Part shown: in pieces, positions 1 through 64,000 of the stretch
How the letters are laid out: each line of letters starts with the position of its first letter
Numbering within the stretch: the stretch's first letter is position 1
Origin: Cyanobium sp. Cruz-8D1
GTDB lineage: Bacteria > Cyanobacteriota > Cyanobacteriia > PCC-6307 > Cyanobiaceae
Reading direction: 5' to 3'
Assembly (NCBI RefSeq): GCF_024345975.1
Contig: NZ_JAGQCD010000003.1
Location: forward strand, 62,001 to 126,000
Length of the DNA: 64,000 bases
Translations under genes and position numbers: made by a program
Notes under the pieces: model-generated
Databases searched by the model: none
Seen by the model: only the letters and a program-made list of their open reading frames with translations
What the model was told of the DNA's origin: nothing

Positions 1-956
1 ACCATCCAGAGATTGGCCAGGGCAAAGAGCAACTTCAGCTTGAGATCGTTCTTGCGGATACCTCGGTAGAAGACCTTCCGGAATCCGAACTGACATTTGA
101 TGATCCGAAAGGGATGCTCCACTTTGGCGCGGAAGTGGGCTTTCGCCGTCTCAATCAGATCCAGAAGCCTGCCCTCTGGTGTCTCTGGAAGCACTCTGCG
201 TTGGCCGGGCTTCATGGCAATCCTGAGCTCTGCTTGGCAGTCTTGGAACTCGTTTCGTTTCTCGATGCCGATGTGGCCAGCATCGCCGTAGATGAGGCTC
301 TCATCCCCATGGAGCCGCTCAGCTGCTGTATTCAGCTCATGCACGTTAGCCGCGGTGCTCACCACGGAGTGGACCAAGCCAGATGCGGCATCAACGCCGA
401 TGTGGCAACGCATCCCAAAAAACCACTGCTTGCCCTTGGCGACCGAATGCATTTCAGGATCCCTCTCCTTGCGCTTGTTCTTGGTGGAACTGGGGGCATT
501 GATGATCGTGGCATCAAGGATCGTGCCTTCCCGCAGCATTACTCCCCTGTCGCTCAGCATCTGGTTCACACCCTCAAGGATCTGCTCCGCGATCCGGTGC
601 TCTTCCAGCAGATGGCGGAAGTTGAGGATCGTGGTCTCATCAGGGATCCGGCCATCCATCGTTTCGATTCCGGCGAAGCGGCGGAAGCAGGGCGTATCGA
701 TCAGCATCTCCTCCATCAGGGGGTCTGAAAGCGTGAACCATTGCTGTAGCAGGTGGATCCGCAGCATCACCTCCAAAGGAATCGACGGGCGACCTCCCTT
801 GCTGGACGGCTTGTGATACACGGGCTTGATCAAGGCCAGAAACGCTTCCCAAGGAACCGTGATCTCCATCTCATCCAAGAAGCGCTGGCGACGCGTTCGC
901 TTTTTGGCGTAGATCTGCTCGTAGTCCGAAAAGCCCAGCTGGAGGGGGTCGGCCAT
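1..956 (-). CDS. IS5-family transposase, C-terminus beyond window
   Basis: DDE transposase expected to catalyse cut-and-paste movement of its own insertion sequence. The reverse-strand frame is open from an ATG at 956 to the window edge (about 318 residues visible). Acidic residues fit a DDE triad: D148 (in DATIINAPS), D225 (in YGDAGHIG) and E280 (in VEHPFRIIK). The last lies in the R-x-x-V-E-x-x-F-x-x-x-K signature of the IS5 group. The N-terminal part matches the IS5 helix-turn-helix layout. No stop or frameshift is seen, so the copy could be active, but the 3' end is outside the window. The neighbour folB is not interrupted. Confidence 0.9.
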   Translation of the reverse strand, partial: MADPLQLGFSDYEQIYAKKRTRRQRFLDEMEITVPWEAFLALIKPVYHKPSSKGGRPSIPLEVMLRIHLLQQWFTLSDPLMEEMLIDTPCFRRFAGIETMDGRIPDETTILNFRHLLEEHRIAEQILEGVNQMLSDRGVMLREGTILDATIINAPSSTKNKRKERDPEMHSVAKGKQWFFGMRCHIGVDAASGLVHSVVSTAANVHELNTAAERLHGDESLIYGDAGHIGIEKRNEFQDCQAELRIAMKPGQRRVLPETPEGRLLDLIETAKAHFRAKVEHPFRIIKCQFGFRKVFYRGIRKNDLKLKLLFALANLWM

Positions 957-1017
957 CCGTTCCAGTCTCAGTCTTGGATCTGGATTGATTTTAGCGGGTT
1001 TTTCAGGGGTTCCTTAA
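1..1017 (-). mobile_element. IS5-like insertion sequence (partial, one end visible)
   Basis: The transposase start lies about 60 bp inside an AT-richer stretch ending in GGAACCCCTGAAAAA (reverse strand, about 999-1013). This is a plausible terminal inverted repeat, followed by TTAA at 1014-1017 as a possible target site. The other end is outside the window, so repeat and duplication cannot be verified and the boundary at 1017 is an estimate. Upstream of it (1018-1174) is ordinary GC-rich DNA with no gene seen. Confidence 0.5.
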
Positions 1018-1174
1018 CAAGGCGTAACGGCATGGTCCGACCGGCAAGAGCTCTGTCGTGGGACAACCCGGCGCTGATGACCCTTTCCGTGGCGGCGGAT
1101 GCCATGCCGGGAGCCTCTCCACTGCGTCCTCGGGCCATCGCCGGAAGAGCCCCGGCTCCCAGAACCAGCTCCCG

Positions 1175-1543
1175 TTACGGGCTACCCCAGCGCCGCCGCC
1201 GGCTCACGGCCACGCTGCCGTCGAAGCCGGGAACCGGCACCTGGCACTTGCTGAGTTCCAGCGCCAGGGGGATCGGCCCGTAGCAGGCTTCCAGGGCATC
1301 GAGGATGCGCTCGCTGTAGTGCTCCAGGGTGAGGCAGCGGAGGGTGCGGGCCTGCTGCTGCAGCGCCGCGATGCCGCGGCCGTAGTCGAAGCCTTGGCTG
1401 AGGTCGTCGCTGCGAGCCACCGCACCCAGATCCGCCCCCAGGGAGAAGGCCAGCTCGAACCACTGGCCGTGCAGCCGTTCCTGCTCGTACACGCCCACGT
1501 GGGCCCAGAGGCGCAGGCCGCGCACATGGATCGCCTCGTTCAC
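1175..1543 (-). CDS. folB: dihydroneopterin aldolase
   Basis: Converts 7,8-dihydroneopterin to 6-hydroxymethyl-7,8-dihydropterin plus glycolaldehyde in folate synthesis, in the cytosol. The 122-aa product has the usual family length. It shows the N-terminal strand [15 protein letters not shown], the central FDYGRG segment, and [10 protein letters not shown] with the conserved catalytic-region glutamate and tyrosine. The start is GTG at 1543 and overlaps the proA stop by 4 bp (GTGA), implying translational coupling. It is the last gene of the run tamB-ROK-proA-folB. The C-terminus is Arg-rich. Confidence 0.9.
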
Positions 1544-2871
1544 AGGGGCAGGGGGCGATGGCTGAACTTCCGCCGGCCTTCGGCGTAGTCAGCGGCGATG
1601 TGGCCCTCGCCGCGCAGGCGGTAGCGGTAGGTGACCAGCCCCTCGAGCCCCACCGGCCCCCGAGGCGGCAGGGTCTGGGTGCTGATGCCCACCTCGGCGC
1701 CGAAGCCGTAGCGGTTGCCGTCGGCGAAGCGAGTGGAGCAGTTGAGGAACACCCCGGCGCTGTCCACGGCCCGCAGGAAACGGTCGGCGGCGGCTGGATC
1801 GGCGGTGGCGATCGCGTCGGTGTGGCGGGAGCCGTGGCGGCGCACGTGCTCCAGGGCCGCTTCGAGATCCTCCACCACCTTGACGTTGAGGATCAGATCC
1901 GAATACTCCGTGTCCCAGGCGCCCGGCCCGGCCGCCTGCTCCACCCCCAGGGCGCAGGCGGCGGCATCGCCCCGCAGCTGCACCGCCGCCGCCGCGAAGG
2001 CCGGCAGCGCCGCCGTCAGAAACGCTGGTGCGATGGCCTGGTGCAGCAGCAGGGTCTCGATGGCGTTGCAGGCCGCCGGGTACTGGATCTTGCTGTCGAG
2101 GGCGATGCGCAGCGCCAGGGCCGGATCGGCGGCCCGATCCACATACAAATGGCAGATGCCGTCGGCGTGGCCGAGCACGGGGATGCGGGTGTTGTCCTGG
2201 ATGAAACGCACCAGGGCGTTGGAGCCCCGGGGAATGATCAGATCCACCAGGCCATCGAGCCGCAGCAGCCCCAGGCTCTCTTCGCGGCTGGTGAGCAGCT
2301 CCAGGCTGCCAGGGGCCACGGCGCTGGCGGCCAGGCCCCGCTGCAGGGCCGCCACGATCGCCTGGCAGCTGCGGCTGGCTTCCCGGCCCCCCTTGAGCAG
2401 GGCGCCATTGCCGGAGCGGATCGCCAGCGAGGCGATCTGCATCACCGCATCGGGCCGGGCCTCGAAGATCACCCCCAGCACTCCCAGGGGCACACTCAGG
2501 CGCTCCAGCACCAGCCCCTGATCCAGCTCCGTGTGCAGCTGGCGCCGGCCCACCGGATCCTCCAGGGCCGCCACCTGTCGTACGCCGGCGATGGCGCCCG
2601 CCAGCTTGGCGCCATCCAGCTTGAGGCGGGCCACCAGGGCTGGCGCCAGCCCCTCGGCAGCCGCGGCCGCCAGGTCGGCGCGGTTGGCCTCCAGGATCTC
2701 GACGCTGGCCGCCTCCAGGGCGTCGGCCATCGCCTCGACGGCGGCGCGGCGTTCGGCATCGCCGCACTGGCCCAGGGCCATGGCGGCCCGGCGCACCGCC
2801 GCGGCCCGCTGCAACAGCTGGGGGTCGGGCTCCGGCACGACGCTGGCGGGCGGGGTGATGGTCTGACTCAT
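1540..2871 (-). CDS. proA: glutamate-5-semialdehyde dehydrogenase (gamma-glutamyl phosphate reductase)
   Basis: NADPH-dependent reduction of gamma-glutamyl phosphate to glutamate-5-semialdehyde, the second step of proline synthesis. The 443-aa length fits. Visible family segments are [12 protein letters not shown], the nucleotide-binding [20 protein letters not shown], and the catalytic-cysteine region [14 protein letters not shown]. The C-terminal [11 protein letters not shown] and RGPVGLEGL segments are also typical. The frame is open further upstream, but the ATG at 2871 begins just 5 bp after the ROK kinase stop and gives the normal length. No proB is in the window. Confidence 0.95.
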
Positions 2872-2876
2872 GGTTT

Positions 2877-3794
2877 TTATTCTCCCAAGCGATCCAGCGC
2901 CAGCCGCACCGCCCCCAGCCGGCCGGCGCCATTGCCCAGGGCGCAGCGGCGGATCACCAGACCCTCCCGGCTCACCTCCAGCACCCGCTGCTCCACCTGC
3001 CGCCAGACCGCCGGCAAGAAATGGTGGCTGGCGCCGCTGAGGCCGCCGCCGATCAGCACCAGCTCCGGGGTGAGCACGTAGAGCAGCGAACTCAGCCCCA
3101 CCCCGAGCAGGCGTCCATAGGCCTGCCACACAGCCAGGGCCTCGGTGTCGCCGGCATCGGCACGGCGGCAGAGTTCGAGCGGGTCGAGCGGGCTGAGGCG
3201 GGCCAGGCCGCCGAGGCTGCAGAACTGCTCCAGGGAGCCCCGGTTGCCGCTGCGGCAGTCGGGGCCATCGGGATCCACACCGATCAGGCCCGGTTCGGCC
3301 GCCGCGCCGCCGTGGCCGGTGAACAGCTGGCCGCCGAGCAGCACCGCCCCACCCACACCGGTGCCGAGGGTGAGCAGCAGCACGTTGTCGACACCCCGGG
3401 CCGCCCCCTGCCAGGCCTCACCGAGCAGGGCACAGTTGGCGTCGTTGCCCAGGATCACCCGCCGCCCCAGCGCGGCTTCAAGCCAGGCGGCCAGGGGCAC
3501 ATCCCGCCAGAGCGGCAGGTTGATTGAAATCCGCGCCACCCGGCCCGCCGCATCGCAGGGCCCCGGCAGACCGAGGCCCACCCGGCCGGCGAGTCGGTCA
3601 GGGTCGATGGCCGCGACGGCTTCGGTCAGGGCCACGCACACCGCCCCCGGCATCGCCGGCTGGGGGGTGGGCACCTCGGCCTCGGCAAGCAGGCTGCCCT
3701 GCTGATCGCAGCGGGCCAGCTTGATGGCCGTGCCCCCCAGATCGATGCCGATCAGCTGGGCCTCACCGGGAGGTCGGGCGGGAGACGACGCCAT
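2877..3794 (-). CDS. ROK-family sugar kinase (glucokinase-like)
   Basis: Cytosolic ATP-dependent sugar kinase of the ROK type, 305 aa. The N-terminal phosphate-binding motif [11 protein letters not shown] (residues about 15-25), the [11 protein letters not shown] catalytic-aspartate motif and the [15 protein letters not shown] segment are all present. There is no N-terminal helix-turn-helix, so it reads as an enzyme and not a repressor. The canonical CxCGxxGC zinc motif of many ROK proteins is not evident; the corresponding region reads [10 protein letters not shown]. The substrate is not determined; glucose is the usual guess in cyanobacteria. It lies 34 bp after tamB and 5 bp before proA. 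Confidence 0.85.
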
Positions 3795-3828
3795 TGGCGC
3801 ACCCTAATCAGCGGGGCGTCCATCGGCC

Positions 3829-6800
3829 TCAGAAGCGCAGGAACACCTGCAGCAACGACTGCCAGGCCCCTTCGGTGTCGACCGAGGTCTGCAGGTTGAA
3901 GGTGTCGGAGGCCTTGTAGGTGAGCGTCACCTGGGGGGGCACATCGGAGCGGTTCGGCGCCGCCAGCACCGACATGCTGAAGCGGTTGGTGATGTCGACG
4001 CCGACCTCGGCGCCCAGCACCAGCTGGGGCGGCACCCGCCGGCTGGTGCGTTCCCGGTCGCTGTCGATCGACTGGTTCACGTAGGTGGGGTAGAGGGCCA
4101 GGCTCACCCGCTGACCGAAGGCGTCGCTGAGCGAGGCCAGCAGCGGCGACAGCAGGGTCTGGCCCACCACCGTGGCCAGGGCCGCCCCGGCCCCGCCGCC
4201 GCTCAGACCGGCCAGGGAGTTGCCGCCGATCAGGGCCACGAGCCGCTCCTGCGGCAAGGGGGGGCTGCTGCGCAACGTGAGGGTCTCGGCGATGCGGTCG
4301 GCCGGACCGCTCACCGACACGACGACCAGGATGAGGTTGAGCTGGTTGAGGGCCGAGAGCCCAGCCTGGTTGGGGGCGTTCTGCACCGAGGGGCCCACCT
4401 CCCCCACCCCGGACGGGGAGAGCACGCTGAGGCTGTCGGAGATGCGGGTGCGCAGGGCGATGTCGAGGTAGGGCACCAGCCCCATGGAGGGGGTGAAGAT
4501 CGCCACGTTGGGGGCATCGGGATCGAGGCTGAAGCTGGTGGTGAACAGGCTCAGCCGTCCCCCCAGCAACCGCACCACCCCGGAGGCCCGCAGGGAGGGA
4601 TCCAGGCGGCCATTGATCCGCAGCCGGCCGGCCGTGGTGAAGTTGGCGATGTTGGGGATCACCACCCGCAGATCCGGACCCAGCCGCAGGGTCAGGTCCT
4701 CGAAGGCCAGGTAGGGGAAGCGGGGCACCGAGGCGCGCAGGGCCTCGGCGGTGGTCGACTCCACATCGGGACCGAGCAGCACCAGCGGCTGGTCGAAGTT
4801 CCACTTCGACTCCAGCAGCTCGGGCAGGGTGCGTGGCTGCACCGGCTGGTCGGACACCGGCGCGCTGGCCGCCAGCTCTCCGGGCTGGACGTTGATCGTG
4901 CCGCGGCTGATCGCCACGTCGCCGCCCATCACGGGAGCCATCAGGCTGCCGCTCAGGTGCAGCTGCCCATCCCCCACCGCCACCAGGCGCGGCACCGAGA
5001 AGGGCACCTGCTCCAGCTTCATCACCAGGGTCTTGTCCTGGGCGAGGGGACGGAACAGCCCCAGACGACCGTCGCCGCGGGCCACACCCTTCGACCCCAC
5101 CCGGGCGCGGAACTCCTGCACCACCAGCTGCTCGAAGTCGAACAGGATCGTGGCTTCCACCTCGCGCACCTCCTGGCCGATGAAGCGGAAGCTGAGCTCC
5201 CGCAGGCGCAGGAAGCCGTTGGCGATCGGATCGTCGAGGCTGCCGCGCACCAGCAGCTGCAGGTCGGCGCCGCCCTCCTGCCACGCGAAGGCCCGCCCCC
5301 CCAGACGGGTGAGGAAGCGCAGACCATCGCCCCGGGTGGCGAGGCGCAGTTCGAGGCCCTGCTGGGACGCCACCAGCGGGATGGTGCCCGACAGGTCGAC
5401 GCTGCGGGAGGCGCCCTCGGCCCGCAGGGCCAGATCCAGCCCGATCCCTTCGGCCTTCAGCTCCACCCGCCCCCGCTCCAGCGCCAGGGCCTCCTCACCG
5501 AGGCGGCCATCCACCAAGGCCAGGTCGAGGCTGAGCTCGGGGCGGGCGCCGCCCAGCCGGTAGCGGCCCTTGGCGTCGAGGCTGCCGCGCAGGTTGTCCG
5601 GCAGGGGGGTGAGCAGGGCCAGCAGGGAGAGGGGCAGGTCGGCGAGGCTGAAGCTGCCGCTGCCACCCGTGAGCGGGCCCTCCAGCCGAACCTCAAAGGG
5701 TTGGCCGGCGAGGGCCTGGGCCCGGTCGCCCTGGTTGTACCAGAGGTGGCCGGTCGCCTTGAGGTCGGCCCTGGTGCGGGCGAAGTCCGGGCCGCTGAGC
5801 AGCAGATCGGCATCGATCCGGGCCTGCAGGCGCTCGAGCCGTTCGGCCCGGCTGGCCCGGCTGGCCGCCTGCACCCTGGCGGCGACCCGCTGCTCCGCCT
5901 GGGCCAGGGCCAACAGCTGGTCGGTGACCGTGCCGGCCATGGTGTCGATCACCAGGCTGCCCAGGTCGCTGGCCCGGCCGCGCTGCGGTGCCGGCGCCCC
6001 ACGCCAGATCGGCCAGGCGTCGTTGAGCTGGCGGAACAGCAGGGTGGAGAGCTGGCGGGCCTCGAAGCGGGCCCGGAACGGACCGTTCCAGCGCCCGGAG
6101 ACCGTGGCGGCGATGCTGCCCTCGCCGAGGGGCTCGATCTGGCCGTTCACCCGGTACTGGCGGTCGTCGTAGGCCACATCGGCCTGGATGCGCCGTCCCC
6201 CCACCCCCAGGAACTGGGGCGAGAGCAGCTCCACCCGGCCGTCAAAACTGAGCGGCTGCAGCCCCAGCCGGCCACGGCCGCTGAGGCCCCCCTCCAGGGG
6301 GCGCAGGCGGCGGTTGGGTCCGGTGGCCACCGACAGGCCCCGCAACGGGAAGGCGCGCGCCACCCAGCGGTAGCCCGCCGGCCGGCCGTCGAGGCTCAGC
6401 AGGCCGCCGTCCCGTTCGATGGCGGCCCGCACCGGTTGCCAGCGCCGGTCGAGCAGGGCCGTGATCCGTCCCTGCGGCGTCGGCGCCACCGCCGTCAGAT
6501 CCAGGGAACGGTCTTTGAGGCTGCCGCTCCAGGTTTCCCGCAGCTGCAGGGGACCCGCCCCGGGCTGCTCCAGGCGCAGCTGCAGGTCGGGACGCAGTTC
6601 CGCCAGGGGACCGGCGATGCTGCCCGCCCCATCCAGCTGCCCCTGCAAGGTGGTGCCGAGCAGCGGATTGAGGCGGGCCAGGGGGTAGTCCTGGACATCG
6701 ACGCGGGCCAGCAACGGACCAGCCACCAGACCCTTGCCCGCCTGGAAGGACAGGGGCAACTGGGCGGTGGCCTTGAGGCGGTCGGCCTCGAAGCGTTCCA

Positions 6801-8178
6801 GCCGCAGCAAACTGTCGCGCCACACCAGCGCCGCCTGCCAGGGCCCCAGGAGCCGCTGGGACGCCTGGCCCGTCTCCAGCCGCAGGCGCGGTGCCACCAG
6901 TCGGCCATCGGCCCGCAGGCGGCCGGCGAGGGGCTGCCGCAGCCACTCCAGCAGCTGGGCGGCGGCAGGGACATCATCGGGATCCAGGTTCCAGCGGGCG
7001 TCCAGGGCCAGCGAACGGCCGACGCTGCCGCTGGCCCTGAGCGTGGAGCGACCCAGCCGGCCATCGAGCCGGGTGAGGCGCAGCAGTCCGTCGCCCCAGC
7101 GTCCCTTGAGATCGGCCTGCAGGGGTTGGCGCCCCAGCGGATGGCGCGGCGGCGGCTGGACGACGAGCTGGAGGTCCAGGCGGCGATCCGCCTCAGCCCT
7201 GGCGTTCAGGCGGCCGCCCCAGGTCCCGTAGCGCCAGGGGCTGGTGGGCAGCACCAGGGCCCTGTCGCGGCAGCTCAGGGGCAGCCGCTCCGCCGTCAGC
7301 GGCACCGAGCCGGTCTGCAGCTGCCAGCGCAGGTCCCGCAGCTCCAGGCCGCCGTCGCAGCGGGCCAGACCATCGTTGATTTTCAGGCCCAGGCGGCCGT
7401 CGGCCACACCGTCGAGGCTTCCCCCGGCCCGGTCGCCGGAGGGCAACAGCGACCGCAGCGGGGCCAGGGGAAAACGGCGGGCCGTCAGCCGGCCCAGCCA
7501 CTGCTGCGTCTGCCACTGCCCCCCGCCGTCCACCAGCAGCGAGCCGCCGCCGGCCGGGGGGGCCAGCCGCAGGCCCAGGTCGATCTCGCGCCGGTGCAGG
7601 CGCACGGCCACCTGGCCCGAGAGGCTCAGATCGAGGGGCCGGGCCGTGGCTCCGGCGCCCCAGACCCGCACGGCGCCAGGCTGCAGCAGACCGATGCGCA
7701 GGTCGATCCGTGGTGGCTCGCGGCCGGGGGGAGCCACCCCCAGCACCCAGAACTGCCCCCTGGCGTTGCGGCGCAGGTCAGCGCGGGCCCCATTGAGGCC
7801 CAGATCCAGCACGGGCCCGCGCAGCCGCAGGCTGGCCCACGGGTCGAGGCGCAGTCGCACCGCCTCCGCTGTCGCGGTGGAGCTGTCCTGACGGCCGGGC
7901 AGGAAACGGCTGGGGCCGATCCAGAAGCCATCGGCTCTCAGGCCCCGGTAGGGACCCAGGGCCAGGGGACGGCCCATGGCCGTGCCGATCTGGCGCTCCA
8001 GGGTGGGTCTGAAGCGGCCATAGAGGCCAGCGACGATCCGGTCGAACCAGAAGACTCCGACACCGAGACTCGCCCCCGCCAAACCAACCGCAAGCAGCCC
8101 CTTCCACGCGCGCCGGCGGACCAAAGGAGACGGGTTGTCAGGCTTCCAACGCATCCACCGGGGTCGGTCGCCGTCCAT
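3829..8178 (-). CDS. TamB/DUF490-type translocation and assembly module protein
   Basis: Very large (1449 aa) inner-membrane-anchored protein of the TamB (AsmA-like) superfamily. Such proteins form a hydrophobic beta groove across the periplasm and act in outer-membrane protein or lipid delivery with an Omp85 partner. A single N-terminal membrane segment (about residues 28-50) is followed by long beta-rich repeats. The C-terminal DUF490-like domain contains blocks such as GGRLSLFTTSFSLDPDAP and ends in a terminal phenylalanine (QVFLRF). The start ATG at 8178 is only 43 bp from the divergent Ycf51-like gene, so the promoters must be closely packed. No Omp85 gene is in view. Confidence 0.85.
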   Translation of the reverse strand: MDGDRPRWMRWKPDNPSPLVRRRAWKGLLAVGLAGASLGVGVFWFDRIVAGLYGRFRPTLERQIGTAMGRPLALGPYRGLRADGFWIGPSRFLPGRQDSSTATAEAVRLRLDPWASLRLRGPVLDLGLNGARADLRRNARGQFWVLGVAPPGREPPRIDLRIGLLQPGAVRVWGAGATARPLDLSLSGQVAVRLHRREIDLGLRLAPPAGGGSLLVDGGGQWQTQQWLGRLTARRFPLAPLRSLLPSGDRAGGSLDGVADGRLGLKINDGLARCDGGLELRDLRWQLQTGSVPLTAERLPLSCRDRALVLPTSPWRYGTWGGRLNARAEADRRLDLQLVVQPPPRHPLGRQPLQADLKGRWGDGLLRLTRLDGRLGRSTLRASGSVGRSLALDARWNLDPDDVPAAAQLLEWLRQPLAGRLRADGRLVAPRLRLETGQASQRLLGPWQAALVWRDSLLRLERFEADRLKATAQLPLSFQAGKGLVAGPLLARVDVQDYPLARLNPLLGTTLQGQLDGAGSIAGPLAELRPDLQLRLEQPGAGPLQLRETWSGSLKDRSLDLTAVAPTPQGRITALLDRRWQPVRAAIERDGGLLSLDGRPAGYRWVARAFPLRGLSVATGPNRRLRPLEGGLSGRGRLGLQPLSFDGRVELLSPQFLGVGGRRIQADVAYDDRQYRVNGQIEPLGEGSIAATVSGRWNGPFRARFEARQLSTLLFRQLNDAWPIWRGAPAPQRGRASDLGSLVIDTMAGTVTDQLLALAQAEQRVAARVQAASRASRAERLERLQARIDADLLLSGPDFARTRADLKATGHLWYNQGDRAQALAGQPFEVRLEGPLTGGSGSFSLADLPLSLLALLTPLPDNLRGSLDAKGRYRLGGARPELSLDLALVDGRLGEEALALERGRVELKAEGIGLDLALRAEGASRSVDLSGTIPLVASQQGLELRLATRGDGLRFLTRLGGRAFAWQEGGADLQLLVRGSLDDPIANGFLRLRELSFRFIGQEVREVEATILFDFEQLVVQEFRARVGSKGVARGDGRLGLFRPLAQDKTLVMKLEQVPFSVPRLVAVGDGQLHLSGSLMAPVMGGDVAISRGTINVQPGELAASAPVSDQPVQPRTLPELLESKWNFDQPLVLLGPDVESTTAEALRASVPRFPYLAFEDLTLRLGPDLRVVIPNIANFTTAGRLRINGRLDPSLRASGVVRLLGGRLSLFTTSFSLDPDAPNVAIFTPSMGLVPYLDIALRTRISDSLSVLSPSGVGEVGPSVQNAPNQAGLSALNQLNLILVVVSVSGPADRIAETLTLRSSPPLPQERLVALIGGNSLAGLSGGGAGAALATVVGQTLLSPLLASLSDAFGQRVSLALYPTYVNQSIDSDRERTSRRVPPQLVLGAEVGVDITNRFSMSVLAAPNRSDVPPQVTLTYKASDTFNLQTSVDTEGAWQSLLQVFLRF

Positions 8179-8221
8179 GGCGGCCGCAATATAAGGGGCT
8201 TGTCACGCCTTCCCCAGCCCC

Positions 8222-8689
8222 ATGGCCGCTGATCCGATCCTGCTCGTGGCCGGCACCTGGCTGGGTGCCGCCAGTGGCGTGCTGGCGGTGCTCACCATCG
8301 CCGGATTCGTTTCGCGCTGGGGGATCCGCTTCCGTCTGGTGGGGATCACCAGCTTCACGGCCCTGCTCTCGCTCTCCTGCCTGGCCTTTGCCATCAGCTA
8401 CAACCCGCGGGTGAGCGTGCCGGGGGCGATCCAGGTGCCCGTCGTGTTCGACAACGGCACCGATCTGGTCATCGCCGCCGCACCCGCCGATCTGGAGAGC
8501 GCCGCGGCGGCCCCCACGGTGGAGCAGGTGGCGCGCAACCTGCGGGGCAGCGGCCGTGGTGGCAGCGCCGGCCAGGTCCGGGTGCGGCTGCGTCGCGTCG
8601 AAGCCGTCGAGCCAGGACTGGCACGGCCCGTGGTGCTGGCGGAAACCACCCGCGAGCAGGCGACCAGCAGCCTTGACGACGCGGTCTGA
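8222..8689 (+). CDS. Ycf51-like (DUF2518-type) membrane protein
   Basis: A 155-aa protein with two N-terminal transmembrane segments (about residues 6-27 and 40-60) and a soluble tail. The order WLG-x(n)-VLTIAGFVSRWGIRFRLVGITSF resembles the Ycf51 family found in cyanobacteria and some plastids, whose function is unknown. The assignment is from recall of the family pattern, without alignment. The start ATG at 8222 follows the divergent tamB start closely. The next gene begins 6 bp after its stop, suggesting co-transcription. Confidence 0.6.
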   Translation: MAADPILLVAGTWLGAASGVLAVLTIAGFVSRWGIRFRLVGITSFTALLSLSCLAFAISYNPRVSVPGAIQVPVVFDNGTDLVIAAAPADLESAAAAPTVEQVARNLRGSGRGGSAGQVRVRLRRVEAVEPGLARPVVLAETTREQATSSLDDAV

Positions 8690-8695
8690 CCCCCA

Positions 8696-9097
8696 GTGGC
8701 CCACCCCTTCCAGCCAGCGGCCCACATGCGGCGGGAGCAGCAGCGCCTGCGCCGGGATGGCATCGAGAGCTGGGACGCCCTGGCGGCGCTGGAGGACGGG
8801 CAACTGCGGCAGCTGGCGGCCTCCGGGGAGGCCAGCGAGGCCAAGCTGATCCGCCTGCGGGGCCAGGCCCGGCTGGTGAGCGCGGTGGGGCTGGCCCCGG
8901 AGGAGGCGGCCCTGTTGCTGCATGGAGGCATCGCCAGCCCCGCCGGCCTGGCCGATGCCGATCCCCAGCAGTTGCTGCTGCAGCTGGGCCGGCTGCAGCG
9001 CCGACTCACCGGGGCCGCCGTGGCGCCGGTGGATCTGCCCCTGGTGCTGCGCTGGATCCGCCAGGCCAAGCAGGCGTCCGGTCGCTCCCCGAACTGA
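8696..9097 (+). CDS. helix-hairpin-helix protein, DUF4332-like
   Basis: A 133-aa soluble protein built from two similar helical halves. Each contains a helix-hairpin-helix-like pattern: one around GIESWDALAALEDGQLRQL, the other around GIASPAGLADADPQQLLLQL. This is the layout of DUF4332-type proteins, which resemble the DNA-binding hairpins of repair enzymes. The function in cyanobacteria is not known to me. A GTG start at 8696 is assumed; an ATG at 8726 would shorten it by 10 residues. It sits 6 bp after the Ycf51-like gene. Confidence 0.6.
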   Translation: MAHPFQPAAHMRREQQRLRRDGIESWDALAALEDGQLRQLAASGEASEAKLIRLRGQARLVSAVGLAPEEAALLLHGGIASPAGLADADPQQLLLQLGRLQRRLTGAAVAPVDLPLVLRWIRQAKQASGRSPN

Positions 9098-9147
9098 CCC
9101 ACAGGCCCGCGCCACCCAGGCGGGGGTGACTGGAATGGAGAAAACGG

Positions 9148-9486
9148 ATGGAGGCAGTGATGCCCCCGGAAACCCGCCTTTCCCCCCCTACGGCCACGAA
9201 CCACTCCTTTCGCAGGCGCCTCACAGCCCTGCTCTGCGCCACCTGCCTCACCGCCGTGGCGGCGCCCATGGTGCGCGCCCAATCCGCCCTGCTGGAATCG
9301 GTGAAGCAGAACCCGGCCCTGGCCCAGAGCCTCTGCCAGCAGTTCCGCCAGCTGAACGCCCAGGGCGTCTCGGCCACCTCCAAGGCATCGATTTCCAGCC
9401 TGGCCAGCAGCCGCAGCCTGAGCCCCATGGATGCCGAAGTGCTGGCCACCTATGTGATCGGCCTGCACTGCTCCACCGTGTTCTGA
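9148..9486 (+). CDS. small secreted protein of unknown function
   Basis: A 112-aa protein with a Sec-type signal peptide: an Arg-rich n-region, a hydrophobic stretch, then a cleavage-like VRAQ site near residues 43-45. The mature part is about 68 residues, with two cysteines (in LCQQF and near the C-terminus in LHCSTVF) that could form a disulphide. It looks like a conserved periplasmic protein, but I recognise no domain. ATG at 9148 is the first start; ATG at 9160 is possible. The CocE-type hydrolase starts 6 bp after its stop, so the two are probably co-transcribed. Confidence 0.6.
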   Translation: MEAVMPPETRLSPPTATNHSFRRRLTALLCATCLTAVAAPMVRAQSALLESVKQNPALAQSLCQQFRQLNAQGVSATSKASISSLASSRSLSPMDAEVLATYVIGLHCSTVF

Positions 9487-9491
9487 GCCCC

Positions 9492-11129
9492 GTGGTCTGG
9501 GCCCGGGACGCCACCCTGCTGCTGGCGGATCGGACGCGGCTGGTGAGCCGTGTGTGGCACCCCGACGGGCAGGGCCCCTGGCCCGTCCTGGTGATGCGCC
9601 AGCCCTATGGCCGGGCGATCGCCTCCACGGTGACCTACGCCCATCCCAGCTGGTATGCCGGCCACGGGTTCCTGGTGGTGGTGCAGGACGTGCGCGGGCG
9701 GGGTGTGTCCGATGGCCGCTTTGATGGCTTCGCCCAGGAAGCCGCCGATGGCGCCGCCACGGTCCGCTGGGCCCGGACGCTGGAAGGAAGCAACGGCCGG
9801 GTGGGCAGCTACGGCTTCTCCTACCAGGGTCTGAGTCAGCTTCTCAACAGCGGGGGCGACGACGAGAGTGGCGGTGGCGACGCCCTGCCGGACTGTCTGG
9901 CCCCGGCCATGTGCGGCCTCGACGAACGTCTGCACTGGGCCAGCGAGGGGGGCGCCCACTGGTGGGCCCTGGGGCTGGGCTGGGCCCTGCAGCTGGCGGC
10001 GGAGGGTTGCCGGCGCCGCGGTGACGGGGCCGGCTGGCGGCAGATCCGCCGCAGCCTGGAGCTGGGCCAGTTCACTGACGAGGGGCTGGCCCTGCTGGAG
10101 CGCCACGACCCCAGCGGCATGGGCCTGCGCTGGCTGCGGCAGGATCCCTCCGGCCCAGAGGGCTGGACGGTCCACACCGTGGCGCCGGCGCTGCTGCGGC
10201 GCCCGATGCTGCTGATCGGCGGCTGGCACGACCCGCACCTGAACGGCGTTCTCGATCTCTGGGCCCGGGCCCACGTCGCCGGCGGCCGCCCCGGGCTCGT
10301 GATCGGCGCCTGGAGCCACCTCGACTGGAACGGCGGCCTCGACAGCGCGCTGCTGACCTTCTTCCAACGCCATCTGCAGGAGGCAACAGTTGCTGCCCCC
10401 AGCCCACCGGCACCCGAGGGCCCCATCCGCCTGCAGTGCAGCGCCACCGGCACCTGGCACAGCGCGGGCCACCCCAGCGAGCTGGAGGGGGGGGCCCTCA
10501 GCTGGTCGCTGCATTCGGACGGTCTGGCGGCGATCCGCTGCGATGAAGGCGAACTGCGGCCCAAAATGGACCCGGCGCCAGCGTCCCCGGCGGGTCACGG
10601 GCAGGTGGTGCTGGTGCACGACCCCTGGCGGCCGGTGCCTGGCCGGGGCGGCCATCTCGGCCTGGTGCCCGGACCGGTGCAGCGCGCCGACCTGGATCGT
10701 CGCGCCGATGTGGCCTGCTTCAGCAGCGCCGCTTTGGAGCACGATCTCTGGCTGCTCGGCACCTTTCGCCTGCAGCTTGGGGTGAGCGCCGACCAGCCCA
10801 GCTTCGATCTCTGCGCCGCCCTCTCCGAGGTGAGCCCGGACGGCCAATTTGTGCGCCAACTGAGCACCGGCGTGGCCCGCTTCGGCCCCGCGGAGGCCGC
10901 CGCCACGGGCCCCCGCAGCCTGGCCCTGCAGCCCCTGGCGACCCTGGTGGCCGCCGGTCAGCGGCTGCGGCTGTCCCTGGCGGCGGCGGCCTGGCCGCTG
11001 ATCGCCGTCAATCCCGGTGACGGCAGCCTGCCGGCGGGTGGCAGCAGCGCTGAGCACCGGGTGATCAGCCTGACGCTGGAGCTCGACGGCAGCCGGCTGG
11101 GCCTGGAGCCCCTGATTCGGGCAAACTGA
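9492..11129 (+). CDS. CocE/NonD-family alpha/beta hydrolase
   Basis: A 545-aa serine hydrolase of the X-Pro dipeptidyl-peptidase (S15)/CocE type, cleaving acyl or peptidyl bonds; the true substrate is unknown. Visible features are the early strand VLVMRQPYGR, the oxyanion region VVVQDVRGRGVSDGRF, and the nucleophile elbow GSYGFSYQG with Ser110. The histidine region is GAWSHLDWNGG and a C-terminal jelly-roll-like domain follows. The frame stays open upstream across two other genes, but GTG at 9492 gives the normal family length and follows the preceding stop by 5 bp. No signal peptide is seen. Confidence 0.85.
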   Translation: MVWARDATLLLADRTRLVSRVWHPDGQGPWPVLVMRQPYGRAIASTVTYAHPSWYAGHGFLVVVQDVRGRGVSDGRFDGFAQEAADGAATVRWARTLEGSNGRVGSYGFSYQGLSQLLNSGGDDESGGGDALPDCLAPAMCGLDERLHWASEGGAHWWALGLGWALQLAAEGCRRRGDGAGWRQIRRSLELGQFTDEGLALLERHDPSGMGLRWLRQDPSGPEGWTVHTVAPALLRRPMLLIGGWHDPHLNGVLDLWARAHVAGGRPGLVIGAWSHLDWNGGLDSALLTFFQRHLQEATVAAPSPPAPEGPIRLQCSATGTWHSAGHPSELEGGALSWSLHSDGLAAIRCDEGELRPKMDPAPASPAGHGQVVLVHDPWRPVPGRGGHLGLVPGPVQRADLDRRADVACFSSAALEHDLWLLGTFRLQLGVSADQPSFDLCAALSEVSPDGQFVRQLSTGVARFGPAEAAATGPRSLALQPLATLVAAGQRLRLSLAAAAWPLIAVNPGDGSLPAGGSSAEHRVISLTLELDGSRLGLEPLIRAN

Positions 11130-11151
11130 GCCGACTTGAACCCCGTCGCCC

Positions 11152-11922
11152 ATGCCGCGCCCCCAACCGCGCCGAGCCCTGATCGGCCTGACGCTGCTCG
11201 TGAGCAGCCTGGCGGTGCTGGCGCCACGGGGGGCCTGGGCCCAGGCCGTGCCGATTCCCACCAGCACCGGCCAGCCGAGCGCCGCGCTGAGCGAAGCCAA
11301 GGCCCGCGCGGCCGCCGAAAGGATCCTGGCCACGATCCGCAACGGCGATGCCCAGGCGCGCTTCAACCAGTTCTCGCCGGCCCTGCAGCGCGTCAGCAGC
11401 CCCAGCATGGTGGCCGCCACGATGCAGACCCAGCCCAAGCTGCTGCGCTGGACCATCCGCAGCATCCAGCCCGGCTACGACTCGAGCACGGTGGAGGCCA
11501 CCCTGGTCACCAGCGCCGGCCAGCGCGATCTGCTGATGGTGATCGACGCCGACGGCAAGATCGATGGGTATCACTTCGATGTCACCGACCAACCCGCCGA
11601 AAAGGTGGTTCGCGACTTCATCAGCGCCCTCTCGGCTGGTCACTTCATCTCCGCCAGCAGCTTCCTGTCCCCGGTGATGCAGGAGCAGATTTCCCAGGCC
11701 CAGTTGCAGCAGAAATGGTTCAACCTGCAGCGCATCACCGGTAACTTCGTGCGGGTGAAGCGCATCCATCGAGCCGAGAGCACCCCGGACATGCGCCTGG
11801 TGATCGTCAACACCGAGTTCAACCGCCTCACCGACAACCTGTTCGTCACGCTGGACGCCGAGAACCGGATCATCGGCGTGGATTTCCCCACCGATCCCGC
11901 CCCTCCCTCGCCGCCGCGCTGA
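11152..11922 (+). CDS. secreted DUF3887-like protein
   Basis: A 256-aa exported protein. A signal peptide (Arg-rich start, hydrophobic core about residues 10-28, WAQA cleavage-like site) precedes two tandem copies of a SnoaL-like alpha/beta unit. The first contains [17 protein letters not shown] and the second [20 protein letters not shown]. This duplicated architecture matches DUF3887 proteins, which are probably periplasmic binding or scaffold domains with no known activity. It begins 22 bp after the hydrolase and ends 34 bp before glgB. Confidence 0.65.
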
Positions 11923-11956
11923 GGGACGCACGCCCACCGACGTAAGCTCCCGGCGC

Positions 11957-14269
11957 ATGTCCGCCCCATCTTCCATGGCCCTTTCCAGCCTCGAATGGAT
12001 GGTCGATGATGCCCATCGGCTGGCGGAATGTCGCCACGACCATCCCTTCTCCGTGCTCGGACCGCAGCCTCTGGATGGCGGTGGCTGGGTAGTGCGGGCC
12101 TGGATGCCCGACGCCCAGTCGGTGGAGCTGCTGGTCGGGGGCGAGCGGCTGGCGATGGCCAACCCCCACCACCCCTGGATCTTCGAAACCCGCTTGGAGG
12201 CCGATCCCGGCTGCGGTTATCGCCTGCAGGTGCAACGGGGCGGCATCGAGCACGCGCAACACGACCCCTGGGCCTTCCGCCACGAGTGGATGGGGGATCT
12301 CGACCGTCACCTGTTCGCCGAGGGCAACCACCATCACGTCTGGCAGCGCATGGGGGCCCATGTCGTCGAACGGGACGGCATCGCCGGAGTTCAGTTCTGT
12401 CTGTGGGCGCCGAATGCCCGCAGCGTGGCCCTGCTGGGCCATTTCAACGGCTGGGATGGCCGCCATCACCCCATGCAGCAGCGACTCGGGGGCGCCTGGG
12501 AACTGTTCATCCCTGGGCTGGATGTCGGCGAAACCTACAAATACGAGGTGAGGGCCCAGAACGGCCACTGCTATCAGAAGGCCGACCCCTACGGCTTCCG
12601 CCATGAGATCCGGCCGAACACCGGCTCGATCGTGGCCAAGCTGGACACCTACCAGTGGAACGACAGCGCCTGGATCGCGGAGCGGGATGGCCGCGATCCG
12701 CTGCCCCAGCCGATCGCGGTGTACGAGATGCACCTGGGCAGCTGGATGCATGCCGCCGCCGACCAGCCCTTCATCGAAGCCGACGGCAGCGCCCGGCCGC
12801 CCGTGCCCGCCGCCGACATGAAACCGGGGGCCAGGCTGATGACCTACCCGGAGCTGGCCGACAAGGTGATCCCCTATGTGAAGGAGCGGGGCTTCACCCA
12901 CATCGAGCTGATGCCGATCTCGGAGCATCCCTTCGATGGCTCCTGGGGCTATCAGGTCACGGGCTGGTACGCCCCCACCAGCCGCTTCGGCAGCCCGGAC
13001 GAGTTCCGCGCCTTCGTCGACCGCTGCCACGCCGAGGGCCTCGGTGTGATCCTCGACTGGGTGCCCGGCCACTTCCCCAAGGACAGCCACGGCCTGGCCT
13101 TCTTCGATGGCGCCCACCTCTACGAGCATGCCGACCCCCGCATCGGCGAGCACAAGGAGTGGGGCACGCTGATCTTCAATTACAGCCGCAACGAGGTGCG
13201 CAACTTCCTCGTCGCCAACCTCATCTACTGGTTTGAACAGTTTCACATCGATGGCATCCGGGTGGATGCGGTGGCCTCGATGCTTTACCGCGACTACCTG
13301 CGTCCGGATGGGGAATGGCTGCCCAATGAACAGGGCGGGCGTGAAAATCTCGAAGCGGTGCGCTTCCTGCAGCAGGCCAACCATGTGCTGTTCCAGCACT
13401 TCCCCGGCGCCCTTTCGATCGCCGAGGAATCCACCACCTGGCCGATGGTGACCCAGCCCACCGACATGGGCGGCCTGGGGTTCAACCTCAAGTGGAACAT
13501 GGGCTGGATGCACGACATGCTCGATTACTTCGAGCTGGATCCCTGGTTCCGCCAGTTCCACCAGAACCACGTCACCTTCTCAATCTGGTATGCCTTCACC
13601 GAGAACTTCATGCTGGCTCTGAGCCACGATGAAGTGGTGCACGGTAAGAGCAGCCTGCTGCACAAGATGCCAGGGGACGACTGGCAGAAGTTCGCCAATG
13701 TGCGCGCCCTGCTCGCCTACATGTGGACCCACCCGGGCAAGAAGACGATCTTCATGGGCATGGAGTTCGGCCAGCGGGCCGAATGGAACGTCTGGGGTGA
13801 TCTGCAGTGGGAACTGCTGCATTACGACGCCCACAAGGGACTGCTCAACCTGGTGGACGACCTCAACGTCTTCTACAAGTCGGAGGCGGCGCTGTGGGGC
13901 GATGACTTCGACCAGTACGGCTTCCAGTGGATCGACTGCAACGACAACCGCCATTCGGTGATCAGCTTCATGCGCCGCGACAGCGGCAGCGGGCGCTGGG
14001 TGTTGGTGGTGGCCAACTTCACCCCCCAGAGCCATTCCCACTACCGGGTGGGTGTGCCTCTGGAGGGCTTCTATGCGGAGGTGTTCAACACCGACAGCAG
14101 CCGCTACGGCGGCAGCAACCTCGGCAACCTGGGCGGCCGCTTCACCGATGCCTGGGCCATCCACGACTACGAGAACTCCCTGGAGCTCTGCCTGCCTCCT
14201 TTGAGCGTGGTGGTGTTCCGGCTGGACGAATCCCGCAGCCTTGCCAGGCCCCAGCCCGGCGAGTCCTGA
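11957..14269 (+). CDS. glgB: 1,4-alpha-glucan branching enzyme
   Basis: Glycogen branching enzyme (770 aa) that introduces alpha-1,6 branches during glycogen synthesis. It has two N-terminal carbohydrate-binding-like domains ([11 protein letters not shown] and [24 protein letters not shown]) followed by a GH13 barrel. Catalytic residues are visible: nucleophile D437 in [11 protein letters not shown], acid/base glutamate at 490-491 in IAEEST, and D558 in [10 protein letters not shown]. The C-terminal beta domain is complete. ATG at 11957 gives the standard cyanobacterial length. No other glg gene is nearby. Confidence 0.97.
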
Positions 14270-15000
14270 GACCTGGATCCCGCCACCGCCGAGGCTTCTA
14301 CGGCCATCTGCTGATCACCACCTTGCTGGTGATCGCCGGTTTTCTATTCTCGGACCCCCTGGCGAGGCTGCCCTGGCTGGGGTATCTGTATCTCACCGCC
14401 GTACTGACCTTCCGCCAGCCACCGATCGAGAGCCTGGGCGATTCCCAGAGTGTTTGGCGGCTGCATCGCCCTGTGGGTCTGACCTGTATGGCGGCGCAGG
14501 CCCTCTGGCTGCTGCGTCCTGATCTGCTGCACCTGGTCGGTCCCGCCCTGCTGGTGCTCTACACCCTGTTCCTCGGCCTCTGCCTGCGGCGGCTGATCCA
14601 CTGCCTTGCCGCCGAGGAGCGGGTGGACGGCGCTGTACTGGCCGGGGCCACCGCCGGCTATCTGCTCCTGGGTCTGGGCGGGGGCCTGCTGCTGGTGCTG
14701 CTGGAGAGCCTCCAGCCCGGCAGCTTTCGCGACAACATCAACGGCCTGACCCTGGTGTTGCCACAGGGAACCAAGGACATCGGCGGGGTCGATTGGGAGC
14801 AGACCGTTCAGCGACTCCATTACTTCTCCTTCGTCAGCCTTACCACCCTCGGGTATGGGGACCTCACACCGGTGAGACCCGCTGCCCGCCTGGCCGCCGT
14901 GGCCCTGGCGGTACTGGGCCTCCTGTACACCTCCGTGGTGCTTGGGGTCCTGATCAGCAGGTTCGGGCCCATCGACCCTCCCTCGAGGCGACAGCGATGA
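14266..15000 (+). CDS. two-TM potassium-channel-like (Ion_trans_2) protein; start unresolved
   Basis: Membrane protein with about six hydrophobic segments. It ends in a pore loop carrying the K+ selectivity filter TLGYGD (about residues 194-199 from 14266), followed by the last membrane helix GVLISRFGP, so it is a likely K+ channel subunit. There is no ATG, GTG or TTG in frame between the glgB stop and the first membrane helix. The nearest candidates are a CTG at 14266 overlapping the glgB TGA, or TTG 14323 and GTG 14329, which cut into the helix. It has no RCK domain. It converges with tolC, 19 bp apart. Confidence 0.7.
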
Positions 15001-15019
15001 CACCGTCGCGCCCAGCGGT

Positions 15020-16591
15020 TCAGCGTCCGTCAGCCATCGATGGCACGGCGGCGGCGGCGGCGGCGGCCACTCCGGCCGTCGGATCGACCAGCCCGGTCTC
15101 CAGCTCCAGCACGGAGCGGTCCAGGGCCTGGCGGGTGAGGCTGGTGAGCAGGGTGGCGCGGCTGGCCTGGAGGTCCCGCTGCACCAGCAGCACTTCGGTG
15201 AGCGGATCCACCAGGGCGCGGTAGCGCAGCTGGGCATCCCGCAGGGCCCGTTCGCCGGCCCGCACCGCCTCCTGGGCTGCCGCGATCGCCGCCGCGGAGC
15301 TGCGCAGGTCGCTCCAGGCCCGGCTCACGTCCTGGCGGATCCGCTGGCGGGCCAGGTCCGCATCGGCGGCCAGCAGGTCGGCCTGGCGCTCGGCGAGCCT
15401 TGCCGTCGCCACCGCCCTGCCGCCATCCCAGAGCGGCTGGCGCAGCAGCAGGGCCGCACCCCAGTTGCTGAAGCTGCCGCTGGCCGAACCGTTCTGGTTC
15501 AAGTCCGGCAAGGGCAGCTCCGACGCCCCCCGCAGCGTTCCGCCCTGCCGCAGCACCGGCACCGCCAGGCGGTTGCCGCTGTAGCCGACCCCAGCGACCA
15601 GGGCCAGGGAGGGCATCAGGGTGGCCCGCGCCGCCCGGGCCTCCTGGGCATGGGCCTGCTGCTGGCGGCGCAGGGCCTCCAGCAGCGGCCGTTGCCGCAG
15701 GGACGCCTCCACGGTGGCCGCCAGATCCAGGGGCCAGGGCGGTTGTTCGCGGATCGGATCGGCGGCGCGCAGGTTGCTGCCGCTGGCCAGACCCATCAGG
15801 GCGGCCAGACCCTCCCGGTCCGTCAGCAGCCGGGCCTGGGTCTGCTCCAGTCCCATCTGGTCGGCGGCGCGCAGGGCCCGGGCCCGCTCCAGATCGAGCC
15901 GGGCCGCCAGCCCCTTGTTCAGAAAACTGGCCACGGTGCGCTCCAGGGCCGTGGAGCCCTCCAGGGCCTGGGCCCACACCGGCACCAGGGCCTGGCTGAG
16001 CTGCAGTTGGCGGTAGCCGTTCACCAGCTCGAAGCGGGCCTGCCGCTCGCTTTCCTGCAGGGTGGCTTCGCCGCTGCGCTGCTGTTCGCGGCTGGCCCGC
16101 AGCAGGGCCAGGCGGCCGAGGGGCAGCAGGTCGGCATCGACCAGCAGCCCCACGTTGGCGAAGCTGTTGCGCAGCTCGGCGTAACCGTTCGGCTGCAACG
16201 AAAAGCTGAGGTCGCCGAGGGTGGGGAGGTTGGTGACCAGCCCCGCCGAAGTGTTCACACCGGTGTAGCTAGCGAGGCCCACCAGGCTCAGGCGCGGCAG
16301 CAGCAGGGCCTGGTTCAGCTGCACCAGTGCTCCGTCACGCTGCAGCTGACGGCGGGCCCGTTCCAGCCGCAGGGAGCTGGGCAGCGCCTGCTGCAGCACT
16401 TGCTCCAGGCTGAGGACCTGGGCCTTCGCCGGGGAAGCCAGCACCGCCATGGCCACCAGCGCGGCCAGGGGCCGGACCCTGCCGATCGCGCCTGCACTTC
16501 GGGACAGGCGAAAGGCCTTCAAAGCGGGAGCGCACGGTGGCGCCAAAAGTAGCTCAAGCGCGGCGCGCTCTTCCTCTACGCTTTGAGTCAT
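15020..16591 (-). CDS. TolC-family outer-membrane efflux protein
   Basis: Outer-membrane channel component of tripartite efflux or type I secretion systems, 523 aa. A signal peptide follows an N-terminal extension (hydrophobic core about residues 43-55, AKAQ cleavage-like site near 57). Two halves of long alpha-helical repeats typical of OEP/TolC follow, rich in Gln, Ala and Arg (for example RARRQLQRDG and DVSRAWSDLRSSAAAI). The start at 16591 lies 31 bp from the divergent adaptor gene start, implying back-to-back promoters and a shared function. The C-terminal tail is a poly-Ala run. Confidence 0.88.
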   Translation of the reverse strand: MTQSVEEERAALELLLAPPCAPALKAFRLSRSAGAIGRVRPLAALVAMAVLASPAKAQVLSLEQVLQQALPSSLRLERARRQLQRDGALVQLNQALLLPRLSLVGLASYTGVNTSAGLVTNLPTLGDLSFSLQPNGYAELRNSFANVGLLVDADLLPLGRLALLRASREQQRSGEATLQESERQARFELVNGYRQLQLSQALVPVWAQALEGSTALERTVASFLNKGLAARLDLERARALRAADQMGLEQTQARLLTDREGLAALMGLASGSNLRAADPIREQPPWPLDLAATVEASLRQRPLLEALRRQQQAHAQEARAARATLMPSLALVAGVGYSGNRLAVPVLRQGGTLRGASELPLPDLNQNGSASGSFSNWGAALLLRQPLWDGGRAVATARLAERQADLLAADADLARQRIRQDVSRAWSDLRSSAAAIAAAQEAVRAGERALRDAQLRYRALVDPLTEVLLVQRDLQASRATLLTSLTRQALDRSVLELETGLVDPTAGVAAAAAAAVPSMADGR

Positions 16592-16622
16592 TCAGGCCCG
16601 TTGCGGCCCTCTCCGGCCCGCC

Positions 16623-17870
16623 ATGGCCCCTGCCACGCTCGGCCGGATCTACGCCATCCTGCCCACCCTGCTGGTGGCCGCCGCCACCGGCGTCTGGGCA
16701 CTCACCCCAGCCATTCCGGTGATCGTGCGCGGCATGGGGGTGATGGCACCGCCCGATGCCCGCCGCGGCTTCTATGCCCGCGGCCCCGGCGAGGTCCAGG
16801 ACCTCAAAGTGGCCGTGGGCGATCAGGTGCGGGCGGGCCAGCTGCTGCTTACCCTGAGTCAGGTGGGCCAGAGCGCTCCCGGGGCGGGGGCCGGGCCGGA
16901 GGGCAGCCCCCAGGCCACCACAGCCCGGCTGGTGGCCGTGGCCCAGCGCCAGGCGGTGCTGAAGGTGCAGAGCCTCGCCCTCGACGACCACCAGCGGGCC
17001 CTGCAGACCCGCCGCGAGCAGATCGAGGCCACCAACCGTCCGGTGCGAAGCCAGCTGAGTGCCCTGGAGAGCCTGCGCAAGGACGATGTGATCGCCCGCT
17101 ACAGCCCGCTGTGGGTCGGCGCCCAGGACCTGTGGCTGCGCAACCGGGCTGAGATCTCGTCGGTGGAGGCCCTGCAGGCCGACCTGCGCGTCCGTCGGGC
17201 CGCGCTGCAGGCCGAGGCCGCCCTGCTGGCGGCCGAGAGGGCCTCACTGCTCAGCGCCGAGCTGGCCCAGGACGTGTTCAGCCCCGTGGCGGGCCAGGTG
17301 CTCGACCTGGCGGTGCTGGCCGGCCAGCCGGTGCTGCCTGGCCAGCGGCTGGGAAGTGTCGCCCTGGCCAATCTGCGCCCGGGCCGGGAGGCGGTGGTGC
17401 TGTTCACCGCCGCCGACGCCACGCGCCTGCGGGTGGGCGAGGAGGTGCAACTCAATCCCCAGCTGCTCAGCCGCGACAGCTTCGGCAGCGCCGAGCAGCG
17501 CTACGGCCTGGTGGCCGGCCGGCTGCTGAGCCTCTCCCGCGAAAGTGTCAGCGCCGAAGAGGTGGCGGCCCGGGTCGGCAGCCGGGAGGAAGCCCTGAAC
17601 CTGATGGCCAGCGCCCGGGAGCGCTCCTATGGCGACGGCGGCGACCTCACGGCCCAGCTGCCGGGGCGCACGGGTGCCCCGCTGGTGCTGGCGGTGGTGG
17701 AACTGGAGGGCGCAGCCACCCCATCAGGACTGCGCTGGAGCCGCGGCCACGGTCCGGCCGGCCCCCTGCCCACCCGCACCCCCGCCGAGGTGGAGGCCGA
17801 GGTGGAGCGGCGCAGCCTGGTCAGCTACGTGGCGCCCTTCTGGCGCTGGCTGGCGGGGCTGCGCCCATGA
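16623..17870 (+). CDS. HlyD-like membrane fusion protein (NHLP secretion adaptor-like)
   Basis: Periplasmic adaptor linking an inner-membrane transporter to a TolC channel, 415 aa. One N-terminal membrane anchor (about residues 8-30) is followed by the first lipoyl half (GPGEVQDLKVAVGDQVRAGQ). A coiled-coil hairpin spans roughly 90-215, and the second lipoyl half is VFSPVAGQVLDLAVLAGQPV. The overall form resembles adaptors annotated as NHLP bacteriocin secretion proteins, but no peptidase-ABC transporter or precursor peptide is in the neighbourhood. It overlaps the next small gene by 4 bp (ATGA), so it is translationally coupled to it. Confidence 0.8.
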   Translation: MAPATLGRIYAILPTLLVAAATGVWALTPAIPVIVRGMGVMAPPDARRGFYARGPGEVQDLKVAVGDQVRAGQLLLTLSQVGQSAPGAGAGPEGSPQATTARLVAVAQRQAVLKVQSLALDDHQRALQTRREQIEATNRPVRSQLSALESLRKDDVIARYSPLWVGAQDLWLRNRAEISSVEALQADLRVRRAALQAEAALLAAERASLLSAELAQDVFSPVAGQVLDLAVLAGQPVLPGQRLGSVALANLRPGREAVVLFTAADATRLRVGEEVQLNPQLLSRDSFGSAEQRYGLVAGRLLSLSRESVSAEEVAARVGSREEALNLMASARERSYGDGGDLTAQLPGRTGAPLVLAVVELEGAATPSGLRWSRGHGPAGPLPTRTPAEVEAEVERRSLVSYVAPFWRWLAGLRP

Positions 17871-18043
17871 TCGATCGCCGCACCCTGCTGGCCCCCTGGC
17901 GCCAGCCCCTGCCCTGGCTCAGCCTGGCGCTGCTGCTTCTGTGCCTGCGCAGCGACCCGCCCAGGCTCTGGTTCTGGCTTGCGCTGCTGCTGATCAGCCT
18001 GGTGATGGGGTTGATCCAGGGCCTGGCCCGCCCCCGGTCTTGA
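17867..18043 (+). CDS. 58-aa membrane protein between adaptor and FUSC gene
   Basis: Small protein with two predicted transmembrane helices (about residues 15-28 and 35-52) separated by a short polar loop RSDPPR. Its ATG overlaps the adaptor stop (ATGA at 17867-17870) and its TGA overlaps a TTG start for the FUSC-like gene (TTGA at 18040-18043). The arrangement adaptor / tiny membrane protein / FUSC resembles the AaeX-AaeA-AaeB efflux set, where AaeX is a small membrane protein. I see no sequence similarity that proves the equivalence. The tight overlaps are the main evidence that it is real. Confidence 0.6.
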   Translation: MIDRRTLLAPWRQPLPWLSLALLLLCLRSDPPRLWFWLALLLISLVMGLIQGLARPRS

Positions 18044-19257
18044 CCCCTTTGGCCAAGGAGACGGCGGCACCATGGCACCGGTCGCTGCGGCTGGTGCTCT
18101 GCATCGCCCTGGCCTCGGGCCTCACCTGGTCGATCTGCCGGAGCTTCGGCCTGGGGGGGGCGACGCCCTACGGCGTCGTGATCGCCGCCCTGATGGTGCG
18201 TCCCCGCTTCGACCGCTGGCCGGCGCCGGTGTTCCTGCTGCTTCCCCTGGTGGTGGCCGTCGGCCTGGGGCTGGGCACCGGCCTGCGGCCGCTGCTGCAG
18301 GCCCCCCAGGTGTGGCAGTTCGCGGTGGTCACCGCCTGCGCCCAGCTCCTGGGTCAGGCCCTGCCCGACCGGCTGCTGATGGTGCGCAACCTGCTGGCGG
18401 TGCTGGCGGTGCTGCCGCTGCTGAGTGTCGACGCCACCTGGTTGGTCGCCTGGAAGCAGCTGCTGGCGGTGACCATCGGCATGGCGGCGGCGACGGGGCT
18501 GCAGGCGGGGCTGCGGCTGCCCGGGGAGGGGCTGGACAGCGCACCGGAGCCGGAGCAAGACCTGCCCCCACGGGGGCTCGGCCAGCGCTTCGCCGATCCC
18601 TTCTTCTGGCGCAAGCTGGTGGTGTCGATGCTGGCCCTGAGCATCGGCCTCGGCGTCGGTGCCGTGACACCCAAGTACCTCTATTTCGGGGTGGTGCTGC
18701 TGCTCAACGACAGCCTGGGCGCCACCCTGGGACGGGTGCGCGATCGCATGGTGGGGGTCAGCCTGGGGGTGCTGATGCCCTGGCTGGTGTTCAACACCCT
18801 GGGGGTCGATCCGGTGACGGTGGCGATCGTGATGGGTGGCACCACGGCGCTGTTGCTGCTGCTTGGCCTGCTGCCCCACCTGCGCACCGCCCTGATCTCG
18901 AGCGGGGTCACCTTCGTGGGCTACGGCGTCCTCACCGACTGGTATGTGCCAAGCCGCTGGCTCGACTATCTGATGGGCTCCGCTCTGGCCCTGATCGTCT
19001 GCCTGCTTGTACGGCCTGTGTCGGCGTTACGCCGCTTCCGGGCCCTGGCCCGCAGCCAGCAGGAGCCCCCAGGGCCGACGGGCCTCAGCCCTGACCTGGC
19101 GGCCCTGCTGCCCAGCGCCCTGGAAGAAGCCCGGCTGCTGGGCCAGGAGCAGGACTTCCTCCGCCTGCTGCAGCAGCTCCAGCCCGACGATGGCCGGGCG
19201 GGGGCCCATGCCACGACAGGTGACAGGAGCGGCCAGGGCCCGGGGGTGCTGGTTTAG
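18040..19257 (+). CDS. FUSC-family (AaeB-like) inner-membrane transporter
   Basis: About 405 aa in two repeats, each with roughly five to six membrane helices, separated by a short cytoplasmic linker around the [10 protein letters not shown] segment. This fits FUSC / aromatic acid exporter proteins. The second repeat opens with [20 protein letters not shown] and contains the conserved [21 protein letters not shown] region typical of the family. It lacks the long soluble domain of E. coli AaeB, so it is shorter. The start is uncertain: TTG 18040 (overlapping the previous stop), TTG 18049 or GTG 18094. It is the last gene of the efflux set. Confidence 0.75.
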
Positions 19258-19286
19258 GTTTCGCGGTTGACCTTCTGGCCGGCTCG

Positions 19287-20345
19287 ATGACTGAATCCGC
19301 CCCCCTGCTGCTGCGCGCCGCCCGAGGGGAGCAGGTGGAGCGGCCACCGGTCTGGATGATGCGCCAGGCGGGCCGCTACATGAAGGTCTACCGCGACCTG
19401 CGCGACCGCCACCCCGGCTTTCGCGAACGCTCGGAGAACCCCGATCTCTCCTACGAGATCTCGATGCAGCCGTTCGACGCCTTCCGTCCCGACGGCGTGA
19501 TCCTGTTCTCCGACATCCTCACGCCCCTGCCGGGCCTCGGCATCGACTTCGACATCATCGAGAGCAAGGGGCCGATCATCGAGCCCGCCATCCGCAGCCA
19601 GGCCCAGGTGGACGCCCTGCGCCCCCTAAATCCGGCCGAAGCGCTGCCCTTCGTGGGCGAGGTGCTGAGCCGGCTGCGGGCCGACGTGGGTAACCAGGCG
19701 GCGGTGCTGGGCTTCGTGGGCGCCCCCTGGACCCTGGCCGCCTATGCGGTGGAGGGCAAGAGCTCCAAGACGTATTCGGTGATCAAGGCGATGGCCTTCC
19801 AGGAGCCCGCCCTGCTGCACCAGCTGCTGGGTCACCTGGCCGATTCGATCGCCACCTACGTTCGTTACCAGATCGACAGCGGCGCCCAGGTGGTGCAGCT
19901 GTTCGATTCCTGGGCCGGTCAGCTGAGCCCGATCGACTACGACGTCTTCGCCGCCCCGTACCAGAAGCGGGTGATCGACCAGGTGAAGGCCACCCACCCC
20001 GACACGCCCCTGATCCTCTACATCTCCGGCAGCGCCGGCGTGCTGGAGCGCATGGCCACCACCGGCGTCGACTTCATCTCGCTCGACTGGACCGTGGACA
20101 TGGCCGATGGCTGCGCCCGCCTGCCCCAGCACCTGGGCGTGCAGGGCAACGTCGATCCCGGCCTGCTGTTCGGTACCCCCGAGGCGATCCGGGCGCGGAT
20201 CCTCGACACGGTGCGCAAGGCCCGCGGCCGCCGTCACATCCTCAACCTGGGCCACGGCATCCTGCCCGGCACCCCGGAGGACAACGCCCGCGTCTTCTTC
20301 GAGACCGGCAAGGCCGTGACGGAGCTGCTGGGGGCCGCTGTTTGA
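19287..20345 (+). CDS. hemE: uroporphyrinogen decarboxylase
   Basis: Decarboxylates uroporphyrinogen III to coproporphyrinogen III, a shared step toward heme, chlorophyll and bilins. The 352-aa length is canonical. Signatures are [12 protein letters not shown] (substrate-binding arginines), the catalytic aspartate in [23 protein letters not shown], and the C-terminal [15 protein letters not shown]. The start is ATG at 19287. The SDR gene begins at the TTGA overlap at its stop, so the two are probably coupled. Confidence 0.97.
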
Positions 20346-21373
20346 GCCCCGCCACCTCCGGGCCGCAGCGGATCCTGATCACCGGGGCCAGCGGTTGCGT
20401 CGGCCAGTACATCGCCGAAAACCTGCTGGCCAACAGCGACGCCCAGCTGCTGCTGCTGCTGCGGGATCCCGCCAAGCTCAGCGCCGTGCCCGCCGACCAC
20501 CCGCGCATCACCCTGCTGGTGGGTGATCTGCGCGAGCTGGGCCCCCACGCCGCGGCGATCGCCAGCGCCGACCGGATCATCCACACGGCCACCGCCTGGG
20601 GCGACCCGGAGCGGGCCCAGGCGGTGAACGTGGTGGCCGTGAAGGAACTGCTGCGGCTCACCGATCCGGAGCGGTTGCAGCAGGTGATCTACTTCTCCAC
20701 CGCCAGCATCCTCGACCGGCAGTTGGAGCTGCTGCCCGAAGCGATGGCCTACGGCACCGAGTACATCCAGACCAAGGCCACCTGCCTGCAGGACCTGGAG
20801 CGCCATCCCCTGGCTCCCAGGATCGTGGCGGTGTTCCCGACGCTGGTGTTCGGCGGCTCGGTGGGCACGGCCGATCCCCACCCCACCAGCTACCTCACGG
20901 CCGGGCTGAAGGAGGCCTTCGGCTGGCTGTGGCTGGCCCGCTGGCTGCGCACGGATGCCAGCTTCCACTTCATCCATGCCGCCGACATCGCCACGGTCTG
21001 CGCCCACCTGGCCACCACCCCCCATGGCCCCAACCCGGAGCCGGGCCAGGGGCCGGTGCGGCGGCTGGTGCTGGGCCAGGCGCCGATCACGATCAATGGC
21101 GCCGTGGCCACCCTGTGCCGCTGGCGGCGGGTGTGGGTGCCGCCGCTGGGCATCGATCTGCGCGGCTGGCTGATTGAGGGGCTGATCAAGCTGCTGCGCA
21201 TCGAGGTGAATGCCTGGGACCGCTTCTCGATCCAGCAGCGTCACTTCGTGCACCAGCCGGTGAGCCCACCCGAGCGCTTCGGTCTGGTGAGCCTGGCTCC
21301 CAGCCTCAACGCGGTGCTGGAGACGGCGAGCGTGCCGCACCGGGGCCGGCTCGGGCCAGGGCGCCAGCCCTGA
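20342..21373 (+). CDS. NAD(P)-dependent sugar-epimerase-like oxidoreductase (extended SDR)
   Basis: A 343-aa Rossmann-fold protein of the extended short-chain dehydrogenase family. The N-terminal nucleotide motif is [17 protein letters not shown] (TGxxGxxG), and the catalytic area includes YFSTASIL and [11 protein letters not shown] (a YxxxK-like site). The substrate is not evident. The position directly behind hemE suggests, but does not show, a tetrapyrrole or pigment link. The start is a TTG at 20342 overlapping the hemE stop by 4 bp. Confidence 0.75.
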
Positions 21374-21479
21374 TCCGCCAAATTGTTGCGAATGTGCCGG
21401 AGGCTCCCACCGGGACGCGGCCGTTGCCTAATTTATGGCGGTTGCACGTGCTATTCGGCACCCTCCTTCGCACCTTCCC

Positions 21480-21821
21480 ATGCGTCGTCTTCTTTCCCTG
21501 TTCGCTCTCTGCCTGGCGCTGGTGCTGGGTGCCGCTCCGAGCTTCGCCGCCGATGCAGCCCACGGCGGTCAGATCTTCTCCGCCAACTGCGCCGCCTGCC
21601 ACATGGGTGGCGGCAACGTGGTGAACGCCGAGCGCACCCTCAAGGCTGATGCCCTGGCCTCCTACCTGGCCAACTACGACGCCGACCACGAGGCCGCCAT
21701 CGCCTACCAGGTGACCAACGGCAAGAACGCCATGCCCGCCTTCGGCGGCAAGCTCAGCGAAGGCGACATCGCCGACGTGGCCGCCTACGTCGAGGACATG
21801 GCTTCCAAGGGCTGGGCCTGA
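21480..21821 (+). CDS. petJ: cytochrome c6
   Basis: Soluble thylakoid-lumen electron carrier from cytochrome b6f to photosystem I. The 113-aa precursor has a signal peptide ending PSFA (about residue 24) and a mature protein of normal size. Heme attachment site C37-A-A-C40-H41, axial-ligand Met85 in NAMPAFGG, and the C-terminal [14 protein letters not shown] helix are all present. ATG at 21480 directly precedes the basic n-region RRLL. The gene is monocistronic: a strong terminator follows. A weak AT-rich patch around 21426-21436 may be part of its promoter. Confidence 0.97.
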
Positions 21822-21855
21822 TCCCCGCCCCACGCACACTGGTTCCTATTGCTTC

Positions 21856-21884
21856 AAAGCCCCGGTCCAGCCGGGGCTTTTTTT
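21856..21884 (+). terminator. Rho-independent terminator after petJ
   Basis: A perfect 10-bp stem AAAGCCCCGG / CCGGGGCTTT with a 5-base loop is followed by an uninterrupted T run. It starts 34 bp after the petJ stop. It is the clearest intrinsic terminator in the window and fits a highly expressed monocistronic gene. Confidence 0.9.
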
Positions 21885-21911
21885 GTGGCCACCGCCCTTG
21901 CCGCCCAGGCC

Positions 21912-22130
21912 TCAGAGCTCAGCCCGGCAGGCGGCCAGCACCGCCAGGTACAGGTCCTCGGGAACGTCTCTGATGTCGTACTCAGAGGGCAACATGCCGT
22001 GAACATGGCGATGCACGACCCGCCAGCAGTCGCGCTCCGGCTCAAAGACGCCACCGAGGGCCTGGGATTCGGCGGCCAGGGCGGCCACCAGGGCGTGGTC
22101 GTCGGCCTGGGGCTCGGCAGCAGAGGGCAT
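21912..22130 (-). CDS. small conserved-looking hypothetical protein
   Basis: A 72-aa acidic protein without signal peptide or membrane helix. The ATG at 22130 is chosen; a TTG at 22169 would add 13 Pro/Ser-rich residues. The C-terminal half (about RDCWRVVHRHVHGMLPSEY, then DVPEDLYLAVLAACRAEL) has a well-formed amphipathic pattern typical of real small proteins. I do not recognise a family. It converges with petJ, whose terminator lies between them, and is divergent from the secreted protein at 22184. Confidence 0.5.
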   Translation of the reverse strand: MPSAAEPQADDHALVAALAAESQALGGVFEPERDCWRVVHRHVHGMLPSEYDIRDVPEDLYLAVLAACRAEL

Positions 22131-22183
22131 CGGTGACGGGCGGGCTGGAGAGGCGAGGATGGGGCTCAAGCCGCGAACCCATC

Positions 22184-22534
22184 ATGGCGATCCGCCCTTC
22201 TGCCGCGCTGCTGGCCGGCGTGATGCCGCTGGCCTTGCCACTGGCCGTGAACCTGGCGTCACCGCCTGCCCTGGCCCAGGCGGTGACGCCAAATCAACCC
22301 CTGGCGATCGAGGCCAGCCCGGGACTGTCGCCGCCGGCCTGCCGGTTGTTGGTGCCCAGGAGCGAGGCGGTGCTCCAGCCCCTGCGGATTCATCCGGCCC
22401 AGGTGGCCCAGAAAAACAGCATGGGTTGCCTGTCGGCGGCGGATGCCCTCTATGGCCCCGACGGTTGCCCTAGCCAGCTCTGCGGCCAGCAGCGGGGCTA
22501 CCAGGTGCCCCTGCCGCCGCAGATCGGCAGGTAG
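22184..22534 (+). CDS. secreted hypothetical protein
   Basis: A 116-aa protein with a signal peptide (basic start, hydrophobic core about residues 6-28, ALAQA cleavage-like site). The mature part has four cysteines (in PPACRLL, MGCLSA, DGCPSQ and QLCGQQ) that could form two disulphides in the periplasm. No known domain is recognised. The ATG at 22184 directly precedes the signal sequence; the frame is open further upstream without need. It is separated from clpB by about 100 bp. Confidence 0.5.
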
Positions 22535-22637
22535 ATCGGGCGGTAGGCCTCCCCCCGGCGGTTCGGTCCTCCCACTCGGCCAATTCCGAAGCCATTCATA
22601 CGGTTGCTTCATTGCCAGCCCCAGGGAGGGTCCAGCC

Positions 22638-25283
<2,646 letters not shown>

Positions 25284-25313
25284 GGGCGCGTTGATGGGCG
25301 CTGGGCCACCAGA

Positions 25314-25787
25314 GTGAGGGGGAGATGGCTGAAACGGCTGGTGGCCCGGCTACGCCTCTACTGGCTGGCTGCCCGGCTGTTTGATAGCTACCTGCTGCTG
25401 GCCCGGCCCCATAGCCACGGCGCTCTGGTGGCGATCTGGCACCAGGGGCGCCTGCTGCTGGTGCAGACGAGCTACCGCCGCGGCCTCGGGCTGCCGGGAG
25501 GGGGCCTGGAGCGGCGGGAAACGGCGCGGCAGGCGGCGGTGCGGGAGCTGGCCGAGGAGCTGGGGCTGCGGGTGTCGCCAGAGGAGCTTGTGGATCCCTG
25601 GCAGATCACCGAAACCTCAGCGCGGGGCAAGAACAGCGTGACAATCTTCACGCTGCGGGCCGCGCACGAGCCGACGATCCAGCTCGACGGCCTCGAGTTG
25701 ATGGCGGGCTACTGGCTGACGACACAGGAGGCGCTGGGCCGGCCGCTGGTCAACCACGTGCGGGAGTATCTGATGGAGAGGGGCTGA
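25314..25787 (+). CDS. NUDIX hydrolase
   Basis: A 157-aa hydrolase of a nucleoside diphosphate linked to another moiety; the substrate is unknown. The Nudix box is complete at residues about 63-86: [18 protein letters not shown] continuing to the AEELG end, with metal-binding glutamates. The N-terminus has a hydrophobic Arg-rich stretch before the domain. A GTG start at 25314 is assumed because no ATG is in frame nearby. It is the last plus-strand housekeeping gene before the accessory island. Confidence 0.8.
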
Positions 25788-25892
25788 AACAGTCCCGTTC
25801 GGACGTGCTCAGCAAGCCCAGACCTCGGCCAGCGCGATCCGAAGGCCGGTGAACAGCGGTGCGGCATCGAGCAGCTGGGGTCACCATCACCA

Positions 25893-26258
25893 TCACCCAC
25901 TGCCAGCCGCGTTTGCCATTGGCTGCTGCCGTGCCGCCGCCAGCGCTTCTGCCATCGGTTGCTGATGGCGCAACGGCTCGGGATCCTCTCCCTGCAGCAG
26001 GGTGCCGCAGCGACGGCAGGCATCCGGATGGTGCTCCACCACCTCATCCACCCGCTCGATCAGCAGCAGCTCCGGCCCCGATCCCGGCTGCCCCTGCTGA
26101 GCGCCGCGCTTGGGGCCACGGCCTCTGCGTCGTTCGGGTGGCTTAATGCCAGGCCCGTCACTGGAGGGCGCTTTGGAAGAGTTGCGCGAGCTGCGGCCGT
26201 TCCGCTCACGCAAGTTGACTGGCTCGGTGGCCAAGGCGGTCAGCTGTGATTGGAGGGC
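25893..26258 (-). pseudogene. IS66-family transposase (TnpC) N-terminal remnant
   Basis: The reverse frame from a stop at 26259 to a TGA at 25893 encodes about 120 residues matching the start of IS66 TnpC proteins. It has an Asn/Ser-rich RNGRSSRNSSKAPSSDGPG segment, a basic RRRGRGPKRGAQQGQPG linker, and the zinc-finger region VDEVVEHHPDACRRCGTLL followed by GEDPEPLRHQ. The catalytic DDE domain is absent, so this is a truncated relic. No clear terminal repeats are visible. A possible further scrap of the same gene (PAFGS-like) lies in other frames near 25815-25860. Confidence 0.7.
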
Positions 26259-26327
26259 CTAATATCCAGCGGAGCCTTGTGGCCAGCGTGAGCCGCGATA
26301 TCAGTTGGCCCTTGAACTGACGACCCC

Positions 26328-27403
26328 TTGGTCCTGAACCGCCAAGCCACGGCACGCCTGCTCCTGATGGCCGGAGTGGTGGCGCTGTTTTTTGTGGCCT
26401 GGCGGCACTTCAGAATCATCCCGATGCTGGTCCTGGGTCAGCCCCAGTCAGTTGGACTGCTGCAGCGTGACCAGGAAGCTCCCTTCTTTCGTAATCTGGC
26501 AGACAGCACAGATCTGCCATTGATCATCACCTACAGAACGGCTGATTCCTTTGGATTGAAGGATACCCACCAGCTTGAAGCCCTGCGCGATGGACGCATG
26601 GATATCGTGTCCCTCCGCTTCATGCAGAACAACGCCAAGGAACCCGCCTTGGAGGGCCTGGATCTGCCAGGCATGATTCCAGACTTCCAGCAGGCCCGAC
26701 AGGTTGTTGAGGCCTATGGCCCCACGCTGGACCGCTATCTGCAGGACAGCTTCGGAGCCAAGCTGCTTGGACTCTGGAGCTTCGGTCCCCAGGTCATGGT
26801 CTGCCGAAGCCCTTTGGGTGGCCTGAAGGATCTGAAGGGACGCAAGGTGAGGATCGCCAGCCCCGGGCTGGCGCAGTTGATTGCCGCGATTGGCGGAATC
26901 CCAGCAATTCTTCCCTTTGAAGACACCAAGGAAGCCCTGGCCCTTGGTATGGTCGACTGTGCCGTGACCAGTGCCGCCTCCGCTAACTTCGCTGGCTGGA
27001 CAGAGCACACCCACGACTATTTCCCCCTCGCCTTTCAATTTGGCTTCAACGGCTATGCCATCTCCCTGGCGAAGTGGAAGGCGCTACGGCCTGAGGAGCA
27101 GGACCGCCTGGCGCAGGCCTTCAGGGCTTTCAGTGTGAAGCTGTGGCGCTATTCCGAGGACCTGCAACGGGAGTCCGAACGTTGCATTCGGGCGGATCCT
27201 GTCGTCAGCTGCGACCCTCTGCCCTGCGCCATGTCCCGGTCAGCAGCCAGGACGTTCAGCTTCTGCAGCGGCTCTCCCGGGAGGTCGTCCTGCCCAGCTG
27301 GTCCGCCCGCTGTGAAGCGCTTCGCCCGGGCTGTCGTCAAACATGGAACCAGATTGTGGCTCCTGTGACGGGATTTGCCCGTCCGACCCAGCGCATCCGG
27401 TGA
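26328..27403 (+). CDS. TRAP-type (DctP-like) substrate-binding protein with frameshifted C-terminus
   Basis: Solute-binding protein of the DctP class with an uncleaved-looking N-terminal membrane helix (about residues 10-28). Family blocks include LEALRDGRMDIVSL, LKDLKGRKVRIASPG and VDCAVTSAASANFAGW. The raw frame runs to 27368, but its last 60 or so residues are not DctP-like. After a shift near 27183-27200 into another frame, the sequence regains a DctP ending (SREVVLPSWSARC, TWNQIVAP). That frame stops at 27401-27403, overlapping the cyclase ATG. No dctQ or dctM is nearby. The start is TTG 26328 (ATG only inside the helix). Transport or sensing role is undecided. Confidence 0.7.
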
Positions 27404-28866
27404 TGCCCAGTCGCCTTGCCGATGGGAGCCCTGGTGAGCGACCGTCCATCACCCTGCCGCTTCAGAGTGCGGGCCTCCTTTGTGCGTTGATCTTCCTGAT
27501 CAACTCCATCTTTGAAGTGCTGGTCATCAATCATCTGTATGGATCCCAGTATTTCCTCATTGCCCTGCTGCTGGCAGTCCTGTCTCTCTGGGCCTTCCTT
27601 GAGGTAGCGCTGATCGGTCGACGGGCCGTCATGCCACCTCTGCGGATTCTCAAGCTGCTGCTGGCTAGTCAGATCGTCTTGATCCTGATCCGTCATGGCG
27701 GAGACTTTTCTTCCCGTTCAGCGGCTTTGTCCAGTGCTGCGAATCCGGCTCTGTCTCCGCAATTCGGCCTGGCTATCGTGTCCTTGCCGATCTATCTGCT
27801 GCTGTTCCTGGCGATCAGTCGCTGCCTGATCGATGCTTTCTCCTATGCCGAGCGTCGCCGGGCAAAGCAATTGCTGCGCCAGATGACCATTCTCAAGCAG
27901 ACCAAGGCAGAGCTTCAGCCCAGTGAATTGCGGTATCGCTTGATTGCCGACAATGTGGACGATGTGATCTGGACCCTGGATTCCCAGGGACGATTCACCT
28001 TCATCAGCCCATCCGTGAAGACTCTTCTTGGCTATGGGGCCGAGCAGTGGATCGGCAAGCCTCTCAAAAGTCTGCTGGATCCAGCTTCCGCCTTCTCCTT
28101 GGAGAGTGCCCTCAAGCAGTGGCTCAAGCAGCGGCAACCGGTCGACGCCGTGCTGCCGTCCCATCGGGCGGCACTCGAACATGTTCATCAGGATGGCTCC
28201 CTGCTCTGGACTGAGATCACCATGGCGACACTGCGCCAGGAGGATGGGCAGCTGATGGGTTTTGTTGTCGTCACAAGGGATATCCACATTCGTAAGCTCT
28301 ACGAGCGCAATCTCAGCGAGGCACGCGATGCCGCCGAAGAAACCAACAGTGCTCTGATCTCAGCAAACGCGTTGCTACACGGTCGTGCTACGACTGACGG
28401 GCTCACAGGTCTCTTGAATCGCCGTCATTTCGAGGACATTCTGCGGGCGCAGATGAAGACGAGCGCTGAGTATAATGAGAGCCTATCTCTCATGGTGATT
28501 GATGTTGACAGCTTCAAGGATATCAATGACATATCTGGTCACACTCTGGGCGACAGAATTTTGGTTGATGTGTCCAACTTAATTGCGGCCAGTCTGCGTA
28601 AGTCCGATCGACTGGCTCGCTGGGGCGGGGATGAATTCATCATGATGATGCCCCGGGTCCAGGCTGATGAGGCTCTTCAGGTGGCGAACCGTCTGTGCGA
28701 GAGCGTCGCCTGTCACACGTTTCCTGGAGGACGGGTGGTCACGCTGAGCATCGGCGTGGCGGAACGTCGTCCCCACGAGAGCCTGGACCAGTGGTTTGAT
28801 CGCGCCGATGCCGCGCTCTATGCCGTGAAAAAAGCAGGGCGCAATGCCGCCAGGCACAGCGCCTGA
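27403..28866 (+). CDS. membrane PAS-GGDEF diguanylate cyclase
   Basis: A 487-aa enzyme that makes cyclic di-GMP from two GTP. Four hydrophobic segments (about residues 25-140) anchor it. A PAS domain (about 173-300) begins at ELRYRLIADNVDDVIW and a PAC-like segment ends in VVTRDIHIRKLYE. The GGDEF domain begins near TDGLTGLLNRRHF, with the catalytic GGDEF at 408-412 and an intact RxxD inhibitory site at 399-402 (RKSD, five residues before GGDEF). So it should be active and product-inhibited. The ATG at 27403 forms a TGATG overlap with the frame-corrected binding protein. Codon use looks less GC-rich than in flanking genes. Confidence 0.9.
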   Translation: MPSRLADGSPGERPSITLPLQSAGLLCALIFLINSIFEVLVINHLYGSQYFLIALLLAVLSLWAFLEVALIGRRAVMPPLRILKLLLASQIVLILIRHGGDFSSRSAALSSAANPALSPQFGLAIVSLPIYLLLFLAISRCLIDAFSYAERRRAKQLLRQMTILKQTKAELQPSELRYRLIADNVDDVIWTLDSQGRFTFISPSVKTLLGYGAEQWIGKPLKSLLDPASAFSLESALKQWLKQRQPVDAVLPSHRAALEHVHQDGSLLWTEITMATLRQEDGQLMGFVVVTRDIHIRKLYERNLSEARDAAEETNSALISANALLHGRATTDGLTGLLNRRHFEDILRAQMKTSAEYNESLSLMVIDVDSFKDINDISGHTLGDRILVDVSNLIAASLRKSDRLARWGGDEFIMMMPRVQADEALQVANRLCESVACHTFPGGRVVTLSIGVAERRPHESLDQWFDRADAALYAVKKAGRNAARHSA

Positions 28867-29357
28867 TCCCAGCCTTGCCCAAGGGGCCGGGACGAATCGG
28901 CGCCCCTGGCTGGGGCTGCATGCTGACGCCATCGCTGCTCCGGCCCCATGGCCCCTTCGGTTCTGGATCCAGGTGCTGGTGAGGCTGACATTCTCCCAGG
29001 TGGTGCGGGCGCAGCTGTCACCGGCGATGCGCTCGGTGCGATGAACCATGGGGAACAGTTGGTGCTGTGCCTGGGCACCTTCTGGAGAGACTGCGGTGCC
29101 ATCGCCCACCACATGGTCGCGGAACTGATACAGCCAGAACGACTGACTCCACCAGAAGGGTGTGTCCCCCAGATCCAGAGCCTCACGCGGCCACCAGTTC
29201 CTCCAGCCACGCCTGGAAACGGCCACGGTCCGCCTCGATCCCCGGGCCTGGGCCAAGGCGATCGCCTCATGCCGGCGCTGCTGCCAGATCCAGCGCTGGG
29301 AGGAGCTCAGCTCGATGGATTGAGCCTAATCACACCCTGCCGTTGGGGCGTGGGGCC
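28867..29357. other. 491-bp gene-poor stretch after the diguanylate cyclase gene
   Basis: No convincing intact gene is seen. A reverse-strand frame (29256 to 28579) is open but runs about 290 bp into the end of the cyclase gene and has odd composition, so it is probably not a gene. A short reverse-strand sequence near 29177-29320 looks like the remains of a small protein (listed separately). No terminator was found behind the cyclase gene. Confidence 0.5.
29177..29325 (-). pseudogene. possible frameshifted small protein
   Basis: The reverse strand encodes SSSQRWIWQQRRHEAIALAQ, then after one missing base in a GGGG run near 29243 continues in another frame as IEADRGRFQAWLEELVAA and a stop. 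Both halves have regular amphipathic character and together would give about 45-50 residues. There is no proper start codon in the first frame after the preceding stop. Family unknown; this may be chance. Confidence 0.25.
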
Positions 29358-30131
29358 TCAGGCGGCCAGCGCCGCCACCAGGTCAGGGTTGGCCTGCCAG
29401 CTGTAGGTCCCCTCCTGCACCGCCTCAATGCCCAGCTCGGCCCGCAGCTCCTCCAGGTTCTGCTCCATCCGCTCCTCCCAGATCACCGGAAACAGCGGCC
29501 GGGCCTCGGCGCCGATGTGCAGCCCCTTGCTGATCATGCCGAAGGCGTAACCGGCGGTGCGCGCCTGCTCGGCAGGGGTTTCATGCTCATCGAACGGCTT
29601 GTCGTTGCGGAACCAGTTGAGCAGCAGCGCCATCAGATCGGTGAAGGCCAGGCCCGGATGGGCGAACTGGGCCACGCTGATGCTGATGACACCGAGTTCG
29701 CCGAAATTGTCGAGGCTGAAGCCGCTCACGATGTGATGGATGTCGTGGGTGGCATAGACCCGATAGTTGATGAAATCGGCGTCGCTGTCCAGATTGGCGA
29801 AGAACTCGGGTTTGGGGAAGAAATTGATGTCGTAACCCATCGTCTCCAGCACCGTGGCGTAGGTGTGCCCCAGGGTTCCCTTCGGCAGGGCCTTGAGGGC
29901 CGTGGCGTCGTAGGGGCCGCTGAGCCGCCGCTGCTCAATCAGGGCCACCGCGGCCGGGTCCCGCAGCAGCAACGCCCGGCAGACCTGCATCGGCCGGGAC
30001 TGGCGCAGCCGATGGGAGAGCTGGAAGACGTTGTTGGCCGACGCACCGGCTCCGGCGGCCAGATCGGCGAGTTCCAGAAACGCGTGGATGTTCTCCTCAG
30101 TGGCGATCCGATCGAGGTAGCGAAATCCCAT
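29358..30131 (-). CDS. Coq4-family protein
   Basis: A 257-aa soluble protein with the Coq4 metal-binding signature H-D-x-x-H-(x11)-E: THDIHHIVSG and the glutamate of NFGELG. In ubiquinone-making organisms Coq4 acts in head-group modification, recently described as C1 oxidative decarboxylation; cyanobacteria make plastoquinone, so the role here is inferred. ATG at 30131 (MGFRYLDRI) is preferred; the frame can extend to GTG 30158. It is the last gene of the operon desaturase-yjbQ-PCD-coq4, with a 54-bp gap before it. Confidence 0.85.
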   Translation of the reverse strand: MGFRYLDRIATEENIHAFLELADLAAGAGASANNVFQLSHRLRQSRPMQVCRALLLRDPAAVALIEQRRLSGPYDATALKALPKGTLGHTYATVLETMGYDINFFPKPEFFANLDSDADFINYRVYATHDIHHIVSGFSLDNFGELGVISISVAQFAHPGLAFTDLMALLLNWFRNDKPFDEHETPAEQARTAGYAFGMISKGLHIGAEARPLFPVIWEERMEQNLEELRAELGIEAVQEGTYSWQANPDLVAALAA

Positions 30132-30185
30132 GGCTGCGGCGCGGGGCGGAGGGTGCACCCAGGGAAACTAGACGTGACGCCAGCC

Positions 30186-30473
30186 TCAGCTCACCAACGC
30201 ATCGATGCGGCGCGCCAGTTTCACGTCCAGGTCCGACAGGCCGCCGGTGTCGTGGGTGGTGAGGTTGATCGTCACCCGGTTCCAGACATTGCACCACTCC
30301 GGGTGGTGCTCCAACGCCTCGGCCGCCAGGGCCACCCGGGTCATGAAGCCGAAGGCGGCGGAAAAATCGGCGAAGCGCAGTTCGCGGTGCAATTTGCCCT
30401 CGCGCATGGTCCACTGCGGCAGTTCGGTGGGCAACGCAGCGATCTGGGCCGGAGTCAGGGGCTGGGCAGCCAT
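30186..30473 (-). CDS. 4a-hydroxytetrahydrobiopterin dehydratase (pterin-4-alpha-carbinolamine dehydratase)
   Basis: A 95-aa PCD/DCoH-fold enzyme that dehydrates 4a-hydroxypterins, or in bacteria lacking aromatic hydroxylases may serve pterin or molybdopterin metabolism. The active-site block EHHPEW and the downstream [21 protein letters not shown] are clear. ATG at 30473 gives the normal length; the longer open frame upstream lies across the yjbQ gene. It starts 25 bp after the yjbQ stop. Confidence 0.9.
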
Positions 30474-30498
30474 GGCGGTAGGGGGCAAGGGATCAGGC

Positions 30499-30951
30499 TC
30501 ATTCGCCGAGCAGATGCAGGCTGAAGCGGCGCCGGTGCGGCCGGGCCCGGTGCTCCCACACATACACCGCCTGCCACATTCCCAGCAGCAGCCGGCCCGA
30601 TTGGAACGGCAACACCAGGCTGGTGCAGGTGAGCGCGGTGCGGATGTGGGCGGGCATGTCGTCGGGGCCTTCGTCGTCATGCACCCAGGCGCGCCGCTCG
30701 CCCTGGCCGCTGAGCGGCCGCACCCCCTCGGGGGGCACCAGAGCCCGCAGAAAAGCAGCGAGATCGAGCAGCACCCTGGGATCGGCGTTCTCGTTGATCG
30801 TCAGCGAACACGAGGTGTGCTGGCTGGCGATGGTGGCGCTGCCCAACTGCAGCCCGCTGGCGGCGATCAGCCCATTGACGGCGCCGGTGATGTCATCGAA
30901 ACCCTCGCCCTTGGTGGTGAGCTCCAGATGGCGGAGAGTCTGGCGCAACAT
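30499..30951 (-). CDS. YjbQ family protein (secondary thiamine-phosphate synthase-like, UPF0047)
   Basis: A 150-aa protein of the widespread YjbQ family, for which weak thiamine-phosphate synthase activity is reported but the main role is unclear. Typical blocks are [16 protein letters not shown], the histidine-rich [13 protein letters not shown] metal-site segment and the final [15 protein letters not shown]. Length is as expected. It lies 19 bp after the desaturase stop and 25 bp before the PCD gene. Confidence 0.9.
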
Positions 30952-30970
30952 CAGGGCCTCCTGGCGATGG

Positions 30971-32119
30971 TCAGCCGGCGGCGGCCACCCGCAGGGCCGA
31001 TCGCTGCTCCTCGATCGTGGTCAGGTGGCAGGCCTGGGGATCCCAGAGGATGTAGCTGAAGCAGCCGGGAATATCGGCCAGCGACAGCCGCCTCACGCCG
31101 CTCAGTAGATGGGCATTGCGCCCATGGCAGGCCCGCAGCCGGTAGTTGGGGATCTTCGAGGAGAGGTGGTGGATGGCGTGACAGCCGATGTCGGCCGAGA
31201 ACCAGTTGAAGATCGGCGGCAGCTCCAGATCGCTGGTACCTTCCAGCACGCCGGTCATCTCGCTCCAGCCGGCGGTGGCATGGGCGTAGGAGCCCGGGAA
31301 GTTGTGCTGCACAAAGAAGATGCAGATGAAGATCGCCGCCGCACAGGCCATCACCGGGGTGTAGATCGACCAGAACACACCGGCACCGAGCCAGTGGGCC
31401 ATCAGCCACCAGGAGCCGATCACGGCGATGTTGTTGGCCACGAGGTGGCGGAATTCCCCGTTGGTGTACCAGTGCTTGGAGCGGTAACTGGCCAGGATCT
31501 CGCCGAGGCCCATCGGCTCCGGGCTGCGCAGGCAGGCCATCAGGTGGGGGAAGAAGCCCGCCAGCCCCAGCACCAGGGCCACCCGGGGCTTGATCACCAG
31601 GTAGAAAAAGCCACCAGGGAACAGCATCGCCGGGTGGCGCAGCACGCCATAAAACCGTTGCTGGCCGGGGCTGAGCGCCGCAAAGGCGCTGGTGGTCACC
31701 AGGGCCGACGGTCCCTGGTACTTCTCCCAGTCGCCGTTGTGGCGGTGGTGGTAGGCATGGCCCCGCGACCAGGGGTATTGGGGAATGGCACTGAGCACCC
31801 CGAGCAGGAAGCCGAACACCTGGTTGGCCCGCCGGCTGCGGAACAAGGAGTCGTGGCCGCAGTCGTGCATCAGCGAGAAGATGCGCGCCAGCAGCAGCAC
31901 CATCACCACCATCGTGGGGATCAGCAGCAGCGGAGCGTGCTTGAGGCTCCAGTCGGCGAGCCACCAGAGGGCCGCGTAGGGGATCACGGTGTTGGCGATC
32001 TGCCAGCCGCCGCGCAGATTCGAGCTGTCCATGAACGGCTTCAGCTCGAAATCGCCGCGCTTGGGCTGACGAACCTCGGCGCGATCGGACAGGGTGGCTG
32101 GCGAGATTCCCTGCGGCAA
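30971..32119 (-). CDS. fatty acid desaturase
   Basis: Membrane di-iron desaturase introducing double bonds into acyl lipids. Three histidine boxes are present: HDCGHDS, HAYHHRHNGDWEK (HxxHH type) and CHAIHHLSSKIPNYRLRACH. Several membrane helices lie between them (for example PTMVVMVLLLARIFSLMHD). The box pattern is of the omega-6/omega-3 (acyl-lipid) kind. The start is uncertain: TTG 32119 (382 aa) keeps a plausible N-terminal region, ATG 32032 gives 353 aa. It is divergent from the CrtISO-like gene with a 108-bp gap that probably holds both promoters. Confidence 0.88.
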   Translation of the reverse strand: MPQGISPATLSDRAEVRQPKRGDFELKPFMDSSNLRGGWQIANTVIPYAALWWLADWSLKHAPLLLIPTMVVMVLLLARIFSLMHDCGHDSLFRSRRANQVFGFLLGVLSAIPQYPWSRGHAYHHRHNGDWEKYQGPSALVTTSAFAALSPGQQRFYGVLRHPAMLFPGGFFYLVIKPRVALVLGLAGFFPHLMACLRSPEPMGLGEILASYRSKHWYTNGEFRHLVANNIAVIGSWWLMAHWLGAGVFWSIYTPVMACAAAIFICIFFVQHNFPGSYAHATAGWSEMTGVLEGTSDLELPPIFNWFSADIGCHAIHHLSSKIPNYRLRACHGRNAHLLSGVRRLSLADIPGCFSYILWDPQACHLTTIEEQRSALRVAAAG

Positions 32120-32227
32120 TGCAAACCTTTGATGGTCGGTCGATCCTAGGCAGGGATCCAGCGCGGCGATAGCCGTGCTGGCGAAGGAAATCTGAATAGG
32201 ATCGGCAGCGGAAATGCGGCGCCCAAG

Positions 32228-33769
32228 GTGAGCGACCTGATCGTCGTGGGCAGTGGTCTCGGCGGCCTCTGTGCCGGTGCCATCGCCGCCCGCCATGGCC
32301 TCGATGTGGTGGTGCTCGAAGCCCACACCACCCCGGGCGGCGCTGCCCATGGCTTTCGCCGCGGCCCCTTTCAGTTCGAATCCGGCCCGTCGCTGTGGAG
32401 TGGCCTGGGCCGCTGGCCCAGCACCAACCCCCTGGCCCAGGTGCTGCGGGCGGTGGGGGAAACCCTGCCCGTGGCCTCCTACCGCGACTGGGGCCTGCTG
32501 CTGCCCGAGGGATCGCTGCGGGTCGGGGTGGGGCAGGGGCCCTTCCTGGCCCTGCTGCGCGAGCTGCGCGGCCTGGCGGTGGCCGAGGAATGGGACCGGT
32601 TCCTGACGGCCCTCCAACCCAGCTGTGAGGCGGCCCGTTCCCTGCCCCTGCTGGCCCTGCGCCCCGGGGCGGGGCTGGCCACCACCCTCGGCGGCGGCAA
32701 CGCCCTGCGCCTGCTCGGCCAGGCGGGGCGGCTGGCCAGCCTCGGGGGCGCCTTCGGGCCGATCGCCCGCCGCCACCTCAGCGATCCCTTCCTGCTGCAT
32801 TGGGTCGAGCTGCTCTGCTTCCTGATCTCGGGCCTGCCGATGGACCAGACCAGCGCCGCCGCCATGGCGACCCTGTTCGGCGAATGGTTCGAGCCCGATG
32901 CCTGCCTCGACTACCCCATCGGCGGCAGCGGGGCCGTGGCCGCCGCGCTGGTGCGCGGGATGGAGCGCCACGGCGGCCGGCTGCGCACCGAAGCGCCGGT
33001 GGCAGAAATCCTGGTGGAGCGGGGGCGGGCCGTCGGAGTCCGGCTTGAGAATGGCGAACGCCTCGAGGCGCAGCGCGGTGTGATCGCCAACACCAGCCCC
33101 TGGGACCTGCTGTCCCTGCTTGCAGAGGACGCGGTGCCCTCCCGCTGGCGGCGGCGCCAGGCGGCCACCCCGGCCTGCGCCAGCTTCCTGCACTGGCACC
33201 TGGCCCTGCGCGGCGACGACCTCGATCACCTGCCGATCCACCACGTCTGGGTGGGCGACTGGCAACGGGGCATCGGCGCCGAGCGCAACATGGTGGTGCT
33301 GTCGATGCCCTCCCGGCTCGACCCGGCCTGCGTCCCACCGGGCCACCAGGTGTTGCACGGCTACACGCCGGCCAATGAGCCCTGGGAGCTGTGGCAGGGG
33401 CTGGAGCGGGGCAGCGCCGCCTACGAAGCCCTGAAAAGGGAACGCTGCGCCGTTTTCGGACAGGTGCTCTCCCAGGTGCTGCCCGACTGGCAGGAGCGGG
33501 TGGTGATCGAACTGCAGGGCACCCCCCTCACCCAGCGCCGCTACCTGCGCACGCACCAGGGCAGCTACGGCCCGGCCTGGCCGGCCAGCGGCGGCCCCTT
33601 CCCCGGCGGCACCACCCCGATCGAGGGGCTGGTGCTGTGCGGTGCCGGCGTGTTCCCGGGCATCGGCGTGCCGCCGGTGGCGGTGAGCGGCGCCATGGCG
33701 GCCCACCGCTTCGTGGCGGCGCGCCAGCAGCGGCAACTCTTGGAGGAGATCGGCCTGACGAACCTCTAG
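32228..33769 (+). CDS. phytoene desaturase/carotenoid isomerase-like FAD oxidoreductase
   Basis: A 513-aa flavoprotein. The N-terminal dinucleotide-binding motif VGSGLGGLCAGAIAARHG (GxGxxG) is followed by LEAHTTPGGAAHGFRRGPFQFESGPS, typical of the CrtI/CrtISO group. The C-terminal FAD-binding motif is GVFPGIGVPPVAVSGAMAA. It may be an all-trans-retinol saturase or CrtH-like isomerase; the substrate is inferred only as a carotenoid or polyene. A GTG at 32228 is used as start. It is divergent from the desaturase gene. Confidence 0.8.
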   Translation: MSDLIVVGSGLGGLCAGAIAARHGLDVVVLEAHTTPGGAAHGFRRGPFQFESGPSLWSGLGRWPSTNPLAQVLRAVGETLPVASYRDWGLLLPEGSLRVGVGQGPFLALLRELRGLAVAEEWDRFLTALQPSCEAARSLPLLALRPGAGLATTLGGGNALRLLGQAGRLASLGGAFGPIARRHLSDPFLLHWVELLCFLISGLPMDQTSAAAMATLFGEWFEPDACLDYPIGGSGAVAAALVRGMERHGGRLRTEAPVAEILVERGRAVGVRLENGERLEAQRGVIANTSPWDLLSLLAEDAVPSRWRRRQAATPACASFLHWHLALRGDDLDHLPIHHVWVGDWQRGIGAERNMVVLSMPSRLDPACVPPGHQVLHGYTPANEPWELWQGLERGSAAYEALKRERCAVFGQVLSQVLPDWQERVVIELQGTPLTQRRYLRTHQGSYGPAWPASGGPFPGGTTPIEGLVLCGAGVFPGIGVPPVAVSGAMAAHRFVAARQQRQLLEEIGLTNL

Positions 33770-33780
33770 GGCTGCAGCGC

Positions 33781-34290
33781 TCAGAAGTGCCGCAGGGCCT
33801 TGTTGCCCAGCTGCACCTCGCGCAGCAGCAGCAGCACCGCCGTCATCAGCGAGCCCATCGCCAGCACGAACAGCAGGGCCACCAGGGGGGTCAGGTCGAT
33901 CGTGGCCACGGTGCTCAGGAACAGCACCATCACCACCGTCGCCACCAACAGGAAGCTGGTGGTGGCACAGGCGAAGGCCGCCGAGGCCAGGGTCATGCGG
34001 CGGCGGTGCAGCAGCAGCTCCCACTCCAGCTCCCGCGACCGGGCCTTGCTGGCGGCCGGATCCCGTGCCTTGATCACCCGGGCCCGGTCGATGATGCGCG
34101 ACAAGCGGGTGGTGATCACCCCCAGCAGGCCGCTGATACCCGCCAGCAGGAACACCGGCGTCACCGCCAGCCGGATCGTTTCGGCCAACCCCACGGAGTT
34201 CGGGTTGGCCACCAGCAGGATCAGCGGCAAGGATCCACAGCACGCGGCCAGCAACTTAGGCCGGTGGCCCCTGCCAGCCTGCCCAGGCAT
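33781..34290 (-). CDS. DUF2721-like membrane protein
   Basis: About 169 aa with three hydrophobic helices: TPVFLLAGISGLLGVIT near the N-terminus, then FACATTSFLLVATVVMVLFL and VALLFVLAMGSLMTAVLLLL at the end. A basic cytoplasmic stretch between the first and second (RLSRIIDRARVIKAR) matches DUF2721 proteins, of unknown function. ATG 34290 gives the longest version; GTG 34212 would give 143 aa and a more typical start. It converges with the CrtISO-like gene (11 bp between stops) and is divergent from osmC by 20 bp. Confidence 0.65.
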   Translation of the reverse strand: MPGQAGRGHRPKLLAACCGSLPLILLVANPNSVGLAETIRLAVTPVFLLAGISGLLGVITTRLSRIIDRARVIKARDPAASKARSRELEWELLLHRRRMTLASAAFACATTSFLLVATVVMVLFLSTVATIDLTPLVALLFVLAMGSLMTAVLLLLREVQLGNKALRHF

Positions 34291-34310
34291 TCGCCAGTCC
34301 CCCGCCCGCC

Positions 34311-34727
34311 ATGACCACGATCACCTGCCGCTACGAAGGCGCCCTGCGCTGCGCGGCGCAGCACGCCGCCTCCGGCTCGCGGCTGACCACCGATGCCCCC
34401 GTCGACAACCAGGGCAAGGGGGAGGCCTTCTCCCCCACCGACCTGGTGGGCACGGCCCTGGCCACCTGCCTTCTCACGGTGATGGGCATCGTCGCCGAAC
34501 GCCAGGGAATTGCCCTGGAGGGCGCCACGGTGCGGCTGGAGAAGGGCATGAGCAGCAGCGGTGAGCGCCGCATCGCCCTGCTGGAGGCCTGGATCGACCT
34601 GCCGGCCGGCCTCGGGAGCGAGCAGCGCCAGCTGCTGATCCGTGCCGGCGAGAGCTGCCCGGTGAAGGTCAGCCTGGAAGGCTGCGTGCCGATGCGGCTG
34701 CACTGGACTCCGGCGGCGGCGGACTGA
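34311..34727 (+). CDS. OsmC-family peroxiredoxin-like protein
   Basis: A 138-aa OsmC/Ohr-fold protein. Family features are SPTDLVGTALATCLLTVMG with the first catalytic cysteine, a central helix, and the second cysteine in AGESCPVKVSL. Such proteins reduce organic hydroperoxides with cysteine chemistry; the exact substrate is not known. The last 59 bp overlap the end of the convergent hypothetical gene. Confidence 0.88.
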   Translation: MTTITCRYEGALRCAAQHAASGSRLTTDAPVDNQGKGEAFSPTDLVGTALATCLLTVMGIVAERQGIALEGATVRLEKGMSSSGERRIALLEAWIDLPAGLGSEQRQLLIRAGESCPVKVSLEGCVPMRLHWTPAAAD

Positions 34728-35346
34728 GGGTGACACCCACCTCCAGCTGCTCGAGCGGCGAGGTGGGGTCCACCGGCACCAGCAGCACCATGGTGCTGGC
34801 GGCGGGCCGGGTGCCGGGCTGCTCCTGGAGGATCTCCAGCGCCACCATCGTCTTGCGCCACTGCAGGATCTTGCCCTCCAGCAGGGCCACGAAGTCGTCG
34901 CAGGTCCAGCGGGCCCCTTCGCCGCGGCAGGGGTAGCGCTCCAGCACATCGAGGATCTCCATTTCCCGCAGCGGCGCCGCTGCGGCCGGATCCCACACCA
35001 GCAGATAGTTGCCGTCGAGGGCGTTGGCCTCCAGCAGGCTCGCCTCACTGGCCAGCAGGGTGTCGAGGGCCATCTCGTCGTCGTCCCGCTCGATGGCGGT
35101 GAGCAGGGCCTCCAGCACCAGCTGGGTGTCGTCGTCGAGCTGGTCGCAATGGACCGTGAGCAGGCCCGTCACCGCCAGTTCGATCTCCCCGAGCGGCAGC
35201 ACCATCGTCAGGGCCCGCAGGATGGCGCTGAGCACGTCGCCGGCTTCGCCATTGCTGGGCTCGTCGTCCAGCACCAGATCGGGGTCGGCCATGAACCGTT
35301 CGATGGCCGCGAGCACCAGGTCCTGCTCCGGAGAAGGGGGATGCAT
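34669..35346 (-). CDS. hypothetical acidic protein
   Basis: A 225-aa protein without membrane segment or signal. The N-terminal 100 residues are helical and acidic (LVLAAIERFMADPDLVLDDE). The second half has a beta-rich domain with WDPAAAAPLREMEILDVLERYP and ends in a Ser/Ala/Pro tail. ATG 35346 is chosen because the open frame upstream to 35778 is low-quality and overlaps the DUF4258-like gene on the other strand. I do not recognise a family; it looks like a lineage-specific protein. The 3' end overlaps osmC tail to tail. Confidence 0.55.
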   Translation of the reverse strand: MHPPSPEQDLVLAAIERFMADPDLVLDDEPSNGEAGDVLSAILRALTMVLPLGEIELAVTGLLTVHCDQLDDDTQLVLEALLTAIERDDDEMALDTLLASEASLLEANALDGNYLLVWDPAAAAPLREMEILDVLERYPCRGEGARWTCDDFVALLEGKILQWRKTMVALEILQEQPGTRPAASTMVLLVPVDPTSPLEQLEVGVTLSPPPPESSAAASARSLPG

Positions 35347-35514
35347 CGATCCAGCTGCAGACGTCACGTACGACCACCATGGCGCCGCCAGCGCTGGGCT
35401 GGTATCGGCGTTGTGCGATTCAGAGCGGGGGGTGGGGGTGGGTCGTGAACCCAAGGCGGCCAGAGGAAGGCTGATCTGCTCCGCCGTCCGCTCACCGATC
35501 TGCAAGGGAGGGGA

Positions 35515-35808
35515 TTGAGGTGGGAGTTGAAGACGACGGCCTACTTCCTGGATGTGGTGTGCCAGAAACACCCTGGTATCGAGGAGGCCTGGATCCTGCG
35601 CGTGCTGGCCCAGCCACTGGAAGAGCGCCGTCAGGCGAATGGACGCCCTGCCCTGTGGGGCCTGGTGCCGGAAGCACAGAATCGTGCGCCCAGGGTCATG
35701 ACTCTTGAAGACCGGGAGACTGTTCACAACGCCTTCATTGATCGGGGTTTCCTCAGAGCACAAAACCGTCTGCAACAACCACCCTCCGCTGCGCCCCCCG
35801 CGCCATGA
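35515..35808 (+). CDS. DUF4258-like small protein, DUF2283 partner
   Basis: A 97-aa protein. Residues about 6-75 (KTTAYFLDVVCQKHPGIEEAW, then LWGLVPEAQNRAPRVMTLEDRETVHNAFIDRGF) resemble small proteins that commonly occur just upstream of DUF2283 genes in cyanobacteria and other bacteria. A toxin/antitoxin-like role for such pairs is suspected but unproven. Starts are TTG 35515 or TTG 35527; the purine-rich AAGGGAGGGG lies just before the first. The stop overlaps the next ATG by 4 bp (ATGA at 35805-35808). The Pro-rich tail looks dispensable. Confidence 0.6.
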   Translation: MRWELKTTAYFLDVVCQKHPGIEEAWILRVLAQPLEERRQANGRPALWGLVPEAQNRAPRVMTLEDRETVHNAFIDRGFLRAQNRLQQPPSAAPPAP

Positions 35809-36077
35809 AGATCCGCTAGTTCCCGGATACCGACACTCTCTACATCGAACTGGCCGATCGGGTGAGCAGCAGCTCTGAGGCTGTGCGCGACAACCTGATC
35901 TTGGATTTCGATGCCCAGGGAAACCCGATTGGGGTGACGTTGGAGCACGATTCCCAGATCAGCGACAGCAGCACAATCGAGACCCTGCCGCCGATCACCC
36001 CTGTTCTGCAGCCTGCTGATTTCGCCGCAACAGAGCCAACTTTGATGCAGATACAGCAGAGTCCTGCCACGGGTTGA
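35805..36077 (+). pseudogene. DUF2283 protein interrupted by an amber codon at position 5
   Basis: Reading from the ATG at 35805 gives MKIR, then TAG (35817-35819), then FPDTDTLYIELADRVSSSSE and LILDFDAQGNPIGVTLEHDS. This is the DUF2283 fold from end to end, where family members have tyrosine at the fifth position. The remainder is open to a TGA at 36077 with an extra tail. The amber codon is one base from a tyrosine codon, so the gene looks disabled by a point mutation, or initiates downstream at GTG 35862 to give a shortened product. Confidence 0.7.
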
Positions 36078-36090
36078 TCGCCCGCCTCCG

Positions 36091-36258
36091 GTGGAGACCG
36101 CTGTGGCTCCGCCCACGGATGGCCAGCTGCTGCTGCGGGCGGTGCTGCGAGCGTCCGACGAGCTGGAGCTGAGCCGCACGGCCCTGGCGCGGGTGCTGGG
36201 CCGCGACCGCTCCCTCTTTGGCCGAGGCAAGGGCATCGACCCCGCCAGCAAGAATTGA
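36091..36258 (+). pseudogene. truncated MbcA/ParS/Xre-type antitoxin
   Basis: From GTG 36091 a 55-residue product matches the N-terminal helix-turn-helix of DUF2384/MbcA antitoxins: GQLLLRAVLRASDELELSRT, ALARVLGRDRSLFGRG and GIDPASK. It then ends at TGA 36256-36258, where full-length antitoxins continue for another 60 or more residues that bind a RES-domain toxin. No RES toxin is seen. The truncated copy directly follows the broken DUF2283 gene. Confidence 0.6.
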
Positions 36259-36331
36259 AGAACGGTGCATCACTTCCCCCGCGAGCTGTTCCTGTTCGAA
36301 GGGGAGCTGCCGCAGGGCTGGGATCCATCCG

Positions 36332-36727
36332 TCACCAGAGCAAGCGGCAGGGGAAGGTGCTCAAGGCGGGGTCGATGCTCACCAGTTGCAAACCCTCCAG
36401 CTCCGCCTGGGCCGCCAGCAGCCGATCGAACGGATCGCGATGGGCCTGGGGGTAAGCGCCAGCGCGAACACCGTGATGCAACTGCACGGCAAGGGGCTGG
36501 AAGCCCTGCTGCTGCACAAGGGAAGGTAGATCCAGAAGCAGTCCTTCGGCGCCAGGAAGTTGGCCCAGCCTGGCTTTGGTGGCGATCTCCCAGCCGGAGG
36601 CAGCGCTCACGAAGATGGCCGCCGCCGGATCGCCAATGGCCTTCTGGGCGATCCCGGAGAGCTTCTCCGGTTCCACCAACCACCAGAGCAGGGCATGGGT
36701 ATCCAGCAGGAGGGACGCAGCCATCAA
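36332..36727 (-). CDS. PIN-domain VapC-like toxin
   Basis: A 131-aa PIN-domain ribonuclease of the VapC type. The four acidic positions are visible in context: LLLDTHALLWWL (first Asp), SAASGWEIATKARLG (Glu), and HRDPFDRLLAAQA plus SIDPAL (C-terminal Asp cluster). It ends FPCRLLW, typical of the PhdC/VapC subgroup encoded with Phd-like antitoxins. Its start overlaps the antitoxin stop by 4 bp (ATGA at 36724-36727), indicating coupled expression. The pair appears intact. Confidence 0.9.
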   Translation of the reverse strand: MMAASLLLDTHALLWWLVEPEKLSGIAQKAIGDPAAAIFVSAASGWEIATKARLGQLPGAEGLLLDLPSLVQQQGFQPLAVQLHHGVRAGAYPQAHRDPFDRLLAAQAELEGLQLVSIDPALSTFPCRLLW

Positions 36728-36975
36728 CGGGGCAGCGCTGCATCGAGGGCGTCGAGCTCCTCGGGGGGCAGGGGGGCCAGGAGCACGTCCGTGGCAGGAA
36801 GCTGCAGTCGCCCACGCAGCACCCCGGGCTGGCGGCGAGGCTGATCCGGATCCAGCGGCACCAGCCGCGCCCAGGGCTTGCCGTCCTTCGCCACCAGGAT
36901 GGTTTCACCGGCATGGGCGGCGTCGATCAGCCGCGAGAACTGGGTCTTGGCCTCATGAACGTTGACGGTGCGCAT
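36724..36975 (-). CDS. Phd/YefM-type antitoxin
   Basis: An 83-aa antitoxin partnering the VapC-like toxin. The N-terminal DNA-binding fold has the family start MRTVNVHEAKTQFSRLIDAA and the GETILVAKDGKPWARLVPL strand. The C-terminal half is Pro/Leu-rich, as expected for a toxin-neutralising tail. ATG 36975 is chosen over an upstream extension because it begins the conserved motif. It should autoregulate the operon. Confidence 0.88.
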   Translation of the reverse strand: MRTVNVHEAKTQFSRLIDAAHAGETILVAKDGKPWARLVPLDPDQPRRQPGVLRGRLQLPATDVLLAPLPPEELDALDAALPR

Positions 36976-37085
36976 AGCGGACGCTGCCCATCGAGGGTTC
37001 GAACATGTATCGAGATTAGTCCGGATGTGGACCCAGGGCAGCATCCCCCTGGCGCCATGCTGGCTCCACCGGCTCGACCGATCCC

Positions 37086-38612
37086 ATGCCCGCAGCGGCT
37101 CCAGCCCTCGACCAGCTCCAGCAGCACCTGCACACCACCCGCCTGCTGGGGTCGATCAGCAGCACCCTCTATTACGACCAGAACACGGTGATGCCCGCCG
37201 CCGGTGCCGCCTGGCGCGGTGAGCAGCTGGCCCTGCTGGCCGCCCAGCTGCACGAGCGCCAGAGCAGTGCGGCCTACGCCGACCTGGTGGCCGCCGCCGA
37301 AGCCGAGCTCGGCTCTGACGCGCCCCCGCAGCAGCGCCGCAACCTGCAGTTGCTGCGTCTGGAACTCGACCGCCAGTGCTGCCTCGATCCGGCGCTGGTC
37401 ACCGCCCTGGCCCGGGCCCAGTCGCGGGGCAATGCGGTCTGGCAGCAGGCCAGGGCCGCCAACGACTTCTCCGCCTTCGCGCCGGCCCTGCGGCAGCTGA
37501 TCGAGCTGCGCCGCGAGCAGGCCAGCCAGCTGGCGGCGGCCGAAGCCGTGGCCCGCAGCCCCTGGGAAATCCTGGCCCAGCCGTTCGAGCCCGACATCAG
37601 CAAGGCGCGGCTCCAGGAGCTGTTCGCGCCGCTGGCGGCCCAGCTGCCCGGCCTGCTGGAGCAGGTGGCAGCCGCCCCTGCCCCCAGCCAGGCCCAGGCC
37701 TTCGACCTGCCGGAAGCCCTGCAGGAGATCCTTTGCAGCGAGCTGCTCGACGGCTGGGGTTACGACGGCCGCCGCTGCCAGCGCTCCCGCTCCGCCCACC
37801 CTTTCTCCTGCACCGTGGGCCCCGAGGACTTCCGCATCACCACCCGCGTCGTACGCGGCCAGCCGCTGTCGGCCTTCCTGGCCACCGCCCATGAATGGGG
37901 CCACTCCCTCTATGAGCAGGGTCTGCCCCGCACGGACGACCATTTCTTCCCCTGGCCCCTGGGGGAAGCCACCTCGATGGGGGTGCACGAGTCCCAGTCG
38001 CTGTTCTGGGAGTGCCGGGTGGCCCGCAGCCGTGCCTTCGCCGAGCGCTGGCATCCGCGCTTCTGCCAGGGCCTGGGGTCCGATCCCTGGGGCGGCGCCC
38101 GCGGGTTCTGGCGATCCTTCAACCCGCTGCGGCCGGGCCTGATCCGGGTGGAAGCCGACGAACTCAGCTACAGCCTGCACATCGTGCTGCGCTTTGAGCT
38201 GGAGCTGGCGCTGCTGGAGCAGGACCTGCCGGTGGAGGAACTCCCCGAGCAGTGGAACCGGCGCTTCAAGGACCTGCTGGGCCTGGTGCCGCCCGGCGAT
38301 GCCGAAGGCTGCCTGCAGGACATCCATTGGGCCGAGGGCCTGTTCGGCTATTTCCCCTCCTATGCCCTGGGCCATCTGATCAGCGCCCAGATCTCCGAGA
38401 GCCTGGAGCAGCAGATCGGCCCGATCGAAACTCTTGTCGCGGCAGGCCAGGAGTCGGCGCTGCAGGAGTGGCTCGCCCGGAGCCTCTGGCCCCTGGGCCG
38501 CTCGGTCAACGCCGAGCAGCTGGTCGAGCAGGTCACGGGCCGGCCGCTGAGCTCGGACGCTTTTCTGGCCTACCTGCGCAGCAAGGTGGACCAGCTGGGC
38601 GGGGAAACCTGA
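37086..38612 (+). CDS. carboxypeptidase M32
   Basis: A 508-aa zinc carboxypeptidase of family M32, removing C-terminal residues from peptides in the cytosol. The zinc motif HEWGH is at residues 269-273 (H269, E270, H273) and the third ligand Glu302 is in GVHESQSLFWE. The conserved ADELSYSLHIVLRFELE and YFPSYALGHLISAQ segments also match. Length and start (ATG 37086) are normal. It is a stand-alone gene ahead of ppa. Confidence 0.95.
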   Translation: MPAAAPALDQLQQHLHTTRLLGSISSTLYYDQNTVMPAAGAAWRGEQLALLAAQLHERQSSAAYADLVAAAEAELGSDAPPQQRRNLQLLRLELDRQCCLDPALVTALARAQSRGNAVWQQARAANDFSAFAPALRQLIELRREQASQLAAAEAVARSPWEILAQPFEPDISKARLQELFAPLAAQLPGLLEQVAAAPAPSQAQAFDLPEALQEILCSELLDGWGYDGRRCQRSRSAHPFSCTVGPEDFRITTRVVRGQPLSAFLATAHEWGHSLYEQGLPRTDDHFFPWPLGEATSMGVHESQSLFWECRVARSRAFAERWHPRFCQGLGSDPWGGARGFWRSFNPLRPGLIRVEADELSYSLHIVLRFELELALLEQDLPVEELPEQWNRRFKDLLGLVPPGDAEGCLQDIHWAEGLFGYFPSYALGHLISAQISESLEQQIGPIETLVAAGQESALQEWLARSLWPLGRSVNAEQLVEQVTGRPLSSDAFLAYLRSKVDQLGGET

Positions 38613-38666
38613 AGCGGCTCTGCCGGGGCCTGCTGCCTAAGATGCCGCCGCAGAAAAGACCCCACC

Positions 38667-39254
38667 ATGGCGAACATCGACCACGCCCCCAGCCGCACCA
38701 TGCTGAACCTGCTGCATGTGCTGCCGGCCTTCGCCGATGAGTCCGAGCTGCGGCTCAACGCCATCGTGGAGCTCAACTCCAACACGATCAACAAATACGA
38801 GCTGATCAACGAAACCGGCCACCTGAAGCTGGATCGGGTCGGCTACTCCTCCCTGGCCTATCCCTTTGCCTACGGCTGCATTCCCCGCACCTGGGACGAG
38901 GACGGTGATCCCCTCGACATCGAGATCGTCGGCGTCACCGAACCCCTGGTGCCCGGCAGCCTGGTGGAGGCCCGCATCATCGGCATCATGTGCTTCGACG
39001 ATGGCGGCGAAGTGGACGACAAGGTGATTGCCGTGCTGGCCGACGACAAGCGCATGGATCACATCACCAGCTACACCCAGCTGGGGGAGCACTGGCTGAA
39101 GGAGACCCAGTACTACTGGGAGCACTACAAGGATCTCAAAAAGCCCGGCACCTGCAAGGTCAACGGCTTCCACGACACCGGCGAAGCGGTACGGATCATC
39201 AAGGAATGCGAAGATCGTTACATGACGGTCATTGACCCCTCTCTGGTCGACTGA
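38667..39254 (+). CDS. ppa: inorganic pyrophosphatase
   Basis: Family I soluble pyrophosphatase, 195 aa, hydrolysing PPi to drive biosynthesis. It contains NAIVELNSNTINKYEL, PFAYGCIPRTW, the metal-binding signature DEDGDPLDIE, and VDDKVIAVLADDKR. All the expected catalytic aspartates are present. ATG 38667 is used. It lies 54 bp after the M32 peptidase gene. Confidence 0.95.
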   Translation: MANIDHAPSRTMLNLLHVLPAFADESELRLNAIVELNSNTINKYELINETGHLKLDRVGYSSLAYPFAYGCIPRTWDEDGDPLDIEIVGVTEPLVPGSLVEARIIGIMCFDDGGEVDDKVIAVLADDKRMDHITSYTQLGEHWLKETQYYWEHYKDLKKPGTCKVNGFHDTGEAVRIIKECEDRYMTVIDPSLVD

Positions 39255-39302
39255 CAACCCCCGCCTCCGCCACCCGGCGTCCTCCCTGAGCCCACTGCAT
39301 CC

Positions 39303-39848
39303 ATGTCGCGTTCCCTCGTCCTTGCCCTGCTTCTGACGACCGGCGGGAGCGCCGCAATGGCCTCAGGAGCGCCGGCCACAGCCCCGGTCATCGCGCCGGC
39401 TGTTCAGGTGCCGGCCACGACACCGGCCACAGCCGCCGTCACCAGCACCAAGGAAATCGTGCTGGAACTGGGCAAGCGCACGATCAGCCTGCGCGACAAC
39501 GGCAAGGTGCTGGGCAGCTGGCCGGTGGCCATCGGTGATGCCGCCAACCCCACCCCCAAGGGACGCTTCCTGGTGCAGACCAAGGTGGTCAATCCCCAGT
39601 ACCAGAGCACCGCCAGCGGCAAGGTCAACGCGACCAAGGGTCCCAATGGCCCCCTGGGTGATCGCTGGATCGGCTTCAAGCGCAGCGGCCCCAACCAGTA
39701 CGGCATCCATGGCACCCCGAGCGCCTGGGCCTGGACCGTCACCTCCCGCTCCGCCGTCACCAACGGCTGTGTCCGGATGCTCACCCCCCATGTGCGTGCC
39801 CTGTTTGACCAGGTGGAGGTGGGAACGCCGGTGGTGGTGAAACCCTGA
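39303..39848 (+). CDS. L,D-transpeptidase (YkuD-type)
   Basis: Periplasmic peptidoglycan or linkage enzyme using a catalytic cysteine, 181 aa. A signal peptide (about residues 1-22) and an Ala/Pro/Thr-rich linker precede the YkuD domain. Active-site blocks are YGIHGTPSAWAW (His) and SAVTNGCVRMLTPHV (Cys). The domain ends VGTPVVVKP. It forms 3-3 cross-links or attaches proteins to peptidoglycan; which of these applies is unknown. Confidence 0.9.
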   Translation: MSRSLVLALLLTTGGSAAMASGAPATAPVIAPAVQVPATTPATAAVTSTKEIVLELGKRTISLRDNGKVLGSWPVAIGDAANPTPKGRFLVQTKVVNPQYQSTASGKVNATKGPNGPLGDRWIGFKRSGPNQYGIHGTPSAWAWTVTSRSAVTNGCVRMLTPHVRALFDQVEVGTPVVVKP

Positions 39849-39990
39849 ACGCTGCAGGGTGATCCCGGGGAAACGGTCAGCGACCGAAAAGATTCTGGAG
39901 ATTGACCTGGGAGGGTTTGATGTCTGGGTGCAAACACCTAATCTCAAAAAACCGATCCCGAGCGGCACCCTTCCAGGCCGTCCCCTTTCC

Positions 39991-40161
39991 ATGTTCAACT
40001 CCGGCAACCCCCTCACCACCGACCAGCTGAACAGCACGTCGCTGAAATGGGGCAACGATGGCGAACTCTCCGAACTGGATCTGCAGCGCATTCTCGGGCT
40101 GCTTTCTCAGGTCGACCCCTTCGCCGAGGCCCTGATGGAGGGCCGCTCCGAAGCCGCCTGA
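39991..40161 (+). CDS. small conserved-looking hypothetical protein
   Basis: A 56-aa acidic soluble protein starting MFNSGNPLTTDQLNSTSLKW at ATG 39991, with the helix [26 protein letters not shown]. The frame can be extended to 39859, but that part is implausible and the compact body looks complete. It has no domain I recognise but reads like a conserved cyanobacterial small protein. Its last 55 bp overlap the end of the convergent ClC gene. Confidence 0.55.
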   Translation: MFNSGNPLTTDQLNSTSLKWGNDGELSELDLQRILGLLSQVDPFAEALMEGRSEAA

Positions 40162-42143
40162 AAACGGCGCGCCTGGGCCCTGGCCATGCCGTCACGGCTG
40201 GCCATGCCCCGCAACCGCTCCACGGCAAGCCCCCCGGCAGGCAAGCCGTGGGGCAGGTGATCCCCAGATCCTCCCTCCAGCTCGAAGACCGGCAGCTGCC
40301 GCAGACCATTGGGTCCCAGTTGATCTTCGAGCCGATCGAGCTTCACCCCCATCGGCAGCCATACCAGGTCCGTGCGCACGCAGTCCGCCAGGCACAGCGG
40401 CCCCTGACGGTGCACGTCGGAGGAGAGCCCTCTCTGCAGGTCGCCGATCGTCACCAGCCCCAGAACCAGTCCGTCCTGCTCCACAAGCAGTCCATGGCCA
40501 TGGCTGTCGAGGAGCCTGGCCAGGGCGGCTGAAGCCGTCATCGCCGCCGGCAGCACCAGGGGTTCCTCCGGATCGAAGGCCTCCTCCACGCCGATCGCAG
40601 CCAGCTGGCCGCGGCGCCGCTCCTCAAGCGGATCAGGGCCCATCAGGCCGGGATCGTGGATGCCCTGCCAGCGCTCCACCAGGGCGGCGCTGAGGCCGGC
40701 CGCCGCCATCAGCGGCAGCACGATGCGGATGTCGCGGGTGAGCTCAAACAACAGCAGCAACGCCGTGAGCGGCGCCCTGGCACTGCCCGCCAGCACCGCC
40801 GCCATGCCGACCATGGCGTAGGCCGGAGGTTCGGCCACCGGCAGGTTGAGGCCGCCGCTGCCCAGGGCCTGGCCATAGCAGCTGCCCAGCACCGCGCCCA
40901 GGAACAGGGAAGGCGCGAAGCCTCCGCCCACAAAGCCGGTGGCGTTGCTCACGGTGGTGGCCACCAGCTTGACGCCGATCAGGGCCACCAGGGTGAGCAG
41001 GGGGATGCCGCCGTCCCGGCCCAGCAGCGCTTCGATCGTGTCGTAGCCGACGCCCAGCACCTGGGGAAACACCAGGGCCATGGCCCCAAGCGCCGCTCCC
41101 CCCAGAGCTGTGGGCATCCCTGGCGGCAGCCGCCGCACCACGGACTGCACCCGCTCGCCCCGGCCCGCCGCCAGCAGCCGGATCAGCAGCCACGACATCA
41201 GGCTGGCCAGCAGGCCCAGCCCCAGATACAGGGGCAGCTCCAGGGGCGAGCGCACCTCATAAGCAGGCAGGCGCAGGATCGGCGTATCACCAAGGCACAG
41301 CTGGGTGACCAGCGCTGAGGCCACCGCCGCCACCAGCACCGCCCGCAGGCTGGGCCGTCCAGGGATGGCGCTGTAACTGCCCTCGAAGGCGAAGAACACG
41401 CCGGCGATCGGCGCCTTGAAACCGGCCGCCAGGCCCGCCGCCACCCCGGCCCCCACCAGCGCCTTCTGGGCCTGGGGGGAGAGGCGGGCCTTGAGGGCCA
41501 CCCATAGGCCGATGTTGCCGCCGCCCTCCACGCTCGGACCCTCCGGCCCGAGGGAGGCGCCACTGCCCAGGCTCAGGGAGGCCGCCACCAGCCGCAGCCA
41601 GGGCAGGCGCGGCTCGCCGCCCTGGCGGCCATCGGCGATCGCCATCAGGCTCGACAGTCCCGGGCCGATGCTGCCGGCCCCATGACGCAACAGGCCCACC
41701 GCCAGACCGCCCAGGGTCGGGACCACCACCACCGGCCAGAGAGCCAGCCAGTCGGGCGCGGTGGCCTGGCTGATGGGCGTGGGTTCGGGCGGTGGCAGCG
41801 GTGGCTTCGCCAGCAGGCCGATGCCATCGAGACCGAGCTGGAGCAGGGCCCGCAGGGGGGTGCCACTGTCGGGCGCCAGCGGTGGCAGGTCGATCGGCGG
41901 CAGGTCGGCGGGGGAAGCAGGGCTGGAACGCCCGATCACCAGCAGGCCCTCCACGAACGGGCCGAACAGAAAATTGTTGATGAAGCCCAGAAGTTCGTGG
42001 AACGCCACCACCGCCAGGCCGGTCAGGGTGCCGATCAGGGCCGCCCAGGCCAGCAGGTTCCATTGGAAAGGGAGGCCGCGATCGGCCTCCGGCCCTGGAG
42101 CCCGGTGACCGTTGGCCTCAGCTTCCGGGGCGGACGGTGGCAA
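40107..42143 (-). CDS. ClC-family chloride channel/transporter with CBS domains
   Basis: Integral membrane anion channel or H+/Cl- exchanger of about 678 aa, with an N-terminal cytosolic stretch, about 12-18 hydrophobic segments and a C-terminal CBS pair ([20 protein letters not shown], then VTIGDLQRG). ClC signature loops are [15 protein letters not shown] (with the gating glutamate of the GxEGP motif) and [15 protein letters not shown]. The first GSGIPE-like loop is less typical (GSIGPGLSS). The start chosen is TTG 42143, overlapping hemC by 26 bp; no ATG is available in the N-terminal region. Confidence 0.85.
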
Positions 42144-43071
42144 AGATTTCCTCCAGGATCTCTCCGGCCCCCTGGGCCCGCAGGGTTCCCGCCAGCGCCA
42201 GGCCGATCGCCTCGGGGTCGCTGGCCGGACCACGACAGCTGTCGCGCAGCAGCCGCTGGCCGTCGATGCTGGCCACCATGCCGGTCAGCACCAGCTGGTC
42301 GTTCTCGAAGTGGGTGTTGACGCCGATGGGCACCTGACAACCCCCTTCCAGGCTGCGCAGGAAGGAGCGCTCGGCCAGGCAGCGACGGGCCGTCGGCAGG
42401 TGCTCCAGCACGCCGATGGTGTCGAGCACGGCCTGGTCACCGGCGCGGCACTCGATGCCCAGGGCCCCCTGGCCCACGGCATGCAGCGAAATCGACGGAT
42501 CGATCAGCTCGTGGATGCGCTCACCCAGGCCCAGCCGGCTGAGACCGGCGGCCGCCAGGATCAGGCAGTCGTAGACGCCGGCGTCGAGCTTCTCCAGGCG
42601 GGTGATCACGTTGCCCCGCACGTCCTTGAACGTCAGGTGGGGGTGGTGGTGACGCAGCTGGGCCAGGCGGCGCAGGGAGCTGGTTCCCACCACGCTGCCC
42701 TCGGGCAGGGTGGCGAGGCTGAGCTCTTTGTGCCGTTCATGCACCACCAGGGCATCGGCGGGATCCTCCCGCTCGGTGATACAGCCCAGGATCAGCCCCT
42801 CCGGCAGGTTGGTGGGCAGGTCCTTGAGGCTGTGCACGGCGATGTCGGCCCGGTCGACCAGCATCTGGGCCTCCAGTTCCTTGGTGAACAGGCCCTTGTC
42901 GCCGATCTTGGCCAGGGCCACATCGAGAATCTTGTCCCCCTGGGTGGCCATCGCCTCGATCGCGATCGTCAGCTCGGGGTGGGCCCGGGTGAGTTCGTCC
43001 CGCACCCAGTGGGTCTGGACCATGGCCAGCTGGCTGCGGCGGGAGGCGATGCGCAGGGTGGAGCTGGCCAT
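42118..43071 (-). CDS. hemC: porphobilinogen deaminase (hydroxymethylbilane synthase)
   Basis: Joins four porphobilinogen molecules into hydroxymethylbilane for heme, chlorophyll and bilin synthesis; 317 aa. Signature segments are [30 protein letters not shown] (catalytic aspartate region is close by), [12 protein letters not shown], and the dipyrromethane cofactor-binding cysteine in [14 protein letters not shown] 43071 (MASSTLRIA) is chosen over a longer frame. It lies upstream of ClC in the same direction. Confidence 0.97.
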
Positions 43072-43178
43072 TGGACGCTTCGGGCGGCAGCGACGGCTGC
43101 CAGGCAACAGCCGATCAGCCTAGGGACCGGCCTGACCCTGCTTCCGGCCGGCGGACGGAACGTGATCAGCTGATGGGA

Positions 43179-43607
43179 TCAGGCGAACAGATCCAGCGGC
43201 AGGGGACCCCAGGTGTCCTCGGCGGCCGGATCGGAGCCCTCCTGCCCGGTGATCAGAATCCCCTCGCCGAGGCCCTCCTCCCGGCGCACGTGGAACACCC
43301 CCGTGCGCTGGTTGCCCTTCAGGAACACCCCACCGGGCTCCCCCTCACCGGCGTCGCCTGGCTGCAGGGTCGGCCAGGCGAGGGTCGCCTCGAGCTCACG
43401 CAGGGCCGCCACCGCCGACGACGACGACGGCGCCATGATGCCGACCGTGAACCAGCCACAGGCCCCGAGCAGGGGGATCAGCTCCTCACGCAGCAGGCGG
43501 GCCTGATCCCCGTCGAGATGAGGGGCTGATCGGAGTCCCCTCAGAGCGGCCAGGCCGGAGGTGGGCAGGTCGGTCGTCAAGGGATCGCAGCGATGGAACC
43601 GTGCCAC
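43179..43607 (-). CDS. DUF1824-like protein
   Basis: A 142-aa soluble protein of a family seen mainly in cyanobacteria, function unknown. Typical parts are GIMAPSSSSAVAALRELEATL, GGVFLKGNQRTGVFHV and the C-terminal TWGPLPLDLF. ATG 43607 gives a 122-bp overlap with the upstream PAP2 gene; TTG 43580 would still overlap by 95 bp. It is probably translated from the same transcript as PAP2. Confidence 0.75.
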   Translation of the reverse strand: MARFHRCDPLTTDLPTSGLAALRGLRSAPHLDGDQARLLREELIPLLGACGWFTVGIMAPSSSSAVAALRELEATLAWPTLQPGDAGEGEPGGVFLKGNQRTGVFHVRREEGLGEGILITGQEGSDPAAEDTWGPLPLDLFA

Positions 43608-44241
43608 TCTGAAGGTCTGCGGCGACCGGCTCCCGCCAGAAGGCCAGACACACCGTCAGCCAGGCCAGCCCGAGGGCGGCCCCCGCCAGCAGATCCGTGG
43701 GCCAGTGGGCGCGCACGTAAAGGGTGCTGAGCCAGACCAGGCCCACCAGCAGACAGGCGGCGACCGTGAGCAGACGCCGCACGCGGGGATGGTGGGACCC
43801 CAGGATCACCACCATGGCGAAGTAGAAGGCCACGGCCCCGGCGGCATGGCCGCTGGGGAAGCTGTGGCCATCAAGCGGCAGCAGGCTGCCGGGGGGGCGC
43901 GGTCGGCTGAACAGGGGCTTGAACACCAGATCCACCAGGGCCAGGATGCCGCCGGTGGCCATCACCAGCAGGCGCAGATCCTTCCACCACTTGCGCAGCA
44001 GCAGATGGATCAGCGCCATCGCCACCAGGACGGCGGTGAAGCCGACACCGGTGGCCCTGTACACCTGGGTTAGAGCATCCCCCAACCAGACGGGCAGGTG
44101 ATTACCGAGCCAGACCAGGACGGCGTCATCCAGCAACGCCAGGGGTCGGCCCGGGGCCACGGCCTCAAACAGCCCCACCAACAGGGCGAGGCAGGCCGGC
44201 ACCAGGACCTTGTCGCGCGGCAGCAGACGGAAATGAATCAC
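43486..44241 (-). CDS. PAP2-family membrane phosphatase
   Basis: Multi-spanning lipid phosphatase (251 aa) with the PAP2 catalytic set: KPLFSRPRPPG, the phospho-histidine loop SFPSGHAAGAV, and RAHWPTDLLAGAALG. Candidate substrates are phosphatidic acid or polyprenyl diphosphate. The GTG start at 44241 overlaps the glycosyltransferase stop by 4 bp (GTGA). The last 45 residues after FWREP look unrelated and are rich in Ser/Arg/Pro, lying over the DUF1824 gene; a lost stop is possible. Confidence 0.85.
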   Translation of the reverse strand: MIHFRLLPRDKVLVPACLALLVGLFEAVAPGRPLALLDDAVLVWLGNHLPVWLGDALTQVYRATGVGFTAVLVAMALIHLLLRKWWKDLRLLVMATGGILALVDLVFKPLFSRPRPPGSLLPLDGHSFPSGHAAGAVAFYFAMVVILGSHHPRVRRLLTVAACLLVGLVWLSTLYVRAHWPTDLLAGAALGLAWLTVCLAFWREPVAADLQSGTVPSLRSLDDRPAHLRPGRSEGTPISPSSRRGSGPPAA

Positions 44242-46037
44242 GGCACCAAGTAGCGACGGGGCACACGCCAGAGGGCCAGCTCGCCTGCGCGGGACAGGCG
44301 CTCGACAGCCTCCGCGGGCAGGCCCAGCCCCTCGAGATCGCGACGATCACCCAGCAGCCGCAGCGACCGACTGGCCGGTGTGAGCCTGAGGGAGGCGGGG
44401 TCTTGCAGCGCCAGTTGGGCGATGTGGACGCGATCGGAGACGAAGACGGCCTCGGGCTCGCCGTAGAAGAGCAGGCTGTAGCGCATGGTGCCGACGATCA
44501 GCAGCGGCTCATGAGGCTGGGCGGCGGCCTTGGCCCCACGGGCCATCTGACGCAGGGGCAGCTGGCGCTCACGGTCGAGCAGGGGGCCGAGGGGCGCGAT
44601 CACCAGGCCCAGCACCGCCAGGAAGCCGGCCAGGCTGGGCAGCCACAACCAGCCGGTCGCCGCCGGACGCAGCAGCAGCACCAGCAGGGCCAGGGCCGTG
44701 AGCCCCAGACACAGGGACAGCAGCAACGGCAGGCCGGACCGTGACAGGGCCGCAGCGAACTCCGGATAGGCGGGATCGCTCGCCACCCACCCAGGGGCCA
44801 GGGCCGCCGCCACCGCCATCGCCGCCAGCAGCAGCACCTCGAGGGCAGCGGCGATCCGCACCCCTGCCCCTGCCCTGCCGGCGCCCAACCCCGGCAGCGG
44901 GAGCCACAGCAGCGCCACAAGCAGGCTTGCCGCCGGCAGGGCCGGCAGGATGTAGCCGGGCAACTTGGTGGCGGCGGCGGAGAAGAAGGCCACCACCAGC
45001 ACCAGCCACAGCAGCAGGAACAGGCCCAGTTCCGCCGGGGCGGCTGCTTCGGCAGCGTCGCGCTTCGCCATCCGCCAGCGGCCCGGCTGCCAGAAACCCT
45101 GGGCCGCGATCGCCAGGGGCAGGAACAGCGACCAGGGCAGCACCAGCAGCACCAGCCAGGGCAGGTAGAACCAGGGGGGACCGGGGTGGTTGTACAGCAC
45201 CGTGGTGAAGCGCTGCAGGTTGCTGAACCCCAGGAACCCACCCAGGAAGTCAGCGCCGTTGACGACGGCCGCCGCCATGTACCAGGGGGCACTCACCCCC
45301 AGGAAGAGGGCCACCATGGCCAGCAACGGACGCCAGCGCAGCCAGGCCCGCCAATGGCCCGTGAGCAGCAGGAAGACCACCACCACCAGACTGGGCAACA
45401 ACAGACCCACCGGGCCCTTGGCCAGGACAGCGATCGCCGCGAACAGCGCCATGGCCGCCCGGCCGAGGTCAGCCCGCCAGGGGTCGCTGCGGTGGCGATG
45501 GGCCAAGAGGAAGCCGAACAACGCCAGGCTGATGGCGCTGGACAGGAACATGTCCGTGGTGGAGGTGCGTCCAAAGCCGATCCAGCCCGGGGTCGTGGCG
45601 ATCACCCCAGCCGCCACCGCCGCCCGCAGCACCCGTGGCCGGCCGGCTTCGCCCGCCGGGGACCAGGCCAGCATCAGGCCGAAGCCCGCCACCACCACGG
45701 CACTGGCGGCGAGGGCCACCGGCAGCCGGGCAGCCCACTCGCTGACCCCGAACAACCGGAAGCTGAGGCCCACCATCCAGTACCCCCAGACGGGGTAATC
45801 GAAGAAGCGCTCGCCGTTCCACCAGGGGGTGATCCAGTCGCCCCGCTCCAGCATCTGGTGGCCCACCTCCACGAACAGGGCCTCGGTCTTGTCCATCAGA
45901 CCGAGGCTGCCCAGGCCCTGGAAGAAGGCCAGCCAGCAGAGCAGCAGGAGCCAGAAGCCGGTCAGCACCCAGATCATCCGCCGGTGCATGCGGGCGCTGG
46001 CACGCTCCGGCAGGGCCCCGTGGGCAGCAGACACCAT
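44238..46037 (-). CDS. ArnT-like/GT83 glycosyltransferase, polytopic membrane protein
   Basis: A 599-aa inner-membrane protein with about 12 hydrophobic helices of the PMT/ArnT type, transferring a sugar from a polyprenyl-phosphate donor to an acceptor. The first extracytoplasmic loop has the family pattern LMDKTEALFVEVGHQMLERG, with the DxxE-type acidic residues, then WITPWWNGERFFDYPVWGYW. The C-terminal part carries a periplasmic tail. The acceptor is unknown. The gene is in line with the GT2-GtrA and PAP2 genes, which is consistent with a lipid-linked sugar pathway. Confidence 0.85.
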   Translation of the reverse strand: MVSAAHGALPERASARMHRRMIWVLTGFWLLLLCWLAFFQGLGSLGLMDKTEALFVEVGHQMLERGDWITPWWNGERFFDYPVWGYWMVGLSFRLFGVSEWAARLPVALAASAVVVAGFGLMLAWSPAGEAGRPRVLRAAVAAGVIATTPGWIGFGRTSTTDMFLSSAISLALFGFLLAHRHRSDPWRADLGRAAMALFAAIAVLAKGPVGLLLPSLVVVVFLLLTGHWRAWLRWRPLLAMVALFLGVSAPWYMAAAVVNGADFLGGFLGFSNLQRFTTVLYNHPGPPWFYLPWLVLLVLPWSLFLPLAIAAQGFWQPGRWRMAKRDAAEAAAPAELGLFLLLWLVLVVAFFSAAATKLPGYILPALPAASLLVALLWLPLPGLGAGRAGAGVRIAAALEVLLLAAMAVAAALAPGWVASDPAYPEFAAALSRSGLPLLLSLCLGLTALALLVLLLRPAATGWLWLPSLAGFLAVLGLVIAPLGPLLDRERQLPLRQMARGAKAAAQPHEPLLIVGTMRYSLLFYGEPEAVFVSDRVHIAQLALQDPASLRLTPASRSLRLLGDRRDLEGLGLPAEAVERLSRAGELALWRVPRRYLVP

Positions 46038-46115
46038 CCCTTGATGAACGCCAGGTCAAGAGAAAGTTAAGGCCGGGCGCCGCCAGCGTGGGCAACGGCT
46101 GACGGCGGACCCTGC

Positions 46116-47225
46116 TCAGGGGGTGTTCCAGACGAAACGGGAGGACGCCGCGTACTTCCAGACGAAGTCGACGGCGATCCCCGCCAGCAGGGCGAGCAGC
46201 GGCTGCGGAGTGACCTGGCGGAAGAAGGCGGAGGACACCCCGACGTTGGCCGCCATCCCCAGAGATGTGACGAGCAGAAAGCGGATCAGACCGAACACCA
46301 GCGCCATGCCGCTGAGCTGCTGGGAGCGGAAGGTCAGCACGTTGTTGATCAGATAGTTGGAGCAGCCGGCACAGACCACCGCCACCACCTGGGCCTGCTC
46401 GAAGCCCAGTCCGGCCAGCTGCTGCATCAGGGCGAACACCAGCAGGTGAATACCGATGCCGGTGGCGCCCACCAGGGCAAAGCTGACGGCCCGCCGCGGC
46501 ACCATCCGCAACAGCAGGGTATGCAGGATCGAGACGCCAAGATCCCAGATCACCGCCACATTCAGCTTCGACTCGCCAGCACTGCGGGGCTGGAATCGCA
46601 GCGGCATCTCCGCCACCACCAGGTGACCGTGGCTGAGCGCCAGCAATTCGTAAAGAAATTTGAACCCGTTGACATCCACCTGCCGGACGAAAGGCAGGCA
46701 CCGCTCCGGACGCAGAACGAAGAAGCCGCTCATGTAGTCGGTGAGATGGCGGTAACGGGGCAAGCTGAAGCGGGCCACCGCATTGGCCCAAGTGGAGTTC
46801 CGCTCGCGCTGCTCGCTCAGGCCCATGATGCTGGCCTGATGGTGGAAGCGGCTGCCGATCAAAAGATCGCCACCACCTTCCAGAAGTGCTGAAACGGCGT
46901 GGGCCACGGAGGCAGGTTCGTGCTGGCCATCGCTGTCCATGACCACCACGACATCACCGGTGGCATCGAGAATGCCTTCCTTGATGGCACTGGAGAGGCC
47001 GAAACGCCCCACCCTGCGGATCAGCCTGACGCTGTCATGGTGATGGGCCAGCTGACGGATTTTATCGGATGTTCCGTCGTTGGAGTCATCATCAACGAAC
47101 AGCAATTCAAGATCATATTGATCTCCCAACGACAGCAATGAGCTGACGATGGGTTCAACGTTGTCGCATTCGTTGAACGTGGGCAGGACCACCGACAGCC
47201 GCAACACATCACCAGCTTCAATCAT
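46116..47225 (-). CDS. GT2 polyprenyl-phosphate glycosyltransferase fused to a GtrA domain
   Basis: A 369-aa two-domain protein. Residues about 1-230 are a DPM1/ArnC-like GT2 domain (VVLPTFNECDNVEPIV; LLFVDDDSNDGT; VVMDSDGQHEP, the DxD-like donor site). The C-terminal four-helix GtrA membrane domain (about 240-369; FALVGATGIGIHLLVFALMQ, YLINNVLTFRSQ, VDFVWKYAASSRFVW) is often associated with sugar flipping. It makes a polyprenyl-phosphate sugar that a GT83-type enzyme can use. ATG 47225. It lies 39 bp after rpoD. Confidence 0.9.
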   Translation of the reverse strand: MIEAGDVLRLSVVLPTFNECDNVEPIVSSLLSLGDQYDLELLFVDDDSNDGTSDKIRQLAHHHDSVRLIRRVGRFGLSSAIKEGILDATGDVVVVMDSDGQHEPASVAHAVSALLEGGGDLLIGSRFHHQASIMGLSEQRERNSTWANAVARFSLPRYRHLTDYMSGFFVLRPERCLPFVRQVDVNGFKFLYELLALSHGHLVVAEMPLRFQPRSAGESKLNVAVIWDLGVSILHTLLLRMVPRRAVSFALVGATGIGIHLLVFALMQQLAGLGFEQAQVVAVVCAGCSNYLINNVLTFRSQQLSGMALVFGLIRFLLVTSLGMAANVGVSSAFFRQVTPQPLLALLAGIAVDFVWKYAASSRFVWNTP

Positions 47226-47264
47226 CAGGAGGGTTGCCCTTATGTGGAGGCTGTCAATGGGCGG

Positions 47265-48614
47265 CTACTTGATGTATTCCTTCAGAACACCATTGCGGTT
47301 GGGATGGCGCAGCTTGCGAAGTGCTTTGGCTTCAATCTGACGAATGCGCTCGCGCGTCACGTCGAAGATCTGGCCGATTTCTTCCAGGGTCTTCATCCGG
47401 CCATCATCCAGGCCGTAGCGCAGACGCAGCACGTCACGCTCGCGGGGGCTGAGGGTGGCCAGGACACCTTCGAGGTCTTCCCGCAGCAGGTTCTTGGCCA
47501 CGTCCTGCTCAGGATTTTCGATGTCGGCCTCGATGAAGTCGCCCAGCCTGGAGTCTTCCTCCTTACCGATGGGCGTTTCCAGGGAGATCGGCAGCTGGGC
47601 CGATTTGGCGATGAAGCGCAGCTTCTCGATCGTCATCTCCATGCTCTCGGCGATCTCTTCTTCCGTGGGCTTACGGCCGAATTCCTGCGAGAGGGTCTTG
47701 GTGGTCTTCTTGATCCTGGAGATCGTCTCGTAGAGGTGAACGGGAAGCCGGATCGTGCGGCTCTGGTCGGCAATCGCGCGGGTGATCGCCTGGCGGATCC
47801 ACCAGGTGGCATAGGTGGAGAACTTGTAGCCCTTCTCGTGGTCGAACTTCTCAGCGGCACGAATCAGGCCGAGGCTGCCCTCCTGGATCAGGTCCTGAAA
47901 GGAAAGCCCCCGGTTCATGTATTTCTTGGCGATCGACACCACCAGTCGCAGGTTCGACTGGACCATCTTTTCCTTGGCCCGCCGGCCCAGCATCAGACGC
48001 CGACGGAACTTGATCAGCGGCATGTCGAAGATGCCCGCCCATTCCTTGCTGTCGGGGAAATGGCCCTTGTCGGCCTCAAATTCGGCCGCCTTCTCCTCCA
48101 GTTCGAGCAGGTCTGCGATCTTGCGGGCCAGCTCGATCTCCTCATCGGGCCGGAGCAGACGGATACGGCCAATCTCCTGGAGATAGACGCGAATCGAATC
48201 CTCGGTGTAGACCCCCTTGGGCCCCACCTTGATGCCGGCCAGGGCCTTGGCGCTCTTGGCCTCCTTAGGGGCGTCGGCGCCGGACTCCGGCTGGTCATCA
48301 ACGCCGTTGAGGCCCTCCTCGAGGACCACCACCGCGGGCTGGGCCGCAGTGGGTTTAGCGGCAGTTTTCGCTGCCGTCTTGGGGGCAGTTTTGGCGGCGG
48401 TTTTCGGAGCGGCTTTCGGAGCGGCTTTCGGAGCGGTTTTCGGAGCGGTTTTGGCCCCAGGCTTCGCCGCCGCCTTGGCGCGGGGAGGCGTCTTTCTGGC
48501 CGTCGCAGAGGCTGCCGCAGCCGCCGGCTCGATCGGCGTCACTTCACCGCTGGCGGTGACGGTGGCCAGGATTTCAGGAACGGCGAGTTTGGCCTTGGCG
48601 GCGACTGGGCTCAT
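47265..48614 (-). CDS. rpoD: RNA polymerase primary sigma factor, group 1
   Basis: Housekeeping sigma-70 factor, 449 aa. It has a low-complexity N-terminal tail (about residues 15-85) of Ala/Pro/Lys/Thr repeats. Region 1.2 ([17 protein letters not shown]), region 2 ([38 protein letters not shown]), region 3 and region 4 ([34 protein letters not shown]) follow. ATG 48614 starts the unique extension. It precedes the GT2-GtrA gene by 39 bp and is divergent from priA. Confidence 0.95.
48399..48446 (+). repeat. four tandem 12-bp repeats inside rpoD
   Basis: The unit GG(T/C)TTTCGGAGC occurs four times in a row without spacer (48399-48410, 48411-48422, 48423-48434, 48435-48446), varying only at one T/C position. 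On the coding strand each copy reads Ala-Pro-Lys-Ala/Thr. Imperfect extensions flank it on both sides. This is a coding minisatellite that could change length by slippage without breaking the frame. Confidence 0.9.
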
Positions 48615-49050
48615 GGAAACGACGCGAAAAGGAAGAGGGGCGGAGCAGAAGGGAGGCGAGGCAGGACTGGCGGGGACGACCCGCTCGATCCGTCGGGGCT
48701 CAGGGGGCGAGTTCTCAACCTGGGGCTCGGATCCTCCACGGACCCGGCACGAAGCAGGTCGGGAGGGAAAGGACAGCAACAGGACGTCGCGGGATGGATG
48801 ACCCCCGTTACGGAGCCCCTGAGTCTGGATCGTGGATGGATCGCTCCAGGAGCGCGAATGGGATGGGAAGAACGGCCAGAGCCGGTGCAGGGCTGTCACG
48901 GGTGGTCTCAGACCGGAGAAATGGCAAAGGAGTAAATCCCTGCATCCTCAGCGGGTCTTCCCTGTGGACGGAACTCTGCTCGGTTCCGACAGCCGCCTTG
49001 CGAGCGGCCCAACTCCGCCATCCTAGGAATGGCGTGAGATCTTTGCAAGA
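48615..49050. other. 436-bp intergenic region between divergent rpoD and priA
   Basis: No gene is seen. It separates the divergent rpoD (minus) and priA (plus) starts and must contain both promoters and the rpoD leader. No strong sigma-70 -10 or -35 pair was identified by eye. The purine-rich GGAAGAGGGGCGGAGC stretch near 48631-48646 lies in the presumed rpoD leader. Confidence 0.5.
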
Positions 49051-51348
49051 TTGCTAGCCAGCTCCACCCCCCCTCTGCTCGGGACAGCCGCTCCAGGCTG
49101 GCTGGAGGTCTGGCTGGAAGCCGGCCGGGAGGGGCGGATCTTCACCTACGCCAACCCCGAAGCCCTCGGCATCGGCGTGGGCGACCTGGTGCGGGTCCGT
49201 CTCCAGGGGCGGCCCCACACCGGCCTGGTGGTGGCCACGGCGACGGTTTGCCCGGCGGCCATGGAGGGACGGACGATCCTGCCGCTGGAAGCGGTGCTGC
49301 AGAGCGCCGCGATCGATCCCCACTGGCAGGCCCTGCTTGAGGCGGTGGCCCGGCAATGCCACACCGGCCTGTTCCGCACCCTGAAGAGCGCCCTGCCGCC
49401 CGGCTGGCTGGGACAGGCCCGCCGGGCGCCCGCGGGCCAGGGGCGGATCCTCTGGACGGTGCGGCTCAACCCGGACACCAGCGCGGTGGCCAGGCACCCC
49501 CGCCAGCAGGAACTGGTGGACCATCTGGCCAGCCACGGGGGAGCGCGGCTGTTGCGTGATCTGGTCCAGGAGGCCGGCTTCGGACGCAGCCTGATCGGCA
49601 CGATGGAGCGCCGCGGGCTGCTCCTGAAGGAGTCCGGCCGCGGCCCGGCGCGGGCCAGCGGCGCTGGGGCCACCCCCCTGGAGCTCCCCCAGCGGGCCAG
49701 CCCAGCCCAGGCCGAGGCGATGGCGGCGATCGCCGACGCCCCACCCGGCCAGGCCCTGCTTCTGTGGGGGGTGACCGGATCCGGCAAGACCGAGGTCTAC
49801 CTGCAGGCCGCGGCCCGGGAGCTGGCGGCGGGGCGCAGCGTGCTGGTCCTGGCGCCGGAGATCGGCCTCATCCCCCAGCTGCTGGATCGCTGCCGGCGGC
49901 GCTTCGGCGTGACGGTGATTGAATATCACAGCGGCATGGGCGATGGCGAGCGGGTCGTGGCCTGGCGCCGCTGCCTCGAGGCCGCCCTGCACCAGGAGCC
50001 CTGCCTCGCCGTCGGCACCCGCTCCGCCGTCTTCCTGCCACTGGGCCACCTGGGCCTGATCGTGCTCGATGAGGAACACGACGCCTCCTACAAGCAGGAG
50101 AGCCCCATGCCCTGCTACCACGCGCGGGAGGTGGCCCGGTTGCGGGCCCACCAGACCGGGGCCAGGCTGGTGCTCGGCAGTGCCACGCCCTCGCTGGAAA
50201 CCTGGTGGCGCTGCCAGCCGGGGCCGCAGGGCCTGCCCGGCGACACCCGCCTGTTGCCGCTGCCGGAGCGCATCGGCCAGCGGCCCCTGCCGCCGGTGCG
50301 GCTGGTGGACATGCGCCAGGAGCTGGTCGACGGCCATCGCCGCCTGATCAGCCGCCCCCTGATGGCCCGGTTGGAGAAGCTGCAGGAAACGGGCGAGCAG
50401 GCCGTCGTGCTGGTGCCGCGGCGCGGCTACCGCTCCTTCCTGAGCTGCCGCAGCTGCGGCGAGGTGGTGCTCTGCCCCCACTGCGACGTGGCCCTGACCG
50501 TGCATCGCGGCGCCCGGGCCGGCGGCCAGGAGGGCCGGGAATGGCTGCGCTGTCACTGGTGCGACCACCGCCAGGAGATGGGCGACCGCTGCGGCCACTG
50601 CGGCTCCACCGCCTTCAAACCCTTCGGTGCCGGCACCCAGCGGGTGATGGAGCAGCTCGCCACGGAGCTGGAGGGCCTGCGGTTGATCCGCTTCGACCGC
50701 GACACCACCCGGGGGCGGGATGGCCATCGCCGCCTGCTGGAACGCTTCGCGGCCGGCGAGGCGGATGTGCTGGTGGGGACCCAGATGCTGGCCAAGGGCA
50801 TGGACCTGCCGGCGGTGACCCTGGCGGCGGTGCTGGCGGCCGACGGCCTGCTGCACCGGCCGGACCTGCGCGCCTCAGAACAGTGCCTGCAGCTGCTGCT
50901 GCAGCTCGCCGGCCGGGCCGGTCGGGGCGAACGCCCCGGCGAAGTGCTGGTGCAGACCTACAGCCCCAACCATCCCGTGATCCGGCACCTGGTGGACGGC
51001 CGCTATGGGGCCTTCCTGGCCGAGGAGCTGGAGCTGCGGCGCCAGGGGGGCATGGTGCCCTTCGGGCGGGCCTGCCTGCTGCGACTGGCCGGTCCCAGCG
51101 CCAGCGGCACCGCCACCGCCGCCGCCGCCCTGGCCGAAAGAATCCGCCCCGCCCTGGAGAAGGCCGGCTGGGTGCTGATCGGGCCGGCGCCAGCCCCGGT
51201 GGCCAGGGTCGCGGGCCGCAGCCGCTGGCAACTGCTGCTGCACGGCCCTGGCACTGCGGTCCTGCCCCTGCCCCCCGAAAGCGACCTGCGGCGGGCCCTG
51301 CCCCAGGGGGTCAGCCTGACGATCGATCCCGACCCGCTGGAGCTCTGA
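49051..51348 (+). CDS. priA: primosomal replication restart helicase PriA
   Basis: A 765-aa superfamily 2 helicase that reloads the replisome at stalled forks. It has an N-terminal 3'-DNA-end-binding domain, Walker A GVTGSGKT at about 240-247, and DEEH at residues 340-343. The zinc-binding cysteines (CRSCGEVVLCPHCDVAL and CHWCDHRQEMGDRCGHCGS) and helicase motifs such as VLVGTQMLAKGMD and QLAGRAGRG are clear. The start is TTG 49051 because no ATG is present at the N-terminus. Confidence 0.95.
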   Translation: MLASSTPPLLGTAAPGWLEVWLEAGREGRIFTYANPEALGIGVGDLVRVRLQGRPHTGLVVATATVCPAAMEGRTILPLEAVLQSAAIDPHWQALLEAVARQCHTGLFRTLKSALPPGWLGQARRAPAGQGRILWTVRLNPDTSAVARHPRQQELVDHLASHGGARLLRDLVQEAGFGRSLIGTMERRGLLLKESGRGPARASGAGATPLELPQRASPAQAEAMAAIADAPPGQALLLWGVTGSGKTEVYLQAAARELAAGRSVLVLAPEIGLIPQLLDRCRRRFGVTVIEYHSGMGDGERVVAWRRCLEAALHQEPCLAVGTRSAVFLPLGHLGLIVLDEEHDASYKQESPMPCYHAREVARLRAHQTGARLVLGSATPSLETWWRCQPGPQGLPGDTRLLPLPERIGQRPLPPVRLVDMRQELVDGHRRLISRPLMARLEKLQETGEQAVVLVPRRGYRSFLSCRSCGEVVLCPHCDVALTVHRGARAGGQEGREWLRCHWCDHRQEMGDRCGHCGSTAFKPFGAGTQRVMEQLATELEGLRLIRFDRDTTRGRDGHRRLLERFAAGEADVLVGTQMLAKGMDLPAVTLAAVLAADGLLHRPDLRASEQCLQLLLQLAGRAGRGERPGEVLVQTYSPNHPVIRHLVDGRYGAFLAEELELRRQGGMVPFGRACLLRLAGPSASGTATAAAALAERIRPALEKAGWVLIGPAPAPVARVAGRSRWQLLLHGPGTAVLPLPPESDLRRALPQGVSLTIDPDPLEL

Positions 51349-51372
51349 AGATTGGCGCCGGCGGCGAGGGCC

Positions 51373-52506
51373 TCAGGCCGGCAGTTCCGGCAACCCGAAG
51401 CCCAAGCGGCGGCGAGTCGCCTGCAGGGCGAGCACCAGCGGCAGGACCAGGCCCACCGCCGCCGCCCCCACCCCCAGGCCGCTCCAGCGCCAGCAGCGCA
51501 GCTCCAGCACGTTGATCTCACCGGGCTGCAGGGGCCAGACCAGCTGACGGCGGCCGCCCCGCTCGCCTGGAGGGGCAGCGGCGAGACCGCAGGGGGCCGC
51601 CTGCAGGACGGCCGCTGGCCGCACCGGGGCCAGGACGACCGCCAGATCCAGCCCAGGGATCGCCTCCAGCGGCTGCAGATCAAGCTCGAGCAGAAGGTGC
51701 TGGCGCACGCCCACCAACCAGTTGCGCTCCTCCCAGCGGACCAGCGGAGCGGCCAGGGCGACACCGCTGAGCTGGCCGGCCACCTTGAGGCTGCCGGCCA
51801 GGGCCCCAAGGGCCTGGCCGGCCGGCAACACCGGGGTGGCGAGGATCTGCTCACCACTCCCCTCCGACAACCGAAACGGACCGGGGGCAGGAATCTGGGG
51901 CCCATGCCCCTCCAGCGCCGCGGCGAACCGCTTCTGCCAGGGGCTCGGCGGGCCGCCGGAGCTGCGCAGCTGGTGGCTCACCTGCAGCCGCCCGGGCCCC
52001 TCGAAGCGCAGCTCGGTGCGCACCTCCATGCAGCCCCCCAGCAGGAAGGCCAGCAGCAGCAACACCACGACCACCACCAGCGCGAAGCCGACCGGGGCCC
52101 GGGTGGGGCCCACCGGCGGTGGCGGCGGTGGCTCGGGGCGCCGGCGCGAGCGACGGGACACACCGCCGCCGACCCCTTCGAGGGGGGTGGTGCCGGCCAG
52201 ATCCGGCAGGGTGAGCGACCAGTTGCTGGGACGGCGCAGCTCCGGGGCCTCCAGCACCATCAGCAGTGCCTTGGCCTGGGCGCGCAGCGTCGGGTCCTGG
52301 CAACGCACCAGGCCCCGGCAGCAGGCGGCGGCCTGGTCGGTGCGGCCCTGGCCCATCAGGGCGGTGGCCATCAGCAGGCGCAGCTCGGCACCGGCGGCGG
52401 TGAGCGGCGAACGCTCCTCCTGGAGGGGCTCCAGCAGCCGCAGCACCTGGCCGTACTCGCCGCGATCCAGGGCCCGCCGGGCCTCGGCCAGCGGATCCTC
52501 AGGCAT
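51373..52506 (-). CDS. DUF3153-like membrane protein with N-terminal helical repeat
   Basis: A 377-aa protein. An N-terminal TPR-like helical part (about residues 1-85) begins [21 protein letters not shown] basic/Pro-rich linker follows, then a first membrane segment with a lipobox-like end ([19 protein letters not shown]) and a beta-rich domain starting [21 protein letters not shown]-terminal membrane helix ([18 protein letters not shown]) closes it. This layout recalls DUF3153 proteins, function unknown. ATG 52506 overlaps argB by 8 bp. Confidence 0.65.
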
Positions 52507-53395
52507 GCAGCAAGCCGGGGCTGCCCACCACCATGGTGCCGATGCCGGCGTTGGTGAACACCTCCAGGAGCAGGGAATGGGCCACCCGGCCATCGATGAT
52601 GTGGGCCGCCTTCACCCCCTGGGCCAGGGCCCGGATGCAGCATTCGGTCTTGGGCGTCATCCCGCCTTCCACCACACCGTCCGTGATCAGCTGGCGGGCC
52701 TCCGAGAGGCTGAGCTGGCGGATCAGGCTGGTGGGGGCAGTGCGATCACGCAGGATGCCGGGGGTGTCGGTGAGCAGGATCAGCTTCTCCGCCTGCAGAG
52801 CCGCCGCCAGCTCCCCGGCCACGGTGTCGGCATTGATGTTGTGGGCCAGGCCCTCGGCATTGGGGGCCACGCTGGAGATCACCGGGATGTAGCCGCTGGC
52901 CAGCAGGGGCCCCAGCACCGAGGGGTCCACCCGTGCCACATCGCCCACCACGCCGAGGGTGCCATCGCCCATGGTGCGGGCCTGCACCAGGCCGCCATCG
53001 CTGCCGGAGAGGCCCACCGCCCGGCCCCCCACCCGGTTGAGGCCGTTGACGATCTGCTTGTTGACCCGACCCACCAGCACCATTTCCACCACGTCCATGG
53101 TGTCGGGGCAGGTGACCCGCAGGCCGTCCTGGAAGCGGGGCTCGATCGCCAGTCTCTGCAGCCACTGGTTGATTTCCGGCCCACCCCCGTGCACCACCAC
53201 CGGCTGGACGCCGACGCAGGCCAGCAGGGCGAGGTCGCGGAAGACCGCCTCGCGCAGGTCTTCACGCACCATGGCCGCCCCGCCGTACTTGATGACGATG
53301 CGGCGGCCGGCGAAACGCTGGATGTAGGGCAGGGCTTCACTGAGCACGGACACCCGCAGGGTGTCTTCCGAGCTGATGTGCCGATCGGGACTCAA
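52499..53395 (-). CDS. argB: N-acetylglutamate kinase
   Basis: Phosphorylates N-acetyl-L-glutamate, the regulated step of arginine synthesis; in cyanobacteria it is normally relieved from arginine inhibition by PII. The 298 aa show the AAK fold: [55 protein letters not shown], and [18 protein letters not shown]. The start is TTG 53395, overlapping the DUF2854 gene by 4 bp (TTGA). Confidence 0.95.
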
Positions 53396-53967
53396 GGGAC
53401 GGGGGCGGCGAGGGGCGGGTCGGAGGAAGCGGGTGCCGGCAGCAGGCTCAGCTTCAGGCGGCCAGGGCCAGCCTGTTGCAGATCAGCGGTGAGGCCGGGA
53501 CCGAAGAAGCGGCCCAGCCGCTCCTGGCGATCCTGCCAGCGCTGGAACGGCACCCCCTCGCAGTCGATCGTGAAGCGCAGCCCATAACCGCCGTCGTGGT
53601 CGAGCTCCTCAACGGCCAGCAGCTGGGGAGGGGAATCCTCATCCCAGAGCTTGAGGGCTTCGAGGGAACTTTCCAGGTGGGCCTTCTGGCCGTAGCGCCA
53701 GCGGGTGACGTCGGCCAGGAGTTTGCGCAGCGGCTCGTTCTCAGGCAACTGACGCAGATCACGCAGCTGGGCCGCGGGGGTGAGGCGCTCGGCGGGAGGC
53801 AACTCGGAGGACTTCAGGGCCAGCCCCCCCAGCAGGATCGGCACGCCATAAAACACACCGGCCAGGCTGATGTTGGGGCTGTCGGTTGCGTAGGCGATCG
53901 AACCGATCACGGTGAGGACGGCACCAGCCACGGTCACCAGACTGCCGGGGGAGAGAAACGCTTGCAT
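53392..53967 (-). CDS. DUF2854-like membrane protein
   Basis: A 191-aa protein with two N-terminal membrane helices ([34 protein letters not shown]) and a soluble domain after about residue 55 ([21 protein letters not shown]). This form is shared with DUF2854 proteins of cyanobacteria and plants, function unknown. ATG 53967 is preferred over the longer upstream frame. It is the first gene of the DUF2854-argB-DUF3153 set and divergent from the small gene at 54021. Confidence 0.75.
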
Positions 53968-54020
53968 CCCCCCATTGTCCAGCAGCGGGGGCCAGGATGG
54001 GGCGCCGCCCCGCCAGCTCC

Positions 54021-54272
54021 ATGGCCAGCCAGCCCAACAGCCAGCCCGATCTCTCCAGCGCCAGTCCGGAGGATCCCGGCACAGCCGCCGACACTCCCTG
54101 GAGCGCGGTGGAAGCCCCTTCAACGGCCGAACTGCTCTGCCAGCTGGGCGAAGACCGGCTCTGGCTGCTGCGCCAGCTCGACAGCGGCCGCTGGGGCCAG
54201 TGGCGGCTCGATCTCGCGGCCCTGGAGCGGGAACTGGGTCAGCTGATCGACCAGGCCGGCGAACGGCTCTGA
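54021..54272 (+). CDS. small hypothetical protein
   Basis: An 83-aa soluble protein. The first 35 residues are Ser/Pro-rich and probably disordered; the rest is a helix pair around ELLCQLGEDRLWLLRQLDSG and LDLAALERELGQLIDQAG. The frame opens at 53997, but ATG 54021 is a natural start. It has no domain I recognise. It lies in convergence with ssb, 25 bp apart, and looks like a lineage-conserved small protein. Confidence 0.5.
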   Translation: MASQPNSQPDLSSASPEDPGTAADTPWSAVEAPSTAELLCQLGEDRLWLLRQLDSGRWGQWRLDLAALERELGQLIDQAGERL

Positions 54273-54297
54273 GCCAGGACCCGACTCAGAAGGGGAC

Positions 54298-54825
54298 TCA
54301 GAAGGGAATGTCGTCGTCGTCGCCCAGGGGCACCAGCGGGGAGGTGTCCCACACGGGCGCCGCCGCCTCGACCGGCGCGGCGCTGGCGGGGCGCGTTGGG
54401 GCCGGAGCCGGGGCCCGGCGGGGCGCCGGTGTCGCGGCCGGGCCAGCGGCAGCGGGACGGGGCGCCGGCTGGGGGGCAGGGGCTGGTGGAGCCTGGTTCT
54501 GGGCCTGGGGGACGGCCGCGCCGGGGCTGAGGGGATGGAGCCGCGCCAGGGTGAACTCGACCCGCTTCTCCTTGGTCCCGTCCTGCCGGGTAACGGTGTT
54601 CATGCGCAGCCGCCCCTCAAGGACGAGCCGCTGACCCACCTGAACCCTGTTCTGCAGATCCTGGGCGAGATTGCCCCAGCCCACCACCTTCAGCTGACCC
54701 GGCGGATCATCGGGCCGCAGGCCCTCGATCTGCACGGCCATTTCGGCCACCGGCGTCTGGTTGTCCTGGGTGTAACGCACCTGGGGCGCCTCCAGGACCT
54801 CCACCTCCAGCAAGCAGTGATTCAC
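54298..54825 (-). CDS. ssb: single-stranded DNA-binding protein
   Basis: A 175-aa SSB. The OB-fold covers residues 1-100 (LLEVEVLEAPQVRY; VGWGNLAQDLQNRVQVGQRL). A long Pro/Ala linker follows (about 105-160), and the conserved acidic tip ends DDDDIPF, which binds replication and repair partners such as PriA. The N-terminus begins MNHCLLEVEV. It is a cyanobacterial-style SSB with an extended linker. It is divergent from cobK. Confidence 0.92.
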   Translation of the reverse strand: MNHCLLEVEVLEAPQVRYTQDNQTPVAEMAVQIEGLRPDDPPGQLKVVGWGNLAQDLQNRVQVGQRLVLEGRLRMNTVTRQDGTKEKRVEFTLARLHPLSPGAAVPQAQNQAPPAPAPQPAPRPAAAGPAATPAPRRAPAPAPTRPASAAPVEAAAPVWDTSPLVPLGDDDDIPF

Positions 54826-54839
54826 GCCAGGACCAACGG

Positions 54840-55724
54840 ATGGAAGGGCCCATCCTGATGCATCCTCCCCACGGGATCGAGGTCGGTCCGCCCGGTCGCT
54901 CCGGCGGCTCCTCAGACCGCGACGGGGGCAATGGCTGCGGCAGGGTCTGGCTGATCGCCGGTACGGGGGAAGGGCCGCCCCTGGCCCAGAGGCTCCTGGC
55001 CAGCGGCTGGCGCCTGAAGGTGTCGGTGGTGAGCCGGGCCGCCGCCCTGGCCTACGGCGCCCACCCCAACCAGGAGCTGGCCGTGGGGGCCATCGGCGGC
55101 CCGCAGGGGCCGGAGGCAGGGATCGCCACCGCCCTGGGCGAAGCCCGACGCCGGGGGGAGCCCTACACCTGGGTGATTGACGCCACCCACCCCTTCGCCA
55201 TCCGCATCAGCGCCGCCCTCGCCCACACCTGCGCCGCCCTGGGGCAGCCCCTGCTGCGATTGCAGCGACCCGATCTCAACGCGGCGGGCGCGCTGGTGCT
55301 GGGCGATCTGGCCAGCCTCGGCGCCCACTGCCGGCCGGGCGAGCGGTTGCTGCTGGCGATCGGCGCCCGCCGCCTCGGCGACGCCGTGGTGGCGGCGCCG
55401 GCGGCCCTGCATCACGCCCGCCTGCTGCCCCATGGCGAGGCCCTGGCGCTGGCCCTGGCCGCCGGACTGGCGCCGGAGCGGCTGGCCCCGCTGCGGCCCA
55501 GCAGCGATGGCCGCGTCGAGCGGGCCCTCTGCCGCCACTGGGGCATCGAAGCGGTGCTCTGCCGCCGCTCCGGCGGCGCCAACGAAGCCCAGTGGCATCG
55601 GATCTGCGCCGATCTGGGGCTGCGCCTGCTGCTGCTGGAGCGCCCCCCGGAGCCCGGCCAGGCCCAAGCCCTGCCGCTGCAGGAGTTGCTGCAACGGCTG
55701 GGCCAGAGTGGTCCCCATGCCTGA
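54840..55724 (+). CDS. cobK: precorrin-6A reductase-like protein
   Basis: About 294 aa, in the cobalamin (corrin) pathway, reducing precorrin-6A. The N-terminus has a Gly-rich extension, then VWLIAGTGEGPPLAQRLLASG, a nucleotide-binding-like motif typical of CobK/CbiJ. WVIDATHPFAIRISAALAHTC and LLAIGARRL also match the family. The start is ATG 54840; the first 35 residues may be non-native and ATG 54858 is possible. It is coupled to cutA, whose ATG lies 8 bp inside its end. Confidence 0.85.
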   Translation: MEGPILMHPPHGIEVGPPGRSGGSSDRDGGNGCGRVWLIAGTGEGPPLAQRLLASGWRLKVSVVSRAAALAYGAHPNQELAVGAIGGPQGPEAGIATALGEARRRGEPYTWVIDATHPFAIRISAALAHTCAALGQPLLRLQRPDLNAAGALVLGDLASLGAHCRPGERLLLAIGARRLGDAVVAAPAALHHARLLPHGEALALALAAGLAPERLAPLRPSSDGRVERALCRHWGIEAVLCRRSGGANEAQWHRICADLGLRLLLLERPPEPGQAQALPLQELLQRLGQSGPHA

Positions 55725-56106
55725 GTGCGACCCCATCCCCCTGGCCCTGGTGCTGACCACCGAAGCCGACCGGGAGCGGGCCGAGGCCCTGGCCCTGGCG
55801 CTGCTGGAACGGGGTCTGGTGGCCTGCGCCAGCCTGCATCCGGTGCTGTCGCTGTACCGCTGGCAGGGGCAACTGGAGCGCAGCGAGGAGGTGCAGCTGC
55901 TGCTCAAGACGAGCCCCGAGCGGCTGGAGGCGCTGCGCCGCACCCTGGGGCAGCTGCACAGCTACGACACACCCGAATGGATCCATTGGCAGGCCAGCAG
56001 CGAGGGCCCCTATGGCCACTGGTTGCTGCAGCAGCTGCCGCTCAGCCCAGGTGGCGGGCCACCAGCTCCGGCAGGGACGCCTGGGGGCGTGGACCCAGCT
56101 GGGTGA
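55717..56106 (+). CDS. cutA: CutA-like divalent-cation tolerance protein
   Basis: A small trimeric-type protein of 129 aa, often linked to copper or other metal tolerance but with no agreed activity. Core motifs are LVLTTEADRERAEALALALLERGLVACASL and the LYRWQGQLERSEEVQLLLKTS segment with the conserved Trp. A C-terminal Pro/Gly tail (after QLPLSPG) runs over the end of the kinase gene on the other strand, overlapping it by 65 bp. It overlaps cobK by 8 bp. Confidence 0.88.
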   Translation: MPECDPIPLALVLTTEADRERAEALALALLERGLVACASLHPVLSLYRWQGQLERSEEVQLLLKTSPERLEALRRTLGQLHSYDTPEWIHWQASSEGPYGHWLLQQLPLSPGGGPPAPAGTPGGVDPAG

Positions 56107-57040
56107 CCACCTGGCCGGCGCAGAGCGAACCGAGCTGACCGCAGCGCTCCAGGCTCTCGCCCCTGGTGTGGCCGTAGAGGAAGCCGGCGGCATAGAGGTC
56201 GCCGGCGCCGGTGGTATCCACCAGGGGGCCGAGCTGGAACGGCTCGATCGCCAGGGTGGTGTCCCCGCTCAATAGCAGGGACCCCCGCTCGCTGCGGGTG
56301 AGGGCCGCCAGCTTGCAGCGGCCCCGCACCTGATCAGCGGCCGCTTCGAAGCTGTCGGTCTCGTAGAGGGAGGTGATCTCGGTCTCGTTGGCGAAGAGCA
56401 CATCGACGTGACCATCGACCAGCTCCTGGAAGCTCTGGCGATGACGCTCCACACAGAAGGCATCGGAGAGGGAGAGGGCCACCTCGCCGCCACTGGCACG
56501 CATCACCTCGGCGGCGGCGATGAAGGCACGCTTGGCCTCCTCGCTGTCCCAGAGGTAGCCCTCCAGGTACAACACCTTGGCCTGGCGCACCATGTCCAGA
56601 TCGAGGTCGGCGGGATCCAGGCCCACCGACGCCCCCAGGTAGGTGCACATGGTGCGCTGGGCATCGGGGGTGACCAGGATCAGGCAGCGGGCAGTGGAGG
56701 GTCCGCTGCTGGCGGGGGGCGTCTCGAAGCGAGCCCCCACGGCCCGGATGTCGTGGGCGAAGATCGCCCCGAGCTGGTCGTCCCTGACCCGGCCGATGAA
56801 CCCGGCCTGTCCGCCCAACTGGGCGATGCCGGCCAGGGTGTTGGCCGCCGAACCGCCGGAGGTCTCGAGCCCGGCGCCGACGCTGGCGTAGAGCCGCTCG
56901 GCCTGGGATTCGTCGACCAGGGCCATGGTGCCCTTGGTGAGGTCGTGGGCCTCAAGGAAGGCGTCATCGGCCTGAACGAGGACATCGACGATGGCATTGC
57001 CGATGCCGACGACGTCAAAGCGCTTGGCGGGGCTGATCAA
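56042..57040 (-). CDS. PfkB-family carbohydrate/adenosine kinase
   Basis: A 332-aa PfkB/ribokinase-fold kinase resembling adenosine kinases (VVGIGNAIVDVLVQADD at the N-terminus; SGGSAANTLAGIAQLGG; anion-hole motif DTTGAGDLYAAGFLYG). It is located directly after purA in the same direction, consistent with a purine-salvage role, but a sugar kinase cannot be excluded. The start chosen is TTG 57040, which gives the usual length; there is no purine-rich ribosome-binding sequence before it. Confidence 0.85.
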   Translation of the reverse strand: MISPAKRFDVVGIGNAIVDVLVQADDAFLEAHDLTKGTMALVDESQAERLYASVGAGLETSGGSAANTLAGIAQLGGQAGFIGRVRDDQLGAIFAHDIRAVGARFETPPASSGPSTARCLILVTPDAQRTMCTYLGASVGLDPADLDLDMVRQAKVLYLEGYLWDSEEAKRAFIAAAEVMRASGGEVALSLSDAFCVERHRQSFQELVDGHVDVLFANETEITSLYETDSFEAAADQVRGRCKLAALTRSERGSLLLSGDTTLAIEPFQLGPLVDTTGAGDLYAAGFLYGHTRGESLERCGQLGSLCAGQVVTQLGPRPQASLPELVARHLG

Positions 57041-57093
57041 GGGGAAGGGGAGGGGGGCTGGGGAAGAGGGGATGGGGAAGCGGCTGCTGGGGC

Positions 57094-58413
57094 TCAGACG
57101 CTGAGCAAGGCCCGCTTGGGGCCGTGGATCGGATCCTCGACCACGATCGTCTGATCCCGCTTGGCACCGAGGGAGACGATGGCGATCGGGACCTCCATCA
57201 ACTCGGCCAGGAAGCGCAGGTAGGCCATGGCCGTGGGGGGCAGATCCTCCAGGGCACGGCACTCGGCCGTGGAGCACTGCCAGCCCGGCAGAGTCTTGAA
57301 CACGGGACGGCAGCGGGCGAATTCGTCCGAGCTGCTGGGGAAGTAATCGATGCGGCTGCCGTCGAGTTCGTAGGCCACGCACACCTGGATTTCGTCCAGC
57401 TCATCGAGCACGTCAAGTTTGGTGATCGCCAGGCAGTCGAGGCCGTTCACCTGCACCGCATAACGGCCGATGACCCCGTCGAACCAACCACAACGCCGAC
57501 GGCGGCCGGTGGTGGTGCCGAATTCACCGCCGCGGTCGCAGAGGTGGTCGTTGAGGCTGCCCTCCAGTTCGGTGGGGAAGGGGCCTTCGCCCACTCGGGT
57601 GGTGTAGGCCTTGGCCACGCCGATCACCCGGTCGATCAGGGTGGGGCCCACGCCGGCGCCGATGCAGGCGCCCCCCGACACGGGATTGGAGGAGGTGACG
57701 TAGGGGTAGGTGCCGTGGTCGAGATCCAGCAGGGTGCCCTGGGCGCCCTCGAACAGGATGTTCTTGCGGGCCCGGGCCGCCTCGTGGATGGTGCGGGTGC
57801 AATCCACCACGTGGGGGGCCAGCCGGCGTCCGTAGGCGGCGTACTCCTCGATCACCGCGTCCGCATCCAGGGCAGGGAGGCCATAGACCTTTTCGAGCAG
57901 GTCGTTCTTCTCGGCCAGGGGACCGAGCAACCGATCGCGCAGACAGTCCGGATCGAGCAGGTCGATCACCCGGATGCCGTTGCGCTGGGATTTGTCGGCA
58001 TAGGTGGGACCGATGCCCCGCCCCGTCGTGCCGATGCGGCGATCACCCCGGCGCTGCTCCATCGCCAGATCGAGCAGCCGGTGGTACGGCATCGTCACGT
58101 GGGCTGTGGAGGCCAGCTTCAGCCCGGAGACATCGATCTCCAGTTCCAGCAGGGTGTCGATCTCGCCCAGCATCACCTTGGGATCGACCACCGTGCCGGA
58201 ACCGATCAGGCAGATGGTGTCCGGATAGAGGATCCCGGAGGGGATCAGGTGCAGCTTGAGGATCCGATCCTCAACGACGATGGTGTGCCCGGCGTTGACA
58301 CCGCCCTGATAGCGGACCACGACATCGGCGGACCGACTCAGCAGATCGGTGATCTTGCCTTTCCCTTCGTCACCCCATTGCGCACCGATGACGACAACAT
58401 TGGCCAAGGACAC
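57094..58413 (-). CDS. purA: adenylosuccinate synthetase
   Basis: GTP-dependent conversion of IMP and aspartate to adenylosuccinate in AMP synthesis; 439 aa. The first motif [21 protein letters not shown], the catalytic His region [29 protein letters not shown] and [17 protein letters not shown] are all present. The start is GTG 58413. It is in line with psb27 upstream and the PfkB kinase downstream. Confidence 0.97.
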
Positions 58414-58481
58414 AGCGGCCCGTAGCCGCTTCTAAGCACAAGGGGAGAGCTTCTCAGATCGGGGTCCCCTTCGTCAAAGGT

Positions 58482-58895
58482 TCAGGCCCCACGCACCGCG
58501 GACGCCTCGGCTTTCTTGAGCTCCTTCTCCAGCCGGCTGCGCAGCGCCTCGGGCAGGGGGCGGTTGGCGTAGCCGGCGTAGTGGGCCGCCAGGGAATTCA
58601 CCGCGGTCTGCATGGTGGTGAAGGAAGCCAGGCTGTGGATGTCCTGACGGGGGCGGTAGAGGGCGGTGTAGCCATTGATCAGCTGACGGGCCTGCAGCTC
58701 CGCCTCCTGGTGGGCGGGATCCTCCTGGGGCAGGGCAATGGTGGTCAGCAGGGTCTGGGCCACGCTGACGGTGTCATCGACGTAGTTACCGCTGAGGCCG
58801 GCGGTGGCCTGGCTGCAACCGCTCAGTCCGAGACAGAGACACAGGCCGAGGGCCAGAAGGGGACGGAGCAGGCTGCGGCGCAGAAAGGCGACCAA
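58482..58895 (-). CDS. psb27: photosystem II assembly protein Psb27
   Basis: Lumenal lipoprotein that binds CP43 and stabilises PSII during assembly and repair. The 137-aa product from TTG 58895 has a hydrophobic signal ending in a lipobox LGLSGC, followed by a four-helix domain of about 110 aa containing SGNYVDDTVSVAQTLLTTI, TALYRPRQDIHSLASF and the C-terminal RLEKELKKAEASAVRG. A longer frame begins at 58967 but overlaps proS by 26 bp and adds low-quality sequence. Confidence 0.92.
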   Translation of the reverse strand: MVAFLRRSLLRPLLALGLCLCLGLSGCSQATAGLSGNYVDDTVSVAQTLLTTIALPQEDPAHQEAELQARQLINGYTALYRPRQDIHSLASFTTMQTAVNSLAAHYAGYANRPLPEALRSRLEKELKKAEASAVRGA

Positions 58896-58941
58896 GGGAG
58901 GAACGGCGTCTGCCGAAATCCTACGGGGATGCACCCGGGAG

Positions 58942-60711
58942 CTAGAGCAGCTGCTCGAGGGCGGCATCGGCCGTCAACTCCCGCTTGCCCGTGTCGCCGC
59001 TGCGGTCCACCAGCTCCACCTTGCGCTCCCCGGCGGCCCGGCCCACCACCAATCGCCAGGGGATGCCGATCAGGTCGGCGTCCTTGAACTTCACCCCGGC
59101 CCGCTCGGGGCGGTCATCGAGCAGCACGTCGCACCCCCCCCCACGCAACCGTTCGTAGAGCTCCTCGGCCAGGGCCACCTGCACCGGATCCTGGCTGCTG
59201 GCAATCACGATGATCACCGTGAAGGGCGCGATCGCCACGGGCCAGCGGATCCCATCGGCGTCATGGTTCTGCTCCACGGCCGCCTGGGCCAGGCGGGACA
59301 CGCCGATGCCGTAGCAGCCCATCCACAGGGGCTCCTCGCTGCCGGCCTCATTGGTGAAGCGGGCCTCCAGAGCCTCGGAATACTTCCGCCCCAGCTGAAA
59401 GATGTGACCCACCTCAATGCCCCGGGCCGCCGCCAGCCGCTGGGACGGATCGTGCAGGCAACGGTCTCCCGGCTGGGCCGCCCGCAGGTCCACCACCTCA
59501 GGGACAGGGCAGAGCTCACCCCAGCGCGCGCCCACCAGGTGCTCATCGCTGCGGTTGGCCCCGCAGACGAACGCCTCGAGATCGGCGGCGGAGGGATCGG
59601 CCAGGCGCAGCAGCGGCGGGGCAGCCACACGGGCCTCGCCCTGGCGCAGGGCCGGATCCTCCAGATGGGGGCCCAGGAAGCCGAAGGGGACGGGTTCACA
59701 GAGGTGCTCGGCCAGCAGCGGCACGATCTCCAGCAGGGCTCCGGCGTCGGGGCAGCGGGCCGTCACCGCGTTGGCCAGCTTGACGTCGTTGAGCTGCTGG
59801 TCGCCCCTCAGGCACACCAGCACCCCGCGGGGGGGCGCCGCCGCGAAACGGGCCTGCAGCAGCAGCACCTTCAGCGTCTGGGTGGGGTCGAAGCCATGGG
59901 CGGCGCAGAGCTCCTCGATGCTCTTCTGGGCGGGCGTGGCCAGGGGGTTGCAGGCGCCGGCCTCCAGGGGGACCGGCGGGGCCGGCAAGGAGACGGCCCG
60001 CTCCTGATTGGCGGCATAGCGGCCATCGGGACTGGCCAGGATCAGGTCCTCGCCCGCCTCGGCGGTGACCATGAACTCCTGGCTGGCGGAGCCACCGATG
60101 GCGCCACTGTCCGCCTCCACGGCCACGGTCCGCAGGCCACAGCGCTCGAAGATGCGTCGGTAGGCCCCGTCCATGGCGGCGTAGGTGCGCCGCAGGCAGG
60201 CCTCGTCGGCGTGGAAGGAATAGGCGTCCTTCATGATGAATTCGCGCCCCCGCATCAGACCGAAGCGGGGCCGGATCTCATCACGGAATTTGGTCTGGAT
60301 CTGATAGAGGCAGACCGGCAGCTGGCGGTAGGAGCGCAGCAGGTCGGCCGCCAGCTCGGTGACCACCTCCTCGTGGGTGGGACCGAGCCCCAGGGAGCGC
60401 TCCTGGCGATCCACCAGGTGGAACATGATCCCCTCCCCGGCGGTGTAGCCATCCCAGCGGCCACTGCGGCGCCAGAGATCGGCGGGCTGCAGCTGGGGGA
60501 GCAGGGTTTCGAGGGCGTCGACGGCGGCCATCTCCTCCCGCACGATGGCGGAGATCTTCTGGAGCACCCGGAAGAGCAGGGGCAGATAGGCGAAGATCCC
60601 CGGTGCCAGCCGGCGCATGTAGCCCGCCCGCAGCAGCAGCTTGTGGGAGGTGATTTCTGCTTCGGCCGGGTCGTCCCGAAGCGTCACCAGCATCAGGCGG
60701 GAGACGCGCAT
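58942..60711 (-). CDS. proS: prolyl-tRNA synthetase
   Basis: Charges tRNA-Pro; 589 aa, bacterial type with an editing (INS) insertion. Class II motifs are seen: motif 1 at the N-terminal RLMLVTLRDDPAEAE through RRLAPGIFAYLPL, motif 2 around YQIQTKFRDEIRPRFGLMRGREF, and motif 3 near WMGCYGIGVSRL. The INS domain lies about residues 240-390, containing ASPDGRYAANQERAV. The C-terminal anticodon-binding domain ends LEQLL. It is upstream of psb27. Confidence 0.97.
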   Translation of the reverse strand: MRVSRLMLVTLRDDPAEAEITSHKLLLRAGYMRRLAPGIFAYLPLLFRVLQKISAIVREEMAAVDALETLLPQLQPADLWRRSGRWDGYTAGEGIMFHLVDRQERSLGLGPTHEEVVTELAADLLRSYRQLPVCLYQIQTKFRDEIRPRFGLMRGREFIMKDAYSFHADEACLRRTYAAMDGAYRRIFERCGLRTVAVEADSGAIGGSASQEFMVTAEAGEDLILASPDGRYAANQERAVSLPAPPVPLEAGACNPLATPAQKSIEELCAAHGFDPTQTLKVLLLQARFAAAPPRGVLVCLRGDQQLNDVKLANAVTARCPDAGALLEIVPLLAEHLCEPVPFGFLGPHLEDPALRQGEARVAAPPLLRLADPSAADLEAFVCGANRSDEHLVGARWGELCPVPEVVDLRAAQPGDRCLHDPSQRLAAARGIEVGHIFQLGRKYSEALEARFTNEAGSEEPLWMGCYGIGVSRLAQAAVEQNHDADGIRWPVAIAPFTVIIVIASSQDPVQVALAEELYERLRGGGCDVLLDDRPERAGVKFKDADLIGIPWRLVVGRAAGERKVELVDRSGDTGKRELTADAALEQLL

Positions 60712-60886
60712 GGAGAAAGACCGGCTCGGCGCTGGACGCTATCACCGCAGGCCCGCTGACCCCGACGGCGGAGGGGACGAGGAGTGAGTCACCGCAACGG
60801 CCTTACCCCCTTCACACAGAGCCTTCCGCCAATGAAAAACTCTGCTATGGTCAGCCGCTAGTCCAGCGTGTCCAACACCAGTCTCA

Positions 60887-61384
60887 ATGCTTGCTCACCC
60901 TGCCCAGGCCGGCTCACCCATGGGCGGCCCCCCTGCGTCGGTGGCTCTGACAGCTTCGGTGACACCGTCGCAGACGTTGCAGGCTGAGTCCGGCGCTGAG
61001 GCCGAGACCCTGATCAGCATCGATGAGGTGCAGCGTTCCCTGAACCGATCCCGCGCCTCGGTGTACCGCTACACCAACACCGACCCGCGCAATCTCAACC
61101 CCCCCTTCAATCCCCGCAAACTCAATCCCGAGTACCGCAGCGACCTGAAGGAGCCCCTCGTTTTCCACCCCCACGAAGTCGCCCGCTTCGCCCGTGATGT
61201 GCTGCGCATCAAGGAGGTGACGGTGGAGGTGCTCAACTCCCCCTCCACCGCGACGCAGCAGCTGCTGGCTTCGATCCTGGAGGAGTTGCGGGCGATCCGT
61301 GCCCAGCTCGATGGGGCCGAAGCCCCCCCCGCCGACCTCCAGCTGCACCGCCAGCAACACTCCCAGGCACGGCCCGCGGCCTGA
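60887..61384 (+). CDS. helix-turn-helix protein, MerR/resolvase-like
   Basis: A 165-aa protein. The first 45 residues are Ala/Pro/Ser-rich. Residues about 48-80 have a MerR-like N-terminal DNA-binding helix set (ISIDEVQRSLNRSRASVYRYTN). A second region follows (FHPHEVARFARDVLRIKEVTV), then a helical tail. Similar cyanobacterial proteins are often annotated as resolvase or HTH proteins, but no catalytic serine is seen, so it is probably a DNA-binding regulator. ATG 60887. A TATGGT at 60846-60851 may be a -10 element. Confidence 0.65.
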   Translation: MLAHPAQAGSPMGGPPASVALTASVTPSQTLQAESGAEAETLISIDEVQRSLNRSRASVYRYTNTDPRNLNPPFNPRKLNPEYRSDLKEPLVFHPHEVARFARDVLRIKEVTVEVLNSPSTATQQLLASILEELRAIRAQLDGAEAPPADLQLHRQQHSQARPAA

Positions 61385-61502
61385 GTTCTCCAACCCTGTC
61401 CGAATGCGCTGGCAGGGGGCCGATCGGGCCGATCGGTGTCAGAATCGCTCAAACAACCTTTCTTCTCTGTCCAGTGCACTGGTCCGTCCGCTGCACGACT
61501 GC

Positions 61503-61883
61503 ATGGATCACGCCCAACCCGCCCACCAACCCGTTCGTCCCGCTTCCGACTCCGGATTCGATCGAGTCACCAGCCCAGCCCTCCCCCTCGCCGCCATGGG
61601 CGACGCCGAACCCAGCGGAGAGCCCGACAGTCCGGGACCCAGATCCCCTCGTTCTGGCAACGGCGTTGATGACGCCGCCGACCTGTTCTTCGACCAACCC
61701 TTCGGCGCCGTGGCCGGCTTCCTGCTCGGCCTGATCACGCTCCTGGTGCCCCTGGCCGGGGTGGTCATGGACAGGCCACTGCTTCCCGACCATCAGGAGT
61801 CCAGTGAGCGTGGCTTCAGGCCCGTCGCTGTAGCAGAAAGCCCTGGAAGTCGAGGGCCTGGAAAAACGGCGCCGGATCGCTGA
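61503..61883 (+). CDS. single-span membrane hypothetical protein
   Basis: A 126-aa protein with a long disordered Pro/Ser-rich N-terminal part. One membrane helix (about residues 66-88: GAVAFLLGLITLLVPLAGVV-like) follows an acidic stretch DDAADLFFDQPF, then a basic tail. The ATG 61503 is chosen from the start of the recognisable body; a longer frame to 61299 overlaps the previous gene. No family is recognised. Its last 68 bp overlap the methyltransferase gene tail to tail. Confidence 0.5.
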   Translation: MDHAQPAHQPVRPASDSGFDRVTSPALPLAAMGDAEPSGEPDSPGPRSPRSGNGVDDAADLFFDQPFGAVAGFLLGLITLLVPLAGVVMDRPLLPDHQESSERGFRPVAVAESPGSRGPGKTAPDR

Positions 61884-62562
61884 GACCGGCGGCCTCCACC
61901 AGGGCCGTCAGTCGAGCGATGCCAATCGGATGGAAACCCTGGATCTGGGCGGTGGGATCCACCGCCTCGCCATCCACGCCGCTGGCCCGCTGGAAGCAGC
62001 GCCAGGCTTCGGCCACCTGGGGCGACAAGGGTGAGCGCTCCGGTCGCATCAGATCGACGAGCACCAGCTGTCCCTGGGGCTTGAGGCTGCGGGCTAGGGC
62101 GGTGAGGAAGGCCAGCTTGGTGCCGTCGTCGGGAAGCGACTGCAGCACCAGCACCGACAGAGCGCCATCGAAACGGGACTCGGCGCCCAGTTCCTCCACC
62201 GTGGCGTGATGCCAGTCGATCCGGCCCCTGTTCTGCAGCCGTTGCCTTGCCACCGCCAGCATCTCCGCCGACGGATCGATGGCGGTGAGCTGCCAGTCGG
62301 GCCGCTGGGCCTCAGCCTCGAGCAGTTCGGCCCCCGTGCCACAGCCCGCCACCAGCACCGCCGACTCCTGCGTCGACGCCAGGGGGGAGGAGGCCAGCAG
62401 GGCCACCGACAGGCGAGCGAGGCTGGCATAGCCGGGGATCAGCTGCTGCACCACCAGGTCGTAGGTGCCTTGCCGGGCCGGGGAGGGGTCGGAAGAGAGC
62501 AAGGTCTGCAAGCAACCCAGCCATCGTAGGGAGCCCACCCGGCTGTCCCGTTCCTTTCCCAA
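61816..62562 (-). CDS. class I SAM-dependent methyltransferase
   Basis: About 248 aa, Rossmann-like methyltransferase. Motif I is VLVAGCGTGAELLEAEA, followed by the acidic residue of LTAIDPSAEMLAVA. The later SVLVLQSLPDDGTKLAFL and LVLVDLMRPERS blocks also fit. It has the UbiE/small-molecule form; the substrate is unknown. TTG 62562 is the first usable start, and the conserved part begins some 35 residues in (RQGTYDLVVQQL), so the true start may be shorter. It is divergent from the ferredoxin gene. Confidence 0.75.
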   Translation of the reverse strand: MGKERDSRVGSLRWLGCLQTLLSSDPSPARQGTYDLVVQQLIPGYASLARLSVALLASSPLASTQESAVLVAGCGTGAELLEAEAQRPDWQLTAIDPSAEMLAVARQRLQNRGRIDWHHATVEELGAESRFDGALSVLVLQSLPDDGTKLAFLTALARSLKPQGQLVLVDLMRPERSPLSPQVAEAWRCFQRASGVDGEAVDPTAQIQGFHPIGIARLTALVEAAGLSDPAPFFQALDFQGFLLQRRA

Positions 62563-62633
62563 GGCAACGGACGTGGGAACGTTGGGACGCGGTGTGACCT
62601 AAGTTGGTCGGCGCCCCCCACCCACGATCGACC

Positions 62634-62996
62634 GTGCCCACCATCCGTTTCGAAAAGGAAGGCCAGCAGGTTGGTTGCATCGAAGGGGCCAATCTCCGCA
62701 AGGCGGCCCTGGATGCCGGGGTGAACCCCTACGCAGGCCTCAACAATCTCAACAACTGCGGCGGCCTCGGCCAGTGCGGCACCTGCGTGGTGGAAGTGGT
62801 GGAGGGAGCCCGCAACCTCTCTCCCCGCAGCGATGTGGAGGAGGTCTACCTGGCGGATCGGCCCTCCACCTACCGCCTGAGCTGCCGCACCACCGTCAAC
62901 GGGGACGTCACCATCCGCACCAAGCCGGACTCCGGCGTGGGCAAGGGCTCCAACAGCCTGGTCGGTGCCCTCAAGGCTCTGGTCGGCCGCAAGTAA
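62634..62996 (+). CDS. 2Fe-2S ferredoxin
   Basis: A 120-aa plant/adrenodoxin-like [2Fe-2S] protein and probable electron donor. The four cluster cysteines are C42, C48, C51 and C84 in a C-x5-C-x2-C-x32-C pattern (LNNCGGLGQCGTCVVEV; YRLSC). It has a basic C-terminal tail (KPDSGVGKG, LVGALKALVGRK) unlike photosynthetic PetF. GTG 62634 is used. It lies 6 bp before the ArsC-like gene. Confidence 0.9.
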   Translation: MPTIRFEKEGQQVGCIEGANLRKAALDAGVNPYAGLNNLNNCGGLGQCGTCVVEVVEGARNLSPRSDVEEVYLADRPSTYRLSCRTTVNGDVTIRTKPDSGVGKGSNSLVGALKALVGRK

Positions 62997-63002
62997 GCAG
63001 CG

Positions 63003-63368
63003 ATGGCTGACCCGGCCGTTCACCGGATTTATCACTACGCCGCCTGCGGCACCTGTCGCAAGGCGCTGGCCTGGATGCGGGAACGGCAGATGGCCTTCGA
63101 AGCCATCGACATCACCACCAATCCGCCGTCGCTGGCCCTGCTCAGCGAGGCCCATGGTCAGCTGGGTGGTTTTGGCCGGCTGTTCAACACCAGTGGCCAG
63201 AGCTACCGGGCCCTGGGCGCCGCCACGGCGAAGGCGATGGACACGGCCACCGCCCTGGCGGCCCTCGCGGCCGACGGGCGCCTGATCAAGCGTCCCTTTC
63301 TGGTGACGGCCTCGGGGCGCATCCTCACCGGCTTCCGTGCCGAGGAATGGCAGGAGTTGCTCGGCTAG
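63003..63368 (+). CDS. ArsC/Spx-family thioredoxin-fold protein
   Basis: A 121-aa protein with the thioredoxin-like ArsC/Spx fold. It shows YHYAACGTCRKALAWM (C15 and C18, a CxxC pair), then LFNTSGQSYRALG and LIKRPFLVTASGRILTGFRAEEW. The absence of the arsenate reductase Arg set and the small size put it nearer to the YffB/Spx type, with unknown substrate. It overlaps the convergent hypothetical gene by 4 bp. Confidence 0.85.
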   Translation: MADPAVHRIYHYAACGTCRKALAWMRERQMAFEAIDITTNPPSLALLSEAHGQLGGFGRLFNTSGQSYRALGAATAKAMDTATALAALAADGRLIKRPFLVTASGRILTGFRAEEWQELLG

Positions 63369-64000
63369 GTCGCGTCGGTGCGTTCGCCCTGCTCCTGGGC
63401 TCCCTTCACCATCAGTTGGTCGAGCTCCTCGATCAGTCCTTCGATGCCGGCCCGGCTGATCTGGCTCAGGTAAGTCCCTTTGAACTCCTCGAGGAAGGTG
63501 CAGAGCAGCTGCTGGGAGCGTTCCAGGGCCGGCCCACTCTCGAGGGCCTCGGCCAGCTCCTCCCAGAAGCGGTCGATGAAGCGCTGCAGCAACTCCAGCT
63601 GCTGGTCATCACGCCGACTGAGGCGCTCGCCGGTGCTGCGGGTGAGGTCGAGCAGGCTGTCCACCATTCCTCCGGCCAACTGGCGGCTGAGCCCCTTCTC
63701 CACCTGCAGCAGGGGCTGGAGCTGCCGCAGACCCGGCGGCACGATGGCGTTCTGGAGGCTCTGCTGCAGGGCATGGCCCAGTACCCCCTGGAGCTCGGGG
63801 GCCAGCCGTGGGGCCACCCGCACCAGCAGCAGGGGGCCCCAGATGCGCACCAGTTCCACCAGTTCCCGCTCGTCGTTGCTCACCACCGTCTGATGGCTGC
63901 GCAGGGCCCGGATCCGCATCGGCCAGCGTCGCGAGCGGATCAGCTGCTGCAGGCCATCGATCAGCTGCAGGGCCAGCACCTCGAACAGCTCCACCGCCAG
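63365..64000 (-). CDS. hypothetical helical protein, 5' end beyond window
   Basis: At least 210 residues are open to the window edge and probably extend further, because the frame is continuous there and the GTG at 63994 is not convincing as a start. The protein is rich in Leu/Glu/Gln/Arg and highly helical, for example LELVRIWGPLLLVRV-like and LQRFIDRFWEELAEALESG. It has no recognised domain, signal or membrane helix. It converges with the ArsC-like gene with a 4-bp overlap. Confidence 0.55.
   Translation of the reverse strand: MAVELFEVLALQLIDGLQQLIRSRRWPMRIRALRSHQTVVSNDERELVELVRIWGPLLLVRVAPRLAPELQGVLGHALQQSLQNAIVPPGLRQLQPLLQVEKGLSRQLAGGMVDSLLDLTRSTGERLSRRDDQQLELLQRFIDRFWEELAEALESGPALERSQQLLCTFLEEFKGTYLSQISRAGIEGLIEELDQLMVKGAQEQGERTDAT

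Follow-up and report, generated by a model that had tools for sequence, protein, structure and literature searches.

A TRAP-type solute-binding protein paired with a four-helix membrane domain: a candidate sensory module with exchangeable outputs in picocyanobacteria and other bacteria

Binding proteins that activate receptors are already known. In Vibrio cholerae and Sinorhizobium meliloti, the solute-binding protein NspS acts on the membrane c-di-GMP enzyme MbaA; according to PMC9993111, NspS is PotD-like, and MbaA is a GGDEF-EAL protein with a periplasmic domain between two membrane segments. In the GlnH-GlnX-PknG system of Corynebacterium glutamicum, the binding protein GlnH, a lipoprotein, signals via GlnX, a protein that has four membrane segments and, in the periplasm, two domains of some 156 and 153 residues, without a fused output enzyme. 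The same source (PMC9769921) describes XylFII-LytS, a histidine kinase controlled by a binding protein, in which XylFII, of a sugar-binding family, docks on the periplasmic four-helix domain of LytS. In BctC-BctE of Bordetella, a two-component kinase receives its signal from BctC, a binding protein of the TTT family that also serves a secondary transporter, BctBA, which is present and in use (PMC5812351). According to a review (PMC9602780), receptor-activating binding proteins act on the ligand-binding domains of their receptors.

The locus considered here lies in a stretch of 64,000 nucleotides of Cyanobium sp. Cruz-8D1, called the window (G000:C32:62001-126000; L0xx are labels of loci and G0xx of genomes, G000 being the window genome, 3.97 Mb and rated 100% complete). 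As in NspS-MbaA, a binding-protein gene stands beside the gene of a membrane c-di-GMP enzyme, in the window and in related loci. The binding protein is here of the DctP type, and the enzyme has four helices with short outside loops, predicted at about 7 and 11 residues; the window protein is predicted to have no sizeable periplasmic receptor domain of the NspS-MbaA type. The receptor is likewise unlike GlnX, and GlnH is of another family than DctP; XylFII-LytS differs in both its binding-protein family and its docking domain, and BctC, with its working transporter, is unlike the transporter-less window DctP. In the known pairs the binding proteins come from other families, and those receptors whose structure is described have sizeable periplasmic domains; the DctP pair is therefore regarded as a variant, differing from the compared systems in its binding-protein family and, as far as the model predicts, in a receptor without a sizeable periplasmic domain. 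Among the matches listed by word matching in open-licence PubMed Central, none dealt with a transporter-less TRAP binding protein that is coupled to a cyclase or kinase, or with the four-helix membrane domain.

The DctP and cyclase genes of the window

In the list of open reading frames, the raw DctP frame of the window extends from 26328 to 27368 and starts with TTG. Its main part (26328..27182, + strand) encodes a DctP-type (TRAP) solute-binding protein with 48-86% identity to six same-genus relatives, and the Pfam DctP match (1.5e-18) covers residues 78-285 of the raw frame. Within 27183..27200 (+) lies a one-base frame slip, the window being one base shorter than L040-L042, and the second forward frame (27197..27403, +) gives a C-terminus as in five intact same-genus relatives (profile match 1.3e-20), with the stop TGA at 27401-27403. 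This stop overlaps the cyclase ATG (27403-27405) in a TGATG (27401..27405, +), which is kept in two loci with an intact DctP, L041 and L042. Both the slip and the overlap had been claimed in an earlier note on this DNA, and the alignment of DctP in both frames bears them out, the second frame restoring the family C-terminus.

Compared with L042, the 68 tail codons of the window DctP comprise 45 identical, 11 synonymous and 12 non-synonymous ones, and the body codons 201, 54 and 29, respectively; between the intact L042 and the intact L040 the same tail has 58, 3 and 7. Clear decay of the tail is not apparent from these codons, which suggests that the slip is recent or a base-call error. The strain may accordingly be losing the module, or the base may simply be wrong; intact relatives of the pair exist. 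A programmed frameshift is not favoured, because the five intact orthologues of the same genus use a single frame throughout. Among named organisms, the window DctP is closest to that of Vulcanococcus limneticus (89% identity, 284 columns) and that of Synechococcus sp. GreenBA-s.

The partner gene (27403..28866, +) encodes a membrane PAS-GGDEF protein of 487 residues, delimited by its reading frame, Pfam and a five-row alignment. It consists of the following elements: (i) a four-helix membrane domain common to the partners (27451..27846, +), with model helices at residues 17-42, 50-74, 78-108 and 120-176; (ii) a PAS domain (27931..28284, +; residues 177-294, Pfam 1.1e-15); (iii) a GGDEF domain (28387..28845, +; residues 329-481, Pfam 2.1e-41). 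The GGDEF motif (residues 408-412; 28624..28638, +) is invariant in the five rows, as are R399 and D402 of an RxxD (28597..28608, +), a motif which we take to be the product-inhibition site and which probably serves as such here. With this intact motif, the window partner is a predicted diguanylate cyclase.

The first 177 residues of the partner are modelled as four helices (mean pLDDT 79.9, moderate), the fourth of which extends into the linker. If the enzyme is inside, the two ends of the domain would lie inside as well, and the outer loops, counted between model helix ends, would have the two short lengths given above; on this presumed topology a sizeable periplasmic domain would be absent. 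The 18-row alignment of the domain contains 13 invariant columns, and the invariant Q49 is situated at the end of the first outer loop. The Pfam matches and the model agree with the earlier note, which had seen a DctP-like protein adjoining a PAS-GGDEF protein with a four-helix membrane part and with GGDEF at 408-412.

Two neighbouring genes of the window may be mentioned. Just upstream of the pair, a 113-residue frame (25896-26234, -) matches DUF6444 (4.7e-7), which we take to be part of an IS66-type transposase, and is likely a mobile-element remnant. Downstream, a Coq4-like protein is encoded at 29361-30158 (-; match 8.1e-17); Coq4 belongs to ubiquinone synthesis, a pathway that cyanobacteria are not known to have.

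A TRAP binding protein and the question of its permease

The intact DctP of L042 scores over the cut-off of NCBIfam TRAP_S1, and below that of TIGR00787. Its model (pLDDT 90.8) matches PDB chains in Foldseek with a best value of 2.3e-22; 497 chains lie at E 0.001 or better, and the best 50 of the 497 are TRAP-type binding proteins. By profile match and fold, DctP is a TRAP solute-binding protein.

The closest relatives found outside the module are DctPs of plasmid TRAP transporters, in operons of hydantoin or ureide type, with up to 43% identity. Relatives occur in 48 plasmid records, all below 60% identity, and the regions of nine were opened, eight of them annotated and the ninth (H7) unannotated, with its reading frames listed alone. 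In 8/8 annotated regions DctP is followed by the small and large TRAP permeases, and seven of the eight contain an Asp/Glu-type or hydantoin racemase; dihydropyrimidinase, amidase, allantoinase and hydroxyisourate hydrolase genes also occur among them. When 22 pair DctPs and 15 transporter-type rows are placed in one tree, the former group as a single clade on one side of a branch with support 100/100. Several transporter rows stand on very long branches, and the outgroup is not clean. Residues R96, R174 and N240 (L042 numbering) are among those invariant in pair and transporter DctPs alike, from which it follows that the pair DctP probably keeps ligand binding. That the ligand is hydantoin- or ureide-like is a guess, and a rather doubtful one.

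The pair DctPs differ from these cousins at the N-terminus as well as in the genes that follow. The earlier note had drawn attention to an N-terminal membrane helix, and such a helix is found at approximately 26352..26402 (+) of the window and at residues 2-27 of the L042 model, with Arg, Phe and Trp invariant in 19/19 pair DctPs. The six closest transporter DctPs are without this pattern and have ordinary-looking signal peptides. Signal peptides are seldom conserved at single positions, and the conservation of such positions in the helix therefore points to a retained membrane tether. A scan for A-x-A cleavage sites gave possible triples in all 19 pair DctPs and did not separate the pair and transporter sets, so that tethering is not proven.

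A first alternative to a sensing role is that DctP is an ordinary uptake protein, with its permease encoded elsewhere and the adjoining enzyme only regulating uptake. The TRAP fold is kept, and the more distant plasmid relatives are transporters. The window genome, however, with its single DctP, gave no match to DctM or DctQ over the whole 3.97 Mb; the lack of dctQ and dctM nearby, remarked in the earlier note, extends to the entire genome, no dctQM pair was found elsewhere in it, and the partners that would make the window DctP part of a TRAP transporter were not found. DctM lies over the cut-off in 17/24 genomes tested. Ten of the 24 are cyanobacterial carriers (G000, G032, G016, G020, G017, G015, G035 and the genomes of L041, L042 and L048): DctM is without a match in six, and each of the other four has a single partial match, which passes the Pfam cut-off and covers 69-100 of 413 positions. 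The planctomycete (L055) has one match of 94 positions. The tested beta- and gammaproteobacterial and spirochaete carriers have near-complete DctM genes elsewhere in the genome, so a transport role is conceivable in those. Taken for the pair as a whole, the uptake reading is improbable, also in view of the variation of the output type while the pair stays together.

Two genomes of the same genus with DctM, G027 and G010, have just a weak DctP match (about 2e-5), and neither the DctP of L028 nor the membrane domain found a match in them. Their loci L029 (G027) and L030 (G010) represent a conventional TRAP system with DctQ and DctM matches, unusual beside relatives without any.

The pair and its outputs in other genomes

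A close DctP is present in 7/42 same-genus genomes. The membrane-domain profile finds eight, namely the same seven and G007, and the intact membrane domain is limited to the seven. A full-length cyclase adjoins DctP in five same-genus genomes besides the window. In G020, DctP is in two pieces around an inserted transposase-like gene, and the partner is the membrane domain joined to a histidine kinase (L025, G020:C1, about 3070.3-3071.6 kb). In G007, where DctP was not found, membrane-domain fragments lie beside a glyceraldehyde-3-phosphate dehydrogenase-like gene, as in G017 (identity read from translations); at L094 (G007:C1, 455-1130) the decayed membrane-domain gene lies at a site that seems to correspond to that of the intact G017 cluster.

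A scan of named genomes with a five-row cyanobacterial DctP alignment gave 20 loci, spanning cyanobacteria, beta- and gammaproteobacteria, one spirochaete and one planctomycete. The hosts are Synechococcus, Vulcanococcus, uncultured cyanobacteria, Chromatiaceae, another gammaproteobacterium, Candidatus Thiosymbion (two), Rhodoferax, other betaproteobacteria, one Spirochaetaceae and one Planctomycetia bin; the loci come mostly from metagenome bins, so that single organism names may be wrong. Five of the 20 lie on contigs that agree in length with contigs of G015, G016, G017, G032 and G035, and are thus not independent of the genus count. The membrane domain is encoded by the next same-strand gene in 18/20 loci; in L052 it starts and then the contig ends, and in L047 it is deleted, with an intact pair in L050 of the same bin. 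In L047 the partner minus its membrane domain continues from about 11030 as PAS-GGDEF, and the L050 pair is of the kinase type.

The scan query was DctP alone and thus did not select for the neighbouring gene. In the surroundings of 15 of the 20 loci, compared by single-linkage BLAST (4/15 with fewer than 800 bases upstream), just DctP and the partner recur in 15/15, and a response regulator in 5/15; the remaining clusters of at least three loci are, by their coordinates, the same genes in other frames or a neighbouring kinase or regulator. The pairing of DctP with its partner exceeds chance. Homologous pairs neighbour each other in other genomes, as the earlier note had proposed looking for, and neither of the two observations that the note had named as speaking against its reading was made. 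Its sensing pair stands as far as a binding protein beside a four-helix protein is concerned, while the constant partner is the membrane domain and not the cyclase.

Outputs were assigned by Pfam for the partners in the window, L044, L048, L049, L050, L051, L053, L055, L057 and L059, and by own profiles and reading of translations for the others. PAS and GGDEF form the output of the window, L040-L043, L045, L056 and L058; L044 and, alike, L046 have GGDEF with a weak PAS match. A HisKA kinase is found in L048, L051 and L055, a PAS-kinase in L049 and L054, a kinase plus receiver in L057 and, with PAS, in L050, a HisKA_2 kinase in L053 and PAS-PAS-GGDEF-EAL in L059. At least five output types (GGDEF, GGDEF-EAL, HisKA kinase, kinase-receiver hybrid and HisKA_2 kinase) can thus be counted. 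The c-di-GMP output foreseen in the earlier note holds for the window with its GGDEF domain; other loci have kinases or GGDEF-EAL, and c-di-GMP is therefore just one output.

The change from kinase to c-di-GMP enzyme or back needs 4 steps on the DctP tree and 4 on the membrane-domain tree, and the five output classes need 6 and 7, respectively. Distances in the two trees are correlated (r 0.755, 0/5000 shuffles; r 0.713, 0/5000, for 15 thinned rows). Many forks of the membrane-domain tree are weak, and the agreement could in part reflect common descent. L047 and L052, with an incomplete domain, were left out of the membrane-domain tree, and five near-copies out of the thinned correlation. As judged from the sequences, the sensor part stays together while the output changes.

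In four cyanobacterial loci of the GGDEF type (L043, L045, L056, L058), a stand-alone kinase lies upstream on the opposite strand, with a response regulator nearby; some of these genes were also checked with Pfam. The profile of these four kinases gives 199, 187 and 153 bits for the fused kinases of L025, L048 and L055, and 20-29 bits for other partner kinases among the matches listed; these scores indicate that the stand-alone kinases near some pairs are of the same sort as kinases fused into other partners. A second PAS-GGDEF-like gene is located downstream of the pair in L043 (5828-6862, +), L056 (5099-6067, +) and L058 (10874-11842, +). In the two translations read (L024, L028) the motif of this second gene is altered, and its product is possibly a c-di-GMP receptor or an inactive partner. 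By own profiles, the L040-L042 stretches contain neither the stand-alone kinase nor the second GGDEF-like gene, and the stand-alone-kinase profile finds nothing in the window.

A second alternative is that the four-helix domain senses by itself, for instance the membrane state, a quinone or a small molecule, and that DctP is a helper or inhibitor. Conserved polar residues are located in or near the helices (e.g. E38, E67, Q90, R97), and there are several small membrane sensor domains that need no binding protein. Against this stand the residues R96, R174 and N240, shared by DctP and its transporter cousins, and the agreement of the DctP and membrane-domain trees, which leave the alternative about as unlikely as uptake.

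The distribution of the pair is scattered. In the phylum scan with the five-row DctP alignment, 25/386 genomes matched, with a close DctP just in G000 and G020 and a best value of 2e-11 among the other 23. Around a Rhodoferax carrier, the centre genome was the sole match in samples of 369 (class) and 399 (family) genomes. The non-cyanobacterial pair DctPs have 45-53% identity to L042. This distribution fits transfer between lineages. Among viral contigs, 144 stretches matched a search pattern and none encoded a relative; phage records gave no match, nor did plasmids to two versions of the membrane domain. The patchy occurrence and the transposase-like remnant upstream of the window pair would suit a mere passenger of horizontal transfer, whose genes travel together without working together; yet no other gene recurs in all loci, and the membrane domain remains beside DctP when outputs are exchanged, so this reading is very unlikely.

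The membrane domain itself has no name in the databases searched. Segments of the window, L053 and L055 scanned alone gave no family over cut-off in Pfam, including MASE, and the profile of the domain matched no PDB chain at E up to 10. The best PDB match of the model in Foldseek has E 0.17, and VIA-align returned generic four-helix bundles, many of them designed proteins; XylFII-LytS and TorS-TorT chains are among these, though no better than the range of unrelated rows. The least probable alternative derives the domain from DctQ, the small permease subunit with four helices, since both are four-helix membrane proteins directly after DctP and the cousins have the small permease in that place. 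It is very unlikely, as profile support (hhalign, 0.3% probability against 30 DctQ sequences, controls 100%) and any PDB match below E 0.17 are lacking, and the domain is not detectably a DctQ.

The proposed sensory module

On the best reading, a single recruitment joined a TRAP binding protein to an unnamed receptor domain whose outputs can be exchanged, the output in the window being c-di-GMP; the interpretation of the earlier note is, overall, supported. It is probable that the two genes make up one sensory module, with DctP as the ligand-binding part, the four-helix domain as the receiver and an exchangeable output. Its occurrence in widely differing bacteria, joined to one enzyme part or another, gives the pair the look of a chemical sensor that can be reused.

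For tethering, contact, ligand gating and direction of effect, which we infer, the following sequence is proposed. The transporter-less DctP would be held by its N-terminal helix at the outer face of the inner membrane and would bind a small solute. The resulting shape change would be passed to the four-helix membrane domain of the partner; since the partner is predicted to be without a sizeable periplasmic domain, DctP would serve as the ligand-binding part in trans. The signal would run along the long fourth helix to PAS and GGDEF and change c-di-GMP synthesis. In the related loci, the same DctP/four-helix unit would drive kinases or a GGDEF-EAL protein. The module is impaired in some places, with the membrane domain lost in L047, DctP split in G020 and frame-slipped in the window.

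A more specific version can be put forward only tentatively, with its chances a little short of even. It states that the pair is a new kind of receptor, in which a helix-tethered DctP recruited from TRAP transporters is the only ligand part of a four-helix domain, the signal passes at or within the membrane, and the module has spread between phyla with at least five outputs; the ligand may be a ureide resembling hydantoin or allantoin.

If true, such a receptor, lacking a ligand-binding domain of its own and fitted with one output or another, would amount to a simple plug-in sensor made by nature. The pair makes testable how part of a transporter becomes part of a signalling system, with one recruitment, one new membrane partner and several outputs, and it suggests a role for a membrane domain that has no name. 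Freshwater picocyanobacteria would gain a candidate external cue for c-di-GMP.
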